A stretch of DNA of 64,000 nucleotides from an uncultured Acidobacteriota bacterium. GTDB taxonomy: Bacteria > Acidobacteriota > Terriglobia > Terriglobales > Acidobacteriaceae. Below, in pieces: positions 1-64,000 of the stretch. Each line of letters opens with the position of its first letter. Position 1 is the stretch's first letter. The stretch is from positions 1 through 64,000 of the forward strand of contig CAIQPK010000069.1 of NCBI GenBank assembly GCA_903873705.1. The letters are read 5' to 3'. The position numbers were made by a program, and so were the translations under genes. The notes below the pieces were generated by a model. That model searched no databases, was not told the DNA's origin, and was given only the letters and a program-made list of their open reading frames with translations.

Positions 1-1059
1 CCCACGGTCCGTCGCCGAAGCCTTGATCTGGTTCGGCGCTTCAAAGTGCGGATCGAGCCGGCGATACGAGTTCACGCTCGCATTCAGCAGCAGGCAGATA
101 TCGTTGCCATGCGTCAGAATGCGGTCAACGAACTTCCACGCCATCGGCGAAATCTTTTCCTGGCCTTTCGGGTCCCAGAAAAGATTCTTGCCGCCCTTGG
201 TGATGGAGATGTTGGTGTGCATACCGCTGCCGTTGACGCCAGTCACCGGCTTGGGCAGGAAGCTTGCCGTCATACCCATCTGCGTAGCCACCTGGCGGCA
301 GATCAGCTTGTAAAGCTGAATCTGGTCCGCAGCCGCAACCACCTCGCCGTATGAGTAGTTGATCTCGAACTGCGAAGGCGCCACTTCCGGGTGGTCTTTC
401 TCGTTCTCGAAGCCCATTGCGCGCTGCACTTCCGCGCTCGAGTCGATGAACTCACGCAACGGATCGCCAGGCAGTGAATGGTAGTAGCCGCCCTGGTTCA
501 CGTACTCGAACTTGCCCGTCTGGTTGAAGTTCCGCTCGGCATCGAGACCCTCGAACAGGAAGCCTTCAATCTCGTTCGCCGCGTTCAGCGTGTAGCCGTT
601 CTTTTCGAACTGCTCCTTGGAGAAGTCCTTCAGCACACCGCGCAGGTCGCCGACATACGTGCCGCCGTTCTTGTCGATGACTTCGCCGAACACCAGCACC
701 TTGCCGGAACCGAACACATCGGCCGGCGCCCAGTAAAACGCGCTCCAGTCGAGGCCAAGACGGAGATCGCTCTCCCGCTGCGCCGTAAAGCCGCGAATCG
801 ACGAGCCATCAAACGTCAGGTTGTCATAGCTCTTGATCAGGAACTTCTTGTCGTAATCCAGCATGTGCAGCCGGCCTTCGAGGTCGGAGAACAGCACCGT
901 CACGGCCTTGATACCCGGAGTGTCGGCGAGATACTTCAGACGCTCTTCCTGAAGCTCTTCCATCGGGACGCGCTTCTTGCGCTGGTCCTTCGCCTTTAGG
1001 TTCAACTCCTCCAACTCTTCGTACGACAACTCCAGAAAATTGCGGTATTCATTCGACAT
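1..1059 (-). CDS. glnA: Glutamine synthetase (5' part, runs off window)
   Basis: This encodes glutamate-ammonia ligase, which makes glutamine from glutamate, ammonia and ATP in the cytoplasm. The first 353 codons are visible and the frame is still open at base 1, so roughly the last quarter of the protein is missing. Visible family motifs are DGSSIRGF near residue 83, VNGSGMHTN near residue 275 (ATP and glutamate binding) and NSYRRL near the visible end. The ATG at 1059 is preceded by AAGGAG with a 4-base spacer, which fixes the start. The C-terminal adenylylation site, if there is one, lies outside the window. The gene stands alone; the 215 bases upstream hold its promoter region and a terminator for the convergent-side neighbour. 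Confidence 0.95.
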   Translation of the reverse strand, partial: MSNEYRNFLELSYEELEELNLKAKDQRKKRVPMEELQEERLKYLADTPGIKAVTVLFSDLEGRLHMLDYDKKFLIKSYDNLTFDGSSIRGFTAQRESDLRLGLDWSAFYWAPADVFGSGKVLVFGEVIDKNGGTYVGDLRGVLKDFSKEQFEKNGYTLNAANEIEGFLFEGLDAERNFNQTGKFEYVNQGGYYHSLPGDPLREFIDSSAEVQRAMGFENEKDHPEVAPSQFEINYSYGEVVAAADQIQLYKLICRQVATQMGMTASFLPKPVTGVNGSGMHTNISITKGGKNLFWDPKGQEKISPMAWKFVDRILTHGNDICLLLNASVNSYRRLDPHFEAPNQIKASATDRG

Positions 1060-1207
1060 GGCACTCCTTGGGCGGCAGAGTTCTGCCTCTGAGATTGATT
1101 TGAGGATCGGCAAAAAATGGGAACGGAGGAGAGATCGCTATCGACCTTCCACCTTCAAAAGTAGCAGAAACCCGCCACCCCGCGAACGCCAATCTGCCAC
1201 AAAGCAA

Positions 1208-1238
1208 GAGGCCCACGCGCTATTCGCACGAGGGCCTT
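1208..1238 (-). terminator. Hairpin terminator after the SMP-30-like pair
   Basis: On the minus strand the arms AAGGCCC and GGGCCTC pair and enclose an inner CGTGC/GCGCG stem with a short loop. A weak T-rich stretch follows. It lies about 40 bases past the stop of the beta-propeller gene ending at 1275, and upstream of glnA. Confidence 0.55.
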
Positions 1239-1274
1239 CTCAACCGCTTCAACCGCCGCCCAGCGGCAGAGCCT

Positions 1275-2207
1275 CTACTTCACGCTGACGCCATAAACCT
1301 TAAAAGTCCCCGGATCCTTCGCCGCATCCGGCCCCCGCATGTAATGCAGTTTGCCCTCCAGCACCCACGCCGTTCCCCCCACCAGCGTTACCGACGTCGG
1401 CCCGTCCATCCCTTCCTTGATGACATGAACCTGCGCCTTGTCGCCGCTGACCACGACATGATCAAAACGTCCCACGCCTTCGATCAACCAGAACTCCCCG
1501 TTCCCCGCCGCCCGCAGCGCATCCGGTCGCTGGATAGGCCGGTCCGTCTCGATCTGCCTGATTTCGCCAATCGACCCATCCGCCTTCACCTTCACCCGCA
1601 GCAGCAGCGACGTGCTCACCGCCGTCACATACATATCCCCTCCATCAAACGCAATCCCGTCAGCCCCTGTCAGCTTCGGGTCCGCTGACCACACGGTCAA
1701 CTCCTTCGCCCCCTTGGCCAGCTTCAAAATCCGCCCACCTGCGCTATCCGTCACGTACATTGAGCCATCCGGCGCAATCACCATGTCATTACACAAACCA
1801 CTCGGCGCCCCAACAAACGGATAGCTCCCCGTCAGCTTTCCTCCCGGCAGCGAGTACGACTCAAAGATCGGCAGCCCCGTCGGCCCCGTCGGCCCCATGG
1901 TTCCGTTATGGCAAACCCACAGCGTATGCTTCGCCTCATCGGCCAGTACGCCGGTCACGCCGCCCGGCTTTTCGAGCATCAACCACGGCTCAGCCGACGC
2001 CGCCCCAGGCATCGCCCGCAGCACCATATTCCTTCCAATGCTCCCGACGTAGAGCGTGCCATCGCTCGTCGAAGTCAGGCTCTCCGGAAACGCCTTCTCC
2101 GCATGAACAACCACTTCCTTCTGAGCAACTGCCACAGCATCGCCCAGCACAACACTCGCCGCCAAAGTCGCGAGCAACAACATCCTCCTACGCATCATCG
2201 CCTTCAT
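1275..2207 (-). CDS. Secreted SMP-30/gluconolactonase-like beta-propeller protein (copy 2)
   Basis: This is a 310-residue exported protein. The N-terminus has several Arg/Met residues and a hydrophobic run ending AVAVAQ, a typical Sec signal peptide. The rest shows repeated blade-like segments (SDGTLYVGSI, PDGSMYVTDSAGGRILKL, DGIAFDGGDMYVT) as in the SMP-30/gluconolactonase/LRE or NHL-type six-bladed propellers. The ATG at 2207 directly follows the TAG stop of the upstream paralogue, so the two are almost certainly co-transcribed. The two proteins are similar throughout (the segment GVLADEA.HTLWVCH is shared), which points to tandem duplication. The substrate is unknown; lactonase activity is only a family-level guess. 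Confidence 0.8.
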   Translation of the reverse strand: MKAMMRRRMLLLATLAASVVLGDAVAVAQKEVVVHAEKAFPESLTSTSDGTLYVGSIGRNMVLRAMPGAASAEPWLMLEKPGGVTGVLADEAKHTLWVCHNGTMGPTGPTGLPIFESYSLPGGKLTGSYPFVGAPSGLCNDMVIAPDGSMYVTDSAGGRILKLAKGAKELTVWSADPKLTGADGIAFDGGDMYVTAVSTSLLLRVKVKADGSIGEIRQIETDRPIQRPDALRAAGNGEFWLIEGVGRFDHVVVSGDKAQVHVIKEGMDGPTSVTLVGGTAWVLEGKLHYMRGPDAAKDPGTFKVYGVSVK

Positions 2208-3134
2208 CTATCGCACCTTGTACCCGTAAATTTTGAACACTCCCGGATCCTTCTGCGCGTCGGCGCTATCCATAAAATGCAGTTTGCTCTCCAGCACCCA
2301 CGCCGTGCCGTCTACCAGGGTCACCGCCGTGGGCCCGTCCAGCCCTTCCTTGATCACATGCACCTGCGCCTTCTCCCCTTCCACCACAATGTGGTCAAAG
2401 CGCCCCGCACCTTCCACCATCCAGAACTGGTTCTTTCCCGCCGACCGCAGGCCGTCCGGATGATCGATCTTCCGCGCCGTCTCAATCAAATGAAGCTCAC
2501 CCGCGCTGCCATCCTCCTTCACCGCGACCCGCACTAGCGTGGACGTCTCGAACGTCGTGACGTACAGCGCGCCTTCACCAAACGCGATGCCATCAGCCTG
2601 CATCAGCTTCGGATCGCTCGCCCATACCGTCAGCGCCTTCGCTCCCTTGGCCAGCTTCATGATCTTGCCGCCAAACGTATCGGTGGCAAAAACATCGCCG
2701 TTCGCACCCACTACCATGTCGTTGCACAGCCCGCCGCTGCCCGGGAATGGATAGCTGGCCTTCGCCCTGCCGCTGGGCAGATCAAACGCCATCAGCTCCG
2801 CCACACCCTCCGGCCCCTTTGGTCCAATCGGACCATCGTGACAAACCCACAGCGTGTGCGACGCCTCATCTGCCAGCACACCCAGCACGACACCCTTCTC
2901 CGCCACAGCGATCCACGGCTCAGCCGTCGCCGCGCCCGGAAGCACGCGAAAGACGCCGTTCTTCAGGATGCTGCCAACATAAAGCGTGCCGTCGCTCCCC
3001 GAGGTGACGCTCTCCGGAAACGGCCTGTCAGCGTGTACGGTGACTTCTTTGACGTCCTTCTGTGCAAGCGCCGTGACGGTTCCCAGTGCAAGAACGGCCA
3101 GCAGCGGCGTGCGGTAGCGCTTCAGCGATTTCAT
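2208..3134 (-). CDS. Secreted SMP-30/gluconolactonase-like beta-propeller protein (copy 1)
   Basis: This is the paralogue of the downstream gene and first in the two-gene unit. The ATG at 3134 was chosen because it gives a clean signal peptide (MKSLKRYRT, then a hydrophobic stretch ending ALAQ). The open frame extends upstream to 3233, and an alternative ATG lies at 3149; none has a strong ribosome-binding site, so the exact start is uncertain. The mature part carries propeller-type repeats such as SDGTLYVGSI, ANGDVFATDTFGGKIMKL and DGIAFGEGALYVTTF. It is likely periplasmic or extracellular. The family includes lactonases and strictosidine-synthase-like hydrolases, but no substrate can be read from the sequence. 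Confidence 0.78.
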   Translation of the reverse strand: MKSLKRYRTPLLAVLALGTVTALAQKDVKEVTVHADRPFPESVTSGSDGTLYVGSILKNGVFRVLPGAATAEPWIAVAEKGVVLGVLADEASHTLWVCHDGPIGPKGPEGVAELMAFDLPSGRAKASYPFPGSGGLCNDMVVGANGDVFATDTFGGKIMKLAKGAKALTVWASDPKLMQADGIAFGEGALYVTTFETSTLVRVAVKEDGSAGELHLIETARKIDHPDGLRSAGKNQFWMVEGAGRFDHIVVEGEKAQVHVIKEGLDGPTAVTLVDGTAWVLESKLHFMDSADAQKDPGVFKIYGYKVR

Positions 3135-3354
3135 GATGTTTTCGATCATCCCGGCGGTAAGATTTTTTGCGTAAGCCATCATACGGCGGCCGGCTGCAGT
3201 CGCGCTCTCACTTACTGGCGTCACGTGTGGCACTATTCACATTCAGCGGCCAAAGCGTGTGATAATTTCTTATGGGTGGTCGTGCGTCCTCCGGCCTCTC
3301 GATCCAGCGGCAATTCGCATCCGGCAACACATGGGAGGGTTTCAGACTTTGGGC

Positions 3355-3912
3355 ATGAATATGGTTCCTACGCGCCTTTTTTTCACCAAGGGCGTCGGTA
3401 AGCACAAGGAGCGTCTGACCTCCTTCGAAATGGCACTTCGCGATGCAGGCATTGCCGCGCAGAACCTGGTGCGCGTGTCCTCGATCTTTCCGCCGCATTG
3501 CAAACTGATTCCGCGCAAAGAAGGGCTCAAGTTCCTGAACCCCGGCGAAGTCGTTTTTGCCGTGGTCGCTGAAAACTCCACGCGTGAAGCCCACCGCCTC
3601 GTGGTCTCCTCCATCGGCGTCGCCATCCCCACCGACAAGGCCACCTACGGTTACCTCTCCGAGCACCACAGCTTTGGCGAGACCGAAGACCAGGCCGGCG
3701 ACTACGCGGAAGAGCTCGCCGCCGAAATGCTCGCGACCACGCTCGATGTGGACTTTGACCCCGACAAGAGCTGGGACGAGAAGAAGGAAATCTACCGCAT
3801 CTCCAACAAGATCGTGCGGACCGCAAACGTCACGCAGTCGGCCGTCGGCGACAAGAACGGCCGCTGGACCACCACCATCGCCGCCGCCATCCTGCTCTTC
3901 GACGACAAGTAA
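3355..3912 (+). CDS. Pyruvoyl-dependent arginine decarboxylase
   Basis: This enzyme decarboxylates arginine to agmatine, the first step of the agmatine route to putrescine. The protein matches the PvlArgDC family: [20 protein letters not shown] near the N-terminus, then VSSIFPP around residues 41-47, where the proenzyme is expected to cleave between Ser42 and Ser43 to form the pyruvoyl group, then the acidic [12 protein letters not shown] segment. I chose the ATG at 3355. An in-frame TTG at 3349, nine bases after GGGAGGG, is a good alternative, and the frame opens further upstream at 3259. N-carbamoylputrescine amidase and agmatine deiminase lie 0.9-2 kb downstream on the same strand, which supports the role. 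PLP-dependent decarboxylases are the commoner bacterial solution. Confidence 0.88.
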
Positions 3913-3932
3913 CGCAACAGTACGCGACAAAC

Positions 3933-3967
3933 GAAAGCGCCTTGAAGCCAAGCTTCAAGGCGCTTTC
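3933..3967. terminator. Bidirectional terminator hairpin
   Basis: A perfect 15-bp stem (GAAAGCGCCTTGAAG and its complement) with a 5-base CCAAG loop lies between the convergent arginine decarboxylase and the gene ending at 3986. The A/T-rich ends of the stem can serve as the U tract in either direction. Confidence 0.85.
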
Positions 3968-3985
3968 TTATGCTTCATCACTCAG

Positions 3986-4546
3986 CTAGAAGAGGCCAAA
4001 CCAGAAGCGCGTACCCTTATCCAGCTTGAAGTCCTTGACACTGGAAAGCGTGCCCGAAAACTCGGTCGTCTTGCTCGGCGTCAGTGTCACGTTCTTTACC
4101 GAGCTGCCGTTGGTGGTCATCACCAGCGGTCCCGGGCCGCCGGAACCGCCGCTGGGCATGCCGTCTTCACTGGCTCCACCCATTCCGCCGGCATTGGCGT
4201 CGTACTCGGGCGCGATCGAGGCCAGACCGGCGTGCACCGGCACCGGGTCCGCCTTCTTCACCTGGATAGAGTCGAAGATCAAAATAAATTTGTCCTTATC
4301 GGCGTTCAAAATCTTTCCCAGCAGATGCGATCCCACCGGATACTTGACGCCGCCAACGGTCGCCTCCTGCATCAACCGCACGGAGACCACGTCGCCCGAC
4401 TTCGCGATCTTGGTATCCAGCTTGGTTTCCAGCGCCGTCGCCGTCGCAGTGACTTGCGCAGGCTGTGTTTGGGCAAGCAGGCTCGACGGTGCAGCTACCG
4501 AGACCAGCGACGCGACACCCAATGCCATACTGAGAAAAATCTTCAT
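3986..4546 (-). CDS. Secreted protein of unknown function
   Basis: This is a 186-residue exported protein that I do not recognise. It has a clear signal peptide (MKIFLSMALGVASLVSVA, cleavage near LLAQ), then a domain with GDVVSVRLMQEATVGGVKYP and VGSHLLGKI that resembles small beta-barrel modules, then a Gly/Ser-rich stretch (about residues 118-135) and a C-terminal segment with GTRFWFGLF. It sits in opposite orientation between the decarboxylase and the rest of the polyamine genes and shares a terminator with the former. Nothing links it functionally to polyamines. Confidence 0.7.
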   Translation of the reverse strand: MKIFLSMALGVASLVSVAAPSSLLAQTQPAQVTATATALETKLDTKIAKSGDVVSVRLMQEATVGGVKYPVGSHLLGKILNADKDKFILIFDSIQVKKADPVPVHAGLASIAPEYDANAGGMGGASEDGMPSGGSGGPGPLVMTTNGSSVKNVTLTPSKTTEFSGTLSSVKDFKLDKGTRFWFGLF

Positions 4547-4794
4547 GAAAACTTGTCCTTTCGCTTCCGGCGCGCAATCTTCCGGTCAACCACCGGATGC
4601 GGGCTGTTTGTCTTTAGACGTTACCAAAAAAACAGCCGACAGAACACCCCGCCCCGAACTCCCGGCCATCCGCAGTTGCGCATCCAACCGCACTTCGCCA
4701 TCATCGTAAAGGACGACATCTTACGCACTCAAACGAGTGACCGCCGGTTCCCATCTTCCCAACTGTCCGCCGGCCGACATTGTCCAGGAGATTC

Positions 4795-5733
4795 ATGCCC
4801 GTAACTCAAAAAGTCGCCCTCATCCAGATGTCCTGCGCACCCGACACCCAGGCCAACCTCGCCAAGGCCGTCGCCCGTGTCCGCGAAGCCGCCGAGGCCG
4901 GCGCCAGGCTCATCTGCCTCCCCGAGCTCTTCCGCGCCCAATACTTCTGCCAGCGCGAAGACCATGCCCTCTTCGCCACCGCCGAGTCCATCCCCGGCCC
5001 CTCCACTTCGGCCCTCAGCGAAGTCGTCCGCGAACACAAGATCGTCCTCGTAGCCAGCCTCTTCGAGCGCCGCGCCCCCGGCCTCTACCACAACACCGCC
5101 GCCATACTCGACCACACCACGACCACGCCCGACAACATCCTCGGCGTCTACCGCAAGATGCACATCCCTGATGACCCGCTCTACTACGAGAAGTTCTACT
5201 TCACCCCGGGCGACCTCGGCTTCCTTGCACAGTCCACGTCCGAAGGACGTATCGGAACCTTAGTCTGCTGGGACCAGTGGTACCCCGAAGGCGCCCGCAT
5301 CACCGCCCTCAAGGGCGCCGAAACCCTCTTCTTCCCCACCGCCATCGGCTGGCATCCCAGCGAGAAGGAAGAGTTCGGCGAGCGCCAATACGACGCCTGG
5401 CAAACCATCCAGCGCGCCCACGCCATCGCCAACGGCGTCTTCGTCTGCGCGGTCAACCGCGTAGGCCACGAGTGGGGCGACGTCTCCCACAACGGCGTCA
5501 ACATGCCGGGCCCCGGCGCCCACACCGCCGAAAACGGCATCCAGTTCTGGGGCGGCAGCTTCATAGCCGACCCCTTTGGCCGCATCATCGCCAAGGCCTC
5601 CCACGACAAGGAAGAAATCCTCTACGCCGACCTCGACACCGCCGAGGTAGAAGTAACCCGCCAACACTGGCCCTTCCTCCGCGACCGCCGCATCGACGCC
5701 TACGGCGGCATCACCAGCCGCTTCCTCGATTGA
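4795..5733 (+). CDS. aguB: N-carbamoylputrescine amidase
   Basis: This 312-residue nitrilase-superfamily enzyme hydrolyses N-carbamoylputrescine to putrescine, CO2 and ammonia. The Glu-Lys-Cys triad is visible: Glu in CLPELFR (about residue 42), Lys in VYRKMHIPDD (about residue 119) and the nucleophilic Cys in VCWDQWYPE (about residue 156). The family feature LGVYRKMHIPDDP.YYEKFYF is intact. The ATG at 4795 follows AGGAG (4786-4790) by four bases and is preferred over the in-frame TTG at 4780. Agmatine deiminase starts 41 bases downstream, so the two consecutive pathway enzymes probably form one unit. Confidence 0.95.
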   Translation: MPVTQKVALIQMSCAPDTQANLAKAVARVREAAEAGARLICLPELFRAQYFCQREDHALFATAESIPGPSTSALSEVVREHKIVLVASLFERRAPGLYHNTAAILDHTTTTPDNILGVYRKMHIPDDPLYYEKFYFTPGDLGFLAQSTSEGRIGTLVCWDQWYPEGARITALKGAETLFFPTAIGWHPSEKEEFGERQYDAWQTIQRAHAIANGVFVCAVNRVGHEWGDVSHNGVNMPGPGAHTAENGIQFWGGSFIADPFGRIIAKASHDKEEILYADLDTAEVEVTRQHWPFLRDRRIDAYGGITSRFLD

Positions 5734-5757
5734 TGCGAGCTACCTGCAACCCGCCGC

Positions 5758-5763
5758 TATACT
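5758..5763 (+). promoter_or_regulatory. -10 hexamer close to the aguA start
   Basis: TATACT ends 11 bases before the ATG of the agmatine deiminase gene, and no Shine-Dalgarno sequence lies between them. A transcript from here would have an extremely short leader. It is one of a series of such sites in the window. Confidence 0.4.
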
Positions 5764-5774
5764 TGTAGTTGCCG

Positions 5775-6821
5775 ATGAAGACCCCCCGACAACTCAACTA
5801 CCGCATGCCCGCCGAGTGGGCCCCCCACAACGCCACCTGGATAGCCTGGCCCCACAACCCCGAGGACTGGCCCAACAAATTCCAGCCCATCCCCTGGGTC
5901 TACTGCGAAATCGTCCGCCACCTCTCCCAGGTAGAAGACGTCCACATCCTCGTCAACGATGAGGCCGCCGAGAAGCGCGCCACAACCATGCTCCGCCGCC
6001 AGCACGCCAACCTCGCCCGCCTGCACTTCCACCTCTGGCGCACCGACCGCGTCTGGCTCCGCGACTCCGGCCCCATCTTCGTCAAGCGCAAGAAAGACGT
6101 TGCCATCACCAACTGGAAGTTCAACGCCTGGGCCAAGTACGACAACTGGCGCAACGACGACCGCATCCCCGGCCAGGTCGCCAAGCTGTACGACATGCCC
6201 AGCTTCGAACCCGAGGTAAACGGCAAACGCCTCGTGCTCGAAGGCGGCTCCATCGACACCAACGGCGCCGGCGTACTGCTCACCACAGAAGAGTGCCTCC
6301 TCTCCGACGTCCAGCAACGCAACCCCGGCGTCTACCGCGAGCAGCTCGAGCGCGCCTTCCGCGACTACCTCGGCATCGAACAGGTCATCTGGCTCAACCG
6401 CGGCTGCGACGGCGACGACACCCACGGCCACGTCGACGACATCACCCGCTTCGTCGCCGAAAACACCATCCTCACCGCCGTCGAATCCAATACCGCCGAC
6501 GAAAATCATCTCCCTCTCGCCGAAAACCTCGAGCGCCTCCGCGCCGCGCGCAATCTCGACGGCAAGCCCTTCACCATCCGCACGCTGCCGATGCCTGCCC
6601 CGGTAGTCTTCGAAGGCCAGCGCCTGCCCGCCAGCTACGCCAACTTCTACATCGCCAACAACCTCGTCCTGGTCCCCACCTTCAACGACCCCAACGACCG
6701 CATCGCCCTCAACACCCTCGCCGACTGCTTCCCCGACCGCACCATCACCGGCATCCACTGCACCGACTTCATCTGGGGCCTCGGCGCCCTACACTGCATG
6801 ACCCAGCAAGAGCCCGCGTGA
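5775..6821 (+). CDS. aguA: Agmatine deiminase
   Basis: This 348-residue enzyme of the peptidyl-arginine-deiminase fold hydrolyses agmatine to N-carbamoylputrescine and ammonia, feeding the amidase encoded just upstream. Typical motifs are WPHNPEDWP near the N-terminus, RVWLRDSGPIF, the metal-free catalytic block GCDGDDTHGHVDDI and the C-terminal Cys in GALHCMTQQEP, which is the nucleophile in this family. An in-frame TTG at 5769 could also be used. With the upstream arginine decarboxylase this completes arginine to agmatine to N-carbamoylputrescine to putrescine. Confidence 0.95.
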   Translation: MKTPRQLNYRMPAEWAPHNATWIAWPHNPEDWPNKFQPIPWVYCEIVRHLSQVEDVHILVNDEAAEKRATTMLRRQHANLARLHFHLWRTDRVWLRDSGPIFVKRKKDVAITNWKFNAWAKYDNWRNDDRIPGQVAKLYDMPSFEPEVNGKRLVLEGGSIDTNGAGVLLTTEECLLSDVQQRNPGVYREQLERAFRDYLGIEQVIWLNRGCDGDDTHGHVDDITRFVAENTILTAVESNTADENHLPLAENLERLRAARNLDGKPFTIRTLPMPAPVVFEGQRLPASYANFYIANNLVLVPTFNDPNDRIALNTLADCFPDRTITGIHCTDFIWGLGALHCMTQQEPA

Positions 6822-6837
6822 GTATTGCTTTCAAATT

Positions 6838-6865
6838 GTCATCCTGAGCGCAGCGAAGGACCTGC
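6838..6865 (+). repeat. Family D dispersed repeat (partial copy)
   Basis: A short copy of the GTCATCCTGAGCG...GCGAAGGA element follows the aguA stop. The same core recurs at 23708 in fuller form and, as the related ATCTCGACCGAAGC variant, inside metG and at 40708. Confidence 0.55.
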
Positions 6866-6904
6866 TGTCTGTTCGCCGCGCCACAACCTGAGGATCAGTC
6901 ACAC

Positions 6905-7234
6905 ATGTCCAAACCCTGGCCTCCGCCGCCCGATCTCGACTCTATCCGCGAACTCATGCGCGAAGCCGACCCCGAAGGCCTCATCAAGAACGAAGGCGCG
7001 CCCCAGGACGAGTACGAACCCGAAGAAGAAAACTTCTTCGCCGCCATCGCCGACTTCCCCACCAGCGATCTCCTGGCCGCACGCCTAACACCCATCCTCG
7101 AAGGCATCTGGGCCCAAAGCTTCAACCTCAACAGCGCCGAACTCGCGCAACGCAAGCCCGCGCTGGAAGCCCTTGCCGAACAAGTCGAACGCTTCTTCGG
7201 CCCCGAAGCCAAGCCCCAGGTCCGCGGCGCCTAG
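6905..7234 (+). CDS. Hypothetical protein, acidic, 109 aa
   Basis: I do not recognise this family. The protein is soluble, Pro- and Glu-rich in its first 40 residues, and then predicted helical (LLAARLTPILEGIWAQSF, LEALAEQVERFFG). It has no signal peptide, membrane segment or cysteines. It starts at an ATG about 80 bases after aguA and uses the same codon bias as its neighbours, which supports a real gene. The context does not suggest a role. Confidence 0.6.
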   Translation: MSKPWPPPPDLDSIRELMREADPEGLIKNEGAPQDEYEPEEENFFAAIADFPTSDLLAARLTPILEGIWAQSFNLNSAELAQRKPALEALAEQVERFFGPEAKPQVRGA

Positions 7235-7252
7235 ATTATTGCCTCTTGGAAG

Positions 7253-7273
7253 GGGCGGGTCACCGACCCGCCC
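7253..7273. terminator. Hairpin between convergent genes
   Basis: A perfect 9-bp stem (GGGCGGGTC / GACCCGCCC) with a 3-base loop lies between the convergent genes ending at 7234 and 7375. There is no T tract, so it may be a repeat-type hairpin rather than an intrinsic terminator. Confidence 0.4.
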
Positions 7274-7374
7274 ATAACCAGCCACTGCTAAACGCTCTTT
7301 CCACTCTGCCGAAGGCAGGAGCGAAGCCGCGGGCGCAGCGACAAAATTGCCCTCTCCAAAACGCGCCACCTCAT

Positions 7375-9296
<1,922 letters not shown>

Positions 9297-9313
9297 CCCG
9301 CACCACCGCCTGA

Positions 9314-9319
9314 TATCCT
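9314..9319 (+). promoter_or_regulatory. -10 hexamer 7 bases before the SAM hydrolase-family gene
   Basis: TATCCT (within TGATATCCTG) ends 7 bases before the ATG at 9327, the same geometry as at tadA, ubiX and the gene at 59709. Confidence 0.4.
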
Positions 9320-9326
9320 GCCCAGC

Positions 9327-10223
9327 ATGAAGACCGCCCGTCTGATCCTCATCGCGCTCGTCACGCTCATCGTCCCCGCCTGCCTGCATGCGCAGAAACC
9401 CGGCAGCCACATCCTCGGCTTCATGACCGACTTCGACGTCAAGGACGACGCCATCGGCATCTGCAAGGCCGTCATGACCAGCGTCGACCCCGCCGTCAAG
9501 ATCATCGACATCACCCACCAGTCCACGCCCTACGACATCGCCGAAGGCGCCCGCTTCCTCGCCGGCTCCGCCCCCTACTTCCCCGCCGACGCCGTCTTCG
9601 TCGTCGTCATCGATCCCACCGTCGGCAGCAGCCGCAAGGCCATCATTGCCAAATCTGCCCGCGGCCAGTACTTCGTCCTCCCCGACAACGGCCTCATCAC
9701 CCTCCTCGATCAACAACCCGGAAACAAAATCGTCGCCGCCCGCGAAATCACTGAACCGGCATGGATGATCGGCAGCAAACTCTCCTCCACCTTCCACGGC
9801 CGCGATATTTTTTCCCCCGCCGGCGCCCACCTCACCCGAGGCGAAAACTGGATCAACGCCGGCCCCGCCCTCGACGTCGCCAAACTCGTCCGCCTCGACA
9901 TCCCCATGCCCACCCTAGGCACCAGCGGCATCCGCACCACCGTCCTCGGCCTCGACGGCCCCTTCGGCAACCTCATCCTCAATCTGCCGTCAGACCTCTT
10001 CGCCAAGCTCGGCTACACCATCGGCGACACCGTCTCCGCCACCATCGACAACAAGCCCTACAAACTCCCCTTCGTCAAAACCTTCTCTGACGTCCCCGTC
10101 GGCAGCCCACTGTTCTACATCGACTCCCGTGGCCGCCTCGCCGCCTCCATCAACCAGCGCAGCTTCGCCGACCAGTACCATGTCACCCCCGGCATGAAGG
10201 TCCTCATCCTGCCGAAACCCTGA
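9327..10223 (+). CDS. SAM hydroxide adenosyltransferase (DUF62/fluorinase-fold family) with signal peptide
   Basis: The mature part matches the DUF62 family, whose members hydrolyse S-adenosylmethionine to adenosine and methionine and which includes fluorinase and chlorinase. Visible family features are FMTDFDVKDDAIGICKAV, IIDITHQ, the block VVVIDPTVGSSRKAI, LPDNGLITLL and FHGRDIFSPAGAHL (catalytic Asp and His region). Unlike the usual cytosolic members, residues 1-22 form a convincing Sec signal peptide (MKTARLILIALVTLIVPA, then CLHAQ). The Cys could be read as a weak lipobox. Length (298 aa) fits family plus leader. Export of a SAM-using enzyme is unexpected; see findings. Confidence 0.85.
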   Translation: MKTARLILIALVTLIVPACLHAQKPGSHILGFMTDFDVKDDAIGICKAVMTSVDPAVKIIDITHQSTPYDIAEGARFLAGSAPYFPADAVFVVVIDPTVGSSRKAIIAKSARGQYFVLPDNGLITLLDQQPGNKIVAAREITEPAWMIGSKLSSTFHGRDIFSPAGAHLTRGENWINAGPALDVAKLVRLDIPMPTLGTSGIRTTVLGLDGPFGNLILNLPSDLFAKLGYTIGDTVSATIDNKPYKLPFVKTFSDVPVGSPLFYIDSRGRLAASINQRSFADQYHVTPGMKVLILPKP

Positions 10224-10276
10224 GCGCGCAGACGCGAGACACCTGCTGCGCATCACAACAGCAGGAGGCACGTCTC

Positions 10277-10669
10277 ATGGCAACCAGGAAGGCCGCGAAG
10301 AAAGCCGTAAAGAAGTCCACCACACCACCCTCAAAGCGCTGGTCCGCCAAGGTCAAAACCGACTCCACCAAGCCCGGCCCCGGCCTCTTCAAAAAAGGCG
10401 CCACGCAGATCGCCGAAGGCCTCGCAAAGAAAAGCGTCTCGCCCGAAGGCCCCGGCCAGGCCATGCGCATGCTCAACTTCTACGAAAATCGTGGCGGCAA
10501 GAACCTCTCCCCCGAACGCAAGCAGACCCTCGAAAACGCTAGGAAGCTGCTGCACGAAAAAGTAGAAGCGGGCAATAAGACCTCAGCGAAGCAATCGGCG
10601 AAGAAGACCGCCGCTAAGCAATCCCCCGCAAAGAAATCTGCGGCCAAGAAGTCCACGAAGAAGAGCTGA
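10277..10669 (+). CDS. DUF3175 protein with Lys/Ala-rich tails
   Basis: This 130-residue very basic protein has a central DUF3175-type segment (KRWSAKV near residue 20, then FKKGATQIAEGLAKKS, MLNFYENRGGKNLSPERK). It is flanked by an N-terminal ATRKAAKKAVKKS and a C-terminal run of AKK/SAKK repeats that resembles histone H1-like tails. The function is unknown; nucleic-acid binding is an inference from charge. A strong AGGAGG (10263-10268) lies eight bases before the ATG. A similar Lys/Ala tail ends UvrA in this window. It precedes the SDR gene by 21 bases. Confidence 0.8.
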   Translation: MATRKAAKKAVKKSTTPPSKRWSAKVKTDSTKPGPGLFKKGATQIAEGLAKKSVSPEGPGQAMRMLNFYENRGGKNLSPERKQTLENARKLLHEKVEAGNKTSAKQSAKKTAAKQSPAKKSAAKKSTKKS

Positions 10670-10690
10670 TCCAACGCAAGGAGCAAGCGC

Positions 10691-11461
10691 ATGGCTGGTC
10701 TGGAAGGCAAAGTAGCCGTTGTCACGGGCTCGTCCTCGGGCATCGGACAGTCCATTGCCATCCGTCTCGCGGGCGAAGGCGCTGCGGTAGTAATCGACTT
10801 TCGCGGTCACCGCGACGGTGCTGAAGAAACACAGCAGAAGATCGCCGCGTCCAGCGGCCGCTCCATCATCGTGCAGGCCGATGTCTCCAGAGTCGTCGAC
10901 ACCCAGAACCTCATCGACCAGGCGTGGCAGCAGCTCGGCGGCTGCGACATCCTCGTCAACAACGCCGGCATCGAGAAAGGCTCCGACTTCTGGGACACAC
11001 CCGAAGCCGACTACGACGCCGTCCTCGCCGTCAACCTCAAAGGCCCGTTCTTCCTCACCCAGGCCTTCGTCCGCAAACTCCGCGACGCCAAAAAGTCCGG
11101 CCGCGTCATCAACATCTCCTCCGTCCACGAAGACATGGTCTTCCCACACTTCGCCACCTACTGCGCCTCCAAGGGCGGCATCCGCATGCTCATGCGCGAC
11201 CTCGCCGTCGAGCTCGGCCCGCTCGGCATCACCGTCAACAACGTCGCCCCCGGCGCCATCGCCACACCCATCAACCAGGCGATGATGAGCGACCCCGCCA
11301 AACTCAACCCGCTCCTTCGCAACATCCCGCTGGGCCGCCTCGGCACACGTGAAGAAGTCGCCGGCCTCGTCGCCTACCTCGCATCCGAAGAAGCCGCCTA
11401 CATCACCGGCTCAACCTTCGTCATCGACGGCGGCCTCATGCGCAACTACCACGAGCAGTGA
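10691..11461 (+). CDS. SDR-family oxidoreductase (glucose 1-dehydrogenase-like)
   Basis: This 256-residue classical short-chain dehydrogenase has the cofactor motif TGSSSGIG (residues 12-19), NNAG near 93, the catalytic Ser in INISSVHE and the YxxxK pair in YCASKGG. The closing segment (SEEAAYITGSTFVIDGGL) is typical of glucose 1-dehydrogenase and 3-oxoacyl-ACP reductase subfamilies. Arg in DFRGHRDG after the second strand hints at NADP(H). The substrate cannot be decided. It follows the DUF3175 gene closely and is followed after 38 bases by a glutaredoxin-like gene. Confidence 0.9.
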   Translation: MAGLEGKVAVVTGSSSGIGQSIAIRLAGEGAAVVIDFRGHRDGAEETQQKIAASSGRSIIVQADVSRVVDTQNLIDQAWQQLGGCDILVNNAGIEKGSDFWDTPEADYDAVLAVNLKGPFFLTQAFVRKLRDAKKSGRVINISSVHEDMVFPHFATYCASKGGIRMLMRDLAVELGPLGITVNNVAPGAIATPINQAMMSDPAKLNPLLRNIPLGRLGTREEVAGLVAYLASEEAAYITGSTFVIDGGLMRNYHEQ

Positions 11462-11499
11462 AGCAGACTGCGAGCCCGCGAATAGGAGAAAATAGCCTT

Positions 11500-11754
11500 A
11501 TGGAACTTCTGGTCTACTCCGCCGACTGGTGCCGCGACTGCCGCGAAGCCAAGCGCTTTCTCGATAAGCACGACATCGCCTACACCGAAATCAACATCGA
11601 AAACACCCCCGGCGCCGTCGATGCTCTACTCGAAAACGTCGGCAAGCGCGCCATCCCGCAGTTCGTCCTGAACGGCAAGTGGGTCCAGCCCTACAAGCCC
11701 GGCCGCGGCTTCCTCTACGACGAAATGGCGGCCCTCTTCGACGTCAGCGTCTGA
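11500..11754 (+). CDS. Glutaredoxin-like protein
   Basis: This is an 84-residue thioredoxin-fold protein with the redox motif WCRDC near residue 10 and the cis-Pro loop AIPQFVLNGKW. These are the marks of the glutaredoxin/NrdH-like group involved in thiol-disulfide exchange in the cytosol. The ATG at 11500 has an upstream AGGAGA. The last 11 bases overlap the convergent ClC channel gene, leaving no room for a terminator between them. Confidence 0.88.
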   Translation: MELLVYSADWCRDCREAKRFLDKHDIAYTEINIENTPGAVDALLENVGKRAIPQFVLNGKWVQPYKPGRGFLYDEMAALFDVSV

Positions 11755-13639
11755 CCAACGGCTCGCCGTCAAGCGCCGCAATCTCTTCTTCAGACCCCAC
11801 CAGCCCGTCGGTTGCCGTCACCGTGCTGGCGGCCCGCACCCGCGCCGCGCTGAACGGCCACCGCGGCCGCAACACGCGCTCGCGAGCACCCTCACGCAGG
11901 CTCTGCCGGCTCCGCCCAGCCAGCAGATCTTCAATCGTCATGATCCCCGCAAACCGGCCATCCCCATTCACCACCGGGTAGTGCGTCAACTTCGACTCCG
12001 CCATCAGGCTAGCCACCGACCGCAACGTGTCGCCTGGAGAAACCACGACCGAACCCACGCTGCCGTCCCCAGCCAGCGCCGCATCCAGATCCAGCTGCCG
12101 CGCCGCCGCCACCATCTGCGACCGGGTCAATACTGAAACGATCCGCCCATCATCATCCAGCAGCGGATAAAGCCGCTGCCAGTGCCCCCACCCCTCCGGC
12201 CCGCGTTCTTCCATCTTGTGCAACCACTCCGCCGCATCCCGTCGCGTAGCCGTATGCGCCAGCGCAAACACGCTCGTGTGCATCGCCTGCGCCACCAGCA
12301 CCGTCTCCAGAGGATCGACGCCGTACTCCCGGCTCAAATGATAGCCACGCTTGGCCAGCCGCTCCGTCAAAATCGACCGCTTCTGCACCAGCACCGACAG
12401 CCCATACGCCGTCACGCACGCCAGCAGCAGCGGCAGCAGCAACCCGCTGTTCCGCGTCAATTCAACCGCCATGACGGCCGCCGTCAGTGGCGCACCAATC
12501 GACCCTGCCAGCACCGCCGCCATGCACACCAGCGGCCACGCACCCGGCCCCATCGCCGGCAAAAAGTGCGCCAGAGCAACACCTACGCCGCCGCCAATCA
12601 TCAACTGCGGAGCCAGGATACCGCCCGACGTCCCCGACCCCAGCGACTCCGTCCACATCAATGACTTCACCACCAGCACGCCAAACACCACGCCCCACGT
12701 CGTTCCGTCCACCCCGCCCGTCAGCATTTTCTGGATCAACGGATAGCCCACACCCAGCGCCTGCGGATACACCAGCCCACCCAGTCCAATACCCAGCCCG
12801 CCAATCGCCGGCCACCACATCCAGTGGATCGGCAGCTTTTCAAACATCGCCTCAAAAAAGTGCACGCCCCGCGTCAGCAGCAGCGCCATTAGTCCCGCAC
12901 ACAACCCCGCCAGCACCGCCGCCGGCAGGGCCTGCGGGCTCAACTGGCCCATCATCGGCGTCATCGTAAAAACAGAATCCGACCCCAGCAGCAACCGCCG
13001 CACCGCCGCCGCCGTCACGCTGGCAATCGCCACCGGCACCAGGCTCCGCGGACGCCACTCAAACAGCAGCAGCTCCACCGCCAGCAGGATCGCCGCCAGC
13101 GGCGCCAGGAACGTAGCCGACATACCCGCCGCCGCGCCCGCCACCAGCATCACCGACCGCTCAGCATCGGTCATCTTCCAAAGCTGCGCCATCAGCGAGC
13201 CAGCAGCGCCGGTCATGATAATCGGCCCCTCAGCCCCGAACGGCCCGCCCGACCCAATCGCAATCGCCGTCGCAACCGGCCTCAGCAGCGTAATCTTCGG
13301 AGATATTTTCGCCCCGCGCATCAGCACAGCCTCAATCGTCTCCGGCATGCCATGCCCGCGGATGCGGTCAGACCCATAACGCGCCAGCACGCCCACCAGC
13401 AGCCCGCCAATTACCGGAAGAAACACCGCAGTCCACCCCAGCGTATGCGTGCTCGGGTCAACCGAGGTGAACCGCACCCGGTGGAAGTAAAAAAGATTGG
13501 TTGCCAGAAAGATCAGCCGCAACAGCAGCCAGCTCAATCCTGCACTGGCTGTGCCCACCACAACGGCAAGCACACTCAGCAACAGCATCCGGCGATCAGC
13601 CGTATAGTCGCCCAGTGCGCCATGCGTTCCTGGCTTCAC
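11744..13639 (-). CDS. ClC-family chloride channel/antiporter with CBS domains
   Basis: This 631-residue membrane protein has about ten transmembrane helices over the first 420 residues. It then has a cytosolic part with two CBS domains (about residues 470-590) that usually bind adenosine nucleotides. ClC signatures are GSGGPFGAEGPI, which keeps the gating Glu of the GxEGP loop, and GSGTSGGILAPQLMIGG for the second selectivity loop. The gene starts with GTG at 13639, immediately after the TAA of the upstream MarR gene, so the two are co-transcribed and presumably co-regulated. Channel versus proton-coupled antiporter cannot be settled here. Confidence 0.92.
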   Translation of the reverse strand: MKPGTHGALGDYTADRRMLLLSVLAVVVGTASAGLSWLLLRLIFLATNLFYFHRVRFTSVDPSTHTLGWTAVFLPVIGGLLVGVLARYGSDRIRGHGMPETIEAVLMRGAKISPKITLLRPVATAIAIGSGGPFGAEGPIIMTGAAGSLMAQLWKMTDAERSVMLVAGAAAGMSATFLAPLAAILLAVELLLFEWRPRSLVPVAIASVTAAAVRRLLLGSDSVFTMTPMMGQLSPQALPAAVLAGLCAGLMALLLTRGVHFFEAMFEKLPIHWMWWPAIGGLGIGLGGLVYPQALGVGYPLIQKMLTGGVDGTTWGVVFGVLVVKSLMWTESLGSGTSGGILAPQLMIGGGVGVALAHFLPAMGPGAWPLVCMAAVLAGSIGAPLTAAVMAVELTRNSGLLLPLLLACVTAYGLSVLVQKRSILTERLAKRGYHLSREYGVDPLETVLVAQAMHTSVFALAHTATRRDAAEWLHKMEERGPEGWGHWQRLYPLLDDDGRIVSVLTRSQMVAAARQLDLDAALAGDGSVGSVVVSPGDTLRSVASLMAESKLTHYPVVNGDGRFAGIMTIEDLLAGRSRQSLREGARERVLRPRWPFSAARVRAASTVTATDGLVGSEEEIAALDGEPLVRR

Positions 13640-14074
13640 TTACTGCTCTCCCTCGCGATGGTCCAGCACCCGCTTCATCGCCGCGGCGATGTCAGGACCC
13701 ACCGCCTCAAGCTCGCCCAGATGTTTTGCGACCAGGCCACCTAAAAGGCCTTCACCTTCTGGCGTCAGCCGCACCAGTGAGCGCCGCAGGTCTTCTTCGT
13801 CCGCCTCACGCCGCACCAGCCCCGCCCGCACCGCGCGGTCAGCCAGCTCTACCGCGCTGTTGTGCCGCAGAATCATCCGTTCAGCCAGGTAGCTGATCGA
13901 GGCACCCTCGCCATCCGGCACCGCAGCAATGACCTGCATAAGCTGATACTGCTGCGCGGAAATGCCGGCAAGCTCCGCCGCCGACTCGCTGAAACTAAGG
14001 AAGCTGCGCATTTGGTAACGAAACTCCGCCAGTTTCCGCAGGCGAAGTAGCGAGTACGATTTACCTTCTTCCAT
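13640..14074 (-). CDS. MarR-family transcriptional regulator
   Basis: This 144-residue winged-helix protein has the MarR layout: an N-terminal dimerisation helix, ISAQQYQLMQVI, a recognition region SISYLAERMILRHNSAVELADRAVRAGLV and a wing with LRRSLVRLTPEGEGL. The ATG at 14074 (with AAGG eight bases upstream) is preferred over the in-frame GTG at 14083. It heads the operon with the ClC gene. A perfect inverted repeat at 14095-14115, just upstream of the start, is the likely autoregulatory operator. The ligand is unknown. Confidence 0.88.
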   Translation of the reverse strand: MEEGKSYSLLRLRKLAEFRYQMRSFLSFSESAAELAGISAQQYQLMQVIAAVPDGEGASISYLAERMILRHNSAVELADRAVRAGLVRREADEEDLRRSLVRLTPEGEGLLGGLVAKHLGELEAVGPDIAAAMKRVLDHREGEQ

Positions 14075-14094
14075 GTAGGGCACCTTATTCTGAA

Positions 14095-14115
14095 TTGTAT
14101 CGCAACGCGATACAA
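14095..14115. promoter_or_regulatory. Inverted-repeat operator, probably of the MarR regulator
   Basis: TTGTATCGC, a 3-base AAC spacer and GCGATACAA form a perfect 9-bp-arm palindrome. It begins 20 bases upstream of the MarR start codon and lies about 90 bases upstream of purB, in the divergent promoter region. The position and symmetry fit autorepression by a dimeric winged-helix protein. Confidence 0.7.
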
Positions 14116-14202
14116 GCTACGACTTATACACTGTCTACAACACGCCTTTTTCGCACCCCGGCATCCCCACGTCACTCACACGCAACGCGCAGGAGTCCAG
14201 GC

Positions 14203-15501
14203 TTGATCGCTCGCTATACCCGTCCGGAGATGGGCCGCATCTGGTCCGAAGAATCGAAATACCACAACTGGCTGCGCGTTGAACTCGCTGCTACCGATGT
14301 TCTTGCACGCGCCGGTATTGTTCCACAGCAGGCCGCCGATGCGCTACGCAGCAAGGCCGCCTTCAGCGTCGACCGCATCGCCGCCATTGAAGCCGAAACC
14401 CGCCACGACGTTCTCGCCTTCACCCAGGCGGTCGCCGAAAACGTCGGCCCCGAGGCCCGCTGGCTGCACTTCGGCCTCACCTCCACCGACGTCGTCGATA
14501 CCGCCCAGGCCCTCGCCTTCGTCCAGGCCTCCGCCATCATCCGCTCGGGCATCCAGCGCCTCATCGCCGTCCTCAAAATCCGCGCCATCGAGTTCAAAGA
14601 CACGCCCTGCATCGGCCGCACCCACGGCGTCCACGCCGAGCCCACCAGCTTCGGTCTCAAGCTGCTGCTCTGGTACTCCGAAATGCAGCGCAACCTCACC
14701 CGCTTCGACGCCGCCGCCGAAGACCTCCGCATCGGCAAAATCTCCGGCGCGGTCGGCAGCTTCGGACACCTCTCCCCCGAGCACGAGGAAGCCATCTGCG
14801 CCGAACTCGGCCTGCGCTACGCCGACGTCTCCACCCAGGTCCTGCAGCGCGATCGTCACGCCGCCTACATCGGCGCCCTGGCCGTCATGTGCTCCACGCT
14901 CGACAAGATTGCCACCGAGATCCGCCACCTGCAGCGCACCGAAGTCCGCGAAGCCGAAGAGTTCTTCTCGCCCAAGCAGAAGGGCTCCAGCGCCATGCCC
15001 CACAAGCGCAACCCCATCACCTGCGAGCAGATCTCCGGCCTCTCCCGCGTCGTCCGCGGCAACCTGCAGGCCGCACTCGAAAACATAGCCCTCTGGCACG
15101 AGCGCGACATCTCGCACTCCTCCGCCGAGCGCGTCATCCTCCCCGACACCACCATCCTCGCCGACTACCTGCTCCAGAAAACCGCCACGCTGATCGAAAA
15201 GCTCCTCGTCTACCCGGCCCGCATGTTGAAGAACATGGAACTCACCGGCGGCCTCATTTATAGCGGCCAGCTGCTCCTCGAACTCTCCGCCGCCGGCATG
15301 ACCCGCGAGAACGCCTACCGCCTAGTCCAGGGCCACGCCATGGACGCCTGGCAAAACGACAAAAACTACCGCGAACTCATCTACAACGACCCCGAAATCA
15401 CCAGGCTGCTCTCCACCGACCAGCTCAACAACGCCTTCGACTACCGCCGCCAGCTCCGCAACGTCGACAATATCTTTACCCGCGTTCTAGGAGAGGAGTA
15501 G
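14203..15501 (+). CDS. purB: Adenylosuccinate lyase
   Basis: PurB cleaves SAICAR and adenylosuccinate, releasing fumarate, in purine synthesis. The 432-residue protein has TSTDVVDTA, the catalytic His region GRTHGVHAEP and the fumarase/aspartase superfamily signature GSSAMPHKRNP with the catalytic Ser. The TTG at 14203 was chosen as start: AGGAG (14191-14195) is seven bases upstream and the resulting N-terminus (IARYTRPEMGRIWSEE) is the family standard. The frame extends to 14095 only through the MarR operator. A DinB-like gene starts 3 bases after the stop. Confidence 0.95.
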   Translation: MIARYTRPEMGRIWSEESKYHNWLRVELAATDVLARAGIVPQQAADALRSKAAFSVDRIAAIEAETRHDVLAFTQAVAENVGPEARWLHFGLTSTDVVDTAQALAFVQASAIIRSGIQRLIAVLKIRAIEFKDTPCIGRTHGVHAEPTSFGLKLLLWYSEMQRNLTRFDAAAEDLRIGKISGAVGSFGHLSPEHEEAICAELGLRYADVSTQVLQRDRHAAYIGALAVMCSTLDKIATEIRHLQRTEVREAEEFFSPKQKGSSAMPHKRNPITCEQISGLSRVVRGNLQAALENIALWHERDISHSSAERVILPDTTILADYLLQKTATLIEKLLVYPARMLKNMELTGGLIYSGQLLLELSAAGMTRENAYRLVQGHAMDAWQNDKNYRELIYNDPEITRLLSTDQLNNAFDYRRQLRNVDNIFTRVLGEE

Positions 15502-15504
15502 CCC

Positions 15505-16005
15505 ATGCCCACCACATACACTGAACCCACCGACCTAGCCAAACTCCACCCGCCGCAGCTGGCCTCCCGCCTCCGCGCCCTCACCGAGCACGCCGACCAG
15601 TACTTCGCCCGCATGCCCGCCTTCTGCACCGTCGAGCCCATCGCCCCCGGCAAGTGGACCGCGCTCCAGCTCGTCGGCCACCTCTGCGACTCGGCCGCCA
15701 ACAACATCCAGCGCGTCGTCCGCCTCCAGCTCGCACCCGAGCTCACCTTCCCCGGCTACCAGCAGGACGAGTGGGTCAACACCCAGGGCTACAGCACCGA
15801 AAGCTGGGCCGACCTCCGCGCCCTCTTCTCCGCGCTCAACAAGCACCTCGCCCACATCATCGCCAAAGTCGACCCCGCACACCTCGCCCACATCTGGCAC
15901 TACACCGAAGGCGACCTCACCCTCGGCTTCATCATCGAGGACTACATAGCCCACCTCAAGCACCACCTGAAAGCCCTCCCCGGCTTCCCCGCCACGGCCC
16001 TCTAG
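15505..16005 (+). CDS. DinB-family protein
   Basis: This 166-residue four-helix protein is of the DinB/YfiT-like superfamily, often putative metal-dependent thiol transferases or hydrolases. His residues that could bind metal occur in LVGHLCDSAANN and at the C-terminus in YIAHLKHHL. The ATG at 15505 follows the purB stop directly, with a purine-rich stretch (GGAGAGGAG) inside the purB end as ribosome-binding site, so it is translationally coupled to purB. A link with bacillithiol (bshB1 is at 48.9 kb) is possible, since some DinB-like enzymes use it, but the sequence does not show this. Confidence 0.8.
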   Translation: MPTTYTEPTDLAKLHPPQLASRLRALTEHADQYFARMPAFCTVEPIAPGKWTALQLVGHLCDSAANNIQRVVRLQLAPELTFPGYQQDEWVNTQGYSTESWADLRALFSALNKHLAHIIAKVDPAHLAHIWHYTEGDLTLGFIIEDYIAHLKHHLKALPGFPATAL

Positions 16006-16069
16006 CGCACAATCCGGTGCCCCATCCGTACGCAGTCTCGTCGCCACCCGGTGGGTCGCCTCCAAACCC

Positions 16070-16131
16070 GGGTGCCCCATCCTCGCCGCGCTTTTGCGGC
16101 TAGGGTGGGCATCGCGCGAAGCGCGACCGCC
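16070..16131 (+). repeat. Family B dispersed palindrome
   Basis: The element reads GGGTGCCCCATCCTCGCCGC, a short loop, GCGGCTAGGGTGGGCATCGC, then GCGAAGCGCGACCGC. The two halves pair as a hairpin. Other copies are at 16902, 23570, 37201, 59592, 62621 and, within priA, 58741. Confidence 0.8.
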
Positions 16132-16150
16132 TTCCCCCACAACACCACTC

Positions 16151-16756
16151 ATGCCCACCGACGCCGACCTCATCCAAATCGCCACCACCGCCCTCTCCGA
16201 CGCCTACACCCGCGCCGGCATCGGCTCCGGCCTGCGCCCCGGCCAGTGGATGGCCTGCCACCCCGGCTGCCATCAATGCTGCATAGGCGTCTTCCCCATC
16301 ACCACCCTCGACGCAGCCCGCCTCAACCACGCCCTCACCGCCGCCGATCCCGCCGTCGCTCAACGCATCCAAAACCGCGCCGCGGCAGCCCGCACCCGCC
16401 TCACTCCTGGTTTCCCCGGCGACCCGGCAACCGGCATCCTCTTCACGGAAGAACACCACGAAGAAGCCTTCGAAGACTTCGCCAACGACGAGCCCTGCCC
16501 TGTCCTCGACCCCGCCACCGGCACCTGCGACCTCTACGCCGCCCGCCCCATCCCCTGCCGCACCTTCGGCCCACCCATGCCCAACGAAGACGAGGGTCTC
16601 GCCGTCTGCGAACTCTGCTTCGTCAACGCACCCGAGACCGAAGTGTCCCGCTGCGCCGTAGACATCCACTTCTTGGACATAGAATCCGCGGCAGTATCAG
16701 AACACGAAGCCATCACCCACACCCACGGCCTCACCCTCATCGCTTTCGCACTCTGA
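16151..16756 (+). CDS. YkgJ-family cysteine cluster protein
   Basis: This 201-residue protein has the conserved Cys pattern of the YkgJ/UPF0153 family: C..GCHQCC near residues 36-42 and CPVL...GTCDLYAARPIPCRTFG near 115-140. Such clusters probably bind zinc or an iron-sulfur centre; the biochemical role is not known. The ATG at 16151 was chosen because it leaves out the family B repeat upstream. It is followed by a repeat-rich gap (16757-16961). Confidence 0.8.
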   Translation: MPTDADLIQIATTALSDAYTRAGIGSGLRPGQWMACHPGCHQCCIGVFPITTLDAARLNHALTAADPAVAQRIQNRAAAARTRLTPGFPGDPATGILFTEEHHEEAFEDFANDEPCPVLDPATGTCDLYAARPIPCRTFGPPMPNEDEGLAVCELCFVNAPETEVSRCAVDIHFLDIESAAVSEHEAITHTHGLTLIAFAL

Positions 16757-16790
16757 GAGAAGCGAGCTGTTGTCGTCGCTTTTGTCCTTC

Positions 16791-16858
16791 GGAGGGAGCA
16801 GGGGCCTTCAGGCCCCTGAATCCGTCCCCAGAAAATGGGGCTTTAGCCCCGGGCTTTC
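16791..16858 (+). repeat. Family C dispersed palindrome (REP-like)
   Basis: Two hairpins in a row: one within GGGGCCTTCAGGCCCC and one within GGGGCTTTAGCCCCGGGC. The element begins GGAGGGAGCA. Its right half is nearly identical to the copy inside metG (38530-38600), and copies flank the transposase relic at 18.7-19.4 kb. Confidence 0.85.
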
Positions 16859-16901
16859 TTTCGAGGCAGTACGACGTACGCGCAGGCAGAAATGTAGACG
16901 C

Positions 16902-16959
16902 CGGTTGCCCCACATCTTGCTTCTGAGACGTGGGCATCGCGCAACGCGCGACCGCTGTC
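16902..16959 (+). repeat. Family B dispersed palindrome (diverged)
   Basis: A diverged copy with GGTTGCCCCACATCTTGC, then GAGACGTGGGCATCGC and the typical GCGCGACCGC end. It abuts the 3' end of the next minus-strand gene. Confidence 0.65.
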
Positions 16960-16961
16960 CT

Positions 16962-17990
16962 CTAAGGCTGCCGCGCAATCACCGGCGGATCGGCCGTAAG
17001 CACCGTCCTCCCGCTTCCCACGGCGGGCGCACTATCCTCCGCAGGCAGCACGGCATCACCCTCCACCACCGGCTTCAACGACAACACCGGCGCATCTTTC
17101 GGCATCGAAAACCGCCCCTTACCCACATAAGCCACCAGCATCACCGCGGTCGCCACCGGCTGCACCACGGTAATTGGAAACATATACCGCTTCGTCGTCA
17201 CCAGCGACTCCGACACACCCTTCACCTTCCGGCTTCGCGGCAGCGACCCCGCCACCTGCGGCACCGTAAACACCGCCAGCCCGGTCTCCGGATGCTTCTT
17301 CCCATACCGAGTCAGCGCGTGCCCCACCTGCTTTGGCGTGGTAATCCCAAAGTCCGCAATAAAGTTCCGACGAATCGCGTGAGGATAAAACCGGTTGATC
17401 GTCACCCGCGCAAAATCCGCGCAATTTGTAAACGCGCCGTTGTACCGCTCCACGTTACGCCGGTCGTTAAACATGGCAATAAGCCCCGCATCCTGCTCCG
17501 CCGTCGTCTTCACCTGGAAGCCATACAGCGTGCGGTCGTAAGCCGACCCCACCAGTTGATACCAGTTCCCGCCCGGCGCACCGCCATCCTCGCGGTCCGG
17601 CGCAATCTCCTCCAGATACTTCCGCCGGTAAGCATCGCGCAGCTTCTCTTCCGCAGCCTTGTCCATCGTCTCCGGCACAGCGTCAGCGTTGTCGACGGCA
17701 TACAAATACGCCACCAGCGGCATTGCCAGCCAGTCATAATGATCGATCCCGTCATACCGGCTGATCACCGCACCCAGCTCACCCTCATCACAAGGCCGCA
17801 ACACCGTAGGCGAAGCCGCACAAACATGATCAAAATAAATCGCCGAGTGCCCCGCCGGATTCATCCCAATCCCGCCATACGGCTCTTCCACCAGCACCGC
17901 AATCGACGCGCGCGCCGGAACCGCGACCGCTGCGCCCAGAAAACACACCGCCAGCGCCGCGGCACATAAATCCTGCTTGAACCGTCTCAT
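16962..17990 (-). CDS. Secreted protein, probable permuted NlpC/P60-like (papain-like) fold
   Basis: This 342-residue exported protein has a signal peptide (MRRFKQDLCAAALAVCFLG...ARA). A conserved His occurs in NPAGHSAIYFDH near residue 48 and a Cys in FTNCADFARVTINRF near residue 190. The His-before-Cys order, with GHSAIYF and NC.DF contexts, resembles circularly permuted NlpC/P60 (YiiX/LRAT-type) domains. This is a fold-level inference; peptidase, amidase or acyltransferase activity cannot be distinguished. It is transcribed divergently from ubiX. Confidence 0.6.
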   Translation of the reverse strand: MRRFKQDLCAAALAVCFLGAAVAVPARASIAVLVEEPYGGIGMNPAGHSAIYFDHVCAASPTVLRPCDEGELGAVISRYDGIDHYDWLAMPLVAYLYAVDNADAVPETMDKAAEEKLRDAYRRKYLEEIAPDREDGGAPGGNWYQLVGSAYDRTLYGFQVKTTAEQDAGLIAMFNDRRNVERYNGAFTNCADFARVTINRFYPHAIRRNFIADFGITTPKQVGHALTRYGKKHPETGLAVFTVPQVAGSLPRSRKVKGVSESLVTTKRYMFPITVVQPVATAVMLVAYVGKGRFSMPKDAPVLSLKPVVEGDAVLPAEDSAPAVGSGRTVLTADPPVIARQP

Positions 17991-18095
17991 GTCGCTCCTG
18001 AAGTTTTCATCGGATCGCGCGCGAGAATAACCTTGCTAAGTTAGACCCCAACCAGCCTCGAAAGTTGCCCCCGCAACCGTAACTTCACAATCGGC

Positions 18096-18101
18096 GATAA
18101 T
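18096..18101 (+). promoter_or_regulatory. -10 hexamer 7 bases before ubiX
   Basis: GATAAT ends 7 bases before the ATG at 18109. No Shine-Dalgarno sequence fits in between, consistent with a leaderless transcript. Confidence 0.45.
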
Positions 18102-18108
18102 CACAGTG

Positions 18109-18726
18109 ATGCCGTTGAACCCCACCCCGCCGCGCACCCTCACCCTCGCCATCACCGGCGCCAGCGGAGCCATTTACGCCATAGAAATGTTGCGCGCTTT
18201 GGCCGCCGACGATCGCGTCACCCACATCGACCTCGTCCTCTCAACCAGCGCCATGCGCGTCCTGGCCGAAGAAGCCGCCGTCCAGGGCCGCACCAACCTC
18301 GTCGAAAAACTCCTCGGCCAGCCCTCACCGAAAATTCATCTCCTCGCCCACGAAGACATCGGCGCCCCCATCGCCAGCGGCTCCTACCCATCCGACGGCA
18401 TGATCGTCCTTCCCTGCTCCATGGGCACACTCGCCGGCATCAGTCACGGCCTCGCACAGAACCTCATCGAGCGTGCCGCCGACGTCTGCCTCAAGGAGCG
18501 CCGCCCCCTCATACTCTGCGTCCGCGAAACGCCGCTCAACCTCATCCACATCCGCAACATGGCCGCCGCCACCGAGGCTGGCGCCGTCATCTACCCCTGC
18601 ATCCCCACCCTCTACGACCATCCGCAGGACACCACCGCCATGGCCCGCAACTTCGTCCACCGAGTCCTCCTACACATAGGCCTGCCGCAGCCCGGCGCCT
18701 TCCAGTGGGGCGGGAAAAGCTCTTAG
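18109..18726 (+). CDS. ubiX: Flavin prenyltransferase UbiX
   Basis: UbiX makes the prenylated FMN cofactor used by UbiD-type decarboxylases from FMN and dimethylallyl phosphate. The 205-residue protein has the FMN-binding ITGASGAIYAIEML near the N-terminus, the loop DGMIVLPCSMGTLAGISHGL with the conserved Ser/Cys region, VCLKERRPLILCVRETPLN and the C-terminal LYDHPQD. The GTG at 18106, directly before this ATG, could also serve as start. No ubiD is in the window. Confidence 0.95.
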   Translation: MPLNPTPPRTLTLAITGASGAIYAIEMLRALAADDRVTHIDLVLSTSAMRVLAEEAAVQGRTNLVEKLLGQPSPKIHLLAHEDIGAPIASGSYPSDGMIVLPCSMGTLAGISHGLAQNLIERAADVCLKERRPLILCVRETPLNLIHIRNMAAATEAGAVIYPCIPTLYDHPQDTTAMARNFVHRVLLHIGLPQPGAFQWGGKSS

Positions 18727-18747
18727 TTCCTAGCTTTTCGCTTTTCC

Positions 18748-18817
18748 GGAGGGAGCAGCGGCCTTCAGGCCCCTGAAATTAAACCCTTATTGAGCAGGGG
18801 CTTTAGCCCCGGGCATT
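18748..18817 (+). repeat. Family C palindrome, left flank of transposase relic
   Basis: The copy begins GGAGGGAGCAG and has the CTTCAGGCCCCTGAA and GGGGCTTTAGCCCCGGGC parts. It overlaps the 3' end of the transposase reading frame: the extended frame ends at a TAA formed by the TTA in this repeat. Confidence 0.85.
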
Positions 18818-19318
18818 CGCTCGCAAGTGCAATGGAGCCGGATCAACGCACTCCATCAAAATTGCCGAAGAATAAGGAAAGTCCTCCACTCGCGAAACCA
18901 TGTTCTTACGAACCGGATTCAGTTCGATTTACCGCTGACACGCCGAGAACTTTTCCGCGTCTAGAATCTGACCCTCGTTGAAGCTTCTCTCCCAAACATC
19001 CATCTTGATCTTCAACAGAAACGAAAAGCCACCCTTGATAAATTGAACGGCCTTTTCTAAAGACACATCAGGCGCTGGCGTTAAAAGCAGATGAACATGA
19101 TCCGGCATCACCACGAAAGCATGGATTTGCACGCGGCATTTCCCGCGTTGTGTCTCGAGGACGCTGAGGAAGAGCAGCGCATGTGCTTCCACCTGAAAGA
19201 TGCGGCGACGCTGCGCAGTTACCGCAACAACGTGATAGGTCCGGAGTTCTTGCGGAGCCTTGTGCATCTGGGCAGAATAAGCCATACAAACCGGGACTGA
19301 AGCCCCATTTTTATCCAA
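18803..19318 (-). pseudogene. REP-associated tyrosine transposase (IS200-like Y1 family), interrupted by stop
   Basis: The reading frame encodes a RAYT-type single-strand transposase of about 171 codons (start at 19318 or the ATG at 19285). The HUH metal-binding motif is visible in VVMPDHVHLLLTP. The frame is interrupted by TAA at 18929-18931; beyond it the same frame continues IELNPVRKNMVSRVEDFPYS, the usual C-terminal block. By alignment to the YIxxNPVR motif, the stop replaces the tyrosine that in characterised relatives is the catalytic nucleophile. Inverted family C palindromes flank the gene (18748 and 19292), the typical RAYT/REP arrangement. The protein as encoded should be inactive. 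The ATG/TAA pair gives a 129-residue product if translated. Confidence 0.85.
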
Positions 19319-19355
19319 CCTTATTCAGGGGCCTGAAGGCCCCTGCTCCCTCCGA
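19292..19355 (-). repeat. Family C palindrome, right flank of transposase relic (inverted)
   Basis: The element is in opposite orientation to the copy at 18748: it reads CTGAAGCCCC, a spacer, then CAGGGGCCTGAAGGCCCCTG and CTCCCTCC. The pair forms an inverted frame around the transposase relic. Confidence 0.85.
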
Positions 19356-19380
19356 AAGACTCCCCCAAAAAGCCTCTCCC

Positions 19381-20337
19381 TCACTTCCCCAGCCGCATCT
19401 CCCCACCCACCATCGCCGGCTGCGCCCGAAAAAACTCCCCCGACACCTTAGCCACCGCTGCCGAACACTCCACCGGCGCAAAATGCCCACACCCCGCCAC
19501 CGTCGCATACACCGACTTCGGCTGAAGCGCATGCATCTTCTCCCCCACACTCGGCGGCACCAGCACATCCTCCGCTCCCCACACCAGCAGCAGCGGCACC
19601 TTCAAACCAGCCAGCCGAAAATCCAATACATCCTTCCCGCTGTACATCGAAGCCAGGCTGCGTTCCTCCACCCACTTCTGCCGACCGTTGTAGCGGATGA
19701 TGTCGCGCTCCACAAACGCCGGCGGCACCTTCAGCGTCGGACTCATCGCATGAATCAGCCGCTCCACGCCCGCCTCATCCGTCGGCGCAAACAAATCAAC
19801 GCCCACTGAGCTCGGAAAGATAATCCCCACGCTGTCATACACCGCGAGACGATCCACCCGCTGCGGCTCGTCGAGCGCCAGCTTCAACGCAATCCATCCC
19901 CCCATCGACCACGCCGCCACATCCGCATGCTGCAGATGCACCGCGTCCATGAAGTGTGACACCACATGCTCTTCCGTAGTCAATGAAAAATCCGAAGCCG
20001 CCGGCTTGTCCGACCCGCCATACCCCAGCAGGTCCATCGTATAAACATGAAACCCCTGCGCCGCAAACCGCGGCATCAACGCCGCAAAGTCTTCCGCACG
20101 CCCACCCAGACCGGAAAGCAACACCAGCGGCGTACCCTCACCACCGCCCACCGGCGCCATTTCAAAATAACGCAGCCGCCCCTCAGCCACATCCACGGTG
20201 TGGCTGAGCACGCCACCACGCCACATTCTGTAATGCAGTTGCAGATCGGAAACCCACAGTGGCGACGAGTACATCACCACCAGGCCCACCACCGCCACCA
20301 CAAAAACCGCCGCGACAAGCCGCTTCAGCGTCCGCAT
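19381..20337 (-). CDS. Membrane-anchored alpha/beta hydrolase
   Basis: This 318-residue alpha/beta-fold hydrolase has an N-terminal transmembrane segment (residues 7-24) that probably anchors it facing the periplasm. The catalytic triad is visible: Ser in AWSMGGW near 144, Asp in VWGAEDVLVPP near 261 and His in VAGCGHFAPVE near 290; the oxyanion region is LLSGLGGRAEDF. The substrate is unknown (esterase or lipase type). The start ATG directly follows the stop of the upstream nitroreductase gene, so the two form an operon. Confidence 0.88.
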   Translation of the reverse strand: MRTLKRLVAAVFVVAVVGLVVMYSSPLWVSDLQLHYRMWRGGVLSHTVDVAEGRLRYFEMAPVGGGEGTPLVLLSGLGGRAEDFAALMPRFAAQGFHVYTMDLLGYGGSDKPAASDFSLTTEEHVVSHFMDAVHLQHADVAAWSMGGWIALKLALDEPQRVDRLAVYDSVGIIFPSSVGVDLFAPTDEAGVERLIHAMSPTLKVPPAFVERDIIRYNGRQKWVEERSLASMYSGKDVLDFRLAGLKVPLLLVWGAEDVLVPPSVGEKMHALQPKSVYATVAGCGHFAPVECSAAVAKVSGEFFRAQPAMVGGEMRLGK

Positions 20338-20985
20338 TTACTTGAGCGGCTTCCCGTACTCTTCGCCAAACACCGTGTGCGACATATCGAACCGCCCACC
20401 ATCAAACTTATCCGGCCCCTTCAAGTGCCCGACGCCCAGCAACGCCACCACCCAATAACTCATCGGAAGCTTCAGCGTCTCGCAAACCTTGTCTTGCTCG
20501 AAGCCTTCCATCGGCGCCGTGTCATACCCCAGCACCTCAGCCATCAGCATCATCGATGTGAACGCCAGCATCGTCATCTTGTTCAGCCAGCCCGTCATCT
20601 GGTCTTCGCTGAAGCTCGAAAGATACGCGGTCACGCTGTCCTCTGCCTGCTCCGCATAACTTTCGGGCATCCCGTTGGCGCGTCCCAGCCGCAGCATCTC
20701 CGGAAGGTCCTTCCGCCAGCCGTCGCGGTCGCCGCACGCCACGATCACCGCCGACGCTTCCTCCACCTTGGCCTGGTTATAGCTCGCCGCCCGTAACCGC
20801 CGCTTCTGCTCTTCCCCCTGCACCACGATGAACCGCCAAGGCTGCAGGTTGTACCCGCTCGGCGCATGCAGACCCGCGTCCAGAATCTGCCGCAGGTCAC
20901 TGGCCGGAATCGGCGCTCCATCAAAGCTCGGCGTAGCGCGGCGGCCGCGAATCGCCTGTGCCAGTGTCTTCTGTATTGCTGCCAT
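20338..20985 (-). CDS. Nitroreductase-family protein
   Basis: This 215-residue FMN-dependent oxidoreductase of the NADH oxidase/nitroreductase fold has RGRRATPSFDGAPI (FMN phosphate-binding region) near the N-terminus, APSGYNLQPWRFIVV near 50 and a C-terminal VVALLGVGHL segment. It acts in the cytosol on nitroaromatics, quinones or similar acceptors; the physiological substrate is not evident. It is the first gene of a two-gene unit with the alpha/beta hydrolase. Confidence 0.88.
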   Translation of the reverse strand: MAAIQKTLAQAIRGRRATPSFDGAPIPASDLRQILDAGLHAPSGYNLQPWRFIVVQGEEQKRRLRAASYNQAKVEEASAVIVACGDRDGWRKDLPEMLRLGRANGMPESYAEQAEDSVTAYLSSFSEDQMTGWLNKMTMLAFTSMMLMAEVLGYDTAPMEGFEQDKVCETLKLPMSYWVVALLGVGHLKGPDKFDGGRFDMSHTVFGEEYGKPLK

Positions 20986-21036
20986 CGAGTGCCTCGGTCG
21001 TGATCGAACTACATCTCACGTCTTGCTGATTCTTCT

Positions 21037-22065
21037 TTACTGAATCTGGTTCATGTCACGTGGCGTCATCGCCACCGGCTGCTGCGCATCGTTCTCCGCA
21101 AACACCCAGACGCCCTGAAAATCCTTGCGCACCTCCGGATGCGCCTTCACAAAGGCCGCGGCCGCGGCTTCATTCCGCACCCGCGCCGCAGCGGCATCCG
21201 CCGTATCGGCGTGCATATGCAGTATCACATTCACGCGCGTTCCATCATCGGAGCGGTCCGTGCTCAACCCGGTAAAGTGAAACTCCTCACCAGAAAGCCC
21301 CTTCACCACCAGCGGCGCGTCCTTGCTCACGCCGTTTGAGAGTTCCGGCGGCGTCGCGCCATGCTGCTCGGCCATGAGCTTATCCAGGTGCGAGCTGTCG
21401 ATAAACCCCGCTGGCCGCAACAGTGTAAACGCCTCGTTATAAAGAAGCCATGAAGCCCACTGCTGTTTCGCCCTCGCCGCCGCCCGCGCTTCATTCCAGT
21501 ACCAGAGCCCATCGTGCCCCGCCGCCGTCCGCGCCAGCGAGTAAAACCCAGCCATCTTCCACACGCTGCCGTCCTGCCGCAGTAAAAACGACAACAGCCA
21601 CGGCTGCGTGCCTCCGCTGGCCTCCACCATCGCAAACCCATAAACACCCGGCGGCAGGCTCGGAATCGAAAAATCCACTTCCAGCGTCGTCGCCGTCAGC
21701 GGACAAGTGAAATCCGCCTCGCTGTTATCCCCCGCCGCACGCGCTCCCGCATCCAGCAGATAGACCGAAGTCACCCGCAGTGTCTCGCCCGTAATCTTCG
21801 CCGCCGTCGTCCGAATCAGGAACTCGCTGCCGCTGAAGTTCGCCGCATACTCGGCCACTGTCGACGCCCGCACCTTCGCCGCATCATTGGCCTGCACCGC
21901 CGTCGCCAGCGCCAGCGCCGCATCGGCGAGCGTCTCCCGTTGCGCCGGCGCCATCTTCGCCTGCGTGGTGCACACCTGGGCCGCAGCGCCGGCCGTCAAC
22001 AGGCAAGCCAGCGCAGGCAGCATCACCAGCAGCCTCGCTCTTCCACCACTCGGGATTCGCAACAT
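21037..22065 (-). CDS. Secreted protein of unknown function
   Basis: This 342-residue protein has a signal peptide from the ATG at 22065 (MLRIPSGGRARLLVMLPALA, cleavage near GAAAQ). AAGGAG eight bases upstream supports this start over the frame's opening at 22089. The mature part has a helical N-terminal region (AQRETLADAALALATAVQAND), a beta-rich middle with PPGVYGFAMVE and a segment GLWYWNEARAAARAKQQWASWLLYNEAF. I do not recognise a family. It is transcribed divergently from the STN-domain protein at 22228. Confidence 0.7.
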   Translation of the reverse strand: MLRIPSGGRARLLVMLPALACLLTAGAAAQVCTTQAKMAPAQRETLADAALALATAVQANDAAKVRASTVAEYAANFSGSEFLIRTTAAKITGETLRVTSVYLLDAGARAAGDNSEADFTCPLTATTLEVDFSIPSLPPGVYGFAMVEASGGTQPWLLSFLLRQDGSVWKMAGFYSLARTAAGHDGLWYWNEARAAARAKQQWASWLLYNEAFTLLRPAGFIDSSHLDKLMAEQHGATPPELSNGVSKDAPLVVKGLSGEEFHFTGLSTDRSDDGTRVNVILHMHADTADAAAARVRNEAAAAAFVKAHPEVRKDFQGVWVFAENDAQQPVAMTPRDMNQIQ

Positions 22066-22227
22066 CGTCACCACTCCTTGCGCCAGCAACTGCCCGGCAA
22101 CCGTCGCGTAGTCCGCATCGCCGCCTTCGCCAGCATACGGAGCGACCGCCTACGAGTCCAGCCTCTCCGCCGCCCAACCGCGCTATCATCGACGCTAAGG
22201 CTACCTTCTAGCGCCGGAGCACGTCCC

Positions 22228-23175
22228 ATGCTGCAGATGCTCATTTCCCGTCCAGCCCGCAGCCGCCCGCGCTTCCTCGGTAGTTGGATGCCGCTTTCCC
22301 TGCTCCTGCTCGCCCCGCCGGCCCACCCTGCCCAGGTCTCGCAACTACCGGCCACCCCCCCGACCGCGCAAACCGCCCCCATCGCGGCCGCCCCCGCCGC
22401 GTCTAAGCCCTCCAGCACCACCCATCGCGCCCAGGTCACCTTCGCCAACGGCGTGCTCGACGTCCGCGCCGACAACTCCAGCCTCAACCAGATCCTCCGC
22501 GACATCGCTCACGAAACCGGCATGAAGATCACCGGCGGCGTCCGCGAAGAGCGCGTCTTCGGCCACTACGGCCCCGCCACCCCCGACGTCATCCTCGCCA
22601 CGCTCATCGACTCCAACTCCACCAACATGATCCTCCGCGACTCCATCGGCGACGCCCCCAAAGAGCTCATCCTCACCCCTCGCGCCGGCGGCCCCACGCC
22701 CCCCAACCCCAACGCCCAGAACTTCAACGGCGACGACGACGGCCGCGACGACCAGGACAACCATCTCCCGCCCCAGATGCAGACGCCCCAGCAGCGCATG
22801 GGGAGCCAGCCCTTCGGCCGACCCGCTCCGCCACAGAATCAGTACACCCCACCACCAACGCAGAATCCTGCCCCTGCCGCACCCGGCGTCGTGGTGCCCG
22901 CCAACAATGTGAACGGCGACCCCAACAACGTCTCCCCCACGGCCTCCACGCTCCCCACCACCAACTCTGTCTCGCTGGACTCTGTCCCCACCCCCAGCAC
23001 CACGCCACCGGTATCCGGCATAGTCGATGCCCCCAACCCACCCGACCCCGCCACAGTAAATCCCGCCACCACCGCCGACCCCAACTCCCCCAACGGCGTA
23101 AAAACCCCCGAACAGATCTACCAGCAGCTACAGCAGCTACAGCGGCAACACGACCAGCAAACCAAACCCCAATAA
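22228..23175 (+). CDS. Secreted protein with STN-like domain and Pro/Asn-rich tail
   Basis: This 315-residue exported protein starts at the ATG at 22228 (GGAG eight bases upstream) and has a long Arg-containing signal peptide ending near HPAQ. Residues about 70-140 (LDVRADNSSLNQILRDIAHE, TGMKITGGV...VFGHYGP, VILATLI) resemble the secretin/TonB short N-terminal (STN) domain that binds partner proteins in the periplasm. The remaining half is low-complexity Pro/Asn/Thr-rich with Gln repeats at the end. No secretin barrel is present, so it is a free STN adaptor or scaffold by inference. Confidence 0.7.
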   Translation: MLQMLISRPARSRPRFLGSWMPLSLLLLAPPAHPAQVSQLPATPPTAQTAPIAAAPAASKPSSTTHRAQVTFANGVLDVRADNSSLNQILRDIAHETGMKITGGVREERVFGHYGPATPDVILATLIDSNSTNMILRDSIGDAPKELILTPRAGGPTPPNPNAQNFNGDDDGRDDQDNHLPPQMQTPQQRMGSQPFGRPAPPQNQYTPPPTQNPAPAAPGVVVPANNVNGDPNNVSPTASTLPTTNSVSLDSVPTPSTTPPVSGIVDAPNPPDPATVNPATTADPNSPNGVKTPEQIYQQLQQLQRQHDQQTKPQ

Positions 23176-23192
23176 GCGACCCCGCGTTCTAC

Positions 23193-23245
23193 TCCGCGAA
23201 ACTTGGCGTTTAAACTTAGCGAACTTAGCGTCAACGCTTTTCCTC
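23193..23245 (+). repeat. Family E dispersed repeat
   Basis: The element reads CGCGAAACTTGGCGTTTAAA, CTTAGCGAACTTAGCGTCAA, then CGCTTTTCC. It has three CTT.GCG units and recurs at 40791 and 42036, always just downstream of or between genes. Confidence 0.7.
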
Positions 23246-23253
23246 CCGCCCAG

Positions 23254-23406
23254 CTAATCCAGCGCAACCCGGGCCACCACCGCCCGCTGCCGTTGCTTCG
23301 CCGCCGCAATCGACTGCACCCGAAACACCCGGAACATCGCCTGGCAGATCCCATACGCCACCAGCACACCTAGCGCCAGCGACGCCATCACCGCACACAT
23401 CAACAT
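23254..23406 (-). CDS. Small membrane protein, 50 aa
   Basis: A 50-codon frame (ATG 23406, TAG 23254) encodes a hydrophobic segment MCAVMASLALGVLVAYGICQ followed by a basic cytosolic tail (FRVFRVQ, KQRQRAVVARV). One transmembrane helix with a positive C-terminal side is predicted. It has no recognised family and no clear ribosome-binding site. The clean membrane-helix plus basic-tail composition, and resemblance to short acidobacterial membrane proteins as I remember them, favour a real gene over chance. Confidence 0.5.
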   Translation of the reverse strand: MLMCAVMASLALGVLVAYGICQAMFRVFRVQSIAAAKQRQRAVVARVALD

Positions 23407-23569
23407 CAAAGCACCCAAGACCCAGCTCCCGGCAAGGAACCTCCCAGGGTTCCCCCGCCAAAGTTATTCTCCGCGATCAGATGCGTTTTCCCCAAACAGA
23501 AATCCACAACCCCTGTTGTCCAACCATATTCGGCAGGCGACCCACACCACCACAAATCTCCCCGAATCC

Positions 23570-23630
23570 GGGTGGCCCATCCTTTCGCGCCGTTGCGAAA
23601 GGGTGGGGTCTCGCGCGCAGCGCGACCGCT
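23570..23630 (+). repeat. Family B dispersed palindrome
   Basis: The copy has GGGTGGCCCATCCTTTCGCG, loop, GCGAAAGGGTGGGG, then CGCGCAGCGCGACCGC. It lies in the 420-base gap 23407-23826, which otherwise holds only the family D copy and a terminator. Confidence 0.8.
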
Positions 23631-23707
23631 CTTCTCCGCACTTCCAACCATCCCCTTCGTACCCCACCACCGCCATCCCTGCAACGGTCTCGCACCCTCC
23701 CACACCC

Positions 23708-23742
23708 CGTCATCCTGAGCGAAGCGCAGCGCAGTCGAAGTA
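23708..23742 (+). repeat. Family D dispersed repeat
   Basis: GTCATCCTGAGCGAAGCGCA followed by GCGCAGTCGAAG. This is the fullest copy of the CATCCTGAGCG form. Confidence 0.7.
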
Positions 23743-23762
23743 CACGCACAGCCGCCCACCAA

Positions 23763-23800
23763 AAAACAAGAGCCCGGCGCACCAACGGCACGCCGAGCCC
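23763..23800 (-). terminator. Intrinsic terminator of the PEP-CTERM gene
   Basis: On the minus strand GGGCTCGGCGTGCC, loop GTT and GGTGCGCCGGGCTC form a 14-bp stem with G-U wobbles. A TTGTTTTTT tract follows. It starts 27 bases past the stop at 23827. Confidence 0.85.
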
Positions 23801-23826
23801 TTCATCTTCCACGAAGTGTTTCGAAA

Positions 23827-24588
23827 CTACGACCTGATGATCCGCCGCCGCACCACACCGCCGATGCCCAGCAGACCCGTGCTCAGCAGGGCGAACGAAC
23901 CGGGCTCAGGGGTGACCGACGGCGATGACTGCGGAGTCAGCGTGAAACTGGAACCGTCCGCATCGTCGAAAATGTCGATCTCGGTGGTGCTGAGGTCGGT
24001 TTTCCCAATGAGGAGTGAACTGACGGTGATTCCGGTATCGCCGGAGTCCCCGAGGATAGAGACAGCGTAGAGGTAACCGCTGCTATCCGTAACCTCGAAT
24101 AAAAGACCACATTGGTCGAAAGAAGCCGAACTGGGATATCCGAGGCAGGTATGCGCGTTGCCATCGGTGTAATAAAGATTGTCGTACTGCCCGACCACAA
24201 GTCCTGAATAGTCCCCACTGACCGACAGGGTTGCCCCTGAAGGATAGCGGGCTGTATCCGGATTGCTGGCGTCATGGCTGGAAGCAGGAAGCGAAATGGT
24301 CCCCGTGAATCCAACCTGGGGGGTGAGTGCACCAGGCGCGGTCGAAGTGAATGTTCCCGTCATTGCCGTCACGTCGTAAACGCCACCGCTACCGTCCAGG
24401 GTGATGGTGCCGGACCCGCTGAAGGGAGAGCCAAACGTGCTTCCTGTAAGCGAGAAATCATAGGTAGTTGTGTCGGCGAAAGCCGACGCGCAGAGACCCA
24501 GCGACACAAGACCACCCAAAACAAAAGAACGCAGATACCGCTTATTTATGCGGAAAACTCCTGAAAGGTGCGGGGCACACTCACGCAT
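23827..24588 (-). CDS. PEP-CTERM sorting domain protein
   Basis: This exported protein has the C-terminal tripartite PEP-CTERM signal: VTPEPGSFALLS, a hydrophobic helix (TGLLGIGGVV) and RRRIIRS. Such proteins are processed by an exosortase, which is not in this window. The signal peptide is KRYLRSFVLGGLVSLGLCAS...AFAD, and the mature part is a Ser/Thr/Gly-rich beta-type domain of unknown role. The start is uncertain: the only in-frame ATG (24588) lacks a ribosome-binding site, whereas AGGAG (24558-24562) lies eight bases before an in-frame ATA at 24549 that would give the ideal signal peptide. A perfect terminator follows the gene. Confidence 0.85.
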   Translation of the reverse strand: MRECAPHLSGVFRINKRYLRSFVLGGLVSLGLCASAFADTTTYDFSLTGSTFGSPFSGSGTITLDGSGGVYDVTAMTGTFTSTAPGALTPQVGFTGTISLPASSHDASNPDTARYPSGATLSVSGDYSGLVVGQYDNLYYTDGNAHTCLGYPSSASFDQCGLLFEVTDSSGYLYAVSILGDSGDTGITVSSLLIGKTDLSTTEIDIFDDADGSSFTLTPQSSPSVTPEPGSFALLSTGLLGIGGVVRRRIIRS

Positions 24589-25094
24589 ACCCGGATTAAA
24601 ACGAGGTCTGCTCCATCGGCGCTCTCATCTCAGCGGAAGAATTCCTTCCGCAAGATTTAGCCGAACGCGTAGCGGGGCATGTTGGCACATACCAGAATGG
24701 GGAACGAGGGCCTGCCCGGACACCCCTTACACAGGCGTCTCGTTTGACCGTCAGATGGACGACATATCTTGTTTTGACTACGGCAAAGATCCCCGCGCCT
24801 TAAAAACGTGTCCAGCAAAATCGTACAAAATCGCGACATTTTTTCCGCTTTTTCTGCGCCCCACCCACGCCAAATCTCCGCTCTGCGCAATCGATGTCTT
24901 ACTGCGTCTGGCGCTCTTCCCGGTATTCGCTTTTGCTGCAATTACTTAGCTGCCGATCAATGCTCGCGGCCAGGCACCAGGCTCAGCAGAAGCCGCTTGG
25001 CCCACGCCAAGTTCCTCGACCAGCCAAACTCGGCACCCCATTTCCAATCACCCTGTAAACTACTCACTTGGCCATCAACGGCCTTTAACGACAC
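24589..25094. other. 506-base intergenic region before uvrA
   Basis: No gene is supported in this divergent region. It holds the upstream region of the PEP-CTERM gene. Near uvrA, the hexamer TAAACT (25056-25061, in CCTGTAAACT) could be a -10 element 33 bases before the uvrA ATG; the same CCTGTAAACT occurs before metG. The central part is somewhat richer in A/T, with runs such as ACATTTTTTCCGCTTTTTC. Confidence 0.5.
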
Positions 25095-28000
25095 ATGGCC
25101 ATCACCCACATCACGGTCCGCGGCGCCCGCCAGCACAACCTGCGCAACGTCTCCGTCTCCATCCCGCGCAACACGCTCACGGTCGTAACCGGCCTCTCCG
25201 GCTCCGGCAAGAGCTCGCTCGCCTTCGACACCATCTACGCCGAAGGCCAGCGCCGCTACGTCGAAACCCTCTCCGCCTACGCCCGCCAGTTCCTCGACCA
25301 GATGGAGCGCCCCGACGTCGACGCCATCGACGGCCTCTCCCCCGCCATCTCCATCGAGCAGAAGACCACCAGCCGCAGCCCCCGCTCCACCGTCGGCACC
25401 ATCACCGAAATCTACGACTACCTCCGCCTCCTCTACGCCAGCGTCGGCCAGCCCCACTGCCCCAACTGCCACCGCCCCATCTCCCGCCAGTCAGCCGACC
25501 AGATCGTAGCCCAGATCGTCGACCGCAACGCCTCATCCGGCGAGCGAATCACCGTCCTCGCCCCCGTAGTCCGCGGTCGCAAAGGCGAGTTCCGCGAAGA
25601 AATCGAAGCCCTCGACAAGAAGGGCTACCGCCTCCGCATCGACGGCGAAATCACCGAAGTAGAAGAAGGCATGCGCCTCGACAAGAAGCGCAACCACACC
25701 CTCGAAGCCATAGTCGACCGCATCATCCTGAAGCCGCTTCAGGGTCCAGCGTCCAGCGCCCAGGGCCCAGACAACGCGTCTTCTGGACCCTGGGCCCTGG
25801 ACCCTGGACCCTCGCCTCTCTACGACACCAAGCGCCTCCTCACCGCCATCACTACCGCCCTCCAGATCGCCAACGGCCTCGTCCTCGTCGGCCTGCAATC
25901 CCCCGGCGGCGCGTACGAAGAAACCCTCTTCAGCTCCTCGATGGCCTGCCCCGACTGCGGCATCAACGTGCCCAAGCTCGAACCGCGCAGCTTCAGCTTC
26001 AACTCCACCTACGGCGCCTGCCCCGGCTGCAACGGCCTCGGCAGCATCTACGATTTCGACCCCGCCAAGACCATCACCGACTGGTCCAAGCCCCTGCTCG
26101 ATGGCGCCATGGGCCCCGGCTCCGGCTCGCAATACCTCCTCCGCCTCATCAGGCTCGCCGCGGAAAAGTACAAGATCAACCTCAAGCAGCCCTTCGCCGA
26201 CCTCTCCAAGGAGCACCAGGACCTCCTCCTCTACGGCCCACCCAAGGGCGAAGCAGGACGCACCGGCTTTCACGGCATCTTCCGCTACCTCCGCGACAAC
26301 CTCGACGAAACCAAGTCCGAAGGCTACCGCGACTACATGATGCAGTACATGTCTGCCAGCGAGTGCCCCCGCTGCCAGGGCCGCCGCCTCCGCCCCGAGT
26401 CCCTCGCCGTCACCATCCCCCTCGCCGACGCCGCCCTCCATCCGCCCGTCAACAAGGAAGACGCCGACACCGAGCCGATGGAAGCCCCCAACGCCCGTCG
26501 CGACAGCTCCATCGCCGACTTCACCGCCCTCTCGCTCGAACGCGCCCTGCTCGGCGCCCGCTCCATGCGCTTCACCGGCCGCGAGCAGCTCATCGCCGAC
26601 CGCCTCCAGCGCGAAATCATCGAGCGCCTCGAATTCCTCAACGCCGTCGGCCTCGGCTACCTTTCCCTCGAGCGCTCCGCTGCCACGCTCTCCGGCGGCG
26701 AAGGCCAGCGCATCCGCCTCGCCACCCAGATCGGCTCCCGCCTGCGTGGGGTGCTCTACGTGCTCGACGAGCCCAGCATCGGCCTCCACCAGCGCGACAA
26801 TCAGCGCCTCATCTCCGCGCTTACGGACCTGCGAGATCTTGGCAATACGGTTCTGGTTGTAGAGCATGACGAAGACACCATGCGCCGCGCCGACTACCTC
26901 ATCGACCTCGGCCCAGGCGCCGGAAAGCACGGCGGCGAAATTATGGCCGAAGGCACACCCGCCGAGGTCATGGCCAACCCCGCCTCCGTCACCGGCCAGT
27001 ACCTCGCCGGAAAAATCGACGTCGTCACCCGCCCCACACCCAACAAGGCGCCGCGCCCGCTCACCGGCAACTGGCTCTCCATAGAAGACGCCAGTTCGCA
27101 CAACCTGCAGCACATCACAGCCCACATCCCCCTCAGCGTCATGACGGTCGTCACCGGCGTCAGCGGCTCCGGCAAGTCAACCCTCATCAATGACATCTTG
27201 TACCGTTCTTTAGCGAAAGAACTCTACGGCTCCCGCGAAGAACCCGGCCGCCACAAGGCCATCCACGGCGTCGATCAACTCGACAAAGTCATCCAGATCG
27301 ACCAGTCCGCCATTGGCCGCACACCCCGCTCCAACCCCGCCACCTACACCGGCGTCTTCACCGCCATCCGCGACCTCTTCGCCATGCTCCCCGAGTCGCG
27401 CGAGCGCGGCTACAAACCCGGCCGCTTCAGCTTCAACGTCCAGGGCGGACGCTGCGAAGCCTGCCAGGGCGAAGGCCAGCGCCGCATCGAAATGAACTTC
27501 CTGCCCGACGTCTACGTCCTTTGCGAAGTCTGCAACGGCCGCCGTTACAACCAGGAAACCCTCGCCGTAAAGTTCAACGGCTACTCCATCGCCGACATCC
27601 TCGATCTCCCCATCGAAGACGCCGTCCCCGTCCTCAAAGACATTCCCGCCGTCAACATCAAGCTCCAGACCCTCGTCGACGTCGGCCTCGGCTACATCCA
27701 TCTAGGCCAGTCCGCCACCACGCTCTCCGGAGGCGAAGCCCAGCGCATGAAGCTCGCCCGCGAGCTCTCCAAACGCCAGACCGGCCGCACCCTCTACCTC
27801 CTCGACGAGCCCACCACCGGCCTCCACTTCGACGACGTCCGCAAGCTCCTCGAAGTCCTCCATCGCCTCACCGACCTCGGCAACACGGTCGTCATCATCG
27901 AGCACAACCTCGACATCATCCGCAACGCCGACTACCTCATCGACATGGGTCCCGAAGGCGGCGAAGGCGGCGGCACCATCGTCGCGCAGGGCCCACCCGA

Positions 28001-28298
28001 AGCCGTAGCCCGCGTCGCCGCGTCCCACACCGGCTACTTCCTCGCGCGCTATTATGCCAGCACTGGAACCCTCGACGCCGCCGATCACCTGCCGCCCATC
28101 GAGCTGCCCGACTTCGAAAAGAAGCCGCCCAAACCAAAATTCATCAAGCCCGAAAAGAAGATGGGCGTCCCCACCGCCTCGAAGGTAAAGCCGCAGTCTT
28201 CATCCGAAAAAACCGCTGCAAAAAAAGCGGCAGCGAAGAAGACCCCGACCAAAGCCGCAGCAAAGAAAACACCCGCGAAGAAAAAGGCTGCCCAATGA
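25095..28298 (+). CDS. uvrA: UvrABC excinuclease subunit A
   Basis: UvrA recognises DNA lesions and loads UvrB in nucleotide excision repair. The 1067-residue protein has two ABC ATPase modules: Walker A GLSGSGKS (33-40) and GVSGSGKST, and signatures [12 protein letters not shown] and [12 protein letters not shown]. It also has zinc fingers built on CPNCHRP, CPDCG...CPGC and CEAC...CEVC. Two oddities stand out. Residues 215-241 are encoded by an in-frame copy of a GGACCCTGGGCCC palindromic repeat (25739-25815) inserted in the linker after VDRIILKP. And the C-terminus has an extra Lys/Ala/Thr-rich tail of about 50 residues ([19 protein letters not shown]). It is followed by a DUF4265 gene with ATGA overlap. 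Confidence 0.97.
25739..25815 (+). repeat. Family F palindrome inserted in uvrA
   Basis: The left arm AGGGTCCAGCGTCCAGCGCC / CAGGGCCCAG and the right arm TTCTGGACCCTGGGCCC / TGGACCCTGGACCCT are imperfect inverted repeats around ACAACGCGT. The right arm closely resembles the intergenic copy at 37290. The frame stays open through the element. Confidence 0.8.
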
Positions 28299-28756
28299 GA
28301 GAACCCGTCACCACCGGCATCCGCATCATCGTCACCCTCGACCCCGCCGACGAGCAGGGCATGGACAGCGAAGCCCTATGGGCCGAGCGCGTCAGCGCCG
28401 ACACCTTCCGCATCCGCAACAGTCCGTTCTTCGCTTTCGACCTCTCGCTCGACGACGTCATCCGCGCCGAAAAAGTAGACGGCGACTGGCACTTCCGCGA
28501 AGTCGTCAACCGCAGCGGCCACTCCACCTACCGCGCCTACCTCCTCGAAGACCGCAACATCGGCGACGATGACGTGCAGCAGGCCATCGAGCCCATCACC
28601 ACTCTCGGCGCCGAAGTCGAAAACGCCAACGACCGCTTCTTCGCCATCGACATTCCACCCGGCAAGCCAATCGCAGCTATCTACGACCTCCTCGAACAAA
28701 CCGAAGCCACCGGCCTCTGGGAGTTCGAAGAAGCCCACTACGAACCCAACGCTTAA
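28295..28756 (+). CDS. DUF4265 domain protein
   Basis: This 153-residue soluble protein resembles the DUF4265 family: [47 protein letters not shown] and a C-terminal half with [19 protein letters not shown]. No catalytic motif is evident and the function is unknown. Its ATG overlaps the uvrA stop (ATGA), indicating translational coupling to uvrA. Whether this reflects a DNA-repair link or mere proximity is unknown. Confidence 0.8.
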
Positions 28757-28788
28757 TCTCTATTCTCTAATTTCTAATCTCTATTCCT

Positions 28789-29676
28789 ATGAGCGACCTG
28801 CCCGTCCCCGACCCGAACGCCAAGCTCCCCGTACCCCAGGTGCTCGACATCCAGCACGACACCGACCCCGCCAGGGACCACGGCCCCGCGCGCCGCATCC
28901 CCCATCTCGGCCACGCCGTCCTCTTCTTCTCGCTCCTCTGGATGATGATCAATCTCTCGGCCCTCATGCTGCTCGCGGCCGGCCACTACAACACCGAAAA
29001 TGCCCCAGCCGAACATCCCGGCGTCATGGCCGTAGCCCAGGCACTCGGTTTCATCCTCGGTCTCGCCGCCTCGTTCCAACTCTTCCCGCGCCTGTGGGAG
29101 CGCTCCTTCCTCCACGGCATTCAGTGGAACATTCTCGCCGCCCACCGCCGCTGGTTCTGGGTCATCCCTTCCGGCATCGCGCTCAGCCTGCTCGCGCAAC
29201 TCGCAGACCACTACATCAAAACCCCCGACGACAACCTCATCGCCCAGCTGATGCGCACGCCCCACGGCGCCTGGCTCATTACCGGCTTCGGCATCATCCT
29301 CGCTCCGCTCACTGAAGAGATCGCCTTCCGCGGCTTCCTCCTCCCCGCCTTGGCCACCGCCTACGACTGGCTAGCGTTAGAACGCTCACCCGCCGGCCTT
29401 CGCAAGTGGGAGATGACCTCCGGCCACACCACGCCCGCCATCGTCTTCGGAGCCGTCTTCTCCAGCATCCCCTTCGCGCTCATCCACGCCGGCCAGCTCT
29501 CCCACGCCTGGGGGGCCGTCAGCGTTCTCTTCGCCGTCTCGCTAGCGCTCTCCTACGCCCGCATCAAAACGCACTCCGTGGCCTGCTCGGTCCTGATGCA
29601 CGCTACCTACAATCTCACCGTCTTCCTCGGCGTCTTCATCGCGACCGGCGGCTATCGTCATCTCGACAAGATCTAG
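28789..29676 (+). CDS. CPBP-family intramembrane glutamic protease
   Basis: This 295-residue multi-span membrane protein is of the CPBP (CAAX protease/bacteriocin-processing) family. The diagnostic motifs are LTEEIAFRGFLLPAL (EExxFR), FALIHAGQ with the conserved His, and MHATYNLTVF near the C-terminus. About eight membrane helices are likely after a Pro-rich cytosolic N-terminus. It may act in membrane-protein or peptide processing. It starts 33 bases after the DUF4265 gene; the gap has the simple sequence TCTCTATTCTCTAATTTC. Confidence 0.9.
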   Translation: MSDLPVPDPNAKLPVPQVLDIQHDTDPARDHGPARRIPHLGHAVLFFSLLWMMINLSALMLLAAGHYNTENAPAEHPGVMAVAQALGFILGLAASFQLFPRLWERSFLHGIQWNILAAHRRWFWVIPSGIALSLLAQLADHYIKTPDDNLIAQLMRTPHGAWLITGFGIILAPLTEEIAFRGFLLPALATAYDWLALERSPAGLRKWEMTSGHTTPAIVFGAVFSSIPFALIHAGQLSHAWGAVSVLFAVSLALSYARIKTHSVACSVLMHATYNLTVFLGVFIATGGYRHLDKI

Positions 29677-29802
29677 CATCGGTTCCGCCCAATCCGTCGC
29701 GATCGGCTGCCTCTTTCATTTTCCCTGTACGGCGGCAAACGTTTTCTATAACGGTTTCGTGTAATCTTGCCCGAGCAATCCATTTCACTCTTTGGGGCCC
29801 TT

Positions 29803-30333
29803 ATGCGTTTCCGGTTACCTGTTTTTGTATTTGCTGCAACTCTTCTCCTTCCTGCTGTCTCCCGCGCCGACAACTACAATTTCCTGCTCTCCGGCGGCGG
29901 CGATAACTACTCCTTTTCCATCGACCCGGTCCTGAATCCTCCCGATACGTCGTTCTTTCCCATCTTCGGTTTTTACGGCTTCATGGCCGATCCCGACGTG
30001 ACAGACAATTACGGCGGACCCAACATTCCCGATCTTGGCCCTTACGTCCGCATCGGTCCCGTCTCTGGCTCTCAAAGCATCGGCTTCAGCGAGATAGGCT
30101 TCAATACACCGGACATCTTTGACGGCACCACCTTCATCCCCAACGATCCGCTCACTCCCTACACCGTCATCGCTTTCGGCGACGATCCGATCAACCCGGC
30201 AACCCGCTACACACTCACCATTGTTGACGCCGGCACCTCCATCGCCGCCACACCCGAACCCTCCTCGCTCGCCCTGCTCGGCACGGGCGCTCTCGGTGCG
30301 TTTGCGATGGTCCGTCGCCGCTTCAACCGCTAA
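29803..30333 (+). CDS. PEP-CTERM sorting domain protein
   Basis: This 176-residue exported protein has a signal peptide ([20 protein letters not shown]) and a C-terminal [11 protein letters not shown], hydrophobic helix [11 protein letters not shown] and basic RRRFNR. The mature part is Pro/Asp/Gly-rich with no recognised domain. The ATG at 29803 was chosen over the frame start at 29767 because it gives a standard signal peptide. A strong terminator follows at 30350. The required exosortase must be encoded elsewhere. Confidence 0.88.
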
Positions 30334-30349
30334 CCCCAATTCACTCTTC

Positions 30350-30380
30350 AGCCCTCGCGTTGCCCTTCGGCGCGAGGGCT
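30350..30380 (+). terminator. Intrinsic terminator after the PEP-CTERM gene
   Basis: AGCCCTCGCG and CGCGAGGGCT form a perfect 10-bp stem around an 11-base loop, followed by TTCT. It lies 16 bases after the stop at 30333. Confidence 0.8.
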
Positions 30381-30397
30381 TTCTCCTGCGCATTCGA

Positions 30398-30403
30398 TAC
30401 ACT
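30398..30403 (+). promoter_or_regulatory. -10 hexamer close to the mtnA start
   Basis: TACACT ends 9 bases before the mtnA ATG, and the intervening bases contain no Shine-Dalgarno sequence. Confidence 0.35.
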
Positions 30404-30412
30404 ACTAACAAC

Positions 30413-31462
30413 ATGATTCCTACCCTCGAATGGACGCCCGAAGGCGTCAGCTTCCTTGACCAGACCAAGCTCCCGCAGCAAGAGACTTACGTCCTAGCCA
30501 CCGACTACAAACAAGTCGCCACCGTTATCCGCGACATGATCACCCGCGGCGCCATGGCCATCGGCGTCTCCGGCGCCATGGGCGTCGCCATCGGCATCCA
30601 GCGCTCCACCGCCGCCACCATCCCGCAGCTCAACGCCGAAGTCGACGAAATCTGCGCCCACCTCGCCGCCACCCGCCCCACGGCCGTCAATCTCTTCTGG
30701 GGCATCGGCCAGATACGCGACCTCTACAACCAGCTCGCCGCCGCCAACACCCCCATCCCCGAAATCAAGCAGCAGGTCGTCGCCCTCGCACGCCGCCTCT
30801 ACGACGAGGACATCTCCAACCTCCGCAAGCTCGGCGCATTCGGCGCAGAGCTCCTGCCCGACGAAGGCACCATCCTCACCCACTGCAACGCCGGCGCACT
30901 CGCCGCCTGCGGCTACGGCTCCGCTCTCGGCGTCATCCGCGCAGCCATTGAAAACGGCAAGAAGATCGACGTCTTCGCCGACGAGACCCGCCCCTTCAAC
31001 CAGGGCGCCCGCCTCACCGCATGGGAGCTCGTCAAGGACAACATCCCCACCACCCTCATCTGCGACAACATGGCCGGCCACTTCATGTCCAAGGGCCGCA
31101 TCGCAGCCGTCATCGTCGGCGCAGACCGCATTGCCGCCAACGGCGACACCGCCAACAAGATCGGCACCTACTCCGTCTCCATCCTCGCCAAAGAGCACGG
31201 CATCCCGTTCTACGTCGCCGCGCCGTTCAACACCATCGACACAGCCACCGCATCCGGCGACCTCATCCCCATCGAGCAGCGCGCAGCCCGCGAGATTACG
31301 CACTACCAGGGGAATCAAGTCACGCCCGATGGCGTCAACATCGAGAACCCCGCCTTTGACGTCACGCCCGCTAAGTACATTGCTGCCATCATTACCGAGC
31401 GCGGCGTACTCCGGGCGCCCTTCAGCGAGTCGATCCGGGCCATGGCGGAGCGAAGCGCATAA
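30413..31462 (+). CDS. mtnA: S-methyl-5-thioribose-1-phosphate isomerase
   Basis: MtnA isomerises methylthioribose-1-phosphate to methylthioribulose-1-phosphate in methionine salvage. The 349-residue protein has [20 protein letters not shown], the catalytic Cys region [14 protein letters not shown], the [17 protein letters not shown] segment and the catalytic Asp in [20 protein letters not shown]. No other salvage genes are adjacent. As methylthioadenosine is a by-product of spermidine synthesis, the gene is metabolically connected to the polyamine cluster at 3.3-6.8 kb, but not physically. Confidence 0.95.
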
Positions 31463-31529
31463 CCGCAGACCGCGCTGGACAAGCCCTCAAGCCGTCGTAG
31501 AATGGCCTCATTACCCGGAGCCTTTCGCA

Positions 31530-33416
31530 ATGCGTCTGCTCGCACTTGTTGCTGCTGTCATCGTACTTCCCGCTGTCCTCGCCCAGGCCCCGCAGTCCTC
31601 CTCGCAAAAGGACGCGGCCCCGGTCAGCACGCTGTCAACCGGCACCCAGCTCGTCGTCGTCGACGTCGTCGTGCAGGATAAGGACGGCCACCCCATCCAC
31701 GGGCTGACCAAAGACGACTTCCGCCTGGAAGAAAACAAGGCACCGCAGAACGTGCGCACCTTCGATGAGCACAACGAAGCCACCGCGCTCGCGCAGAAGC
31801 GTCCTGCCGTCCCGCCGCTTCCTCCCGGCACCTTCACCAGCTACTCCAACGTGCCGGATAACGGCACCCTCACAGTCCTCCTGCTCGACCGCCTGAACAC
31901 CGTCACCACTGACCAAAGCTACGTGCGCAAGCAGTTGCAGAAGTATCTCCGCGAAGCCGACCCCAACGCGCGCATAGCCATCTTCGGCATGAGCGCACGG
32001 CTAACCCTCCTGCAGGGCTTCACATCCGATCCGGCCATCCTCAGGGCCGCCATCGACAACAAGGGCAAAGCCTCTCCATCGCTCTCACTCGCCGACCCTC
32101 TCGGCACCGGCTACGGCCCCCAGACCTCCTCCAACCAGATGTACAACACCCTCGGCATCGGCGGAACCATGCAGGCCGCCATCGCCGCCGAAACCGCAAA
32201 CCTCAACGACTTCGAAACCGAGAACACGGCGATGCAGGATACCTTCCGCATCCGCTACACGCTCGATAGCTTCAACCAGCTCGCACGCTATCTCGCCGCG
32301 TTCCCAGGCCGCAAAAACCTGATCTGGTTCTCCGGTTCGTTCCCCATCTCCATCGAAGCCAACGTCGACATCACCAATCCCAACGCTGTCACCGCCGACT
32401 TCACCGATGCCTTCCGTGAAACCTCAACCCTGCTCACGCGCGCTCGCGTAGCCGTGTATCCCGCCGACGCCAGCGAAACACAGCACCTCACCACCTTTAC
32501 CCAACCCATCTCCGGCGCCAGCCAGTCCCGCCCCGATACCTTCGGTTCCCGCGACAACATCGACCGTGCTCGCGATTCAGAAACCTCCAGCCGAGCCACC
32601 ATGGCGCAAATGGCCGAAGATACCGGAGGCCAGCCTTACATGAGCGGCCGCCCGCTCGCCGACGTTGTCCGCCAGACCATCAACTCCGGCGCCGACTACT
32701 ACACCCTCACCTACTCCCCCGCCAACCGTGACTGGAAGGGCGAGTACCGCAACATCCGCGTCCTTCTGCAAGGCGCCTCGTCCGAACGCAAGCTCAAGCT
32801 CTCTTACCGCCATGGCTACTTCGCCGACGATCCCAACAATCGCCACAACGCCAGGTCCACCTCACTCATCGCCGCCAGCGCAGTGGCTGCGCCTACCACC
32901 GGTAGCGCCGCCTACGCTTACGCGGCCATGCGGCGCGGTGGTCCGCCGTTGAGTGAAGTGCTCTTCACCGCCCGCGTTCTTCCCGCCTCCACCACCATCG
33001 ACGAAAAAGTGGCGCCGCATAACTCCGCCAACCCCAACGCCAAAATCAAAGGGCCCTACCGCCTCATCGATATTGACATAGCAGCCCTGCCTCGCAACTT
33101 CGAGCTTGCCGCGCCCGACGAGAATGGCACGCGTCGTGCCACCATCGAATACGTCACCTACGTCTACGACACCGACGGCCACATCCTGAACACCGACACC
33201 ACCACCCGCGAGTTCGCCTTCACCCCGCTGAAGCTCAAAGAGCTCGCCGTCAATGGCATCGGCTTCCGCCAGCAGGTGAGTGTGCCCGCAAAGACGGAAA
33301 GCTACCTCCGCATCGCCATGCACGACGTCCCTTCCGGCCGCTTCGGCGTCATCGAGATTCCAGCCTCCGCCGTGCTCAGCCTTCCTCCCGCCCCCGCAGT
33401 GCCCGGCGCACCCTGA
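31530..33416 (+). CDS. Secreted VWFA-related acidobacterial domain protein (copy 1)
   Basis: This 628-residue exported protein belongs to the acidobacterial VWFA-related family. The signal peptide is MRLLALVAAVIVLPAVLA. The family start LSTGTQLVVVDVVVQDKDGH is followed by LTKDDFRLEENKAPQNVRTF, then the VWA core beginning LTVLLLDRLNT near residue 115. It has DRLNT in place of the classical DxSxS MIDAS, PGRKNLIWFSGSFP and GGQPYMSGRPLADVV. The C-terminal 200 residues are a beta-rich region. The role is unknown; VWA folds usually mediate protein contacts. The paralogue at 33476 follows after 59 bases. Confidence 0.88.
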   Translation: MRLLALVAAVIVLPAVLAQAPQSSSQKDAAPVSTLSTGTQLVVVDVVVQDKDGHPIHGLTKDDFRLEENKAPQNVRTFDEHNEATALAQKRPAVPPLPPGTFTSYSNVPDNGTLTVLLLDRLNTVTTDQSYVRKQLQKYLREADPNARIAIFGMSARLTLLQGFTSDPAILRAAIDNKGKASPSLSLADPLGTGYGPQTSSNQMYNTLGIGGTMQAAIAAETANLNDFETENTAMQDTFRIRYTLDSFNQLARYLAAFPGRKNLIWFSGSFPISIEANVDITNPNAVTADFTDAFRETSTLLTRARVAVYPADASETQHLTTFTQPISGASQSRPDTFGSRDNIDRARDSETSSRATMAQMAEDTGGQPYMSGRPLADVVRQTINSGADYYTLTYSPANRDWKGEYRNIRVLLQGASSERKLKLSYRHGYFADDPNNRHNARSTSLIAASAVAAPTTGSAAYAYAAMRRGGPPLSEVLFTARVLPASTTIDEKVAPHNSANPNAKIKGPYRLIDIDIAALPRNFELAAPDENGTRRATIEYVTYVYDTDGHILNTDTTTREFAFTPLKLKELAVNGIGFRQQVSVPAKTESYLRIAMHDVPSGRFGVIEIPASAVLSLPPAPAVPGAP

Positions 33417-33475
33417 GGCACCCGGCAGTTCCTTCCCGTCGCGCGCACGTCTACTATGGGCATAGGAGCTGGGCC

Positions 33476-35353
33476 ATGCGGTTGTCCCCGACGTACCTCG
33501 TCTTAGCCGGCATCACCAGCCTGGCGTGCTCGCAAACGCCCTCCGCCACCCGGACGCCCGCCCTTACGGCAGGAACCCAGCTCGTTGTGGTCGATGTCAC
33601 CGTGCAGGACAGGGAAGGCCACCCCGTTCACGGACTAAAGCCCACCGACTTCAAGGTGTCCGAGAATAAGTCCACTCAAACCATCAAGACCTTTGAAGAG
33701 CAAGCCGCCGCCAATCCTGATCGCGCAAAGGTTCTCCCCCCGCTCAAGCTGCCCCCCGGCGTCTTCACGGACTTCACTCCCGTTCCTGAAAACGGTGCGC
33801 TCAACATTCTGCTGCTCGACGAGCTGAACACGCCGATGAAAGACCAGAGCTTCGTCCGCGACCAGCTCCGCCGCTACATCAGGCAGGCCAACCCCGGCAC
33901 CCGCCTTGCGATCTTTGGGCTCAGCACCCACCTGGTCATGCTGCAGGGATTCACCTCCGACCCCGAAATTCTCAAAACCATCACCGACCGCAAGCTGATT
34001 CCACGCGCCTCGGTCCTGCTCGACGACCCCGTAGGCAGCAACACCGACCCAACCTCGCTCGCCGACACCATGAGCGCCATCGGCGCCAACGCCGAAGCCG
34101 TCGCCAACATGCAGCAGTTTGAAGCCGACACCTCCAGCTTCCAGACGCAGCTGCGCACCCGCTACACCCTCGACGCCTTCAACCAGCTCGCTCGCTATCT
34201 GCAAACCCTTCCCGGCCGCAAAAATCTGCTCTGGTTTTCGGGCTCCTTCCCCCTCGCCATTTTCCCCGACAGCTCGCTCGACAATCCCTTCTCGGTCGCC
34301 TCCGACGCCTCCAGCGAACTCAGCGATACCACCGCACTGCTCGACCGCGCCCGCGTCGCGGTCTACCCCATTGACGCACGTGGCCTGCAGACCACCCCCA
34401 TGCTGGACGCCTCGCGTTCCGGCTCAGCCTACGTGCGCAACCCCGGCAAGCTCGCCACCGACATTTCGAAGTTCATGGAAACCAACGCGCAGGAACACAT
34501 GACCATGGACCAGATCGCCCAGGACACCGGTGGCCACGCCTTCTACAACACCAACGGCCTCGCCGACGCCGTGGCAAAATCCATTGATGCCGGGTCGAAC
34601 TTCTACACCGTCACCTACACGCCCACCAACCACGATTGGAAAGGCGAGTACCGCAAAATTCGCGTAGAACTCGTCGGCGCCGACGCCGGTCGCGGCCTCG
34701 TTCTCGCCTATCGCCACGGCTACATCGCCAACGATCCCAACAGCCACCGCACCGCGGCGATGCAACCCGCCACTCAACCCGCATCCACCGTGGCGCAGCC
34801 GTTCTCCTACGATCGCGCCGCCATGCAGCGCGGTGCTCCCACGCCCAGCGAAGTGCTCTTCAAAGTCAGCGTCCTCCCCGACTCCAACGCCACCACCGAC
34901 ACCATCAACCCGAAGAACCACCCCAGTCCCACCAACCCCATGCACGGCCCTTTCCGCCCCTACGATGTGGCCTTCGCCGTCGTCGGATCCAACCTGTCGC
35001 TCACGCCGCAGCCCGACGGCCGCCGCTCCGGCATGGTCGAATTCCTCACCTACGTCTACGACGTCAACGGCAAGCTGCTGAACATCGAAGGCGAGTCGGT
35101 CAGCATGAACGTCACCCCTGAAAACTATGCACGCCTGCTCAAAACCGGCCTCGGCTTCGAGCTCCAGGTGAGTACACCCGCCCACCAGGACTGCTTCCTC
35201 CGCATCGCCGTGCACGACGTACCCTCAGGCCGCTACGGCGTCGTAGAAGTCCCCACTGAAATGGTCGCCCACCTGCCCCCACCGCCAGACGCACCACCAG
35301 CTCCACCCGCATCCCCAACCCCACCGCAAGGCCCACCCCCCGCATCGAAATGA
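33476..35353 (+). CDS. Secreted VWFA-related acidobacterial domain protein (copy 2)
   Basis: This 625-residue paralogue of the preceding gene has the same layout: signal peptide, TAGTQLVVVDVTVQDREGHP, LKPTDFKVSENKSTQTIKTF, a VWA core with LNILLLDELNT near residue 111 and PGRKNLLWFSGSFP, then GGHAFYNTNGLADAV and a shared C-terminal region. Specific to this copy is a terminal Pro/Ala-rich stretch. The start has AGGAG nine bases upstream. Tandem duplication is evident. A small membrane-protein gene overlaps its stop (ATGA). Confidence 0.88.
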   Translation: MRLSPTYLVLAGITSLACSQTPSATRTPALTAGTQLVVVDVTVQDREGHPVHGLKPTDFKVSENKSTQTIKTFEEQAAANPDRAKVLPPLKLPPGVFTDFTPVPENGALNILLLDELNTPMKDQSFVRDQLRRYIRQANPGTRLAIFGLSTHLVMLQGFTSDPEILKTITDRKLIPRASVLLDDPVGSNTDPTSLADTMSAIGANAEAVANMQQFEADTSSFQTQLRTRYTLDAFNQLARYLQTLPGRKNLLWFSGSFPLAIFPDSSLDNPFSVASDASSELSDTTALLDRARVAVYPIDARGLQTTPMLDASRSGSAYVRNPGKLATDISKFMETNAQEHMTMDQIAQDTGGHAFYNTNGLADAVAKSIDAGSNFYTVTYTPTNHDWKGEYRKIRVELVGADAGRGLVLAYRHGYIANDPNSHRTAAMQPATQPASTVAQPFSYDRAAMQRGAPTPSEVLFKVSVLPDSNATTDTINPKNHPSPTNPMHGPFRPYDVAFAVVGSNLSLTPQPDGRRSGMVEFLTYVYDVNGKLLNIEGESVSMNVTPENYARLLKTGLGFELQVSTPAHQDCFLRIAVHDVPSGRYGVVEVPTEMVAHLPPPPDAPPAPPASPTPPQGPPPASK

Positions 35354-35661
35354 TCCTCGACGCGCCCATCTTTCACCTCCACCAGCGCTCGCTCGCCCGC
35401 GGCAACGCACTCGTGCTCGGCAGCCTCGCCCTCACCTTCTGGCTCTCCGACTTCCCCCACAATCGCGCCACACCCTTCCTCATCCTCCCCGCCATCACCG
35501 TCATCCTCGGCACCGTCGACACCGCACGCTGCATGCACCGCCGCTGGAGCCTTCGCCACGGCACCGTCCTGCTCTGCCTTTACATGGACCTGATGGCCGC
35601 CACGATGGTCCTTTTCTCGCTGCTCTACCCCTACGTTCTCTGGATAAACGGCGTCCGCTAG
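35350..35661 (+). CDS. Small membrane protein, 103 aa
   Basis: This is a protein with about three hydrophobic segments (ALVLGSLALTFWLSDF, PFLILPAITVILGTV, LYMDLMAATMVLFSLLYPYV). I do not recognise the family. The ATG overlaps the TGA of the VWFA gene by four bases, so it is likely translated from the same message. It may be a membrane partner of the VWFA proteins, though this rests on position only. Confidence 0.65.
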   Translation: MILDAPIFHLHQRSLARGNALVLGSLALTFWLSDFPHNRATPFLILPAITVILGTVDTARCMHRRWSLRHGTVLLCLYMDLMAATMVLFSLLYPYVLWINGVR

Positions 35662-35688
35662 GCCCTCCACCCAACGCTCAAGGGGTGC

Positions 35689-35714
35689 CCCATGTCCGGA
35701 TTCTCGGACATGGG
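35689..35714. repeat. Family A palindrome
   Basis: CCCATGTCCG, 6-base loop GATTCT, CGGACATGGG: perfect 10-bp arms, preceded by AGGGGTGC. The same arms occur at 39944 and 56697. It follows the membrane-protein gene and precedes the MFS gene. Confidence 0.9.
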
Positions 35715-35819
35715 ATTACACCTCTGCCTGCGCAGCCGTCCTGTCGCATCCCGCCAGGTTGCAATAATTTGTTCGCTCTCCGTCCTTATTCCGGGATACG
35801 ATCATCTGCGACCCAAACT

Positions 35820-37157
35820 ATGCCCTCCATGACGCCCAGCACCGACCCCAACTCCACCACCGCCACCAGCATGCGCTGGGCCGTCTGCTTCCTGCTCTTC
35901 CTCGCCACCACCATCAACTACATGGACCGCAATGTCTTCGGCTACGTCGAACCCCTGCTCCACGACGTCGCCTTCATGGGCTGGAACCACGCCGCCGACA
36001 AGTTCCACCAGCCGGTCTTCGACAACAACTTCGGCAACGTCCTCATCTACTTCCAATTCGCGTACGGCTTCGGCCTGCTCTTCGCCGGCCGCGTTATCGA
36101 CAAGCTCGGCACCAAAACCGGATACGCCATCGCCATCGGCATCTGGGCGCTCGCATCAATGAGCCACTCCCTGGTCACCTCCGTCGCCGGCTTCTGCATC
36201 GCGCGCATCTTCCTCGGCCTCGGCGAGTCCGGAAACTTCCCCGCCGCCATCAAGGCCACCGCCGAGTGGTTCCCGAGCGAAGAGCGCGCCAAGGCCGTCG
36301 GCCTCTTCAACTCCGGCTCCAACGCCTCCGCGCTCATCGCCCCCGCACTCGTCGCTGCCGTCACCGTAAAGTTCGGCTGGCAGGCCGCCTTCCTCACCAC
36401 CGGCTCCATGGGACTCATCTGGCTCGTCGTGTGGATGCTCTTCCCCTACAACCGCCTCCGCCGCGGCGCCACCATCACCCAGCAGCGCCTCGAGCCCGTC
36501 ACCCGCACCGGCCCTCTCTGGCGCATCCTCATCACCCACCGCGGCACCTACGCCTTCGCCATCGGCAAGTTCCTCACCGACGGCGTCTGGTGGTTCTACC
36601 TCTTCTACCTCCCCCAATTCCTCAACCGCAACTACGGTCTCTCCCTAAAAGAAGCCTACTGGTACATCGTCACCGTCTACGTCATCTCTTCAGTCGGCTC
36701 CATCTTCGGCGGCTCCCTCTCCGGCTGGCACATGAACCGCGGCCACTCCGTCAACCACGGACGCAAACTCGCCATGCTCATCTGCGCCCTCTGCGTCATG
36801 CCCGTCATCTTCGTCCCCCACATGAGCGCCCTCTTCCCCACCAACGCCTGGCCCGCCACCCTGCTCATCGCCCTCGCCGCCGCCGCCCACCAGGGTTGGT
36901 CCGCCAACATCTTCTCCACCCCCGCCGATATGTTCCCCTCCACCGCCGTCTCCACCGTAGTCGGCATCGGCGGAGCCGCCGGAGCCCTCGGCGGAGCCTG
37001 CTTCACCTGGATCGTCAAGCGCAACCTCTCGCTCCACCAGCTGCTCGTCTTCACCCTCGCCGCCTCGGCCTACATCGTCGCCCTCACCATCTTCCAACTC
37101 CTCGTCCCCAGGCTAGGCGCCCCCAGCGAACCCGAACTCCCCCTCAGCGCCACCTAG
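35820..37157 (+). CDS. MFS transporter, hexuronate/anion:cation symporter type
   Basis: This 445-residue protein has twelve predicted membrane helices. The N-terminal NYMDRNVFGYVEPLL, the ARIFLGLGESGNFPAAIKA motif and EWFPSEERAKAVGLFNSGSN are characteristic of the ACS subfamily (ExuT/GudP-type hexuronate and glucarate transporters). It therefore probably imports a sugar acid with protons or cations. The ATG at 35820 was chosen as the first start giving the standard N-terminus. No catabolic genes are adjacent. Confidence 0.85.
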   Translation: MPSMTPSTDPNSTTATSMRWAVCFLLFLATTINYMDRNVFGYVEPLLHDVAFMGWNHAADKFHQPVFDNNFGNVLIYFQFAYGFGLLFAGRVIDKLGTKTGYAIAIGIWALASMSHSLVTSVAGFCIARIFLGLGESGNFPAAIKATAEWFPSEERAKAVGLFNSGSNASALIAPALVAAVTVKFGWQAAFLTTGSMGLIWLVVWMLFPYNRLRRGATITQQRLEPVTRTGPLWRILITHRGTYAFAIGKFLTDGVWWFYLFYLPQFLNRNYGLSLKEAYWYIVTVYVISSVGSIFGGSLSGWHMNRGHSVNHGRKLAMLICALCVMPVIFVPHMSALFPTNAWPATLLIALAAAAHQGWSANIFSTPADMFPSTAVSTVVGIGGAAGALGGACFTWIVKRNLSLHQLLVFTLAASAYIVALTIFQLLVPRLGAPSEPELPLSAT

Positions 37158-37200
37158 CGGCAATTCACAAGCGGGTGCCGCTTGAAAGCGCCACAACCCT

Positions 37201-37260
37201 GGGTGCCCCATCTTCGCGACGGTCCTATCGTCGCTAAGGTGGGCATTCGCGCAGCGAACC
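37201..37260 (+). repeat. Family B dispersed palindrome
   Basis: GGGTGCCCCATCTTCGCGAC, loop, ATCGTCGCTAAGGTGGGCAT, then CGCGCAGCGAACC. It matches the copy inside priA (58741) at 37 of 44 positions, with most differences in the loop. Confidence 0.85.
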
Positions 37261-37289
37261 GTTCCCACCCATCTCCTCGGCTCGCTTTC

Positions 37290-37320
37290 TGGCCCTGGAC
37301 CCTGGGCCCTAAACCCTCGC
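37290..37320 (+). repeat. Family F repeat, intergenic copy
   Basis: TGGCCCTGGACCCTGGGCCC followed by TAAACCCTCGC. It matches the right arm of the element inserted in uvrA. Confidence 0.7.
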
Positions 37321-37350
37321 GTCACCTGTAAACTGACAGTCGAGCCACAA

Positions 37351-39855
37351 ATGCCAGACACCCCCAAAACCTTCTACCTCACCACCCCGATCTACTACGT
37401 CAACGCCCGCCCCCACATCGGCCACGCGTACACCACCATCGTCGCGGACGTCCTCGCACGCCGCCACCGCCTGCTCGGAGAAGACACCTTCTTCCTCACC
37501 GGCACCGACGAGCACGGCCAGAAAATCGAGCGCTCCGCCGCCGCCGCCGGCATCCCCCCGCAGCAGTTCGCCGACCAGGTCTCCAAGTCCTTTGAAGACC
37601 TCTGGCACCGCATGGGCATCACCCACGACCACTACATCCGCACCACCGACCCCCGCCACCAAAAGGGCGTCCAGAAGCTCTTCGCCACCCTCTACGAAAA
37701 AGGCTTCATCTACCTCGACAGCTACACCGGCGCCTACTGCGTCTCCGACGAAACCTTCGTCGACGTCACCGCCGGCGAACCCTGCCCCGACTGCGGCCGC
37801 ATCACCGAAAGCGTCACCGAAGAAAACTTCTTCTTCAAACTAAGCGCCTTCCAGCTCCCGCTCCTCAATCTCCTCGAATCCAACCAGCTCAAAATCGAAA
37901 ACGACGCCCGCCGCAACGAAGTCCTCAGCTTCCTCCGCGGCAACACCACAACCCCCTCCACCACCGTCATCTCGACCGAAGCGCAGCGCAGTGGAGAGAT
38001 CCCCGCATTGTCGCCCGCAGCGGCACCGACGCTCGCCCACACCGCCGCCGGAACCCCATACGTCCCCGGCGCCCTCAAAGACCTCTCTGTCTCAAGGTCG
38101 AGCTTCACCTGGGGCATCCCCGTCCCCGAGCCCGCCGCCTCACAAGCCAAACAAAAACACGTCATCTACGTCTGGCTCGACGCCCTCGCCAACTACATGA
38201 CCGCCATCGGCTACGGAAGCGACGCACCGGTAGACGAGGAACAGTTCAAGAAATTCTGGCCCGCCGACCTCCACCTCGTCGGCAAAGAAATCATCCGCTT
38301 CCACTGCGTCTACTGGCCCGCATTCCTGCTCGCCGCCGAGTTGCCGCTGCCGAAAGCCATCACCGCGCACGGCTGGCTGCTCTTCGACAACAGCAAAATG
38401 TCGAAGTCCAAGGGAAACATCGTCCGCACCGAAACCATCCTCGACGCCTTCGGCACCCTCTGTCCCCCAACCTTCGATGCAGCGAGCCTTACCGGAGAGA
38501 CCCTCACCGCACAAGGAGCGAGCCTTACCGGAGGGGGCAGTGGGCTTCAGCCCACTGAAAAAGCCCCCCCAGAAAAAGGGGCTTTAGCCCCGGGCTTTCG
38601 TGAACCCACCAAAGCCGAGCGCGACCTCTTCGCCTCCGACGTTCTCCGCTACTTCCTCCTCCGCGAAATCCCGTTCGGCCAGGACGGCAGCTTCAGCTTC
38701 GACGCACTAATCACCCGCTATAACGCCGACCTAGCCAACGGCTACGGCAACCTCGTAAGCCGCACGCTAAGCATGATCCGGAAGTATTGCGATGGCCTCA
38801 TCCCCGGACCTGTTGTGAAGTTGCCGGGCAATCTCTTTTGGGAGCTTGGCAAGAGCGACACGCAACGCACCCCGCTCGAACAATCCCTTGCTGTCACAGT
38901 CGCTCTATCAATTACCGCAGCGGCCAGCCTGGACCGCCTCGACTTCGCGTTGTCCCTCGGTCTATGCCAGGACATCACCGCTTCCGTTGATCAAATGCTG
39001 ACTTCAACTGCTCCGTGGAAGATTGATCAATCCACGGAGGACGGCAAAGCGAAAATAGCCGAGACCCTCTACGCGGCGGCTGAATCGATCCGTTACATCA
39101 CGGCCCTTCTGTACCCGATCCTTCCTGCCACCACCGCCAAAGTTTGGCTCCAACTCGGCCTCGGAGACATCGAACAAGCCGCCAAGAACGGCAACCTAAA
39201 AGACCTGCATTGGGGCGGCCTCAAACCCGGCACCAAGCTCGGCCCACTAGCCCCCATCTTCCCCCGCGCCGACAAAGGACTCGCACAAATCATGAGCGAC
39301 ATGGAAAACCCCACACCCTCCGCACCCGAGCCCACCGACAGCACCCACCCCGCCGCCCCACCGCGCTCCGGCGCCTCAGACGCGGAAGCCACCCTCTCCG
39401 TAGCCGGCAGCACCGCCACCACCACCCGCACCGGCCCCACACCCTCGCACACCGAAGCCCAGCCCAGCGGCATCTTCGCCAACCAACCCGCAGCGCCAGC
39501 CGAACCCACCCCAGCCGACACCTCGCCCACCATCGCCATCGACGACTTCATCAAGATCGACCTCCGCGTAGCCGAAATCAAAATCGCCGAGCGCATTCCC
39601 AAAGCCGACAAGCTCCTCCGCCTCGAAGTCGACCTAGGCGCCCTCGGCACGCGCCAGATCCTCTCCGGCATCGCCGAGTGGTACGCGCCCGAAGACCTGA
39701 TCGGCCGCCGCATCATCGTCATCGCCAACCTCGCGCCCCGCAAAATGCGCGGCCTCGAGTCGCACGGCATGCTGCTCGCCGCCAGCGAAGAAGGCGGCAA
39801 GCCCTTCCTCGCCACCGTCCCCGAAGGCGTCCCCACCGGAACCCGCCTCAAATAG
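37351..39855 (+). CDS. metG: Methionine-tRNA ligase with C-terminal tRNA-binding domain and two repeat-derived insertions
   Basis: MetG charges initiator and elongator tRNA-Met. The 834-residue protein has the class I HIGH motif (PHIGHAYTT), KMSKSKGN near residue 350, a zinc-binding knuckle with CPDCGR and the C-terminal tRNA-binding fold (IDDFIKIDLRVAEIKIAERI, near 730 onward) joined by a Pro/Ala/Thr-rich linker. It is longer than usual because of two insertions. One of about 40 residues lies after EVLSFLRG and contains a family D repeat. The other, about 45 residues after ETILDAFG, contains a 17-bp direct repeat and a complete family C palindrome. The core continues in frame (ALKDLSVSRSSF and DVLRYFLLREIPFG). 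TAAACT 16 bases upstream of the ATG may be the promoter -10. Confidence 0.95.
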   Translation: MPDTPKTFYLTTPIYYVNARPHIGHAYTTIVADVLARRHRLLGEDTFFLTGTDEHGQKIERSAAAAGIPPQQFADQVSKSFEDLWHRMGITHDHYIRTTDPRHQKGVQKLFATLYEKGFIYLDSYTGAYCVSDETFVDVTAGEPCPDCGRITESVTEENFFFKLSAFQLPLLNLLESNQLKIENDARRNEVLSFLRGNTTTPSTTVISTEAQRSGEIPALSPAAAPTLAHTAAGTPYVPGALKDLSVSRSSFTWGIPVPEPAASQAKQKHVIYVWLDALANYMTAIGYGSDAPVDEEQFKKFWPADLHLVGKEIIRFHCVYWPAFLLAAELPLPKAITAHGWLLFDNSKMSKSKGNIVRTETILDAFGTLCPPTFDAASLTGETLTAQGASLTGGGSGLQPTEKAPPEKGALAPGFREPTKAERDLFASDVLRYFLLREIPFGQDGSFSFDALITRYNADLANGYGNLVSRTLSMIRKYCDGLIPGPVVKLPGNLFWELGKSDTQRTPLEQSLAVTVALSITAAASLDRLDFALSLGLCQDITASVDQMLTSTAPWKIDQSTEDGKAKIAETLYAAAESIRYITALLYPILPATTAKVWLQLGLGDIEQAAKNGNLKDLHWGGLKPGTKLGPLAPIFPRADKGLAQIMSDMENPTPSAPEPTDSTHPAAPPRSGASDAEATLSVAGSTATTTRTGPTPSHTEAQPSGIFANQPAAPAEPTPADTSPTIAIDDFIKIDLRVAEIKIAERIPKADKLLRLEVDLGALGTRQILSGIAEWYAPEDLIGRRIIVIANLAPRKMRGLESHGMLLAASEEGGKPFLATVPEGVPTGTRLK
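37966..38009 (+). repeat. Family D repeat inside metG
   Basis: GTCATCTCGACCGAAGC...GCGCAGTGGAGAGATCCCCG CATT. It shares 41 of its 44 bases, in two exact blocks of 17 and 24, with the intergenic copy at 40708. It encodes about residues 206-220 (STEAQRSGEIP). Confidence 0.88.
38481..38533 (+). repeat. Direct repeat inside metG insertion
   Basis: AGCGAGCCTTACCGGAG occurs at 38481-38497 and again at 38517-38533, a 36-base (12-codon) period. It directly precedes the family C element and encodes ASLTGE / ASLTGG. Confidence 0.85.
38530..38600 (+). repeat. Family C palindrome inside metG
   Basis: GGAGGGGGCAGTGGGCTTCA, GCCCACTGAA, then AGAAAAAGGGGCTTTAGCCC CGGGCTTTCG. The right half is nearly identical to the intergenic copy at 16791. 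It encodes about residues 394-417 (GLQPTEKAPPEKGALAPGF) in frame. Confidence 0.9.
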
Positions 39856-39943
39856 CTGAAATACGATGAGAAGCCGGCGTGTTTGCCGCAAGAACGCTGG
39901 AAGCCGACAGGTTGGTGGAATAACCATAGAACCCGAGGGGTGC

Positions 39944-39969
39944 CCCATGTCCGGATTTTCGGACATGGG
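39944..39969. repeat. Family A palindrome
   Basis: CCCATGTCCG, loop GATTTT, CGGACATGGG, preceded by AGGGGTGC exactly as at 35689. It lies between metG and its terminator. Confidence 0.9.
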
Positions 39970-39995
39970 CTCCCACAGCTTCCCATGAAAACGAA

Positions 39996-40015
39996 AGCCG
40001 CCATCACTGGCGGCT
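39996..40015 (+). terminator. Terminator after metG
   Basis: AGCCGCC, loop ATCACT, GGCGGCT, followed by CGCTTTCGCTTT. The stem can be extended by flanking GAAAG/CTTTC across a small bulge. Confidence 0.7.
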
Positions 40016-40027
40016 CGCTTTCGCTTT

Positions 40028-40085
40028 ATTCACTATTCACTATTCACTAGACTCTACCCACTACCCACTACGCTCTACCCTCTAC
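40028..40085. repeat. Short tandem simple repeats
   Basis: Runs of CACTATT (CACTATTCACTATTCACTAG) and CTACCCACTACCCACTACG units lie between metG and the convergent cupin gene. A related TCTCTATTCTCTAATTTC run precedes the CPBP gene at 28.76 kb. Confidence 0.6.
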
Positions 40086-40543
40086 TTCGAAACCGGCATC
40101 ATCCCCGGCCCCTTAACCGAAACCACAAAGTAAGTACACGGCACCGTACCCGGATTCTGCATCGTGTTCAACGAGTTCGCGACGGAGAAAACGATATCCC
40201 CCGGCTCAGCCAGCTGCGGCGGATTGCCTTCCGTCACCAGCTCTGCCTTCCCCTGGTAGATCATCCGAAACTCGTAATCCCCGCTCCGGTGCAGCGGCGC
40301 AAACATCTTCCCCGGCGGGATCGTTGAAAAATGCATCCCCGTAATCATCGCCATCGGTACGGTGTCTTTCGGAAACCCCCGAGTCGACGATCCGTTAGCA
40401 TTCACCTTCTCCGGCAGCGATCCAAACTTGATCACTCGGGTCATCGTCAGCGCCGACTCACCCGCCTCCTGCGCCTCCGCCAGCGTCGCCATCAGCGCAA
40501 ACGCCGACATCATCCCAAAAGCCTCACGTCGATTCACGTTCAT
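40082..40543 (-). CDS. Tat-exported cupin-domain protein
   Basis: This 153-residue protein has an N-terminal NRREAFGMMSAFALMATLAE that looks like a Tat signal peptide (RR followed by a hydrophobic region). The mature part is a single small cupin barrel with MHFSTIPPGKMFAPLHRSGDYEF (first cupin motif with His and Glu ligands) and GDIVFSVANSLNTM. Enzymatic role unknown. The ATG at 40543 with GGGAGAG upstream is preferred to the GTG at 40546. Confidence 0.8.
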   Translation of the reverse strand: MNVNRREAFGMMSAFALMATLAEAQEAGESALTMTRVIKFGSLPEKVNANGSSTRGFPKDTVPMAMITGMHFSTIPPGKMFAPLHRSGDYEFRMIYQGKAELVTEGNPPQLAEPGDIVFSVANSLNTMQNPGTVPCTYFVVSVKGPGMMPVSK

Positions 40544-40707
40544 CACACTCTCCCTCTACGTCCCGGCTGTAGCTGTCCGGCCAATCCGTTATACAAGGCT
40601 TCCCCAGCGACTGGAAAAGTCTCATCATCCCGGACGTGTCTTTTTCGTTGCCCTGGCATTGCCTTGCCGTTCCTTTTTGCTCCTGTACTCCCCTCACCCC
40701 AGCAATC

Positions 40708-40765
40708 GTCATCTCGACCGAAGCATCGCGCCTCATGCGATGCGCAGTGGAGAGATCCCCGCATT
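40708..40765 (+). repeat. Family D repeat with nested inverted repeat
   Basis: Same ends as the metG copy (GTCATCTCGACCGAAGC and GCGCAGTGGAGAGATCCCCG), but the centre is replaced by GCATCGCGCCTCATGCGATGC, which itself pairs (GCATCGC/GCGATGC). Confidence 0.85.
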
Positions 40766-40790
40766 CGCACTTGCCGTTGCTTGTTTTACT

Positions 40791-40842
40791 TCGCGAAACT
40801 TAGCGCTTAAACTCCGCGAACGTCGCGTCAAGGCTCTTGCCG
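40791..40842 (+). repeat. Family E dispersed repeat
   Basis: CGCGAAACTTAGCGCTTAAA, CTCCGCGAACGTCGCGTCAA, GGCTCTTGCC. It matches 23193 and 42036. Confidence 0.75.
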
Positions 40843-40857
40843 TTGCCGTTGCCTCGA

Positions 40858-40928
40858 AGGTACCCCAGGGCTTCAGCCTTGGGTCTCACAAAACCGCCAC
40901 CTACCGGGCTTCAGCCCCTGGGGTACAC
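40858..40928. repeat. Family C-like palindrome with outer inverted repeat
   Basis: Outer arms GGTACCCCAGGG and CCCCTGGGGTAC enclose GGCTTCAGCC-type hairpins. The GGGCTTCAGCCC core relates it to family C. Confidence 0.65.
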
Positions 40929-41063
40929 CCCCTCAAGCGAGCCACAAACCTGTCAAGCCCCTCCGCCCATAAAATCCCCGCAACCCCAACAAAACAAGCC
41001 CAAATCTCCCCAAAGAAACTTGGCGTACTTATTACCCCCAATCCGGTAAACTGGTAACAGATC

Positions 41064-41096
41064 AAAAGGCCGCCCGAAAACCTCGGACGGCCTTTT
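41064..41096 (+). terminator. Orphan terminator-like hairpin
   Basis: AAAAGGCCG and CGGCCTTTT form the outer stem and CCG/CGG an inner one with loop AAAACCT; TCTC follows. No plus-strand gene ends upstream, so it may end a small RNA or attenuate tatD transcription. Confidence 0.7.
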
Positions 41097-41188
41097 CTCA
41101 TCCACCGCAAAATCTGCCAGATATCTGCCCAGACCACGCGCTTTAGAATCAGAGATTTTAGAGATCAGGTCTGGGGGGCACACCACCG

Positions 41189-41194
41189 GATACT
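41189..41194 (+). promoter_or_regulatory. -10 hexamer close to the tatD start
   Basis: GATACT ends 12 bases before the tatD ATG (TACTCT, two bases further on, ends 10 before). There is no Shine-Dalgarno sequence. Confidence 0.35.
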
Positions 41195-41206
41195 CTAAGA
41201 AAGCCC

Positions 41207-42034
41207 ATGACCCTCATCGACTCCCACTGCCACCTCGACGACTACACCGACATCCCCGCCATGCTCGCCAGCGCCCACGCCGCCGGGGTGGACACCCTCC
41301 TCGCCATCGGCATCGGCAACGGCCCCTCCGAGATGCATGTAGCCCTCTCGCTCGCCCGCCAGTACCCCGAGATCTTCGCCACCGCCGGCATCCACCCCGA
41401 GCAGGCCCACCAGGCCACCCCCCAGGCCCTCGCCACCCTCGCCACCCTCGCCGCCGACCCGCGCTGCATCGCCATCGGCGAAATCGGCCTCGACTACTAC
41501 CACCTCTCCAACCCCGACATCCCCACCCAGCAAGCCGCCTTCATCGCCCAGATGCAGCTCGCCGCTACGGTCCGCAAGCCCATCACCATCCACTGCCGCA
41601 CCTCCGAGCTCGCCATCCCCGCCTCCAAGGCCAGGTACGAGCCAGCCGACGCCTGGGACGACCTCCTGCGCCTCATCGCCCACCACTGGACACCCACCAA
41701 CCTACCCGGCATCATGCACTGCTTCTCCGGCAACCAGGCCCAGGCTGAAGCCTCACTCGCCGCAGGTTTCTACCTCAGCTTCGCCGGCAACCTCACCTAT
41801 CCCAAATCCACCACCATCCAGCAGGTAGCCCGAACCGCGCCGCTGGACCGCATCCTGGTCGAGACCGACGCCCCCTTCCTCTCCCCCATCCCCCACCGCG
41901 GCGAGCGCAACGAGCCCGCCCGCACGGCCATCACCGCCCGCTTCCTCGCCGACCTCCGCGGCATCTCCTGCGAAGAAGTAGCCGCCCAAACCACCGCCAA
42001 CTTCCACCGCCTCTTCCCCACCACCCAACCTTAA
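41207..42034 (+). CDS. tatD: TatD-family metal-dependent DNase
   Basis: This 275-residue TIM-barrel hydrolase of the TatD family is thought to act as a 3'-5' exo- or endonuclease in DNA repair and turnover. Metal ligands are visible in IDSHCHLDD at the N-terminus, GEIGLDYY near residue 92, ITIHCRTSE, MHCFSGN and VETDAPFLSP. The start is the ATG at 41207. A family E repeat follows the stop. Confidence 0.93.
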   Translation: MTLIDSHCHLDDYTDIPAMLASAHAAGVDTLLAIGIGNGPSEMHVALSLARQYPEIFATAGIHPEQAHQATPQALATLATLAADPRCIAIGEIGLDYYHLSNPDIPTQQAAFIAQMQLAATVRKPITIHCRTSELAIPASKARYEPADAWDDLLRLIAHHWTPTNLPGIMHCFSGNQAQAEASLAAGFYLSFAGNLTYPKSTTIQQVARTAPLDRILVETDAPFLSPIPHRGERNEPARTAITARFLADLRGISCEEVAAQTTANFHRLFPTTQP

Positions 42035-42035
42035 A

Positions 42036-42086
42036 CGTCGCGAAACTCTGCGTTAAACTTCGCGCACTCCGCGTCAAGGCTTTCGC
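42036..42086 (+). repeat. Family E dispersed repeat
   Basis: CGTCGCGAAACTCTGCGTTA, AACTTCGCGCACTCCGCGTC, AAGGCTTTCGCC. It fills the gap between tatD and the YajQ gene. Confidence 0.75.
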
Positions 42087-42135
42087 CTCCGCCCGCCAAA
42101 GCCGCATAATAGAAGCCGCAAAGGAAACCGCAAAC

Positions 42136-42636
42136 ATGGCAGCAGATCAGAGCTTCGACGTCGTCAGCAAAGTAGAAATCCAGGAAGTCAAGAACGCCAT
42201 CGACCAGGCCACCAAGGAAGTCAACGCCCGCTTCGACCTCAAGAACTCGAAGTCAACCATCGCGCTGGAGAAGGAAGAAGCCATCCAGCTCGCCTCGCAG
42301 GACGAGTACACCCTCAAGGCCGTCATCGAAATCCTCTCGCAGAAACTGGTCAAGCGCGGCGTCTCGCTCAAGGCCCTCGAATACGAAAAGCTCGAGCCCG
42401 CCTCCAACTCCTCAGTCCGCCAGAAGATCAAGCTGAAGCAAGGCATCGCGTCCGATCAGGCCAAGAAGATCCAGGCCTTCATCAAGGATTCCAAGGTCAA
42501 AGCCAACTCCAGCATCCAGGGCGAGGTCGTCCGCGTCAGCTCCAAGGACCGCGACGTCCTGCAAGACGTCATGGCCAAGCTCCGCGCCCACGACTTCGGC
42601 ATCGACCTCCAGTTCACCAACTTCCGATCGAACTAG
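42136..42636 (+). CDS. YajQ-family cyclic di-GMP-binding protein
   Basis: This 166-residue protein matches YajQ/UPF0234: SFDVVSKVEIQEVKNAIDQA at the N-terminus, RFDLKNSKSTIALE, KRGVSLKALEY and the end DFGIDLQFTNFRSN. Members bind cyclic di-GMP or nucleic acid and act as cytosolic effectors. The target is unknown here. It precedes the polyprenyl synthase by 44 bases. Confidence 0.93.
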   Translation: MAADQSFDVVSKVEIQEVKNAIDQATKEVNARFDLKNSKSTIALEKEEAIQLASQDEYTLKAVIEILSQKLVKRGVSLKALEYEKLEPASNSSVRQKIKLKQGIASDQAKKIQAFIKDSKVKANSSIQGEVVRVSSKDRDVLQDVMAKLRAHDFGIDLQFTNFRSN

Positions 42637-42663
42637 CCCTGCAACGCGAAGCCAATGCAACCT

Positions 42664-42669
42664 GATACT
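42664..42669 (+). promoter_or_regulatory. -10 hexamer close to the polyprenyl synthase start
   Basis: GATACT ends 11 bases before the GTG start at 42681. Confidence 0.35.
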
Positions 42670-42680
42670 CTTTAAAAAGC

Positions 42681-43670
42681 GTGAGCTCCATCTCCATCGC
42701 GACGGCGACCGAGGTCTTCGACCTCCTTCGCGACGATCTCGCTGCTGTCGAGCGCGAGTTCGCCCAGCAGTCCGTCTCCGGCATTGAAGTCGTCACCGAG
42801 ATTGCGCAATACCTCATCTCCGGCGGCGGCAAGCGCATCCGCCCACTGCTCCTGCTGCTCTCCGCCAAAGCCCTCGACTGCCAATCGCCAGCGCGCATCC
42901 GCCTCGGAGCCGTAGTCGAAATGCTGCACACCGCCACACTCGTCCACGACGACATCATCGACGAAGCCAGCACCCGCCGCGGCCGCCCGTCATCGAACGC
43001 CACCTGGGGCAACTCAAAATGCGTCCTCGCCGGCGACTGGCTCTACATGCAGAGCTTCCAGACCGCGCTCGCCGAACGCAACTTCCGCATCCTCGACCTG
43101 CTCATCTCGCTCACCCAGCAGATGGTGGAAGGCGAGCTGCTGCAGATGGAAAAGCTCGGCCGCCTGATCAACGAGGAAGAGTACTTCGACCTCATCTTCC
43201 GCAAGACGGCCTTCCTCTTCAAGGTTTCCATGCAGCTCGGCGCCGCTGTCTCCGAAGCGTCCCCGGCAATCGAGGAAGCGCTCGGCGAGTACGGCCGCAA
43301 CCTCGGCCTCGCCTTCCAGATCGTCGACGACGTCCTCGACCTCACCGCAACGGAGAACGTCCTCGGCAAACCCGTCGCTTCCGACCTCCGCGAAGGCAAA
43401 GCCACCCTCGCCGTCATCCACGCCCTCGAACGCGGCACCGGCGCCGACCGCGAAGCCATTCGCACCGTGCTCGCCGACCGCGCCTTCAAACGCGTCTCGC
43501 ACGCCGAGATCCTCGCCATCCTCAACAACCACGGCTCCATAGCCTACGCCATGGACACCGCCCACGCCTACGCCGAAGCCGCCCGCCAGTCCATCGCCGA
43601 CCTACCCGACACCGACGCCAAGCGCGCCCTCCTCTGGGTCCCAGGCTTCGTCACCAGCCGCGACCGCTAG
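42681..43670 (+). CDS. Long-chain polyprenyl diphosphate synthase
   Basis: This 329-residue trans-isoprenyl diphosphate synthase (IspB/HepT type) elongates farnesyl diphosphate with isopentenyl units, probably for the menaquinone side chain. It has GGGKRIRPLL, the first Asp-rich motif HDDIIDEA, GDWLYMQSF and the second motif QIVDDVLD, plus the small residues before DDIID expected of long-chain enzymes. The start is GTG at 42681. No quinone-ring gene other than ubiX (24 kb away) is in the window. Confidence 0.92.
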   Translation: MSSISIATATEVFDLLRDDLAAVEREFAQQSVSGIEVVTEIAQYLISGGGKRIRPLLLLLSAKALDCQSPARIRLGAVVEMLHTATLVHDDIIDEASTRRGRPSSNATWGNSKCVLAGDWLYMQSFQTALAERNFRILDLLISLTQQMVEGELLQMEKLGRLINEEEYFDLIFRKTAFLFKVSMQLGAAVSEASPAIEEALGEYGRNLGLAFQIVDDVLDLTATENVLGKPVASDLREGKATLAVIHALERGTGADREAIRTVLADRAFKRVSHAEILAILNNHGSIAYAMDTAHAYAEAARQSIADLPDTDAKRALLWVPGFVTSRDR

Positions 43671-43690
43671 CAACAACACCCTTTTCGCTC

Positions 43691-43696
43691 TATACT
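43691..43696 (+). promoter_or_regulatory. -10 hexamer upstream of the L,D-transpeptidase gene
   Basis: TATACT, 55 bases upstream of the ATG at 43752. Unlike the other sites listed it would give a normal leader. Confidence 0.35.
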
Positions 43697-43751
43697 TCCT
43701 CCAACAAACGAACGCTCGCCTCGTTCCATTCCAAAGTCAGGGGTTCACCCC

Positions 43752-44267
43752 ATGCACAGGAACGGGTTGCGTCCATTCGTCCTTATCGCCGCGTCTTTCA
43801 CGCTCTCTATCCATGCGCAGGGGCCGCCAGCAATCACCACCCAGGCCGACCGCATCATCGTGGTCAAATCCGCGCACACCATGACGCTCTATTCCCATGG
43901 CAAAGTCCTCAAGGTCTATCGAGTGTCGCTAGGCAGCGGGGCCTCCGGCAATGCCAAGCAGAGGCAAAGCGACCACGAAACGCCCGAAGGCATTTACCGC
44001 ATCAACGGCAGGAACGCGCACAGCAGCTGTCACGTCGCTCTGCACATCTCTTACCCGAACGCCGCCGACCGCGAACACGCCCGCAAGCTCGGCGTCGATC
44101 CCGGCGGAGACGTGATGATCCACGGCCTGCCGCCCGGATACGACTGGATCAAGCCCGGTCAACCACTCGCCGACTGGACGTACGGCTGCATCGGTCTAAC
44201 CAATGCAGAAATAGACGAAGTCTGGAAGCTTGTTCCCACCGGCACACCGATCGAAATCCAGCACTAA
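43752..44267 (+). CDS. L,D-transpeptidase (YkuD family), exported
   Basis: This 171-residue periplasmic enzyme cross-links peptidoglycan or attaches proteins to it. The signal peptide is GLRPFVLIAASFTLSIHA. The YkuD core shows RIIVVKSAHTMTLY, HETPEGIYRI, MIHGLPPGYDW and the catalytic Cys in DWTYGCIGLTNAEID (near residue 150). Its last bases overlap the 3' end of the convergent zeta-like gene by four bases. The local base composition is lower in GC than in neighbouring genes. Confidence 0.9.
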   Translation: MHRNGLRPFVLIAASFTLSIHAQGPPAITTQADRIIVVKSAHTMTLYSHGKVLKVYRVSLGSGASGNAKQRQSDHETPEGIYRINGRNAHSSCHVALHISYPNAADREHARKLGVDPGGDVMIHGLPPGYDWIKPGQPLADWTYGCIGLTNAEIDEVWKLVPTGTPIEIQH

Positions 44268-44842
44268 CGCTGGTCACGTACCAACTGTGCCCATGCCGGC
44301 ACGGGCTCGTTCCAATGCATATAGGATTTGTGGCCGAAAGCAACCAGCACATACCCTTGATCGCTGGAGTTATCTAAAAGGACTGCGAAGTCTGCCATAG
44401 GAAGCAGCTTTTTCATGTTCGCAAGCGTGCGCGGATAACGACGCCGCTGATCTTCTTCTGGCACGTCGTGTCCGCCCTTGAGAACCCGAGCCTTGACCCG
44501 CTGCAAATTAATCTCTACCGAAGATGTGCCAACAAAAATAACAGCCAGCAGAAAACCAGCATCCTGCGCTCTCTTAGCCATCCGCAGATAAGTGCTTCCA
44601 GAGAGCGTCGTCTCCACCGTGAAGCTCTGCTGCTTGTCGATCAACTCTTCAGCGCGAAGCAAGACGCGCTTCCCTGCTTCGATGTCAGAACCACCTTCCG
44701 GCAGCGTATCGCGAATGGATTTGGCAATCGCATCCGGGTCCAGCACGGGCGCATTCTGGAATTCCTCGCGTGCTGAGGACGTCAGCGTACTCTTCCCACA
44801 TCCATTCGACCCAGCAAGAATCGTCAGGACCGGCGCGCTCAC
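44264..44842 (-). CDS. Zeta-toxin-like P-loop kinase
   Basis: This 192-residue protein is of the predicted ABC-type ATPase/zeta-toxin-like group. It has Walker A AGSNGCGKST (residues 10-19), DPDAIAKSIRD (like the substrate-binding Asp of zeta toxins), ETTLSGSTYLRMAKRAQDAG, VEINLQRVKARVLKGGHDVPEEDQ and RRRYPRTLANMKKLLP. Zeta toxins phosphorylate UDP-N-acetylglucosamine, but chromosomal relatives are often of unknown activity. It starts with GTG overlapping the stop of a 46-residue partner gene (GTGA). Lower GC than surroundings suggests transfer. Confidence 0.8.
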   Translation of the reverse strand: MSAPVLTILAGSNGCGKSTLTSSAREEFQNAPVLDPDAIAKSIRDTLPEGGSDIEAGKRVLLRAEELIDKQQSFTVETTLSGSTYLRMAKRAQDAGFLLAVIFVGTSSVEINLQRVKARVLKGGHDVPEEDQRRRYPRTLANMKKLLPMADFAVLLDNSSDQGYVLVAFGHKSYMHWNEPVPAWAQLVRDQR

Positions 44843-44979
44843 GCAGCGTTACTCTTCTCAGCCTTCTTCTTCTGCTCTTCGAGAATCCACTCGAGCTTCT
44901 TCCGCTCCCACGCAACGCCCTCGCGGCCAGCCTTGACGAGCTTCTCGGCGAATTTCTTCACATCAACCGTGGCTTCCAT
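44839..44979 (-). CDS. 46-residue partner of the zeta-like protein (putative antitoxin)
   Basis: A 46-residue charged helical protein (ATVDVKKFAEKLVKAG, WERKKLEWILEEQKKKAEKS) from ATG 44979 ends four bases inside the zeta-like gene, the usual toxin-antitoxin coupling. It is mostly predicted helix with a Lys-rich end and has no recognisable DNA-binding motif. The antitoxin role is inferred from position and size only. Confidence 0.55.
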   Translation of the reverse strand: MEATVDVKKFAEKLVKAGREGVAWERKKLEWILEEQKKKAEKSNAA

Positions 44980-44998
44980 ACCCAAATCCTACTCCTCG

Positions 44999-45301
44999 CT
45001 AAAGCCGTCCGTCATCCTCTTCATCACGCTCATCATCGAAGACCTCACCCTCATCATCTTCCTCGTCGCCGTCCTCATCCACCTCAACCTCAACATCCTC
45101 CACCCGCACCGGCCCATCCTCATCCGGCTCCATCACCGCCTGGATCCGGCTCTCCGCCGACGCCAGCTGCTTCTTGCACGCCTTCGACAACAGCATCCCG
45201 CGCTCAAACAGCGACACGCTCTCGTCCAGCGGCAGGCCACCCTCTTCCAGTCGAGCGACCACACTCTCCAACTCTGCCAGCTGCTCTTCGAAACTCGCCA
45301 T
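44999..45301 (-). CDS. xseB: Exodeoxyribonuclease VII small subunit
   Basis: This 100-residue protein has the XseB helical hairpin MASFEEQLAELESVVARLEE, LPLDESVSLFERGM and CKKQLASAESRIQAV. It pairs with XseA (not in the window) to form exonuclease VII. After residue 58 it has an unusual, almost entirely acidic extension (runs of Glu, Asp and Val). The start lies two bases after the stop of the methyltransferase/MTHFR gene, suggesting coupling. Confidence 0.9.
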   Translation of the reverse strand: MASFEEQLAELESVVARLEEGGLPLDESVSLFERGMLLSKACKKQLASAESRIQAVMEPDEDGPVRVEDVEVEVDEDGDEEDDEGEVFDDERDEEDDGRL

Positions 45302-45303
45302 CG

Positions 45304-47190
45304 CTACCTCGCCGCCCCTAGTACAGCCGTCAATCCCAGTACCTCAGCCGCCGCGTTGTACTTGCCGAACGGCGCGCTCACCTGGACACCCTGCACCCGC
45401 CCGCGCACCTCGGCCAGCATCTCGCTGGCAATCGCGATGCCCTCGGCAAACGCGCCTTCCTTCGACGTCTGCGCGGCCATGCGCGCGATCGTCTCGTCCG
45501 GCACACTGACGCGCAGATCGTTCTTCATGAACTCCGCATTGCGCAGGCTCGTCAGGGGCCAGATGCCGGCTATCACCGGGATCCGGAACTGCTCAATCCG
45601 CTTCAGAAACTCATCCAGCAGCCGCAGGTCAAACACAGGTTGCGTAATGCAGAACTCCGCGCCCGCCTCCACCTTGTATGCAAACCGCCGCACCTCGTGG
45701 TCGATGTCCGGCACACCCGGGTTCGCCGCAACGGAAATCGTAAAGCCCGTCGACTCACCCACCGAGTTCCTGCCGATATCCAGCCCATGATTCAGATTCC
45801 GCACAATGTTCACCAGCCCAATCGCGTCCACGTCAAACACCGCCGTCGCATCGGGGTAGTTGCCCATCTTCGGCGGATCGCCGGTCAGGCACAAAATATT
45901 CTTCAGCCCGATCGACGACGCGCCCAACAGGTCGCTCTGGATCGAGAGCACATTGCGATCGCGGCACGTGTAGTGCAGAATCGTCTCGATCCCCACCTTC
46001 TGTTGAATCTGTATGCAAAGGCTCTGCGCACTCATGCGCGCGCTGGCCCGCGGTGAGTCCGGCACGTTGATCGCATGAACGCCCAGGTCATGCAGGTAAC
46101 CCGCGCCCTCAAGCTCCTTGGTGCAGTCAATGCCCTTGGGTGAAACGATCTCGACCATCGTGACGAACTCGCCCGTGGCAATCATCTCGCCAATGCGCGA
46201 GCGCTCGGCCAAGGGCAGCGGCTGCACAGGATGCTCCACCGGCGGCGCAACGATGCCTGCCCGCGCCACACTCTGCTCGCCCGTGCCCTGAGCCTCCATT
46301 GCCCGCAGCGCACTCTTCATCGCGCGGATGTGGTTCGGCGTCGTGCCGCAGCAACCGCCCACCCAGTTCGCTCCGGCTTTGACAAACTTCCGTGCAAAGC
46401 TCGCCATGTACTCCGGCGACGTCAGATAAATATTGCGCCCTTCGACATTGCGCGGCATGCCGGCGTTCGGCATCGCCACCAGCGGCAGCGTGGTCACCTT
46501 GCGCATGCATTCGATCACGCTCAGCACCGTCGCCGGCCCCGAGCTGCAGTTGCACCCCAGCGCATTCGCTCCCGCCTCCGCCAGCCGTGCCGCAGCTGTC
46601 TCCGGGCTAGACCCGTCGAGGCAGTTCCCGTCCTCGTCGACCGTCACCATCACCACTACCGGCAGCTGCGGCGCCACTTTCTTAGCTGCATACACCGCCT
46701 GCTCGGCCTCGTCGATCGACATCATCGTCTCGATCATCAGCAGGTCCACGCCGCCTTCCGCCAGCGCCGCAATCTGCTCGGCAAACGCTGCCTGCGCTTC
46801 GTCGAGCCCCAACTTGCCCACCGGCTCCAGCCGCACGCCCAGCGGCCCGATTGCACCGGCGACAAACGCCTCGGTCCCCTGTTTTTCGCGAGTCGCGTCG
46901 ACGCACTGCCGCGCAATCTGCGCCCCGGCCAAGTTGAACTCGCGGACCTTATCGCGCAGCCCAAACCGCTCCAGCCGGTACGCATTCGCGCCGAAGGTGT
47001 TGGTTTCAATCACCTCGGCACCGGCCTGCAGGTACTCCTGGTGCACCAGCCGCACGTTCTCCGGCTCGCGTACGTTCAGTTCGTCGTAGCAGCGGTTGAT
47101 AAAAACACCCCGGCTGTACAACATCGTGCCCATCGCACCGTCGCACAAAACCGTTCCGCCGGCAAAAAGCCTGTCTATCGATCCCGCCAA
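45304..47190 (-). CDS. Bifunctional homocysteine S-methyltransferase / methylenetetrahydrofolate reductase
   Basis: This 628-residue fusion joins an N-terminal pterin- or betaine-type homocysteine methyltransferase domain (DGAMGTMLYSRGV, ETNTFGANAYRL, zinc ligands in LGCNCSSGP and GGCCGTTP) and a C-terminal FAD-dependent MTHFR TIM barrel (from about residue 330: EIVSPKGIDCTKEL, ILCLTGDPPKMG, QPVFDLRLLDEF). The two activities generate 5-methyltetrahydrofolate and methylate homocysteine to methionine, as proposed for YitJ-like proteins. The start is TTG at 47190 with AGGAGA upstream. It is the first gene of a unit with xseB and perhaps the zeta pair. Confidence 0.93.
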   Translation of the reverse strand: MAGSIDRLFAGGTVLCDGAMGTMLYSRGVFINRCYDELNVREPENVRLVHQEYLQAGAEVIETNTFGANAYRLERFGLRDKVREFNLAGAQIARQCVDATREKQGTEAFVAGAIGPLGVRLEPVGKLGLDEAQAAFAEQIAALAEGGVDLLMIETMMSIDEAEQAVYAAKKVAPQLPVVVMVTVDEDGNCLDGSSPETAAARLAEAGANALGCNCSSGPATVLSVIECMRKVTTLPLVAMPNAGMPRNVEGRNIYLTSPEYMASFARKFVKAGANWVGGCCGTTPNHIRAMKSALRAMEAQGTGEQSVARAGIVAPPVEHPVQPLPLAERSRIGEMIATGEFVTMVEIVSPKGIDCTKELEGAGYLHDLGVHAINVPDSPRASARMSAQSLCIQIQQKVGIETILHYTCRDRNVLSIQSDLLGASSIGLKNILCLTGDPPKMGNYPDATAVFDVDAIGLVNIVRNLNHGLDIGRNSVGESTGFTISVAANPGVPDIDHEVRRFAYKVEAGAEFCITQPVFDLRLLDEFLKRIEQFRIPVIAGIWPLTSLRNAEFMKNDLRVSVPDETIARMAAQTSKEGAFAEGIAIASEMLAEVRGRVQGVQVSAPFGKYNAAAEVLGLTAVLGAAR

Positions 47191-47304
47191 ACCTTCTCCT
47201 CGTCATTACGTCCAATTTTCATCCTATGCCACCCGTCAAGCCGCACCAAACCCCTGTACAACTCCATCCCCCCTGCATCCGCACCAGTCCAGATGACGGT
47301 TTGG

Positions 47305-47310
47305 TATACT
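47305..47310 (+). promoter_or_regulatory. -10 hexamer upstream of the lipoprotein gene
   Basis: TATACT (in TTTGGTATACTTTGG), 59 bases upstream of the TTG start at 47370. Confidence 0.35.
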
Positions 47311-47369
47311 TTGGCCTGAAACTAAAGCCTGCAAGCGCATTTCTGTGCCGTGGCTCGGAGTCGTTACCG

Positions 47370-48938
47370 TTGAAGATTAGAAGTGTTGCCGCCCGGCTGT
47401 ATGCGGGTCTCCTGCTGACCGTCGTTGTGTTGTCCTTCACCGGTTGCGGCCAGGTGCTCTACAAAGCGCCGCAGAACAACTTCGCCGGCCGGCCTATCCC
47501 GCCGAGCGGCCTTTTGCAGCGGGTTCTCGCCACTTACAGCGCCAACGGCATTTCCGGCGGAGCGGTGATACTGGACGGCTTGCGCGATCTGCGCGGCAAC
47601 GTCCAGAACACCATCCAGCAATACCCCGTCAACGGCTTCTCCGGTGGCAGCGCCAACATCATTTTCAACTATCCTGAGCAGACCACCGGATACATCTACT
47701 CGGCCTCCAACGGAACGGTATCCACGGTTAACTACTCCAAGGAATCCGTAACCGGCACCGCCGCCAGTTTTATCGCCAATCCCGGTTCCGTCGCCGCGTC
47801 CCCCGACGGCACGCGTTTTGTCGCAGCAATCGAAGCCGGCGGCGTATTGATGATCAGCGATAAGAACGGCACCTTCCCCATGAACCTGCCGAACGTCTAC
47901 AAAGTTGCGATCAACACGGGCAACACCGTCATCTTGGGCATGGTGCGCAACTCCAATACGCTCTACCGCATCGTGAAGCTCGACGCCACCAGCAACCCGG
48001 TTACGCCTCCCGGTGCTGTCGACTGCCAGCCCCTCATCCTTCCCATTTACTGCGTTGTCCCCGTCCCCGGCACGTTTGACCGTCCATCCGATGTTTCGTT
48101 CTCCGTCGACGGTTCGACCGCCTACGTGCTTAACTGCGGTCCCGAGTGCGGTGGCACGGCGGCCAGCATCACCTTCCTGCAGGAAGGCGCGCTTACCATC
48201 AACGTCATTCCCAAGGTCAATCCTCTGGACCCCGCCGCACCTTCACCCGCTCAAGTATTGCCCGTCGCCAATCCTGTCCCGATCCCCGGAGGGGTTACTA
48301 CCGTCCTATCCGACGGCACCACCCTCTACATCGCGGGCCAGCTGCTTCTGGCCAACGGGCTCTTCACCGGTACGCTATCGACCCTCAACCTGAACACCTA
48401 TAAGGTGACCGGGAACTACTCCATTTCCGACGGCCATCACTCCAAGATGCTCTTCGCGGATGACAACACGCTGTGGATCGGATCCCAGCAGTGCGCCAAC
48501 GGACAGCGCGCCGCGCTCGCAGCTCAGCAGCTGGCAGCCCATCAAAGCACCACCCAGGCGGCCAATTACAACTGCCTCACCGAGGTCACGCTGAGTGGCG
48601 CAACGCCAACGGTCAACATCTTCCCTGCGGTTACACAGGTGCCCTCTGGAGCAACAGCCACGCCCGTTATGGTTGGTTACCCCAACACCGATCAGAATGC
48701 GTATTACTACGGCAACTTGACCGGCCTGTGCTGGGTGCAGCTGTACCACAAGGTCTTCACGGCATACGGCGGCCAGGTTCACGCCTTCTACACCGGCGGC
48801 AAGATTGTCGATCAAAACGATCCCGGCGTCGGCACTACTCCAGCAGTCGGCACAGAGATCAACAACGCCAATTTCACCGTGCAGGGTACCGTCCTCGACG
48901 TCGCCTACATGGATGCCATCACCAACTCTGCCAACTAA
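47370..48938 (+). CDS. Lipoprotein with beta-propeller-like repeats
   Basis: This 522-residue envelope protein starts at TTG 47370 (GGAG nine bases upstream); the frame is open upstream to 47226. The leader ends in a lipobox-like SFTGC near residue 25. Repeats of the form GYIYSASNGTVSTVNYSKES, SVAASPDGTRFVAA and VSFSVDGSTAYVLNCG suggest YVTN-type propeller blades, with further segments in the C-terminal half. Several Cys residues may form disulfides. The function is unknown; such proteins are often surface binding or scaffold proteins. bshB1 follows after five bases. Confidence 0.75.
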   Translation: MKIRSVAARLYAGLLLTVVVLSFTGCGQVLYKAPQNNFAGRPIPPSGLLQRVLATYSANGISGGAVILDGLRDLRGNVQNTIQQYPVNGFSGGSANIIFNYPEQTTGYIYSASNGTVSTVNYSKESVTGTAASFIANPGSVAASPDGTRFVAAIEAGGVLMISDKNGTFPMNLPNVYKVAINTGNTVILGMVRNSNTLYRIVKLDATSNPVTPPGAVDCQPLILPIYCVVPVPGTFDRPSDVSFSVDGSTAYVLNCGPECGGTAASITFLQEGALTINVIPKVNPLDPAAPSPAQVLPVANPVPIPGGVTTVLSDGTTLYIAGQLLLANGLFTGTLSTLNLNTYKVTGNYSISDGHHSKMLFADDNTLWIGSQQCANGQRAALAAQQLAAHQSTTQAANYNCLTEVTLSGATPTVNIFPAVTQVPSGATATPVMVGYPNTDQNAYYYGNLTGLCWVQLYHKVFTAYGGQVHAFYTGGKIVDQNDPGVGTTPAVGTEINNANFTVQGTVLDVAYMDAITNSAN

Positions 48939-48943
48939 CGCTC

Positions 48944-49705
48944 ATGCCTGCAATCGACGGTCCAGCCACCTTCACGACCGTCGACATCCTCGCCATAGCA
49001 GCCCATCGCGATGACGTGGAGCAGACCTGTGGCGGCACGCTGCTGGTGCAGCAGGCGCTGGGTTCCCGCACCGGCATAGTCGATCTCACGCAGGGCGAGG
49101 CCGGTACCCGTGGCTCAGCCGCCGAGCGGGCCGCTGAAGCCGCCGATGCTGGCCGCATCCTCCGCGCCTCGCACCGCGAAGCCCTCGACCTTCCCGACGG
49201 CAACATCCAGAACACCTACGAGAACCGGCTCAAGCTCGCCGCTGCCTTGCGACGCCTGCGCCCGCGCGTGGTCATCCTGCCTTACTGGCAGGGCCGCCAC
49301 CCCGACCACTACACCGCCGCCACGCTCGGCTACGAGGCCTGCTTCATAGCCGGCCTCTCGCGGCTGGAGCTTCCCCTGGAACTCAATGCCGCGGGCCTCG
49401 CTCCTCACCGCCCCTACAAGATTCTCTATGCCTCGCTCTACGCCGACGTCCGCCCGACTTTCGTCGTCGACATCACCGAGCACATCGAGACGCGTCTGCA
49501 ATCCCTGCTTGCCTATCGCTCCCAGTACGGCAATCAAACTTCCGGCAGCGGCCTCTTCGTACCGGAAGACGATATTCGCGAGCGCATGTACGCCACGGCG
49601 CGCCACTATGGCCTGCTCGCCGGGGTCCGCTACGCCGAGCCCTTCGTGCAAAAAGAGGTCGCTCTCACTGTCGACCTCATGATGCTGCCCGTTCAGAGCA
49701 TCTAA
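48944..49705 (+). CDS. bshB1: Bacillithiol biosynthesis deacetylase BshB1
   Basis: This 253-residue PIG-L/LmbE-type zinc deacetylase releases acetate from N-acetylglucosaminyl-malate in bacillithiol synthesis. It has the zinc motif AAHRDDVEQTCGGTL (AHxDD), GEAGTRGSAAERAAEAA, the catalytic PYWQGRHPDHY and the C-terminal YATARHYGLLAGVRYAEPF, which is the mark of BshB1. No bshA or bshC is in the window. Together with the glutaredoxin and DinB-type genes it suggests bacillithiol as the cell's thiol. Confidence 0.93.
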   Translation: MPAIDGPATFTTVDILAIAAHRDDVEQTCGGTLLVQQALGSRTGIVDLTQGEAGTRGSAAERAAEAADAGRILRASHREALDLPDGNIQNTYENRLKLAAALRRLRPRVVILPYWQGRHPDHYTAATLGYEACFIAGLSRLELPLELNAAGLAPHRPYKILYASLYADVRPTFVVDITEHIETRLQSLLAYRSQYGNQTSGSGLFVPEDDIRERMYATARHYGLLAGVRYAEPFVQKEVALTVDLMMLPVQSI

Positions 49706-49958
49706 CTCTCGACATCGTTACTCCCAATAAGGTTGCCTGCGGAATTTATTTAAATACGCGACGACTTAGGTTGCCTACTTATCGATAAAACTCCCGTATT
49801 TACAGCTTATTTGCGATAAGAACGCCTCCAAAATATATATATATGGCAAGTTATGTAAATCCACTCCTGAACTGGCATCGTACCCCCTACGTACGCTGCA
49901 AGACAACGGAGAGCGACACGTTCGCCGCCGCTACCGGGCTAAATCAGGAGATACATTC
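49706..49958. other. AT-rich upstream region of the ferritin-like genes
   Basis: This 253-base gap is clearly richer in A/T than the rest. It holds two GGTTGCCT motifs (49731 and 49769), the perfect palindrome TTATCGATAA (49779-49788), a CTTATTTGCGATAAG inverted repeat (49806-49820) and an alternating AATATATATATATG tract near 49832-49845. It probably contains the promoter and operator of the following two genes. Confidence 0.55.
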
Positions 49959-50978
49959 GTGGAAAAATCAAGCAACATACTAGACAAAGCTCTATCTCGC
50001 CGGACGCTTCTTACCGGTGCAGGCAGCGTGGCAACCATGGCGCTCATAGCCGGTTGCGGGAACGATCCCGCTACCGCGTTCCCCGCCGGCAGTATAAGTA
50101 GCTCTTACACCGATGCCGACATCCTCAACTTCGCCCTCAACCTCGAGTATCTTGAAGCCGAGTTCTATCTCCGTGCCGCAACCGGATTGGGCTTGTCTGC
50201 CGCCGATGCAGGCAGCAACGCCGGCACCGTCACCGGCGGGGCAAAGGTCACCGGCCTAACCCCCGCGCAGCAGAACATCCTGAACGAAATCGCCTACGAC
50301 GAGCAGTCGCACGTACAGTTCCTGCGTAAGGCCCTGGGCTCCTCCGCGGTCTCCCGCCCCAACATAGACCTCACCTTCTTCGGTCCTCTCGCTGTCGCCG
50401 CCGGCATCACCACCGCAGCCACCGGTGCCGGTTCGTTCAACCCCTTCACCACGGCCGCTCCGAATGCATGGGATGGCTTCCTCGTCGGTGCCTTCGTCTT
50501 TGAAGACGTCGGGGTCACTGCCTACAACGGTGCAGCCGGACTCATCACTACCGCCGGCATCACCGCTGGATACCTCAGCGCCGCCGCCGGCATCATGGCC
50601 GTCGAAGCCTACCACGCTGCCTACGTCCGCACCTACCTGACAGCCCAGGCTTATCAGTTGGGCACCACAGCCTATCCGTTCTTCGGCTTTGCCAACAAGG
50701 TAGTCGCTCTCCGCGCCACGCTCGGCGGCGGTAACGAAACCGCTCTAGCGGGTCCCGTCGCAGCGGCCACCACAGTCCCCAACGCTACAGCGAGCACCAT
50801 CGTCGCGGCAGATTCAAGCGCTCTTGCCTTCCACCGGACCACCGATCAGGTCCTGCACATCGTCTACGGCCAGGCCAACGTCCCCAGCCCTAACGGCGGC
50901 ACCATCGCTGCGGGCATCGCTAAGGGCGGCTTCTTCCCCAACGGACTCAACGGCACGATTTCCGTAACAAACAACTAA
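49959..50978 (+). CDS. Tat-exported ferritin-like protein (copy 1), probable lipoprotein
   Basis: This 339-residue protein starts with GTG at 49959 (AGGAG eight bases upstream). The N-terminus SRRTLLTGAGSVATMALIAGC joins a Tat motif to a lipobox. The mature part is of the bacterial ferritin-like (Ferritin_2, dessication-related) type: DADILNFALNLEYLEAEFY, EIAYDEQSHVQFLRKALG with the Glu and His iron-type ligands, and IMAVEAYHAAYVRTYL. It may bind iron or protect against oxidative stress, but the function is not established. It is followed by a paralogue 11 bases downstream. Confidence 0.85.
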   Translation: MEKSSNILDKALSRRTLLTGAGSVATMALIAGCGNDPATAFPAGSISSSYTDADILNFALNLEYLEAEFYLRAATGLGLSAADAGSNAGTVTGGAKVTGLTPAQQNILNEIAYDEQSHVQFLRKALGSSAVSRPNIDLTFFGPLAVAAGITTAATGAGSFNPFTTAAPNAWDGFLVGAFVFEDVGVTAYNGAAGLITTAGITAGYLSAAAGIMAVEAYHAAYVRTYLTAQAYQLGTTAYPFFGFANKVVALRATLGGGNETALAGPVAAATTVPNATASTIVAADSSALAFHRTTDQVLHIVYGQANVPSPNGGTIAAGIAKGGFFPNGLNGTISVTNN

Positions 50979-50989
50979 GGACAAACGAC

Positions 50990-52036
50990 ATGGCAACCCA
51001 GGAAACCAAACAACTCGACAACATCATCGCCAGTCGTCGTGCGATGCTCGTGGGCGGTGGCGCAGCACTCGCTGCCCTCGCTCTCGCACCAGCCGCCAAG
51101 GCCGCCACTACCGTCACCACCTTTACTGATGCCGACATCCTCAACTTCGCACTCAACCTTGAGTATCTCGAAGCCAACTTCTATTACGTTGCCGCCTTCG
51201 GCTGCACCATCAACGCTCCCAACGCAGCCGCCATCGCCGCTGGCGCACCCAGCGCCGGCATCGGCATCGGCGCCGGCACCACGGCAGCAGGTACGGCAGC
51301 AACCACCGGCGGAGCCACTATGGTCCCCTTCGCCATCCCTGCTGTCCGAGCCTACGCCACCGAAACCGCGATCGAAGAAGGCAAGCACGTCATCTTTCTC
51401 CGCAGCGCCCTCGGCAGCGGGGCCGTGGCTCAACCTGCCATCGACGTCAGCACAGTAGCCTTCTCCGCCGCCGCCAGCGCCGCCGGCATCGGCCCTGCCT
51501 TCAACCCTTACTCGTCGGACGCCAACTTCCTCGTCGGCGCCTACATCTTTGAAGACGTCGGCGTCACCGCTTACCACGGAGCCGCTCCACTCATCAGCAC
51601 CACCCCAACAGGCAAGACGTATCTCCAGGCCGCCGCCAGCATTCTCGCTGTCGAGGCGTACCACGCCGGCCTCATCCGCACCACCATCAATGGCCTCGAC
51701 CCCAACAACGTCGCCGGTTACATCACGCTCACCCAGCAAATCTCCGCCTTGCGCGCCAAGTTGTCGAAGGCCGTCGCTCCCACGAGCCCGGCATTCCCCA
51801 CAGGAACCTACGGCGACGACATACCGCTCACCGCCTCAGGCTCCACCACCTACTCCCTAGAAGGCAGCACCCAACCCGCGACAACCATCGTCAACGCCGC
51901 TCAAGACACCGTCATTGCTTTCTCCCGCACCACCACCCAGGTACTGAACATCGTCACCGGCGGCGGCGCAGCGACGGCGGGGACCAAGGCCACCGGCGTC
52001 TTCTTCCCCAGCGGCCTCAACGGCACGTTCTCCTAA
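50990..52036 (+). CDS. Tat-exported ferritin-like protein (copy 2)
   Basis: This 348-residue paralogue of the preceding protein has the Tat signal ASRRAMLVGGGAALAALALA ending AKAA, without a lipobox. It shares DADILNFALNLEYLEANFYY and ILAVEAYHAGLIRTTI. In place of EIAYDEQSHVQFL it has AIEEGKHVIFLRSALG, so the first Glu and the His are kept. It has an Ala/Gly/Thr-rich insert near residues 70-105. It is co-transcribed with copy 1 and followed by a perfect terminator. Confidence 0.85.
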   Translation: MATQETKQLDNIIASRRAMLVGGGAALAALALAPAAKAATTVTTFTDADILNFALNLEYLEANFYYVAAFGCTINAPNAAAIAAGAPSAGIGIGAGTTAAGTAATTGGATMVPFAIPAVRAYATETAIEEGKHVIFLRSALGSGAVAQPAIDVSTVAFSAAASAAGIGPAFNPYSSDANFLVGAYIFEDVGVTAYHGAAPLISTTPTGKTYLQAAASILAVEAYHAGLIRTTINGLDPNNVAGYITLTQQISALRAKLSKAVAPTSPAFPTGTYGDDIPLTASGSTTYSLEGSTQPATTIVNAAQDTVIAFSRTTTQVLNIVTGGGAATAGTKATGVFFPSGLNGTFS

Positions 52037-52055
52037 ACCGCAATCCAACCTGAAA

Positions 52056-52088
52056 GGCGCACCCCCAAAGGGTGCGCCGTTCTTTTTC
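52056..52088 (+). terminator. Intrinsic terminator of the ferritin-like operon
   Basis: GGCGCACCC, loop CCAAA, GGGTGCGCC form a perfect 9-bp stem, followed by GTTCTTTTTC. Confidence 0.92.
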
Positions 52089-52103
52089 GCGCATCACTCA
52101 TCG

Positions 52104-52718
52104 TTACGCTGTAGTCGCCACCAACAGCCGCTCATCCACAAATCGCACCAGCTCCTGGCTGCAATAACATCCTTCGCTCATCGTGAATCCCCGCGCCCTA
52201 GCAGTCAGTTCAGGCGCAACGCCTTGCCACACCGTCTCCCCCGCCGCCAGCGGCATCACCACCGCGTCCGCACGATCCAGATACCGCAGCGCCGATGCCT
52301 TGAAGTCGGCCACCGCAGGATCGAGCACCGTCACAAAAACATCCGGCCGCAAGAACCGCAGCACGCTGTTCGATTCGATGATGACGTTCTCCGCCTCAGC
52401 CATCAACGCGCGCAATCGGGGCATCGCTGCCACCAGCTGCCCCTGCCGCGTCCTCACCCAAAACGCCCGCTCAGCCCCCGCAGCAAGATAGCGCGCCGAG
52501 TCAGTTCCACTTGTCCGGCTGCGCTCTTCACTCACGGCGATACCGTGGTCCGCTGTCTCGCAGTTACAGGGCTCGCCATTCGCCGAGCACACCCCGTGCC
52601 CGAACTGCGTAATCTTCACCGCGGTCCAGCGCCGCTCCGGCAGCGCAGCGATCAGCCCGGCAACCACGCTCGTTTTGCCGATATTGCGCGTGTGTCCACC
52701 CACGACGACGATGCCCAC
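52104..52718 (-). CDS. MobB-like P-loop NTPase
   Basis: This 204-residue protein has an N-terminal P-loop GGHTRNIGKTS (residues 7-17) and VKITQFGHGVC, in the style of the MobB/SIMIBI GTPases. It also has several Cys (GEPCNCET) that could bind metal, and IIESNSVLRFLRPDVFVTV as the Walker B region. Characterised MobB proteins assist molybdenum cofactor dinucleotide formation; that role is only a possibility here. The start is GTG at 52718 with AGGAG six bases upstream. It is downstream of lpxD with a 19-base gap. Confidence 0.65.
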   Translation of the reverse strand: MGIVVVGGHTRNIGKTSVVAGLIAALPERRWTAVKITQFGHGVCSANGEPCNCETADHGIAVSEERSRTSGTDSARYLAAGAERAFWVRTRQGQLVAAMPRLRALMAEAENVIIESNSVLRFLRPDVFVTVLDPAVADFKASALRYLDRADAVVMPLAAGETVWQGVAPELTARARGFTMSEGCYCSQELVRFVDERLLVATTA

Positions 52719-52737
52719 ATCGATCTCCTAAGCGCCT

Positions 52738-53652
52738 CTACTTCAGACGCCGAACCTTTGCCAGTGTCTTCAGATACTCCTTCAGCGGGACGGCCGGCAC
52801 GCCCATCAACATCTCACCCGGTCCATCCACGCGCTTGTGCGGAAACACCCCACTGGCCCCGCCCAGAATCACGCCTTTGCCTACGGTCACGTGGTCACCC
52901 AGGCCTACCTGCCCCGCCAGCACCGCGCCATCCTCAATCACGCACGACCCCGAAATTCCCACCTGCGCCGCAATCACCACGTTCTTCCCAATTACGCAGT
53001 TGTGCCCAATGTGCACCTGGTTGTCGATCTTCGTCCCCGCACCGATCCGCGTCTCACCCAGCGCGCCACGGTCGATCGTGGTGTTGGCTCCAATCTCCAC
53101 GTCATCTTCAATCACGCACTTGCCCTGCTGCGGAAAAAGCAGGTATTCGCCCGTCGCGTTGTTGCGCACGTAACCGAAGCCAGTCGCCCCCACTACGGCT
53201 CCGGCCTGCACCACCACGCGATCTCCGAGCAGCGCTCCCCGGCACAGCGTCACGTTGCTGCCGATCCTTCCGTTATCTCCCACAATCACATCCGCTTCAA
53301 TCACCGCACCGGCGTCCACCCGCGTTCCCGCACCGAGCCGTGCCGTCGCATCCACGCTCGCCGCCGCATGCACCAGCGGCCCCTCCGGCTTCCTCGCCAG
53401 CGCACGTCCACACAGCGCGAACGCATACTTCGGATCCCGCACCGCCAGCACGCGCTCTTCAGAGCCGTCAGCAGCCGGCGCCAGGATCAAGCCCGCCGTG
53501 CTCTTCAACGCCACGGCCAGCGAGGCAGCATCCTGCGCAAAGACGACCGCCTCCGGCCCCGCATCAGCGAACCCCGACACCCGCAAGACCTCGCGCGCAT
53601 CGTCGCCCCTCAGTTCAGCGCCGACCAGCACCGCTATCTCTTGAGCCGTCAT
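52738..53652 (-). CDS. lpxD: UDP-3-O-acylglucosamine N-acyltransferase LpxD
   Basis: LpxD adds the second hydroxyacyl chain to UDP-glucosamine in lipid A synthesis. The 304-residue protein has the uridine-binding N-terminal domain and a left-handed beta-helix of hexapeptide repeats ([20 protein letters not shown] onward). It has the catalytic His in [14 protein letters not shown] near residue 218 and a short C-terminal helix. It is about 35 residues shorter than the E. coli enzyme, mostly at the ends. Its ATG overlaps the stop of the upstream acyltransferase (TGATG), so the two lipid A genes form an operon. Confidence 0.95.
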
Positions 53653-54581
53653 CAGTACAGACTCCCTTCACCCTCAGGCCGCGTCTTCCAGCGCCGATGC
53701 ACCCACAGCCACTGCCCCGGATAACCCCGAATGTACGCCTCAATCGCCGCCGTAAACAACGCCGTGTTGGCGACAATGTCCTGCGCCACATCGCCCGTCC
53801 TCACCAGCTCCAGTTCCTCGCCAAAGTGCAGCACGTACCGTTGCTCGCTCTCTTCCCACAGCAGGAACCCGGGCAGCACCGCCGCCCCCGACCGCAGCGC
53901 CACCCGCGCCAGCCCGGAAGCCGTACAAGCCTCGATGCCGAAGAAGGGCACAAACACACCCTGTGGCGGCGTCATATTCGTATCCATCAAGATGCCAACT
54001 GTCTCGCCGTTATGCATCGCGGTAATCAGGCCACGGGCAAAGTCGTCTTTGTGTATTACCCGATTGCCATGCAGCGTGCGAATTCCGTTCACGAACTCGT
54101 CCACTCGCGGATTATCCAACCGCCGGATTACCAGCGACATGGGGTACCCCATCAGCGAATGAAAGTAGCTCGACAGCTCCCACGCGCCCAGGTGGCCCGT
54201 CACCACCAGGACGCCTTTGCCCCTGGCCCGCGCGGCCAGATAATTCTCCAGCCCCTCATACCGTACAAAGCCCGCGGCAGACTCCGCCGTGTACTTCGGC
54301 ATCTGGCAAAACTCCGCCATCTGCCACCCCAGCGACCGGAACTCCTCCCTCAGCAGCGTCTCGCGTTCAGCAACCGTCTTTTCGGGATACGCCAGTTGCA
54401 GATTCCGCATCCCGGTCCTGCGCAGGCGCGCCAGCAGTCGCAGCGATAGCGCTCCGATCCCCGCACCCACCCTTCGCGCCGCTTCCCGAGGCAGGGCTCT
54501 CAGCACGGCCACCAGGGACCGCACCACGCCGTACTCCAACGATTCGCGGAGCGTCATCTTGCTGGGTCGAACCTGTTGCAT
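53652..54581 (-). CDS. Lipid A biosynthesis acyltransferase (LpxL/HtrB family)
   Basis: This 309-residue inner-membrane acyltransferase adds a secondary acyl chain to the lipid A precursor. The catalytic HxxxxE motif is in [15 protein letters not shown] (near residue 130), with [17 protein letters not shown] and the C-terminal [15 protein letters not shown]. An N-terminal hydrophobic stretch ([13 protein letters not shown]) anchors it. I chose the ATG at 54581; the frame extends to 54665 but through a terminator region. Confidence 0.92.
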
Positions 54582-54631
54582 AGCGCTCAAGGTTCCAGTG
54601 TATCCGCGATTGCCTCGCTTCCCGACAAAGG

Positions 54632-54658
54632 AAAGGGGCCGCCCGCAGGCAGCCCCTT
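54632..54658 (-). terminator. Terminator of the SYLF-domain gene
   Basis: On the minus strand AGGGGCTGCC, loop TGCG, GGCGGCCCCT form a 10-bp stem with one G-U pair, followed by TTCCTTT. It starts about 20 bases after the stop at 54678. Confidence 0.75.
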
Positions 54659-54677
54659 CGCTCAACGCTATAACGCC

Positions 54678-55373
54678 TTACTGAGCAGCCTTCGAACTGA
54701 CGAAGTACCGCGCCACGGTGCCGACGAACGGACGAGCCGCTTCCGGCGTCGGCTGGTTGCCCTTCAATACGCCCTCGAACGGCAGGTCGGAGCCGTAGAA
54801 CTCGCGCATGTCGTCGCCGTCCTTGGAAAGAACAGTACCGTCCAGCGAGAGGCCAGCAAACAGACCCTTGCTGCGCGAGTACGTCAGGAACTCCGCATTC
54901 AGTTTCCAATCCGTGCCAGCCTGCGCATTGCGGCCCACCGGGCCGGCAGAGGCAGCAGCATCAGCGCCAAGCTTCACCTTGTTCTTCAGCATGTCCTGCA
55001 GGCCGCGATCATTCATCGCTACCAGCACGAGGTCCGTCGACTGTCCCCCAATCTGCCAGCCAAAGCTGCCGCCTTCAAGACGCACAAATACCGGAGCGCT
55101 CCAGCCGTGGCCGGTGCGGCAGGTCGCCACTCCCTTGCCATACTGCGCTCCAACCACGAACGCGCCCTTCTTGTACTTCGGAATGACCACAACGCACGAA
55201 GCACCGGCCAGGATCGACTGCGGAATGCCCTTGTCGGGAGTGGCCATAATCTGCCGCAGCGTGTCGGTTGCATCGCCAAGCCGCTCAGCCAGCGTCGCGT
55301 TGGTCACAGCCATGGCGGGAATCGTGCCAGCAGCCATCGCCAGCGCACAAAGTACACTCGTAAGTTTCTTCAT
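54678..55373 (-). CDS. Secreted SYLF/Ysc84-domain lipid-binding protein
   Basis: This 231-residue exported protein has the signal peptide MKKLTSVLCALAMAAGTIPAMA. The SYLF (Ysc84) domain is visible as ILAGASCVVVIPKYKKGAFV, GHGWSAPVFVRLEGGSFGWQ, STDLVLVAMN and a C-terminal YSRSKGLFAGLSLDG. The domain binds phosphoinositides in eukaryotes; in bacteria it is a presumed periplasmic lipid-binding protein. It is a single-gene unit with its own terminator. Confidence 0.92.
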   Translation of the reverse strand: MKKLTSVLCALAMAAGTIPAMAVTNATLAERLGDATDTLRQIMATPDKGIPQSILAGASCVVVIPKYKKGAFVVGAQYGKGVATCRTGHGWSAPVFVRLEGGSFGWQIGGQSTDLVLVAMNDRGLQDMLKNKVKLGADAAASAGPVGRNAQAGTDWKLNAEFLTYSRSKGLFAGLSLDGTVLSKDGDDMREFYGSDLPFEGVLKGNQPTPEAARPFVGTVARYFVSSKAAQ

Positions 55374-55630
55374 TGTCGTTCACCTTTCAAATCTCAGTTG
55401 TCGCGGTTCGATGAGTATCGGCCCCAGTATTACCGCAATCTCTACTTCTGATGGAAGGCCCGTGTCGCAGGTTGCACGTCAGCACAAATCCACGTGCGCG
55501 ACGGCGGGAAGCGAGACTATTCTGCCACACCATGCGTCACTTCACTACGGGATCAATCATGTTTTGTCGTGTTACGATATGGATGATGTTGCGTCACCAC
55601 TATCTCCGCTGCTTCAGCGGATCGGCCGCC

Positions 55631-56185
55631 TCACAATTTAGGCAAAACGATCCCCTGCTGATGCTGGTACTTGCCCTTCCGGTCCGCGTAACTCACCTCG
55701 CACATCTCGTCGCTCTGGAAGAACAGAATCTGGCACAGGCCTTCGTTGGCATACACCTTGGCCGGCAACGGCGTGGTGTTGGAAATCTCCAGCGTCACAA
55801 AGCCTTCCCACTCCGGCTCGAACGGCGTCACGTTCACAATGATGCCGCAACGCGCGTAGGTGCTCTTGCCCACGCAGATGGTCAGCACATCGCGCGGAAT
55901 CTTGAAGTACTCGACAGAGCGGGCAAGCGCAAAGGAGTTCGGCGGAACAATCACGCTGGACGCCTGCACCGAAACAAACGAGCGCTCGTCAAAATTCTTC
56001 GGATCGATGATGGCGCTATTTACGTTAGTAAAAATCTTGAACTCGTCGGAGACGCGCAGGTCGTATCCGTAACTCGACAGGCCATAAGAAATGCAGCCAT
56101 CCTTGACCTGCTTTTCGCTGAACGGCGTAATCATGCCGTGCTCCGTCGCCTGCGTCCGAATCCACTTATCGCTCTTAATTGCCAT
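55631..56185 (-). CDS. dcd: dCTP deaminase
   Basis: This 184-residue trimeric deaminase converts dCTP to dUTP for thymidylate synthesis. It has [17 protein letters not shown], the catalytic Glu region [20 protein letters not shown] and [19 protein letters not shown], all typical of Dcd. The protein ends [11 protein letters not shown]. The 257 bases to the SYLF gene contain nothing I can assign. Confidence 0.95.
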
Positions 56186-56272
56186 GCTTCTCCCTGTACG
56201 TCCTGGGCTAGTGTAAAAGTTCGTACTATGTCTGCCTACTTACTTAGCAGCAGCCTACCGCAAAAACCCACG

Positions 56273-56301
56273 TTGACAATCCGTAGCCCCCTTTCTAACA
56301 T
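56273..56301 (+). promoter_or_regulatory. Sigma-70 type promoter of the HU/IHF-like gene
   Basis: TTGACA (56273-56278), a 17-base spacer and TAACAT (56296-56301). This is the best consensus promoter in the window. It would give a leader of about 60 bases to the TTG start at 56368. Confidence 0.7.
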
Positions 56302-56367
56302 CCTGATACGGGCGTAAATCGGACCGCGACATATTTGAGCAGCAGCGGAATAAAGAAAGGCGACCCA

Positions 56368-56637
56368 TTGATAAAGCAGGACCTCATCCACCGTGTAGTT
56401 GAACGAACCGGGCTCCCCCGCACCAAGGCTGAGTCAGCCGTCGACGCCATCTTCGAAGCCATGAAGCGCGCGCTCGGCCAGAGTGACCGCATTGAGCTCC
56501 GCGGCTTCGGCGTCTTCAACGTCAAGCCCCGCAAAACCGGCGTTGGCCGCAACCCGCGCACGGGAGCCGAAGTCAGCATCGCTCCCGGAAAAGCCGTCCG
56601 CTTCAAGCCGGGCAAAGAACTCCACCTCATCGACTAA
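56368..56637 (+). CDS. HU/IHF-family DNA-binding protein
   Basis: This 89-residue nucleoid protein has the full bacterial histone-like fold: KQDLIHRVVERTG, a second helix FEAMKRALGQ, the beta arm FGVFNVKPRKTGVGRNPRTG with the DNA-intercalating Pro, and KAVRFKPGKEL. The TTG at 56368, preceded by AAAGGCGA, gives the standard N-terminus; an upstream TTG at 56335 is possible. It is closest to the IHF-like subgroup, but alpha/beta identity cannot be decided. Confidence 0.92.
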   Translation: MIKQDLIHRVVERTGLPRTKAESAVDAIFEAMKRALGQSDRIELRGFGVFNVKPRKTGVGRNPRTGAEVSIAPGKAVRFKPGKELHLID

Positions 56638-56696
56638 GGCGCGCAGCGACGCCGGAGCCTCGAAAGTACTTTCCCACCTCTACGTCTCATGGGTGC

Positions 56697-56722
56697 CCCA
56701 TGTCCGGAATCTCGGACATGGG
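56697..56722. repeat. Family A palindrome
   Basis: CCCATGTCCG, loop GAATCT, CGGACATGGG, again preceded by GGGTGC. It lies between the convergent HU-like and priA genes, where it may act as a transcription barrier. Confidence 0.9.
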
Positions 56723-56726
56723 AGCC

Positions 56727-59417
56727 CTACATCAGGTGCACCGCGTCCACATCCACCACCAGGTTCCGCCTCGGAACCCCTCGCTGCTCCGCCGCCCCGA
56801 GCATCGCCCGCAGCGCCCCACCCAGCACATCACGCCGCTCCGCCTTCAACAAAAAGTGGTACCGGTAGATTCTCTTCAACCGTGAAATCGGCGCCGCCGC
56901 TGGCCCCAGCACGCGCACATCCTTCAGTCCCGCACGCCCGAACCACTTGCCCAACTCGGCAGCCCAGGCCAGTACTTCCTCCAGCTTCTCTCCCTGCACA
57001 ATCACATTCGCCAGCACGCTGAACGGCGGATAGCGCATCGCCCGCCGGAAGTACATTTCGTTAGCGGCGAAACCCGTGTAGTCATGCGTCATCGCAAACT
57101 TATTCACATAATGGTCCGGCTGATATGTCTGCACCAACACCCGCCCCGGCAACTCCCCACGACCCGCGCGCCCGCTCACCTGCGTCAGCAACTGAAAAAC
57201 CCTCTCCGCTGCCCGAAAATCCGGGAGCCCCAGCGCAAAGTCTGCGCCGACCACGCCCACCAGCGTGACGCCGTGAATGTCATGCCCCTTCGCGATCATC
57301 TGCGTCCCGACCAGCAGATTGATCTCGCCCGAATGCAGCCGCACCAGCAACCGCTCCATATCGCCGCGCGTGCGCACCGTATCGCGATCCATCCGCCCAA
57401 TCCGCGCCCCCGGAAACAACTCCTGCAGCCGCTCCTCACCCTGCTGCGACCCTGCGCCCATGTAGTACAAGTGCTCACTCTTGCACTCCGGACACTCCTT
57501 CGGGACCCCTCGCCGAAACCCGCAGTAGTGACACTCCAGCCGTTGTCCCACACGGGCCTCACCGCTGAGATCTTCCGGCCCGCCAGGCTTGTGATAAGTC
57601 AGTGAAATCGCACAGTTCTCGCACTCAATCTTGGTGCCGCAGCTTCGGCACATGACAACAAAGCTGTACCCCCGCCGGTTCAGCAGAATAATCACCTGCT
57701 CCCCGCGATCCAGCGTAGCCTGCGTCTCCGTAATCAACTGCCGCGAAAATAGCTGCTCCTGCCCCGTCTCGCGAAACTCATCCCGCATATCAATCATCTC
57801 GACCACCGGTAGCGGCCGCCGCTCCACGCGCTCCAGCATCTCCACGCGCTCATACCGCCCGCGCTCCGCATTCGACCAGCTCTCCAGCGACGGCGTAGCC
57901 GACCCCATCACCACCACGCATCCGCTCGTCGCATCAGCCAGCAGCTTCGCCCGCATCACCGCCGTATCGCGCGCATGGTAGCGCGGCGTCTCCTCCTGCT
58001 TGTAGCTCCCGTCATGCTCTTCGTCGACGATGATCAGCCCCAGCTCCGGCACTGGCGCAAACACCGCCGACCGCGTCCCCACCACCACCCGCGCCTCTCC
58101 CCGCCGAATCCGGTGCCACTGCTCGGCCCGCTCATCCGGCGTCAGCTGCGAGTGCAACAGCGCCACCTCGCTCCCGAACGCCGCCACCATCTGCCCCACC
58201 ATCGCGGGCGTCAGCCCAATCTCCGGCACCAGCAGCAACGCACTCTTGCCCGCCTCCAGCGCCCGCCGCATCGCGGCAAAATAAACGCTCGTCTTACCCG
58301 ACCCCGTAATCCCATAGAGCAGCAGCGGTCGAAACCCACCCTTCTCCATCGCCGCCACAATCGTCCCCAGCGCCTCGGTCTGCGCCTCATTCAAAGCATG
58401 CTCATGCGCCGACTTCTTCCTCTTCCCCTTAGAGCTGTCATTCCGGAAATTTTCAATATTGTCATTCCGCAGCGCAGCGGAGGAATCTGCTTCTGTCGTT
58501 GTCGTTGCCTGTTCTTCCTCGACGCCGACCGACCCAAAGTGAAACCCCGCAGCCCGCTCCTCCAGCCGCACCAATCCCCGCTTCACCAGCGTCCCCAGCG
58601 TCGACTCCGGCACCCCGGCATCCGACAGCCGCCCACGCAACTCCCGCACCAACACCCGCCCACCCAACCCCGCCAGCTCCGCCATCACAGCCAGCTGATT
58701 CTCATTCAACCGCGGCAGCCGCCGCCCTCCCGAGGCCACTGGGTGCCCCATCCTCGCGACGGCTTCATCGTCGCTAGGGTGGGTTGCAGGCGCCGCCTCA
58801 TCCGCGGCCCCCCCCACCACCACCGCCACCATCTCCACCCTCCGAGCGTCCCTCACCTCCGCCAGCGCCTCGCGCACCAGCCACCGCCGCTTTACCATCC
58901 CATCCAGCAGAGCCTTGTTTGCCCCGGTAGCCGACCGCAGTGCCCCGACCTTTGCCCCCTCGCCGCTTTCCAGGTAATTCAACACCGCGTACTCGAGGTT
59001 CTGCTCCTCCACACTCTTCTTCGACCGCCTTGAAGACCCCCGCGCCGCCTCATACAACGCCTTCCTCCCCGCCTCGCCAATGCGATAGACCCACTGCCGC
59101 TTCACCTCCGCCGTCAGCGGCAGCATCCCGCGCAGGACTTCCCCGAGCGGCGCCACGTAGTACCCGGCGATCCACCGCGCCAGCTCCATCAGCTCCGCCG
59201 GCAACACTGCCGCCTCGTCGAGCACCACCGCAACCGGCTTCACATCCACCCCAGCCTCAGGCGGAACATCATGCACCGCAACCACCACCCCCGTCAGCCG
59301 CTGGCCCCCAAACGGCACCAACACCCGCGCCCCCACCTCAACCAAAAGCCCCCGCAGCTCATAGGTAAAAGCCCGGTCCAACGGCACCGGCAACGCGACA
59401 TCGCAATAAAGGTTCAC
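56727..59417 (-). CDS. priA: Primosomal protein N' (helicase) with two repeat-derived insertions
   Basis: PriA is the 3'-5' helicase that restarts stalled replication forks. The 896-residue protein has Walker A YGITGSGKTSVYF, the DEEH box in VDEEHDGSYKQ, the zinc clusters CRSCGTKIECENC and CHYCGFRRGVPKECPEC, and a C-terminal helicase half. It is longer than usual. Residues 212-226 are encoded by an in-frame family B palindrome, and residues 310-328 by two adjacent GTCATTCCG-type (family D-like) units; both fall in the linker region before the helicase core. The start is GTG at 59417 with GGAGGG directly adjacent, so the exact start is less certain. Confidence 0.95.
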   Translation of the reverse strand: MNLYCDVALPVPLDRAFTYELRGLLVEVGARVLVPFGGQRLTGVVVAVHDVPPEAGVDVKPVAVVLDEAAVLPAELMELARWIAGYYVAPLGEVLRGMLPLTAEVKRQWVYRIGEAGRKALYEAARGSSRRSKKSVEEQNLEYAVLNYLESGEGAKVGALRSATGANKALLDGMVKRRWLVREALAEVRDARRVEMVAVVVGGAADEAAPATHPSDDEAVARMGHPVASGGRRLPRLNENQLAVMAELAGLGGRVLVRELRGRLSDAGVPESTLGTLVKRGLVRLEERAAGFHFGSVGVEEEQATTTTEADSSAALRNDNIENFRNDSSKGKRKKSAHEHALNEAQTEALGTIVAAMEKGGFRPLLLYGITGSGKTSVYFAAMRRALEAGKSALLLVPEIGLTPAMVGQMVAAFGSEVALLHSQLTPDERAEQWHRIRRGEARVVVGTRSAVFAPVPELGLIIVDEEHDGSYKQEETPRYHARDTAVMRAKLLADATSGCVVVMGSATPSLESWSNAERGRYERVEMLERVERRPLPVVEMIDMRDEFRETGQEQLFSRQLITETQATLDRGEQVIILLNRRGYSFVVMCRSCGTKIECENCAISLTYHKPGGPEDLSGEARVGQRLECHYCGFRRGVPKECPECKSEHLYYMGAGSQQGEERLQELFPGARIGRMDRDTVRTRGDMERLLVRLHSGEINLLVGTQMIAKGHDIHGVTLVGVVGADFALGLPDFRAAERVFQLLTQVSGRAGRGELPGRVLVQTYQPDHYVNKFAMTHDYTGFAANEMYFRRAMRYPPFSVLANVIVQGEKLEEVLAWAAELGKWFGRAGLKDVRVLGPAAAPISRLKRIYRYHFLLKAERRDVLGGALRAMLGAAEQRGVPRRNLVVDVDAVHLM
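58435..58490 (+). repeat. Family D-like repeat inside priA
   Basis: CTGTCATTCCGGAAATTTTC followed by TTGTCATTCCGCAGCGCAGC GGAGGAATCTGC. GTCATTCCG occurs twice, and the second unit pairs with GGAATC. It encodes DSSAALRNDNIENFRNDSS on the minus strand. Confidence 0.75.
58741..58784 (+). repeat. Family B palindrome inside priA
   Basis: GGGTGCCCCATCCTCGCGAC, loop, ATCGTCGCTAGGGTGGG. It is 37/44 identical to the intergenic copy at 37201 and encodes THPSDDEAVARMGHP on the minus strand. Confidence 0.88.
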
Positions 59418-59485
59418 CCCTCCAGTTTATGACCGCCACGGAATCCGCCTGTTGATAAGGGTAACCACACACTCCTGCATCTCTT

Positions 59486-59653
59486 GTTGTCATGCCCGCG
59501 GGGAATCTGCGGTTGCTGATGCTGCCGCTCTGCTGCGGCGTCATGCTGAGCCGCAGTCGAATCCCCCATTCCGCCCGTAGCAGCACAGCCACCGGGTGGC
59601 CCATCCTTCGCGCACTTTGCGAAGGGTGGGGTATCGCGCGAATACGCGACCGC
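59486..59653. repeat. Repeat-rich gap with family D-like and family B copies
   Basis: The 291-base gap between divergent genes carries GTCATGCCCGCGGGGAATCT and GTCATGCTGAGCCGCAGTCG units (about 59486-59570). A clear family B copy follows at 59592-59653 (GGGTGGCCCATCCTTCGCGC ... GCGAAGGGTGGGG ... ACGCGACCGC). No gene is supported here. Confidence 0.7.
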
Positions 59654-59696
59654 CTTCTGACAGCCCGCCATCTGTCATACATGGATCGATTCGCTG

Positions 59697-59702
59697 TACG
59701 AT
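59697..59702 (+). promoter_or_regulatory. -10 hexamer 6 bases before the gene at 59709
   Basis: TACGAT ends 6 bases before the ATG, with no Shine-Dalgarno sequence. Confidence 0.35.
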
Positions 59703-59708
59703 AGCCGC

Positions 59709-60272
59709 ATGAAACGCTGGCTCAAAACTGGAGCGTTAGGCGCCGTGCTCTTCGTCGCAGTGACCTGCGCTGCATATGAACTGTACGAGCCCTCACGCGC
59801 CATTACTCAGCGCGAGCAGTACGCTGCGCTCTCAGCGTTCATTACACCGGGTCTTACCGGCGACTCTCATGACCTCGGCTCACGCGAACATCTCGTCGTC
59901 ATTCTCGACCATAGCTCCAACGGAATGTTTCGCCTGCTCTGGCCTTCACGACTCAAACCGCTTTCACCCGCTGAACGACTCGTGATGCTCCTACAGTCCA
60001 TGTGGTCGGTTCCGTTGGATAGAAACTTCTCGATTCCTGCACCTTACAAGTTGGTTACGTCCACCATATCTCCTGGCTATAGCGAAGCCGATCAACGAGC
60101 GAGCTACGGCATGCTGCGATTTTCCCGGGTAACTTTCAATCACAACGCGACGAGGGCGTCGTTCTACATGGAACATCTTTGCGGCATGTGTGGACAAGGC
60201 GCTTTCATCGTGATGGAAAAGCGTAACGGCGCGTGGCAGGTCGTCGATGGGGCCGGTACTTGGATTTCCTAA
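59709..60272 (+). CDS. Hypothetical exported or membrane-anchored protein, 187 aa
   Basis: I do not recognise this family. Residues 5-22 (LKTGALGAVLFVAVTCAA) form a signal anchor or signal peptide. The rest is a mixed alpha/beta domain with Cys residues in EHLCGMCGQGAFIVME near residue 160 and an ending AWQVVDGAGTWIS. Codon use is less GC-rich than in neighbouring genes, which hints at transfer. It is divergent from priA and convergent with the alanyl-tRNA editing gene. Confidence 0.65.
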   Translation: MKRWLKTGALGAVLFVAVTCAAYELYEPSRAITQREQYAALSAFITPGLTGDSHDLGSREHLVVILDHSSNGMFRLLWPSRLKPLSPAERLVMLLQSMWSVPLDRNFSIPAPYKLVTSTISPGYSEADQRASYGMLRFSRVTFNHNATRASFYMEHLCGMCGQGAFIVMEKRNGAWQVVDGAGTWIS

Positions 60273-60285
60273 AATCCACGCAAAG

Positions 60286-61557
60286 CTAACTCAACACTTC
60301 GGCCAACTTACCCACCAACTCCTCCACCTGTGCAGCAGCACAAACCCCCTGCGCCATCTCCGCCGACCCACCACCCCGAGCTCCCACAGCGCTCAACACC
60401 TCGCGCAGTGCCGCTCCACAATTCAGAGAAGACCCCGCGCCGCGTGCCATCGCCACCGCGCCCTCAGGTCCATTGGTCACGCCAACAACCGCAGCCCGCC
60501 CCAGCGCCGCAGCTTTCGACACGACCTTCTTTGCGAACTCAACGTCCCGCCCCGCAAAGACCGCTCGCGCCACTTCATCTTCAACAGCCGAACGCACCAA
60601 CTCCGCTGCCGTGGCGCCAGCTAACTCCTCCAGCAACGCCTTTCGCTCTTTCGCGGCAGTCTTACCTTCATCGAGTAGCAAAGAAATCCGCGCCGGCACA
60701 TCTGCCGTTGCAACCGACAACGTCCGAGCCACCGCCCCCAGCGTCGCAAAATCCCGCCGAGCCGCCTTCACCGCACGCCCCCCGCACACAAACTCCACCC
60801 GCCACCCTTGTTTCACCTTCTCCACCTTACGCAGCAACACCGCGCCAATCGCGCCGGTGTTCGCCACATGCGTTCCACCACAGGCGTTGAACTCGATTCC
60901 CTGCATCTGCACAATCCTCAGCCGCGCATCGTCGCGCTCCGGCAGCTTCCGCAGGTCGCCTCGCGCCAGCATCGCCTCCGCCAACCCCCGCTCCACCCAA
61001 TGCGCATGCAGCGGACGCCCCTCGCGCACCACGCGATTCACCGCCTCTTCTACCCGCACCAGATCCTCGTCCGCCAGCCGCTCCGCGCCCTCGCGCAACG
61101 CCAGGTCAATCGTCGAAGACTCCGCTCCCAAATGAAACGACACCGTCCGCGCTCCCACCTCACGCAGAAAAATCGCCGACAACAAATGCTGTCCCGAATG
61201 CTGCTGCTCATGGTCAATCCGCCGGTCAGCGTCGACATACCCCGTCACTTCCGTCCCCGCCATCAGCGGCTTACGAACGGTGTGCCACACCTCGCCGTGT
61301 GCATCTTCCTCCACGCGCTCGACAGCCACCTCCAGAGTCGCCCCACTCGGCGCCACCGCGACCAGTACACCCATATCCCAAGGCTGCCCACCACCCTCGG
61401 GATAGAACGCCGTCTTATCCAGCGCCAATTGCCACAGCGCTGCGCCGTCCTCTTTTTTCTCCAGCCGAATGTCGGTCACCACCGCCGAAAACTCCAGCGC
61501 CGCCGACTCGTAATACAGCCGCTCCGCAACCTCTATCGCCTGTATAGCCACGGCCAC
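60286..61557 (-). CDS. Alanyl-tRNA editing protein with DHHA1 domain (AlaX-type)
   Basis: This protein of about 423 residues removes Ser or Gly mis-attached to tRNA-Ala, by family. It has an AlaRS-like editing domain with zinc ligands in HEQQHSGQHLLSA (HxxxH) and NACGGTHVANTG (CxxxH), FYPEGGGQPWD near the N-terminus, and a C-terminal DHHA1 domain with GAGSSLNCGAAL and ARGGGSAEMAQG. The aminoacylation domain is absent. The start is one of two adjacent GTG codons (61560 or 61557) after AGGAG; this lies at the end of fbp, so the genes are coupled. Confidence 0.9.
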   Translation of the reverse strand: MAVAIQAIEVAERLYYESAALEFSAVVTDIRLEKKEDGAALWQLALDKTAFYPEGGGQPWDMGVLVAVAPSGATLEVAVERVEEDAHGEVWHTVRKPLMAGTEVTGYVDADRRIDHEQQHSGQHLLSAIFLREVGARTVSFHLGAESSTIDLALREGAERLADEDLVRVEEAVNRVVREGRPLHAHWVERGLAEAMLARGDLRKLPERDDARLRIVQMQGIEFNACGGTHVANTGAIGAVLLRKVEKVKQGWRVEFVCGGRAVKAARRDFATLGAVARTLSVATADVPARISLLLDEGKTAAKERKALLEELAGATAAELVRSAVEDEVARAVFAGRDVEFAKKVVSKAAALGRAAVVGVTNGPEGAVAMARGAGSSLNCGAALREVLSAVGARGGGSAEMAQGVCAAAQVEELVGKLAEVLS

Positions 61558-61561
61558 CACT

Positions 61562-62515
61562 TTACTCCTGTGCAACGGCCTCTTGCAGCGCCTCAACCTC
61601 GGCCTTGCTGCCCACAATCAGCGGCGTCCGCTGATGAATCTTCTCCGGCTGCAGCTCCATAATCCGCGTCGGCCCATTCACCGCCGCGCCGCCCGCCTGC
61701 TCCGCCACCATCGCCATCGGATTCGCCTCATACAACAGCCGCAGTTTGCCATTCGGCACCTTCGCAGTAGGCGGATACAGAAACACCCCACCCTTCAGCA
61801 GCGTGCGATGAAAGTCCGCCACCAGGCTCCCGATATACCGCGAGCTATAAGTCTTCCCATTCAACTCACCCGCCAGCAGCATCTTCAGATACCCGCGATA
61901 AGCATCCGGCCACGTCGACGCATTCGCCTCGTTAGTCGAATAGTACGGCCCCTGCTGCGGCATCATCATCTTCTCCGAGCTCCGCACAAACTCGCCGGTG
62001 TCATCCAGCGTAAAGCCGCTCACGCCATCGCCGGTCGTCATCACCATCACGCACGACGGACCATAAACCACATACCCCGCCGCAACCTGCTTCGTCCCTG
62101 GCTGCAAAATAGCCGCACTCAAATCCCCACCGGCAAACTCTTGAATGCTAAAAATCGTTCCCACGTTAACATTCACGTCAATGTTTGATGAGCCATCCAG
62201 CGGATCGAAAATCACAATATACTTCGACCCCGGATGATCACAGATAACCGGTTCTTCATCTTCTTCGCTCACCAGAGCCGCCACGCAGTTCAACTTCCCC
62301 AGCTCATCCATCATCACGTCGTTGGCAAACACGTCCAGCTTCTGCTGCTGCTCGCCCTGCACATTGGTCGCGCCCACCGCGCCGTACGTGTCGCTCAAAC
62401 CGGCCAGCCGGATCTTGCGCTCGATCTCCCGTGCCGCCAGCGCAATCGCGCCAAACACCGCGGTCAAATCCGCATCCACCGCTCCCGCCAACTGCTGCTC
62501 CAAAGTCACTCGCAT
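61562..62515 (-). CDS. fbp: Fructose-1,6-bisphosphatase class I
   Basis: This 317-residue gluconeogenic enzyme removes the 1-phosphate from fructose 1,6-bisphosphate. It has ALVSEEDEEPV (metal ligands), the signature IVIFDPLDGSSNIDVNVNVG, YVVYGPSCVMVMTTG and the C-terminal LYEANPMAMVAEQAGG. The ATG at 62515, with AAAGGTGG upstream, gives the normal N-terminus; the frame opens at 62569. It is co-transcribed with the alanyl-tRNA editing gene. Confidence 0.95.
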   Translation of the reverse strand: MRVTLEQQLAGAVDADLTAVFGAIALAAREIERKIRLAGLSDTYGAVGATNVQGEQQQKLDVFANDVMMDELGKLNCVAALVSEEDEEPVICDHPGSKYIVIFDPLDGSSNIDVNVNVGTIFSIQEFAGGDLSAAILQPGTKQVAAGYVVYGPSCVMVMTTGDGVSGFTLDDTGEFVRSSEKMMMPQQGPYYSTNEANASTWPDAYRGYLKMLLAGELNGKTYSSRYIGSLVADFHRTLLKGGVFLYPPTAKVPNGKLRLLYEANPMAMVAEQAGGAAVNGPTRIMELQPEKIHQRTPLIVGSKAEVEALQEAVAQE

Positions 62516-62620
62516 CGCCCCACCTTTCATCGTTTCATCTATCAAGCCAGAACATAGCACCCGGGCCATTCCGTAGCCAAACGTCGCGCCCGTTTATCGC
62601 TCTGAAATCGGCCGGAAATT

Positions 62621-62668
62621 CGGATGCCCCATTCATCGCGCGCTTTTGCGCGATGGGTGGGCGCCCAC
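62621..62668 (+). repeat. Family B palindrome
   Basis: CGGATGCCCCATTCATCGCG, CGCTTTTGCGCGATGGGTGG GCGCCC. The hairpin is ATCGCGCGC / GCGCGAT with a short loop. It lies between the divergent fbp and peptidase genes. Confidence 0.75.
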
Positions 62669-62703
62669 CACCGCCGGTGTGGTCACTCCCTTACAATTCC
62701 CAC

Positions 62704-64000
62704 ATGCTCTCCCGCCGACGCTTCCTGATATCCGCCGCAGCCACCGCGCCCGTACTCGCCCTGCAAGCCCAGGAAAAACCCGTACCGGCCAAAGACGCGA
62801 AGGAATCGCCCACACCCGCGCTTCCCGCCGCCATCCTCGCCCTCGCCGACCGCCGCAAAGACATCGTGCCCATCACCACCGAGGAGCGCGAGACGCGCCT
62901 CGACCTCGCCCGCGAACTCATGAAGCAGTACAAGATCGACGCCGTCGTCATCACCACCGGCGCCTCCATGCAGTACTTCACCGGCAGCCGCTGGGGCCAG
63001 TCCGAGCGGCTCTTCGCCTTCGTCATCCCCGTCGCCGCCGCGCCCTTCGCCATCCTTCCCTACTTCGAGCACGACCGCTACGCCGAAATCTCCCTCAAGT
63101 TCCCCGAGCGCGACTCCATCCTCTCCTACCGCTGGCAGGAAAACGAAGACCCCTACGCCGCCCTCCGCGCCGGCCTCGTCGAAGCCGGCATCACCACCGG
63201 CAACCTGGGCATCGAGGAGCACACCCAGTTCGCCTTCTCCAACGCCATCGCCATCGCCTGCCCGGCCATCAAGCTCGTCTCGGCGACACCCGTCACCGCC
63301 GGTTGCCGCTCGCTCAAGTCCCCCGCCGAGCTAGCCTGCCTCCGCCTCGCCAACGCCATCACCATCGACGTTTATAAAGCCGCCTACCTCTCCTGCGGCC
63401 CCGGCGACACCAACCACCGTTTCACCGAGCTCATCAACCTCGGCTACGCCCGCAGCGGCGTCCAGGGCGAAGCCTCTTGCCAGGTTGCCGAAAACTCCGC
63501 CGTCCCCCACGGAACCTCCAAGCCGCAAGTCATCCGCGAAGGCGAAATGGTCCTCATCGACGACGGCTGCACCGTCGACGGCTACACCTCCGATATCTCG
63601 CGCAGCTTCGTCTACGGCACAGCCTCGGACCTCCAGCGTGAAGTCTTTCAGACCGTCCACAACGCGCAATCCGCCGCGCTGGCCGCAGCCCATCCCGGCG
63701 CGGAAATGCAGGCCGTCGACGCCGCCGCCCGCGAAGTTATCGCCAAGGCCGGCTACGGCCCCGCTTACACCTACTTCACCCACCGCGTCGGTCACGGCAT
63801 CGGTCTCGACATGCACGAGTGGCCCTACCTCGTCGCCGGCAACACCCAGAAGCTGGCCCCCGGCATGCTCTTCTCCAACGAGCCCGGCATCTACCTGCCC
63901 AACAAATTCGGCATCCGCCTGGAAGATGACATGCTCATCACCGAGCAAGGCGCCGAACTCCTGACCCCCCAAAGCCCCAGCCTCACCGACCCCTTCGGCA
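62704..64000 (+). CDS. Tat-exported M24 (Xaa-Pro peptidase) family protein, 3' end outside window
   Basis: The first 432 codons are visible and the frame is open at the right edge. The N-terminus MLSRRRFLISAAATAPVLA is a Tat signal. The catalytic pita-bread domain carries all five metal ligands: Asp in LIDDGCTVDGYTSDISRSF (two), His in HRVGHGIGLDMHEWP, Glu in FSNEPGIYLP and Glu in IRLEDDMLIT. It resembles aminopeptidase P/prolidase, acting on Xaa-Pro bonds, here probably in the periplasm after folding in the cytosol. Only a short C-terminal end is likely missing. Confidence 0.92.
   Translation, partial: MLSRRRFLISAAATAPVLALQAQEKPVPAKDAKESPTPALPAAILALADRRKDIVPITTEERETRLDLARELMKQYKIDAVVITTGASMQYFTGSRWGQSERLFAFVIPVAAAPFAILPYFEHDRYAEISLKFPERDSILSYRWQENEDPYAALRAGLVEAGITTGNLGIEEHTQFAFSNAIAIACPAIKLVSATPVTAGCRSLKSPAELACLRLANAITIDVYKAAYLSCGPGDTNHRFTELINLGYARSGVQGEASCQVAENSAVPHGTSKPQVIREGEMVLIDDGCTVDGYTSDISRSFVYGTASDLQREVFQTVHNAQSAALAAAHPGAEMQAVDAAAREVIAKAGYGPAYTYFTHRVGHGIGLDMHEWPYLVAGNTQKLAPGMLFSNEPGIYLPNKFGIRLEDDMLITEQGAELLTPQSPSLTDPFG

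Follow-up and report, generated by a model that had tools for sequence, protein, structure and literature searches.

A REPIN-like hairpin repeat in frame in the methionyl-tRNA synthetase gene of an uncultured Terriglobia bacterium, and repeats at the same loop in related species

Introduction

REPs lying in frame in tRNA synthetase genes have been described before: Di Nocera et al. (2013; PMC3733652) found REPs and REP dimers inside genes, among them tRNA synthetase genes of three species, and different REPs occupy about the same recB site in two Xanthomonas species, most copies being intergenic. The palindromic elements of Rickettsia, about 150 bp long, are a further described case, with 44 integrations in genes of R. 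conorii according to a review (PMC10969869). A REPIN combines two REPs, one inverted relative to the other, around a spacer (Bertels and Rainey, 2011; PMC3116915), and a pair of inverted REPs on either side of the gene is a published signature of RAYTs (Nunvar et al., 2010; PMC2817692). Acidobacteria are named among the hosts of class 3 RAYTs (PMC6006769). Within that phylum, the short repeats of Solibacter have been counted in a paper whose available text mentions no REP inserts (PMC3174227), and hairpin counts are tabulated for Granulicella aggregans in a paper in whose main text the word 'intragenic' does not occur (PMC12306157). No title or opening abstract in the open-licence literature dealt with the repeat described here or with repeat inserts of metG in Acidobacteriota.

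We analysed a stretch of 64,000 nucleotides (the window) from the draft genome of an uncultured member of the Terriglobia. A first-pass annotation of the window had proposed that a dispersed, REP-like palindrome lies in frame in metG, right after the KMSKS region, and that the essential enzyme tolerates the encoded peptide. The dispersed in-frame repeat could be confirmed and the interpretation is supported. A second repeat in the same gene and the recurrence of the site in other species go beyond that annotation.

Results

The metG gene and its hairpin element

The assembly comprises 4.18 Mb in 94 contigs, is rated 100% complete and belongs to a genus near the Edaphobacter and Granulicella records. 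The features of metG considered here are the following.

37351..39855, plus strand: metG, methionyl-tRNA synthetase with a C-terminal tRNA-binding domain, 834 aa
37966..38009, plus strand: second dispersed repeat, unrelated to the first, in frame, residues 206-220, VISTEAQRSGEIPA, found at 46 genomic places
38455..38625, plus strand: loop segment, residues 369-425, missing from the solved chains 9shc_A and 7wpi_A (phmmer)
38482-38497 and 38518-38533, plus strand: direct repeat GCGAGCCTTACCGGAG, 16 bp, spacing 36 bp, at the 5' edge of the element
38521..38605, plus strand: REPIN-like two-hairpin element, sense, in frame, residues 391-419 (covariance model, 85.2 bits; BLAST)
38538..38557, plus strand: hairpin 1, CAGTGGGCTTCAGCCCACTG, coding for SGLQPT (sequence; RNA and DNA fold)
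38578..38591, plus strand: hairpin 2, GGGGCTTTAGCCCC, coding for GALAP (sequence; RNA fold)

The protein is 65-72% identical to its orthologues in the genus. The frame is open through the element and both core motifs are present, HIGH at residues 22-25 and KMSKS at 349-353, with H22, G24, K349, M350 and S351 invariant across 88 MetG sequences. A second intact metG, which the first-pass annotation had named as the alternative to a functional gene, was not found when the genome's own contigs were searched with the PF09334 profile in this 100%-complete draft. The profile matched three pieces of metG and gave six weaker matches (C21, C42, C50 and C90; best 77 bits), of the kind that other class I synthetases would be expected to give.

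The element scored 85.2 bits (E about 1e-20), second best among at least 91 covariance-model matches in its own genome; the model was made from 12 copies with that of metG among them, so this score is partly a matter of construction. The BLAST result is not. Matches of the metG element within the genome were found in C71 (85%), C15 (83%), the window at 16790-16858 (83%) and 18740-18819 (77%), C7 (77%) and C30 (76%), along with four short ones. The two window copies are those of which the segment had been called a near-complete relative, and its membership in the dispersed repeat is borne out. A chance palindrome is ruled out by the copies found throughout the genome with both methods.

RNA folding of 38500-38620 gave a structure stabler than all 200 dinucleotide shuffles (z -3.4), and the DNA fold was stabler than all but three of 200. 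Compared with the other copies, that in metG has GGGG before hairpin 1, where GGAG is usual in its subtype, and a degenerate 3' end. From these features it looks decayed and is probably no longer mobile.

In phmmer alignments with 9shc_A and 7wpi_A, the two solved MetRS chains that match best, similarity runs to residue 368 and resumes at 427 and 426, respectively. Of the 57 extra residues (369-425), the element accounts for about 29; the remainder is a genus-specific loop. Residues 194-237, around the second repeat, stand opposite two chain residues in these alignments. An AlphaFold model computed from 88 sequences has a mean pLDDT of 86.6 and a confident core, and supersedes an earlier model from 20 sequences (pLDDT 62). 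Residues 381-410 lie at 49-59 and residues 201-220 at about 55. Ranked by E-value, the top Foldseek match is the MetRS of M. smegmatis (2x1l_A, TMt 0.90). The MetRS fold is thus predicted to be intact with a repeat-coded tip of low confidence, and, taken with the known fold, the AlphaFold and Foldseek results suggest that the loop lies on the enzyme surface.

Anatomy of the repeat family

Copies in the window, apart from that in metG, are listed below with their covariance-model scores.

16782..16864, plus strand: element copy with no coding frame through it in the coding test, 85.3 bits
18739..18824, plus strand: element copy on one side of the RAYT gene, 78.9 bits
19279..19362, minus strand: element copy, inverted, on the other side of the RAYT gene, 75.1 bits
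40847..40932, plus strand: GGTACCCC-tagged subtype copy downstream of metG with no coding frame (coding test), 52.5 bits

The family comprises at least 91 matches in the 4.18-Mb genome (E up to 0.1), with 150 of 1142 candidates scored. As in REPs and REPINs, these are short, GC-rich, imperfect palindromes and mostly extragenic. The element consists of two hairpins about 20-30 bases apart, the second mostly GGGGCTTTAGCCCC or GGGCTTCAGCCCC. The bases preceding hairpin 1 were read by script in the 91 own copies as GTAC (GGTACCCC) in 73, GGAG-CAG in seven, GTAG-CAG in three, GGGG-CAG in one (the metG copy), GTCG-CAG in one and other in six; one of the last group, C41:70150, shows GTAG by eye. With GTAG at the hairpin foot in three of 91 own copies (script), the family stands outside the GTAG-tagged REP superfamily.

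The two halves of the element were compared in 76 of the 91 copies. Their inverted arrangement is clear in the GGTACCCC subtype, where the 5' half against the reverse complement of the 3' half scored 16.4 (shuffled, 10.8; 64 copies). It is weak as a group property in the other copies, that of metG included (12.9; shuffled, 11.4; 12 copies); a single copy outside the subtype, C15:4638, shows the inverted order plainly. By this plan, the family looks like a REPIN.

Further repeats were seen in the window. Two more kinds of hairpin repeat start with GGGTGCCCCAT, one at 16070, 37201 and 58741 and the other at 35683, 39938 and 56691, some of them adjoining metG. Repeats resembling CCCTGGACCCTGGGCCCT are located at 25741-25819 and at about 37290, and a similar stretch lies in frame in the other MetG loop of a related genome (G006).

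Association with a RAYT-type transposase

18803..19318, minus strand: RAYT-like Y1 transposase gene with an in-frame stop at 18929-18931 (PF01797, E 1.2e-13 at 18998-19240)

This gene is located between inverted element copies (locus 18739-19362), 19 kb from metG. Past the stop codon the next open piece starts with IELNPVRK. Because the frame is interrupted, activity of this RAYT in the strain is doubtful. A second Y1_Tnp gene of the genome (C34) lies in a locus without covariance-model matches.

Y1_Tnp was found in 26 of the 28 genomes of the genus, with 84 matches altogether. We scanned 51 such loci, namely 31 and a further 20 picked after the adjacency had been noticed in G010 and G011. Inverted copies flank the gene on both sides at three of the 31 and eight of the 20, that is at 11 of 51 loci with the present one included. 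Five loci (L262, L267, L268, L279 and L288) have copies on one side only or in one orientation, and at 35 of the 51 no element copies were found (E 0.01).

A second dispersed repeat in metG

The core of the second repeat, GTCATCTCGACCGAAGCGCAGCGCAGTGGAGAGATCCCCGCATT, occurs at 46 places of the genome with up to two mismatches; a search with the reversed pattern as a control gave no match. According to the coding test it is in frame in coding frames at 11 of the 46 places, two of them in one gene. In a Pfam scan of the ten frames besides metG, two of which are overlapping stretches of one gene, six had a match: amine oxidase, PurL (FGAR-AT domain), Lhr-type helicase and PMT-type glycosyltransferases. 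The amine oxidase match spans the insert. No Pfam match was obtained for the other four, one of which is just 144 aa long with the repeat near its end. PurL, another core enzyme, thus seems to be affected by the second repeat, judging from the reading frame. The PurL-type (FGAR-AT) open piece, L344:2-1762 on the minus strand, carries the repeat in frame at about residue 179.

In-frame copies and their orientation

The coding test used codon usage trained on eight hand-chosen genes of the window, metG among them. Three of the 91 REP-family copies are genic and in frame, out-of-frame genic copies being counted among the remaining 88. They lie in metG, in a PMT_2-type glycosyltransferase and in an MsbA-like ABC exporter, and each of the latter two proteins contains other repeats as well. 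In the exporter (L221:2727-4913, minus strand), two different hairpin repeats are adjacent in the linker before the ATPase domain. The low number of in-frame copies, three of 91, fits selection against most genic insertions.

All in-frame copies of the genome are in sense orientation, three of three in the REP family and 11 of 11 in the second family. For the GGTACCCC type the mean number of open frames is 1.42 in sense and 0.5 in antisense, so that the sense orientation of the exporter's GGTACCCC copy is partly expected from the fewer open antisense frames. Own copies without GGTAC have means of 1.0 (sense) and 1.25 (antisense), and the insert type of G005, a relative described below, has 1.2 and 1.0, much the same in either orientation. 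In the second family three sense and two antisense frames are open, which for 11 sense copies of 11 gives 0.6^11, about 0.004, as a post hoc figure with the places taken as independent.

Recurrence of the loop site across the genus

The loop could be read in 24 of the 28 genomes of the genus; it is cut by contig ends in G007 and G019, and in G021 and G025 only other synthetases were matched, and weakly. Nine of the 24 have repeat inserts between DAFG and RDLF, namely the genome studied here (G000) and eight of the 23 relatives with a readable loop (G002, G005, G006, G011, G012, G013, G020 and G026). At least three repeat types are represented. The frame is open through all nine inserts, which is needed in an essential gene, and the insert sequence differs in each genome. 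In the metG of G026 (L078) the loop is 139 residues long and apparently holds several repeats of different families. The six genomes without a model match (E 0.01) have no insert, and nine of the other 18 have one (p 0.05).

The insert residues are missing from the repeat-free orthologues of the genus, ten of which have a loop resembling DEVYGKQFPxSTKxER and five a short LCP loop. It had been claimed that an ordinary MetG passes directly from DAFG to DVLRYFLL. This holds for more distant readable Terriglobia; it does not hold within the genus, where the 15 insert-free members have 16-19 residues at this place. In more distant readable bacteria the loop is mostly missing, and nearer sister groups have 15-27 residues of other sequence.

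On a tree of MetG (genus genomes, L081-L087 and L096), loops of the VYxKQFP and LCPP/LKPKP kinds are interleaved, perhaps through recombination between species. The idea that the empty loop is the ancestral state was dropped; since outgroups carry both loop kinds, gain and loss are indistinguishable here.

Discussion

Origin of the insert

In our view the segment is very probably a REPIN-like element of the RAYT-bracketing family, lying in frame in the MetRS loop that connects the KMSKS arm with the helix after it. RAYT-driven single-strand transposition would have placed it in metG, where it would be translated as a flexible surface loop, and it may persist because this loop tolerates changes of length and not because the peptide has a function. 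As to the number of events, many independent insertions compete with one ancestral insertion in an LCPP allele, inherited or exchanged and then overwritten via gene conversion or by insertion of repeat into repeat, a course of events that we take seriously and lean only slightly against. It agrees with the presence of all nine inserts in the LCPP-type allele and of none in the ten VYGKQFP alleles (Fisher p 0.002, ignoring kinship), and with the single orientation of the eight REP-type inserts, which is more uniform than random independent insertion would give (two-sided p 0.008). Right-hand flanks are also mostly alike (xPTKxxRDLF), and the G011 insert is slightly closer to the G000 insert (75.3%) than to the best of ten fetched G011 copies (74.1%), with one of which it has its first 23 bases, flank included, in common. 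The relation of inserts to their own genomes argues the other way: in G005, G006 and G012 the insert type occurs elsewhere in the host genome. The G006 insert belongs to a GGATTAGCAG subtype seen in two of six fetched G006 copies (of 70 matches) and in none of ten from G011 (of 145). That of G012 is another type, and a further copy in the G012 genome matches it at 90% across 77 bases. The G005 type has at least 40 matches in G005 and six weaker ones in G000, where it is rare; yet it is not confined to one species, with 42 matches in G012, 23 in G026, nine in G013 and six in G020. For the G000 insert, the C71 copy of the same genome is the closest (77.6%); the comparison of the G002 insert used copies from other genomes. 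In addition, the inserts differ in how far the element lies from LCPP, and the MetG tree, built with both loops left out and with several weakly supported branches, requires at least six changes for presence and at least nine for type.

Three other explanations are less probable. Domestication, in which the peptide or the RNA hairpin serves to adjust the activity or contacts of MetRS, the stability of its mRNA or its translation, would suit the fold stability beyond all 200 shuffles, the hairpins kept across the species' inserts despite differing stem letters, and the sense orientation of all own in-frame copies. We nevertheless consider it improbable, as recent copies of a hairpin repeat would have hairpins in any case, the insert sequence is different in each of nine genomes, 15 of the 24 genus genomes are insert-free, and the tip has low confidence in the AlphaFold model. 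Strong hairpins within an essential gene might also suggest that the segment is bypassed or removed from the mature protein, or that metG is non-functional and its task falls to another enzyme. This is very unlikely given that no other metG was found in a 100%-complete draft and that the frame is open in all nine genomes, which bypass or removal would not need. An assembly or binning error, conceivable in a draft of 94 contigs, has a negligible probability: the same insert type is found in metG of G011, a one-contig genome, and other types in further assemblies.

Comparison with known systems

The family resembles REPIN/RAYT systems in having two inverted REPs with a spacer, a RAYT gene flanked by inverted copies, and copies dispersed in one genome. 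It differs from the known ones in host phylum, tags and in-frame position in an essential gene. The proposed parallel with the Rickettsia palindromic elements stands for behaviour; the anatomy is that of a REPIN/RAYT-type system. In both cases palindromes of several families lie in frame in open reading frames of metabolic enzymes (PMC10969869, PMC3733652), and in metG and the other genes the host protein appears to be kept, as judged by frame and domains. Unlike the Rickettsia elements, the present family has 85-bp members with three of 91 in frame (11 of 46 in the second family). With the GTAG/CGTC-tagged REPs, as far as the available text of PMC3733652 describes them, it has the location within genes, tRNA synthetases among them, in common; the tags here are mostly GGTACCCC and GGAG, and the hosts Terriglobia. 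What is new, also in comparison with those REPs, is a family of REPIN/RAYT type in Terriglobia, most of whose copies lack the usual tag, the presence in a single essential synthetase of two repeats unrelated to each other, and an enzyme loop in which nine species of a genus carry repeats of several types.

Implications

It seems that mobile DNA keeps entering the gene of an essential enzyme and is tolerated there. A wider reading, which we offer tentatively and regard as rather unlikely, is that dispersed hairpin repeats of this genus are recurrent, sense-only coding cassettes: several unrelated families would repeatedly insert into those loops of essential enzymes that tolerate insertions, in MetG and, in the case of the second family, in PurL. 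Loop length and sequence of core proteins would be rewritten in one lineage after another, and either the mechanism of transposition or selection would dictate the orientation. Sense-only orientation, if true genus-wide, would be a clue to the mode of insertion or to the insertions that selection permits. The loop, occupied in nine species and empty in fifteen, provides a natural series for comparing neutral, costly and useful inserts. In-frame repeats in essential genes would be a case of mobile DNA supplying new protein sequence while the host survives.
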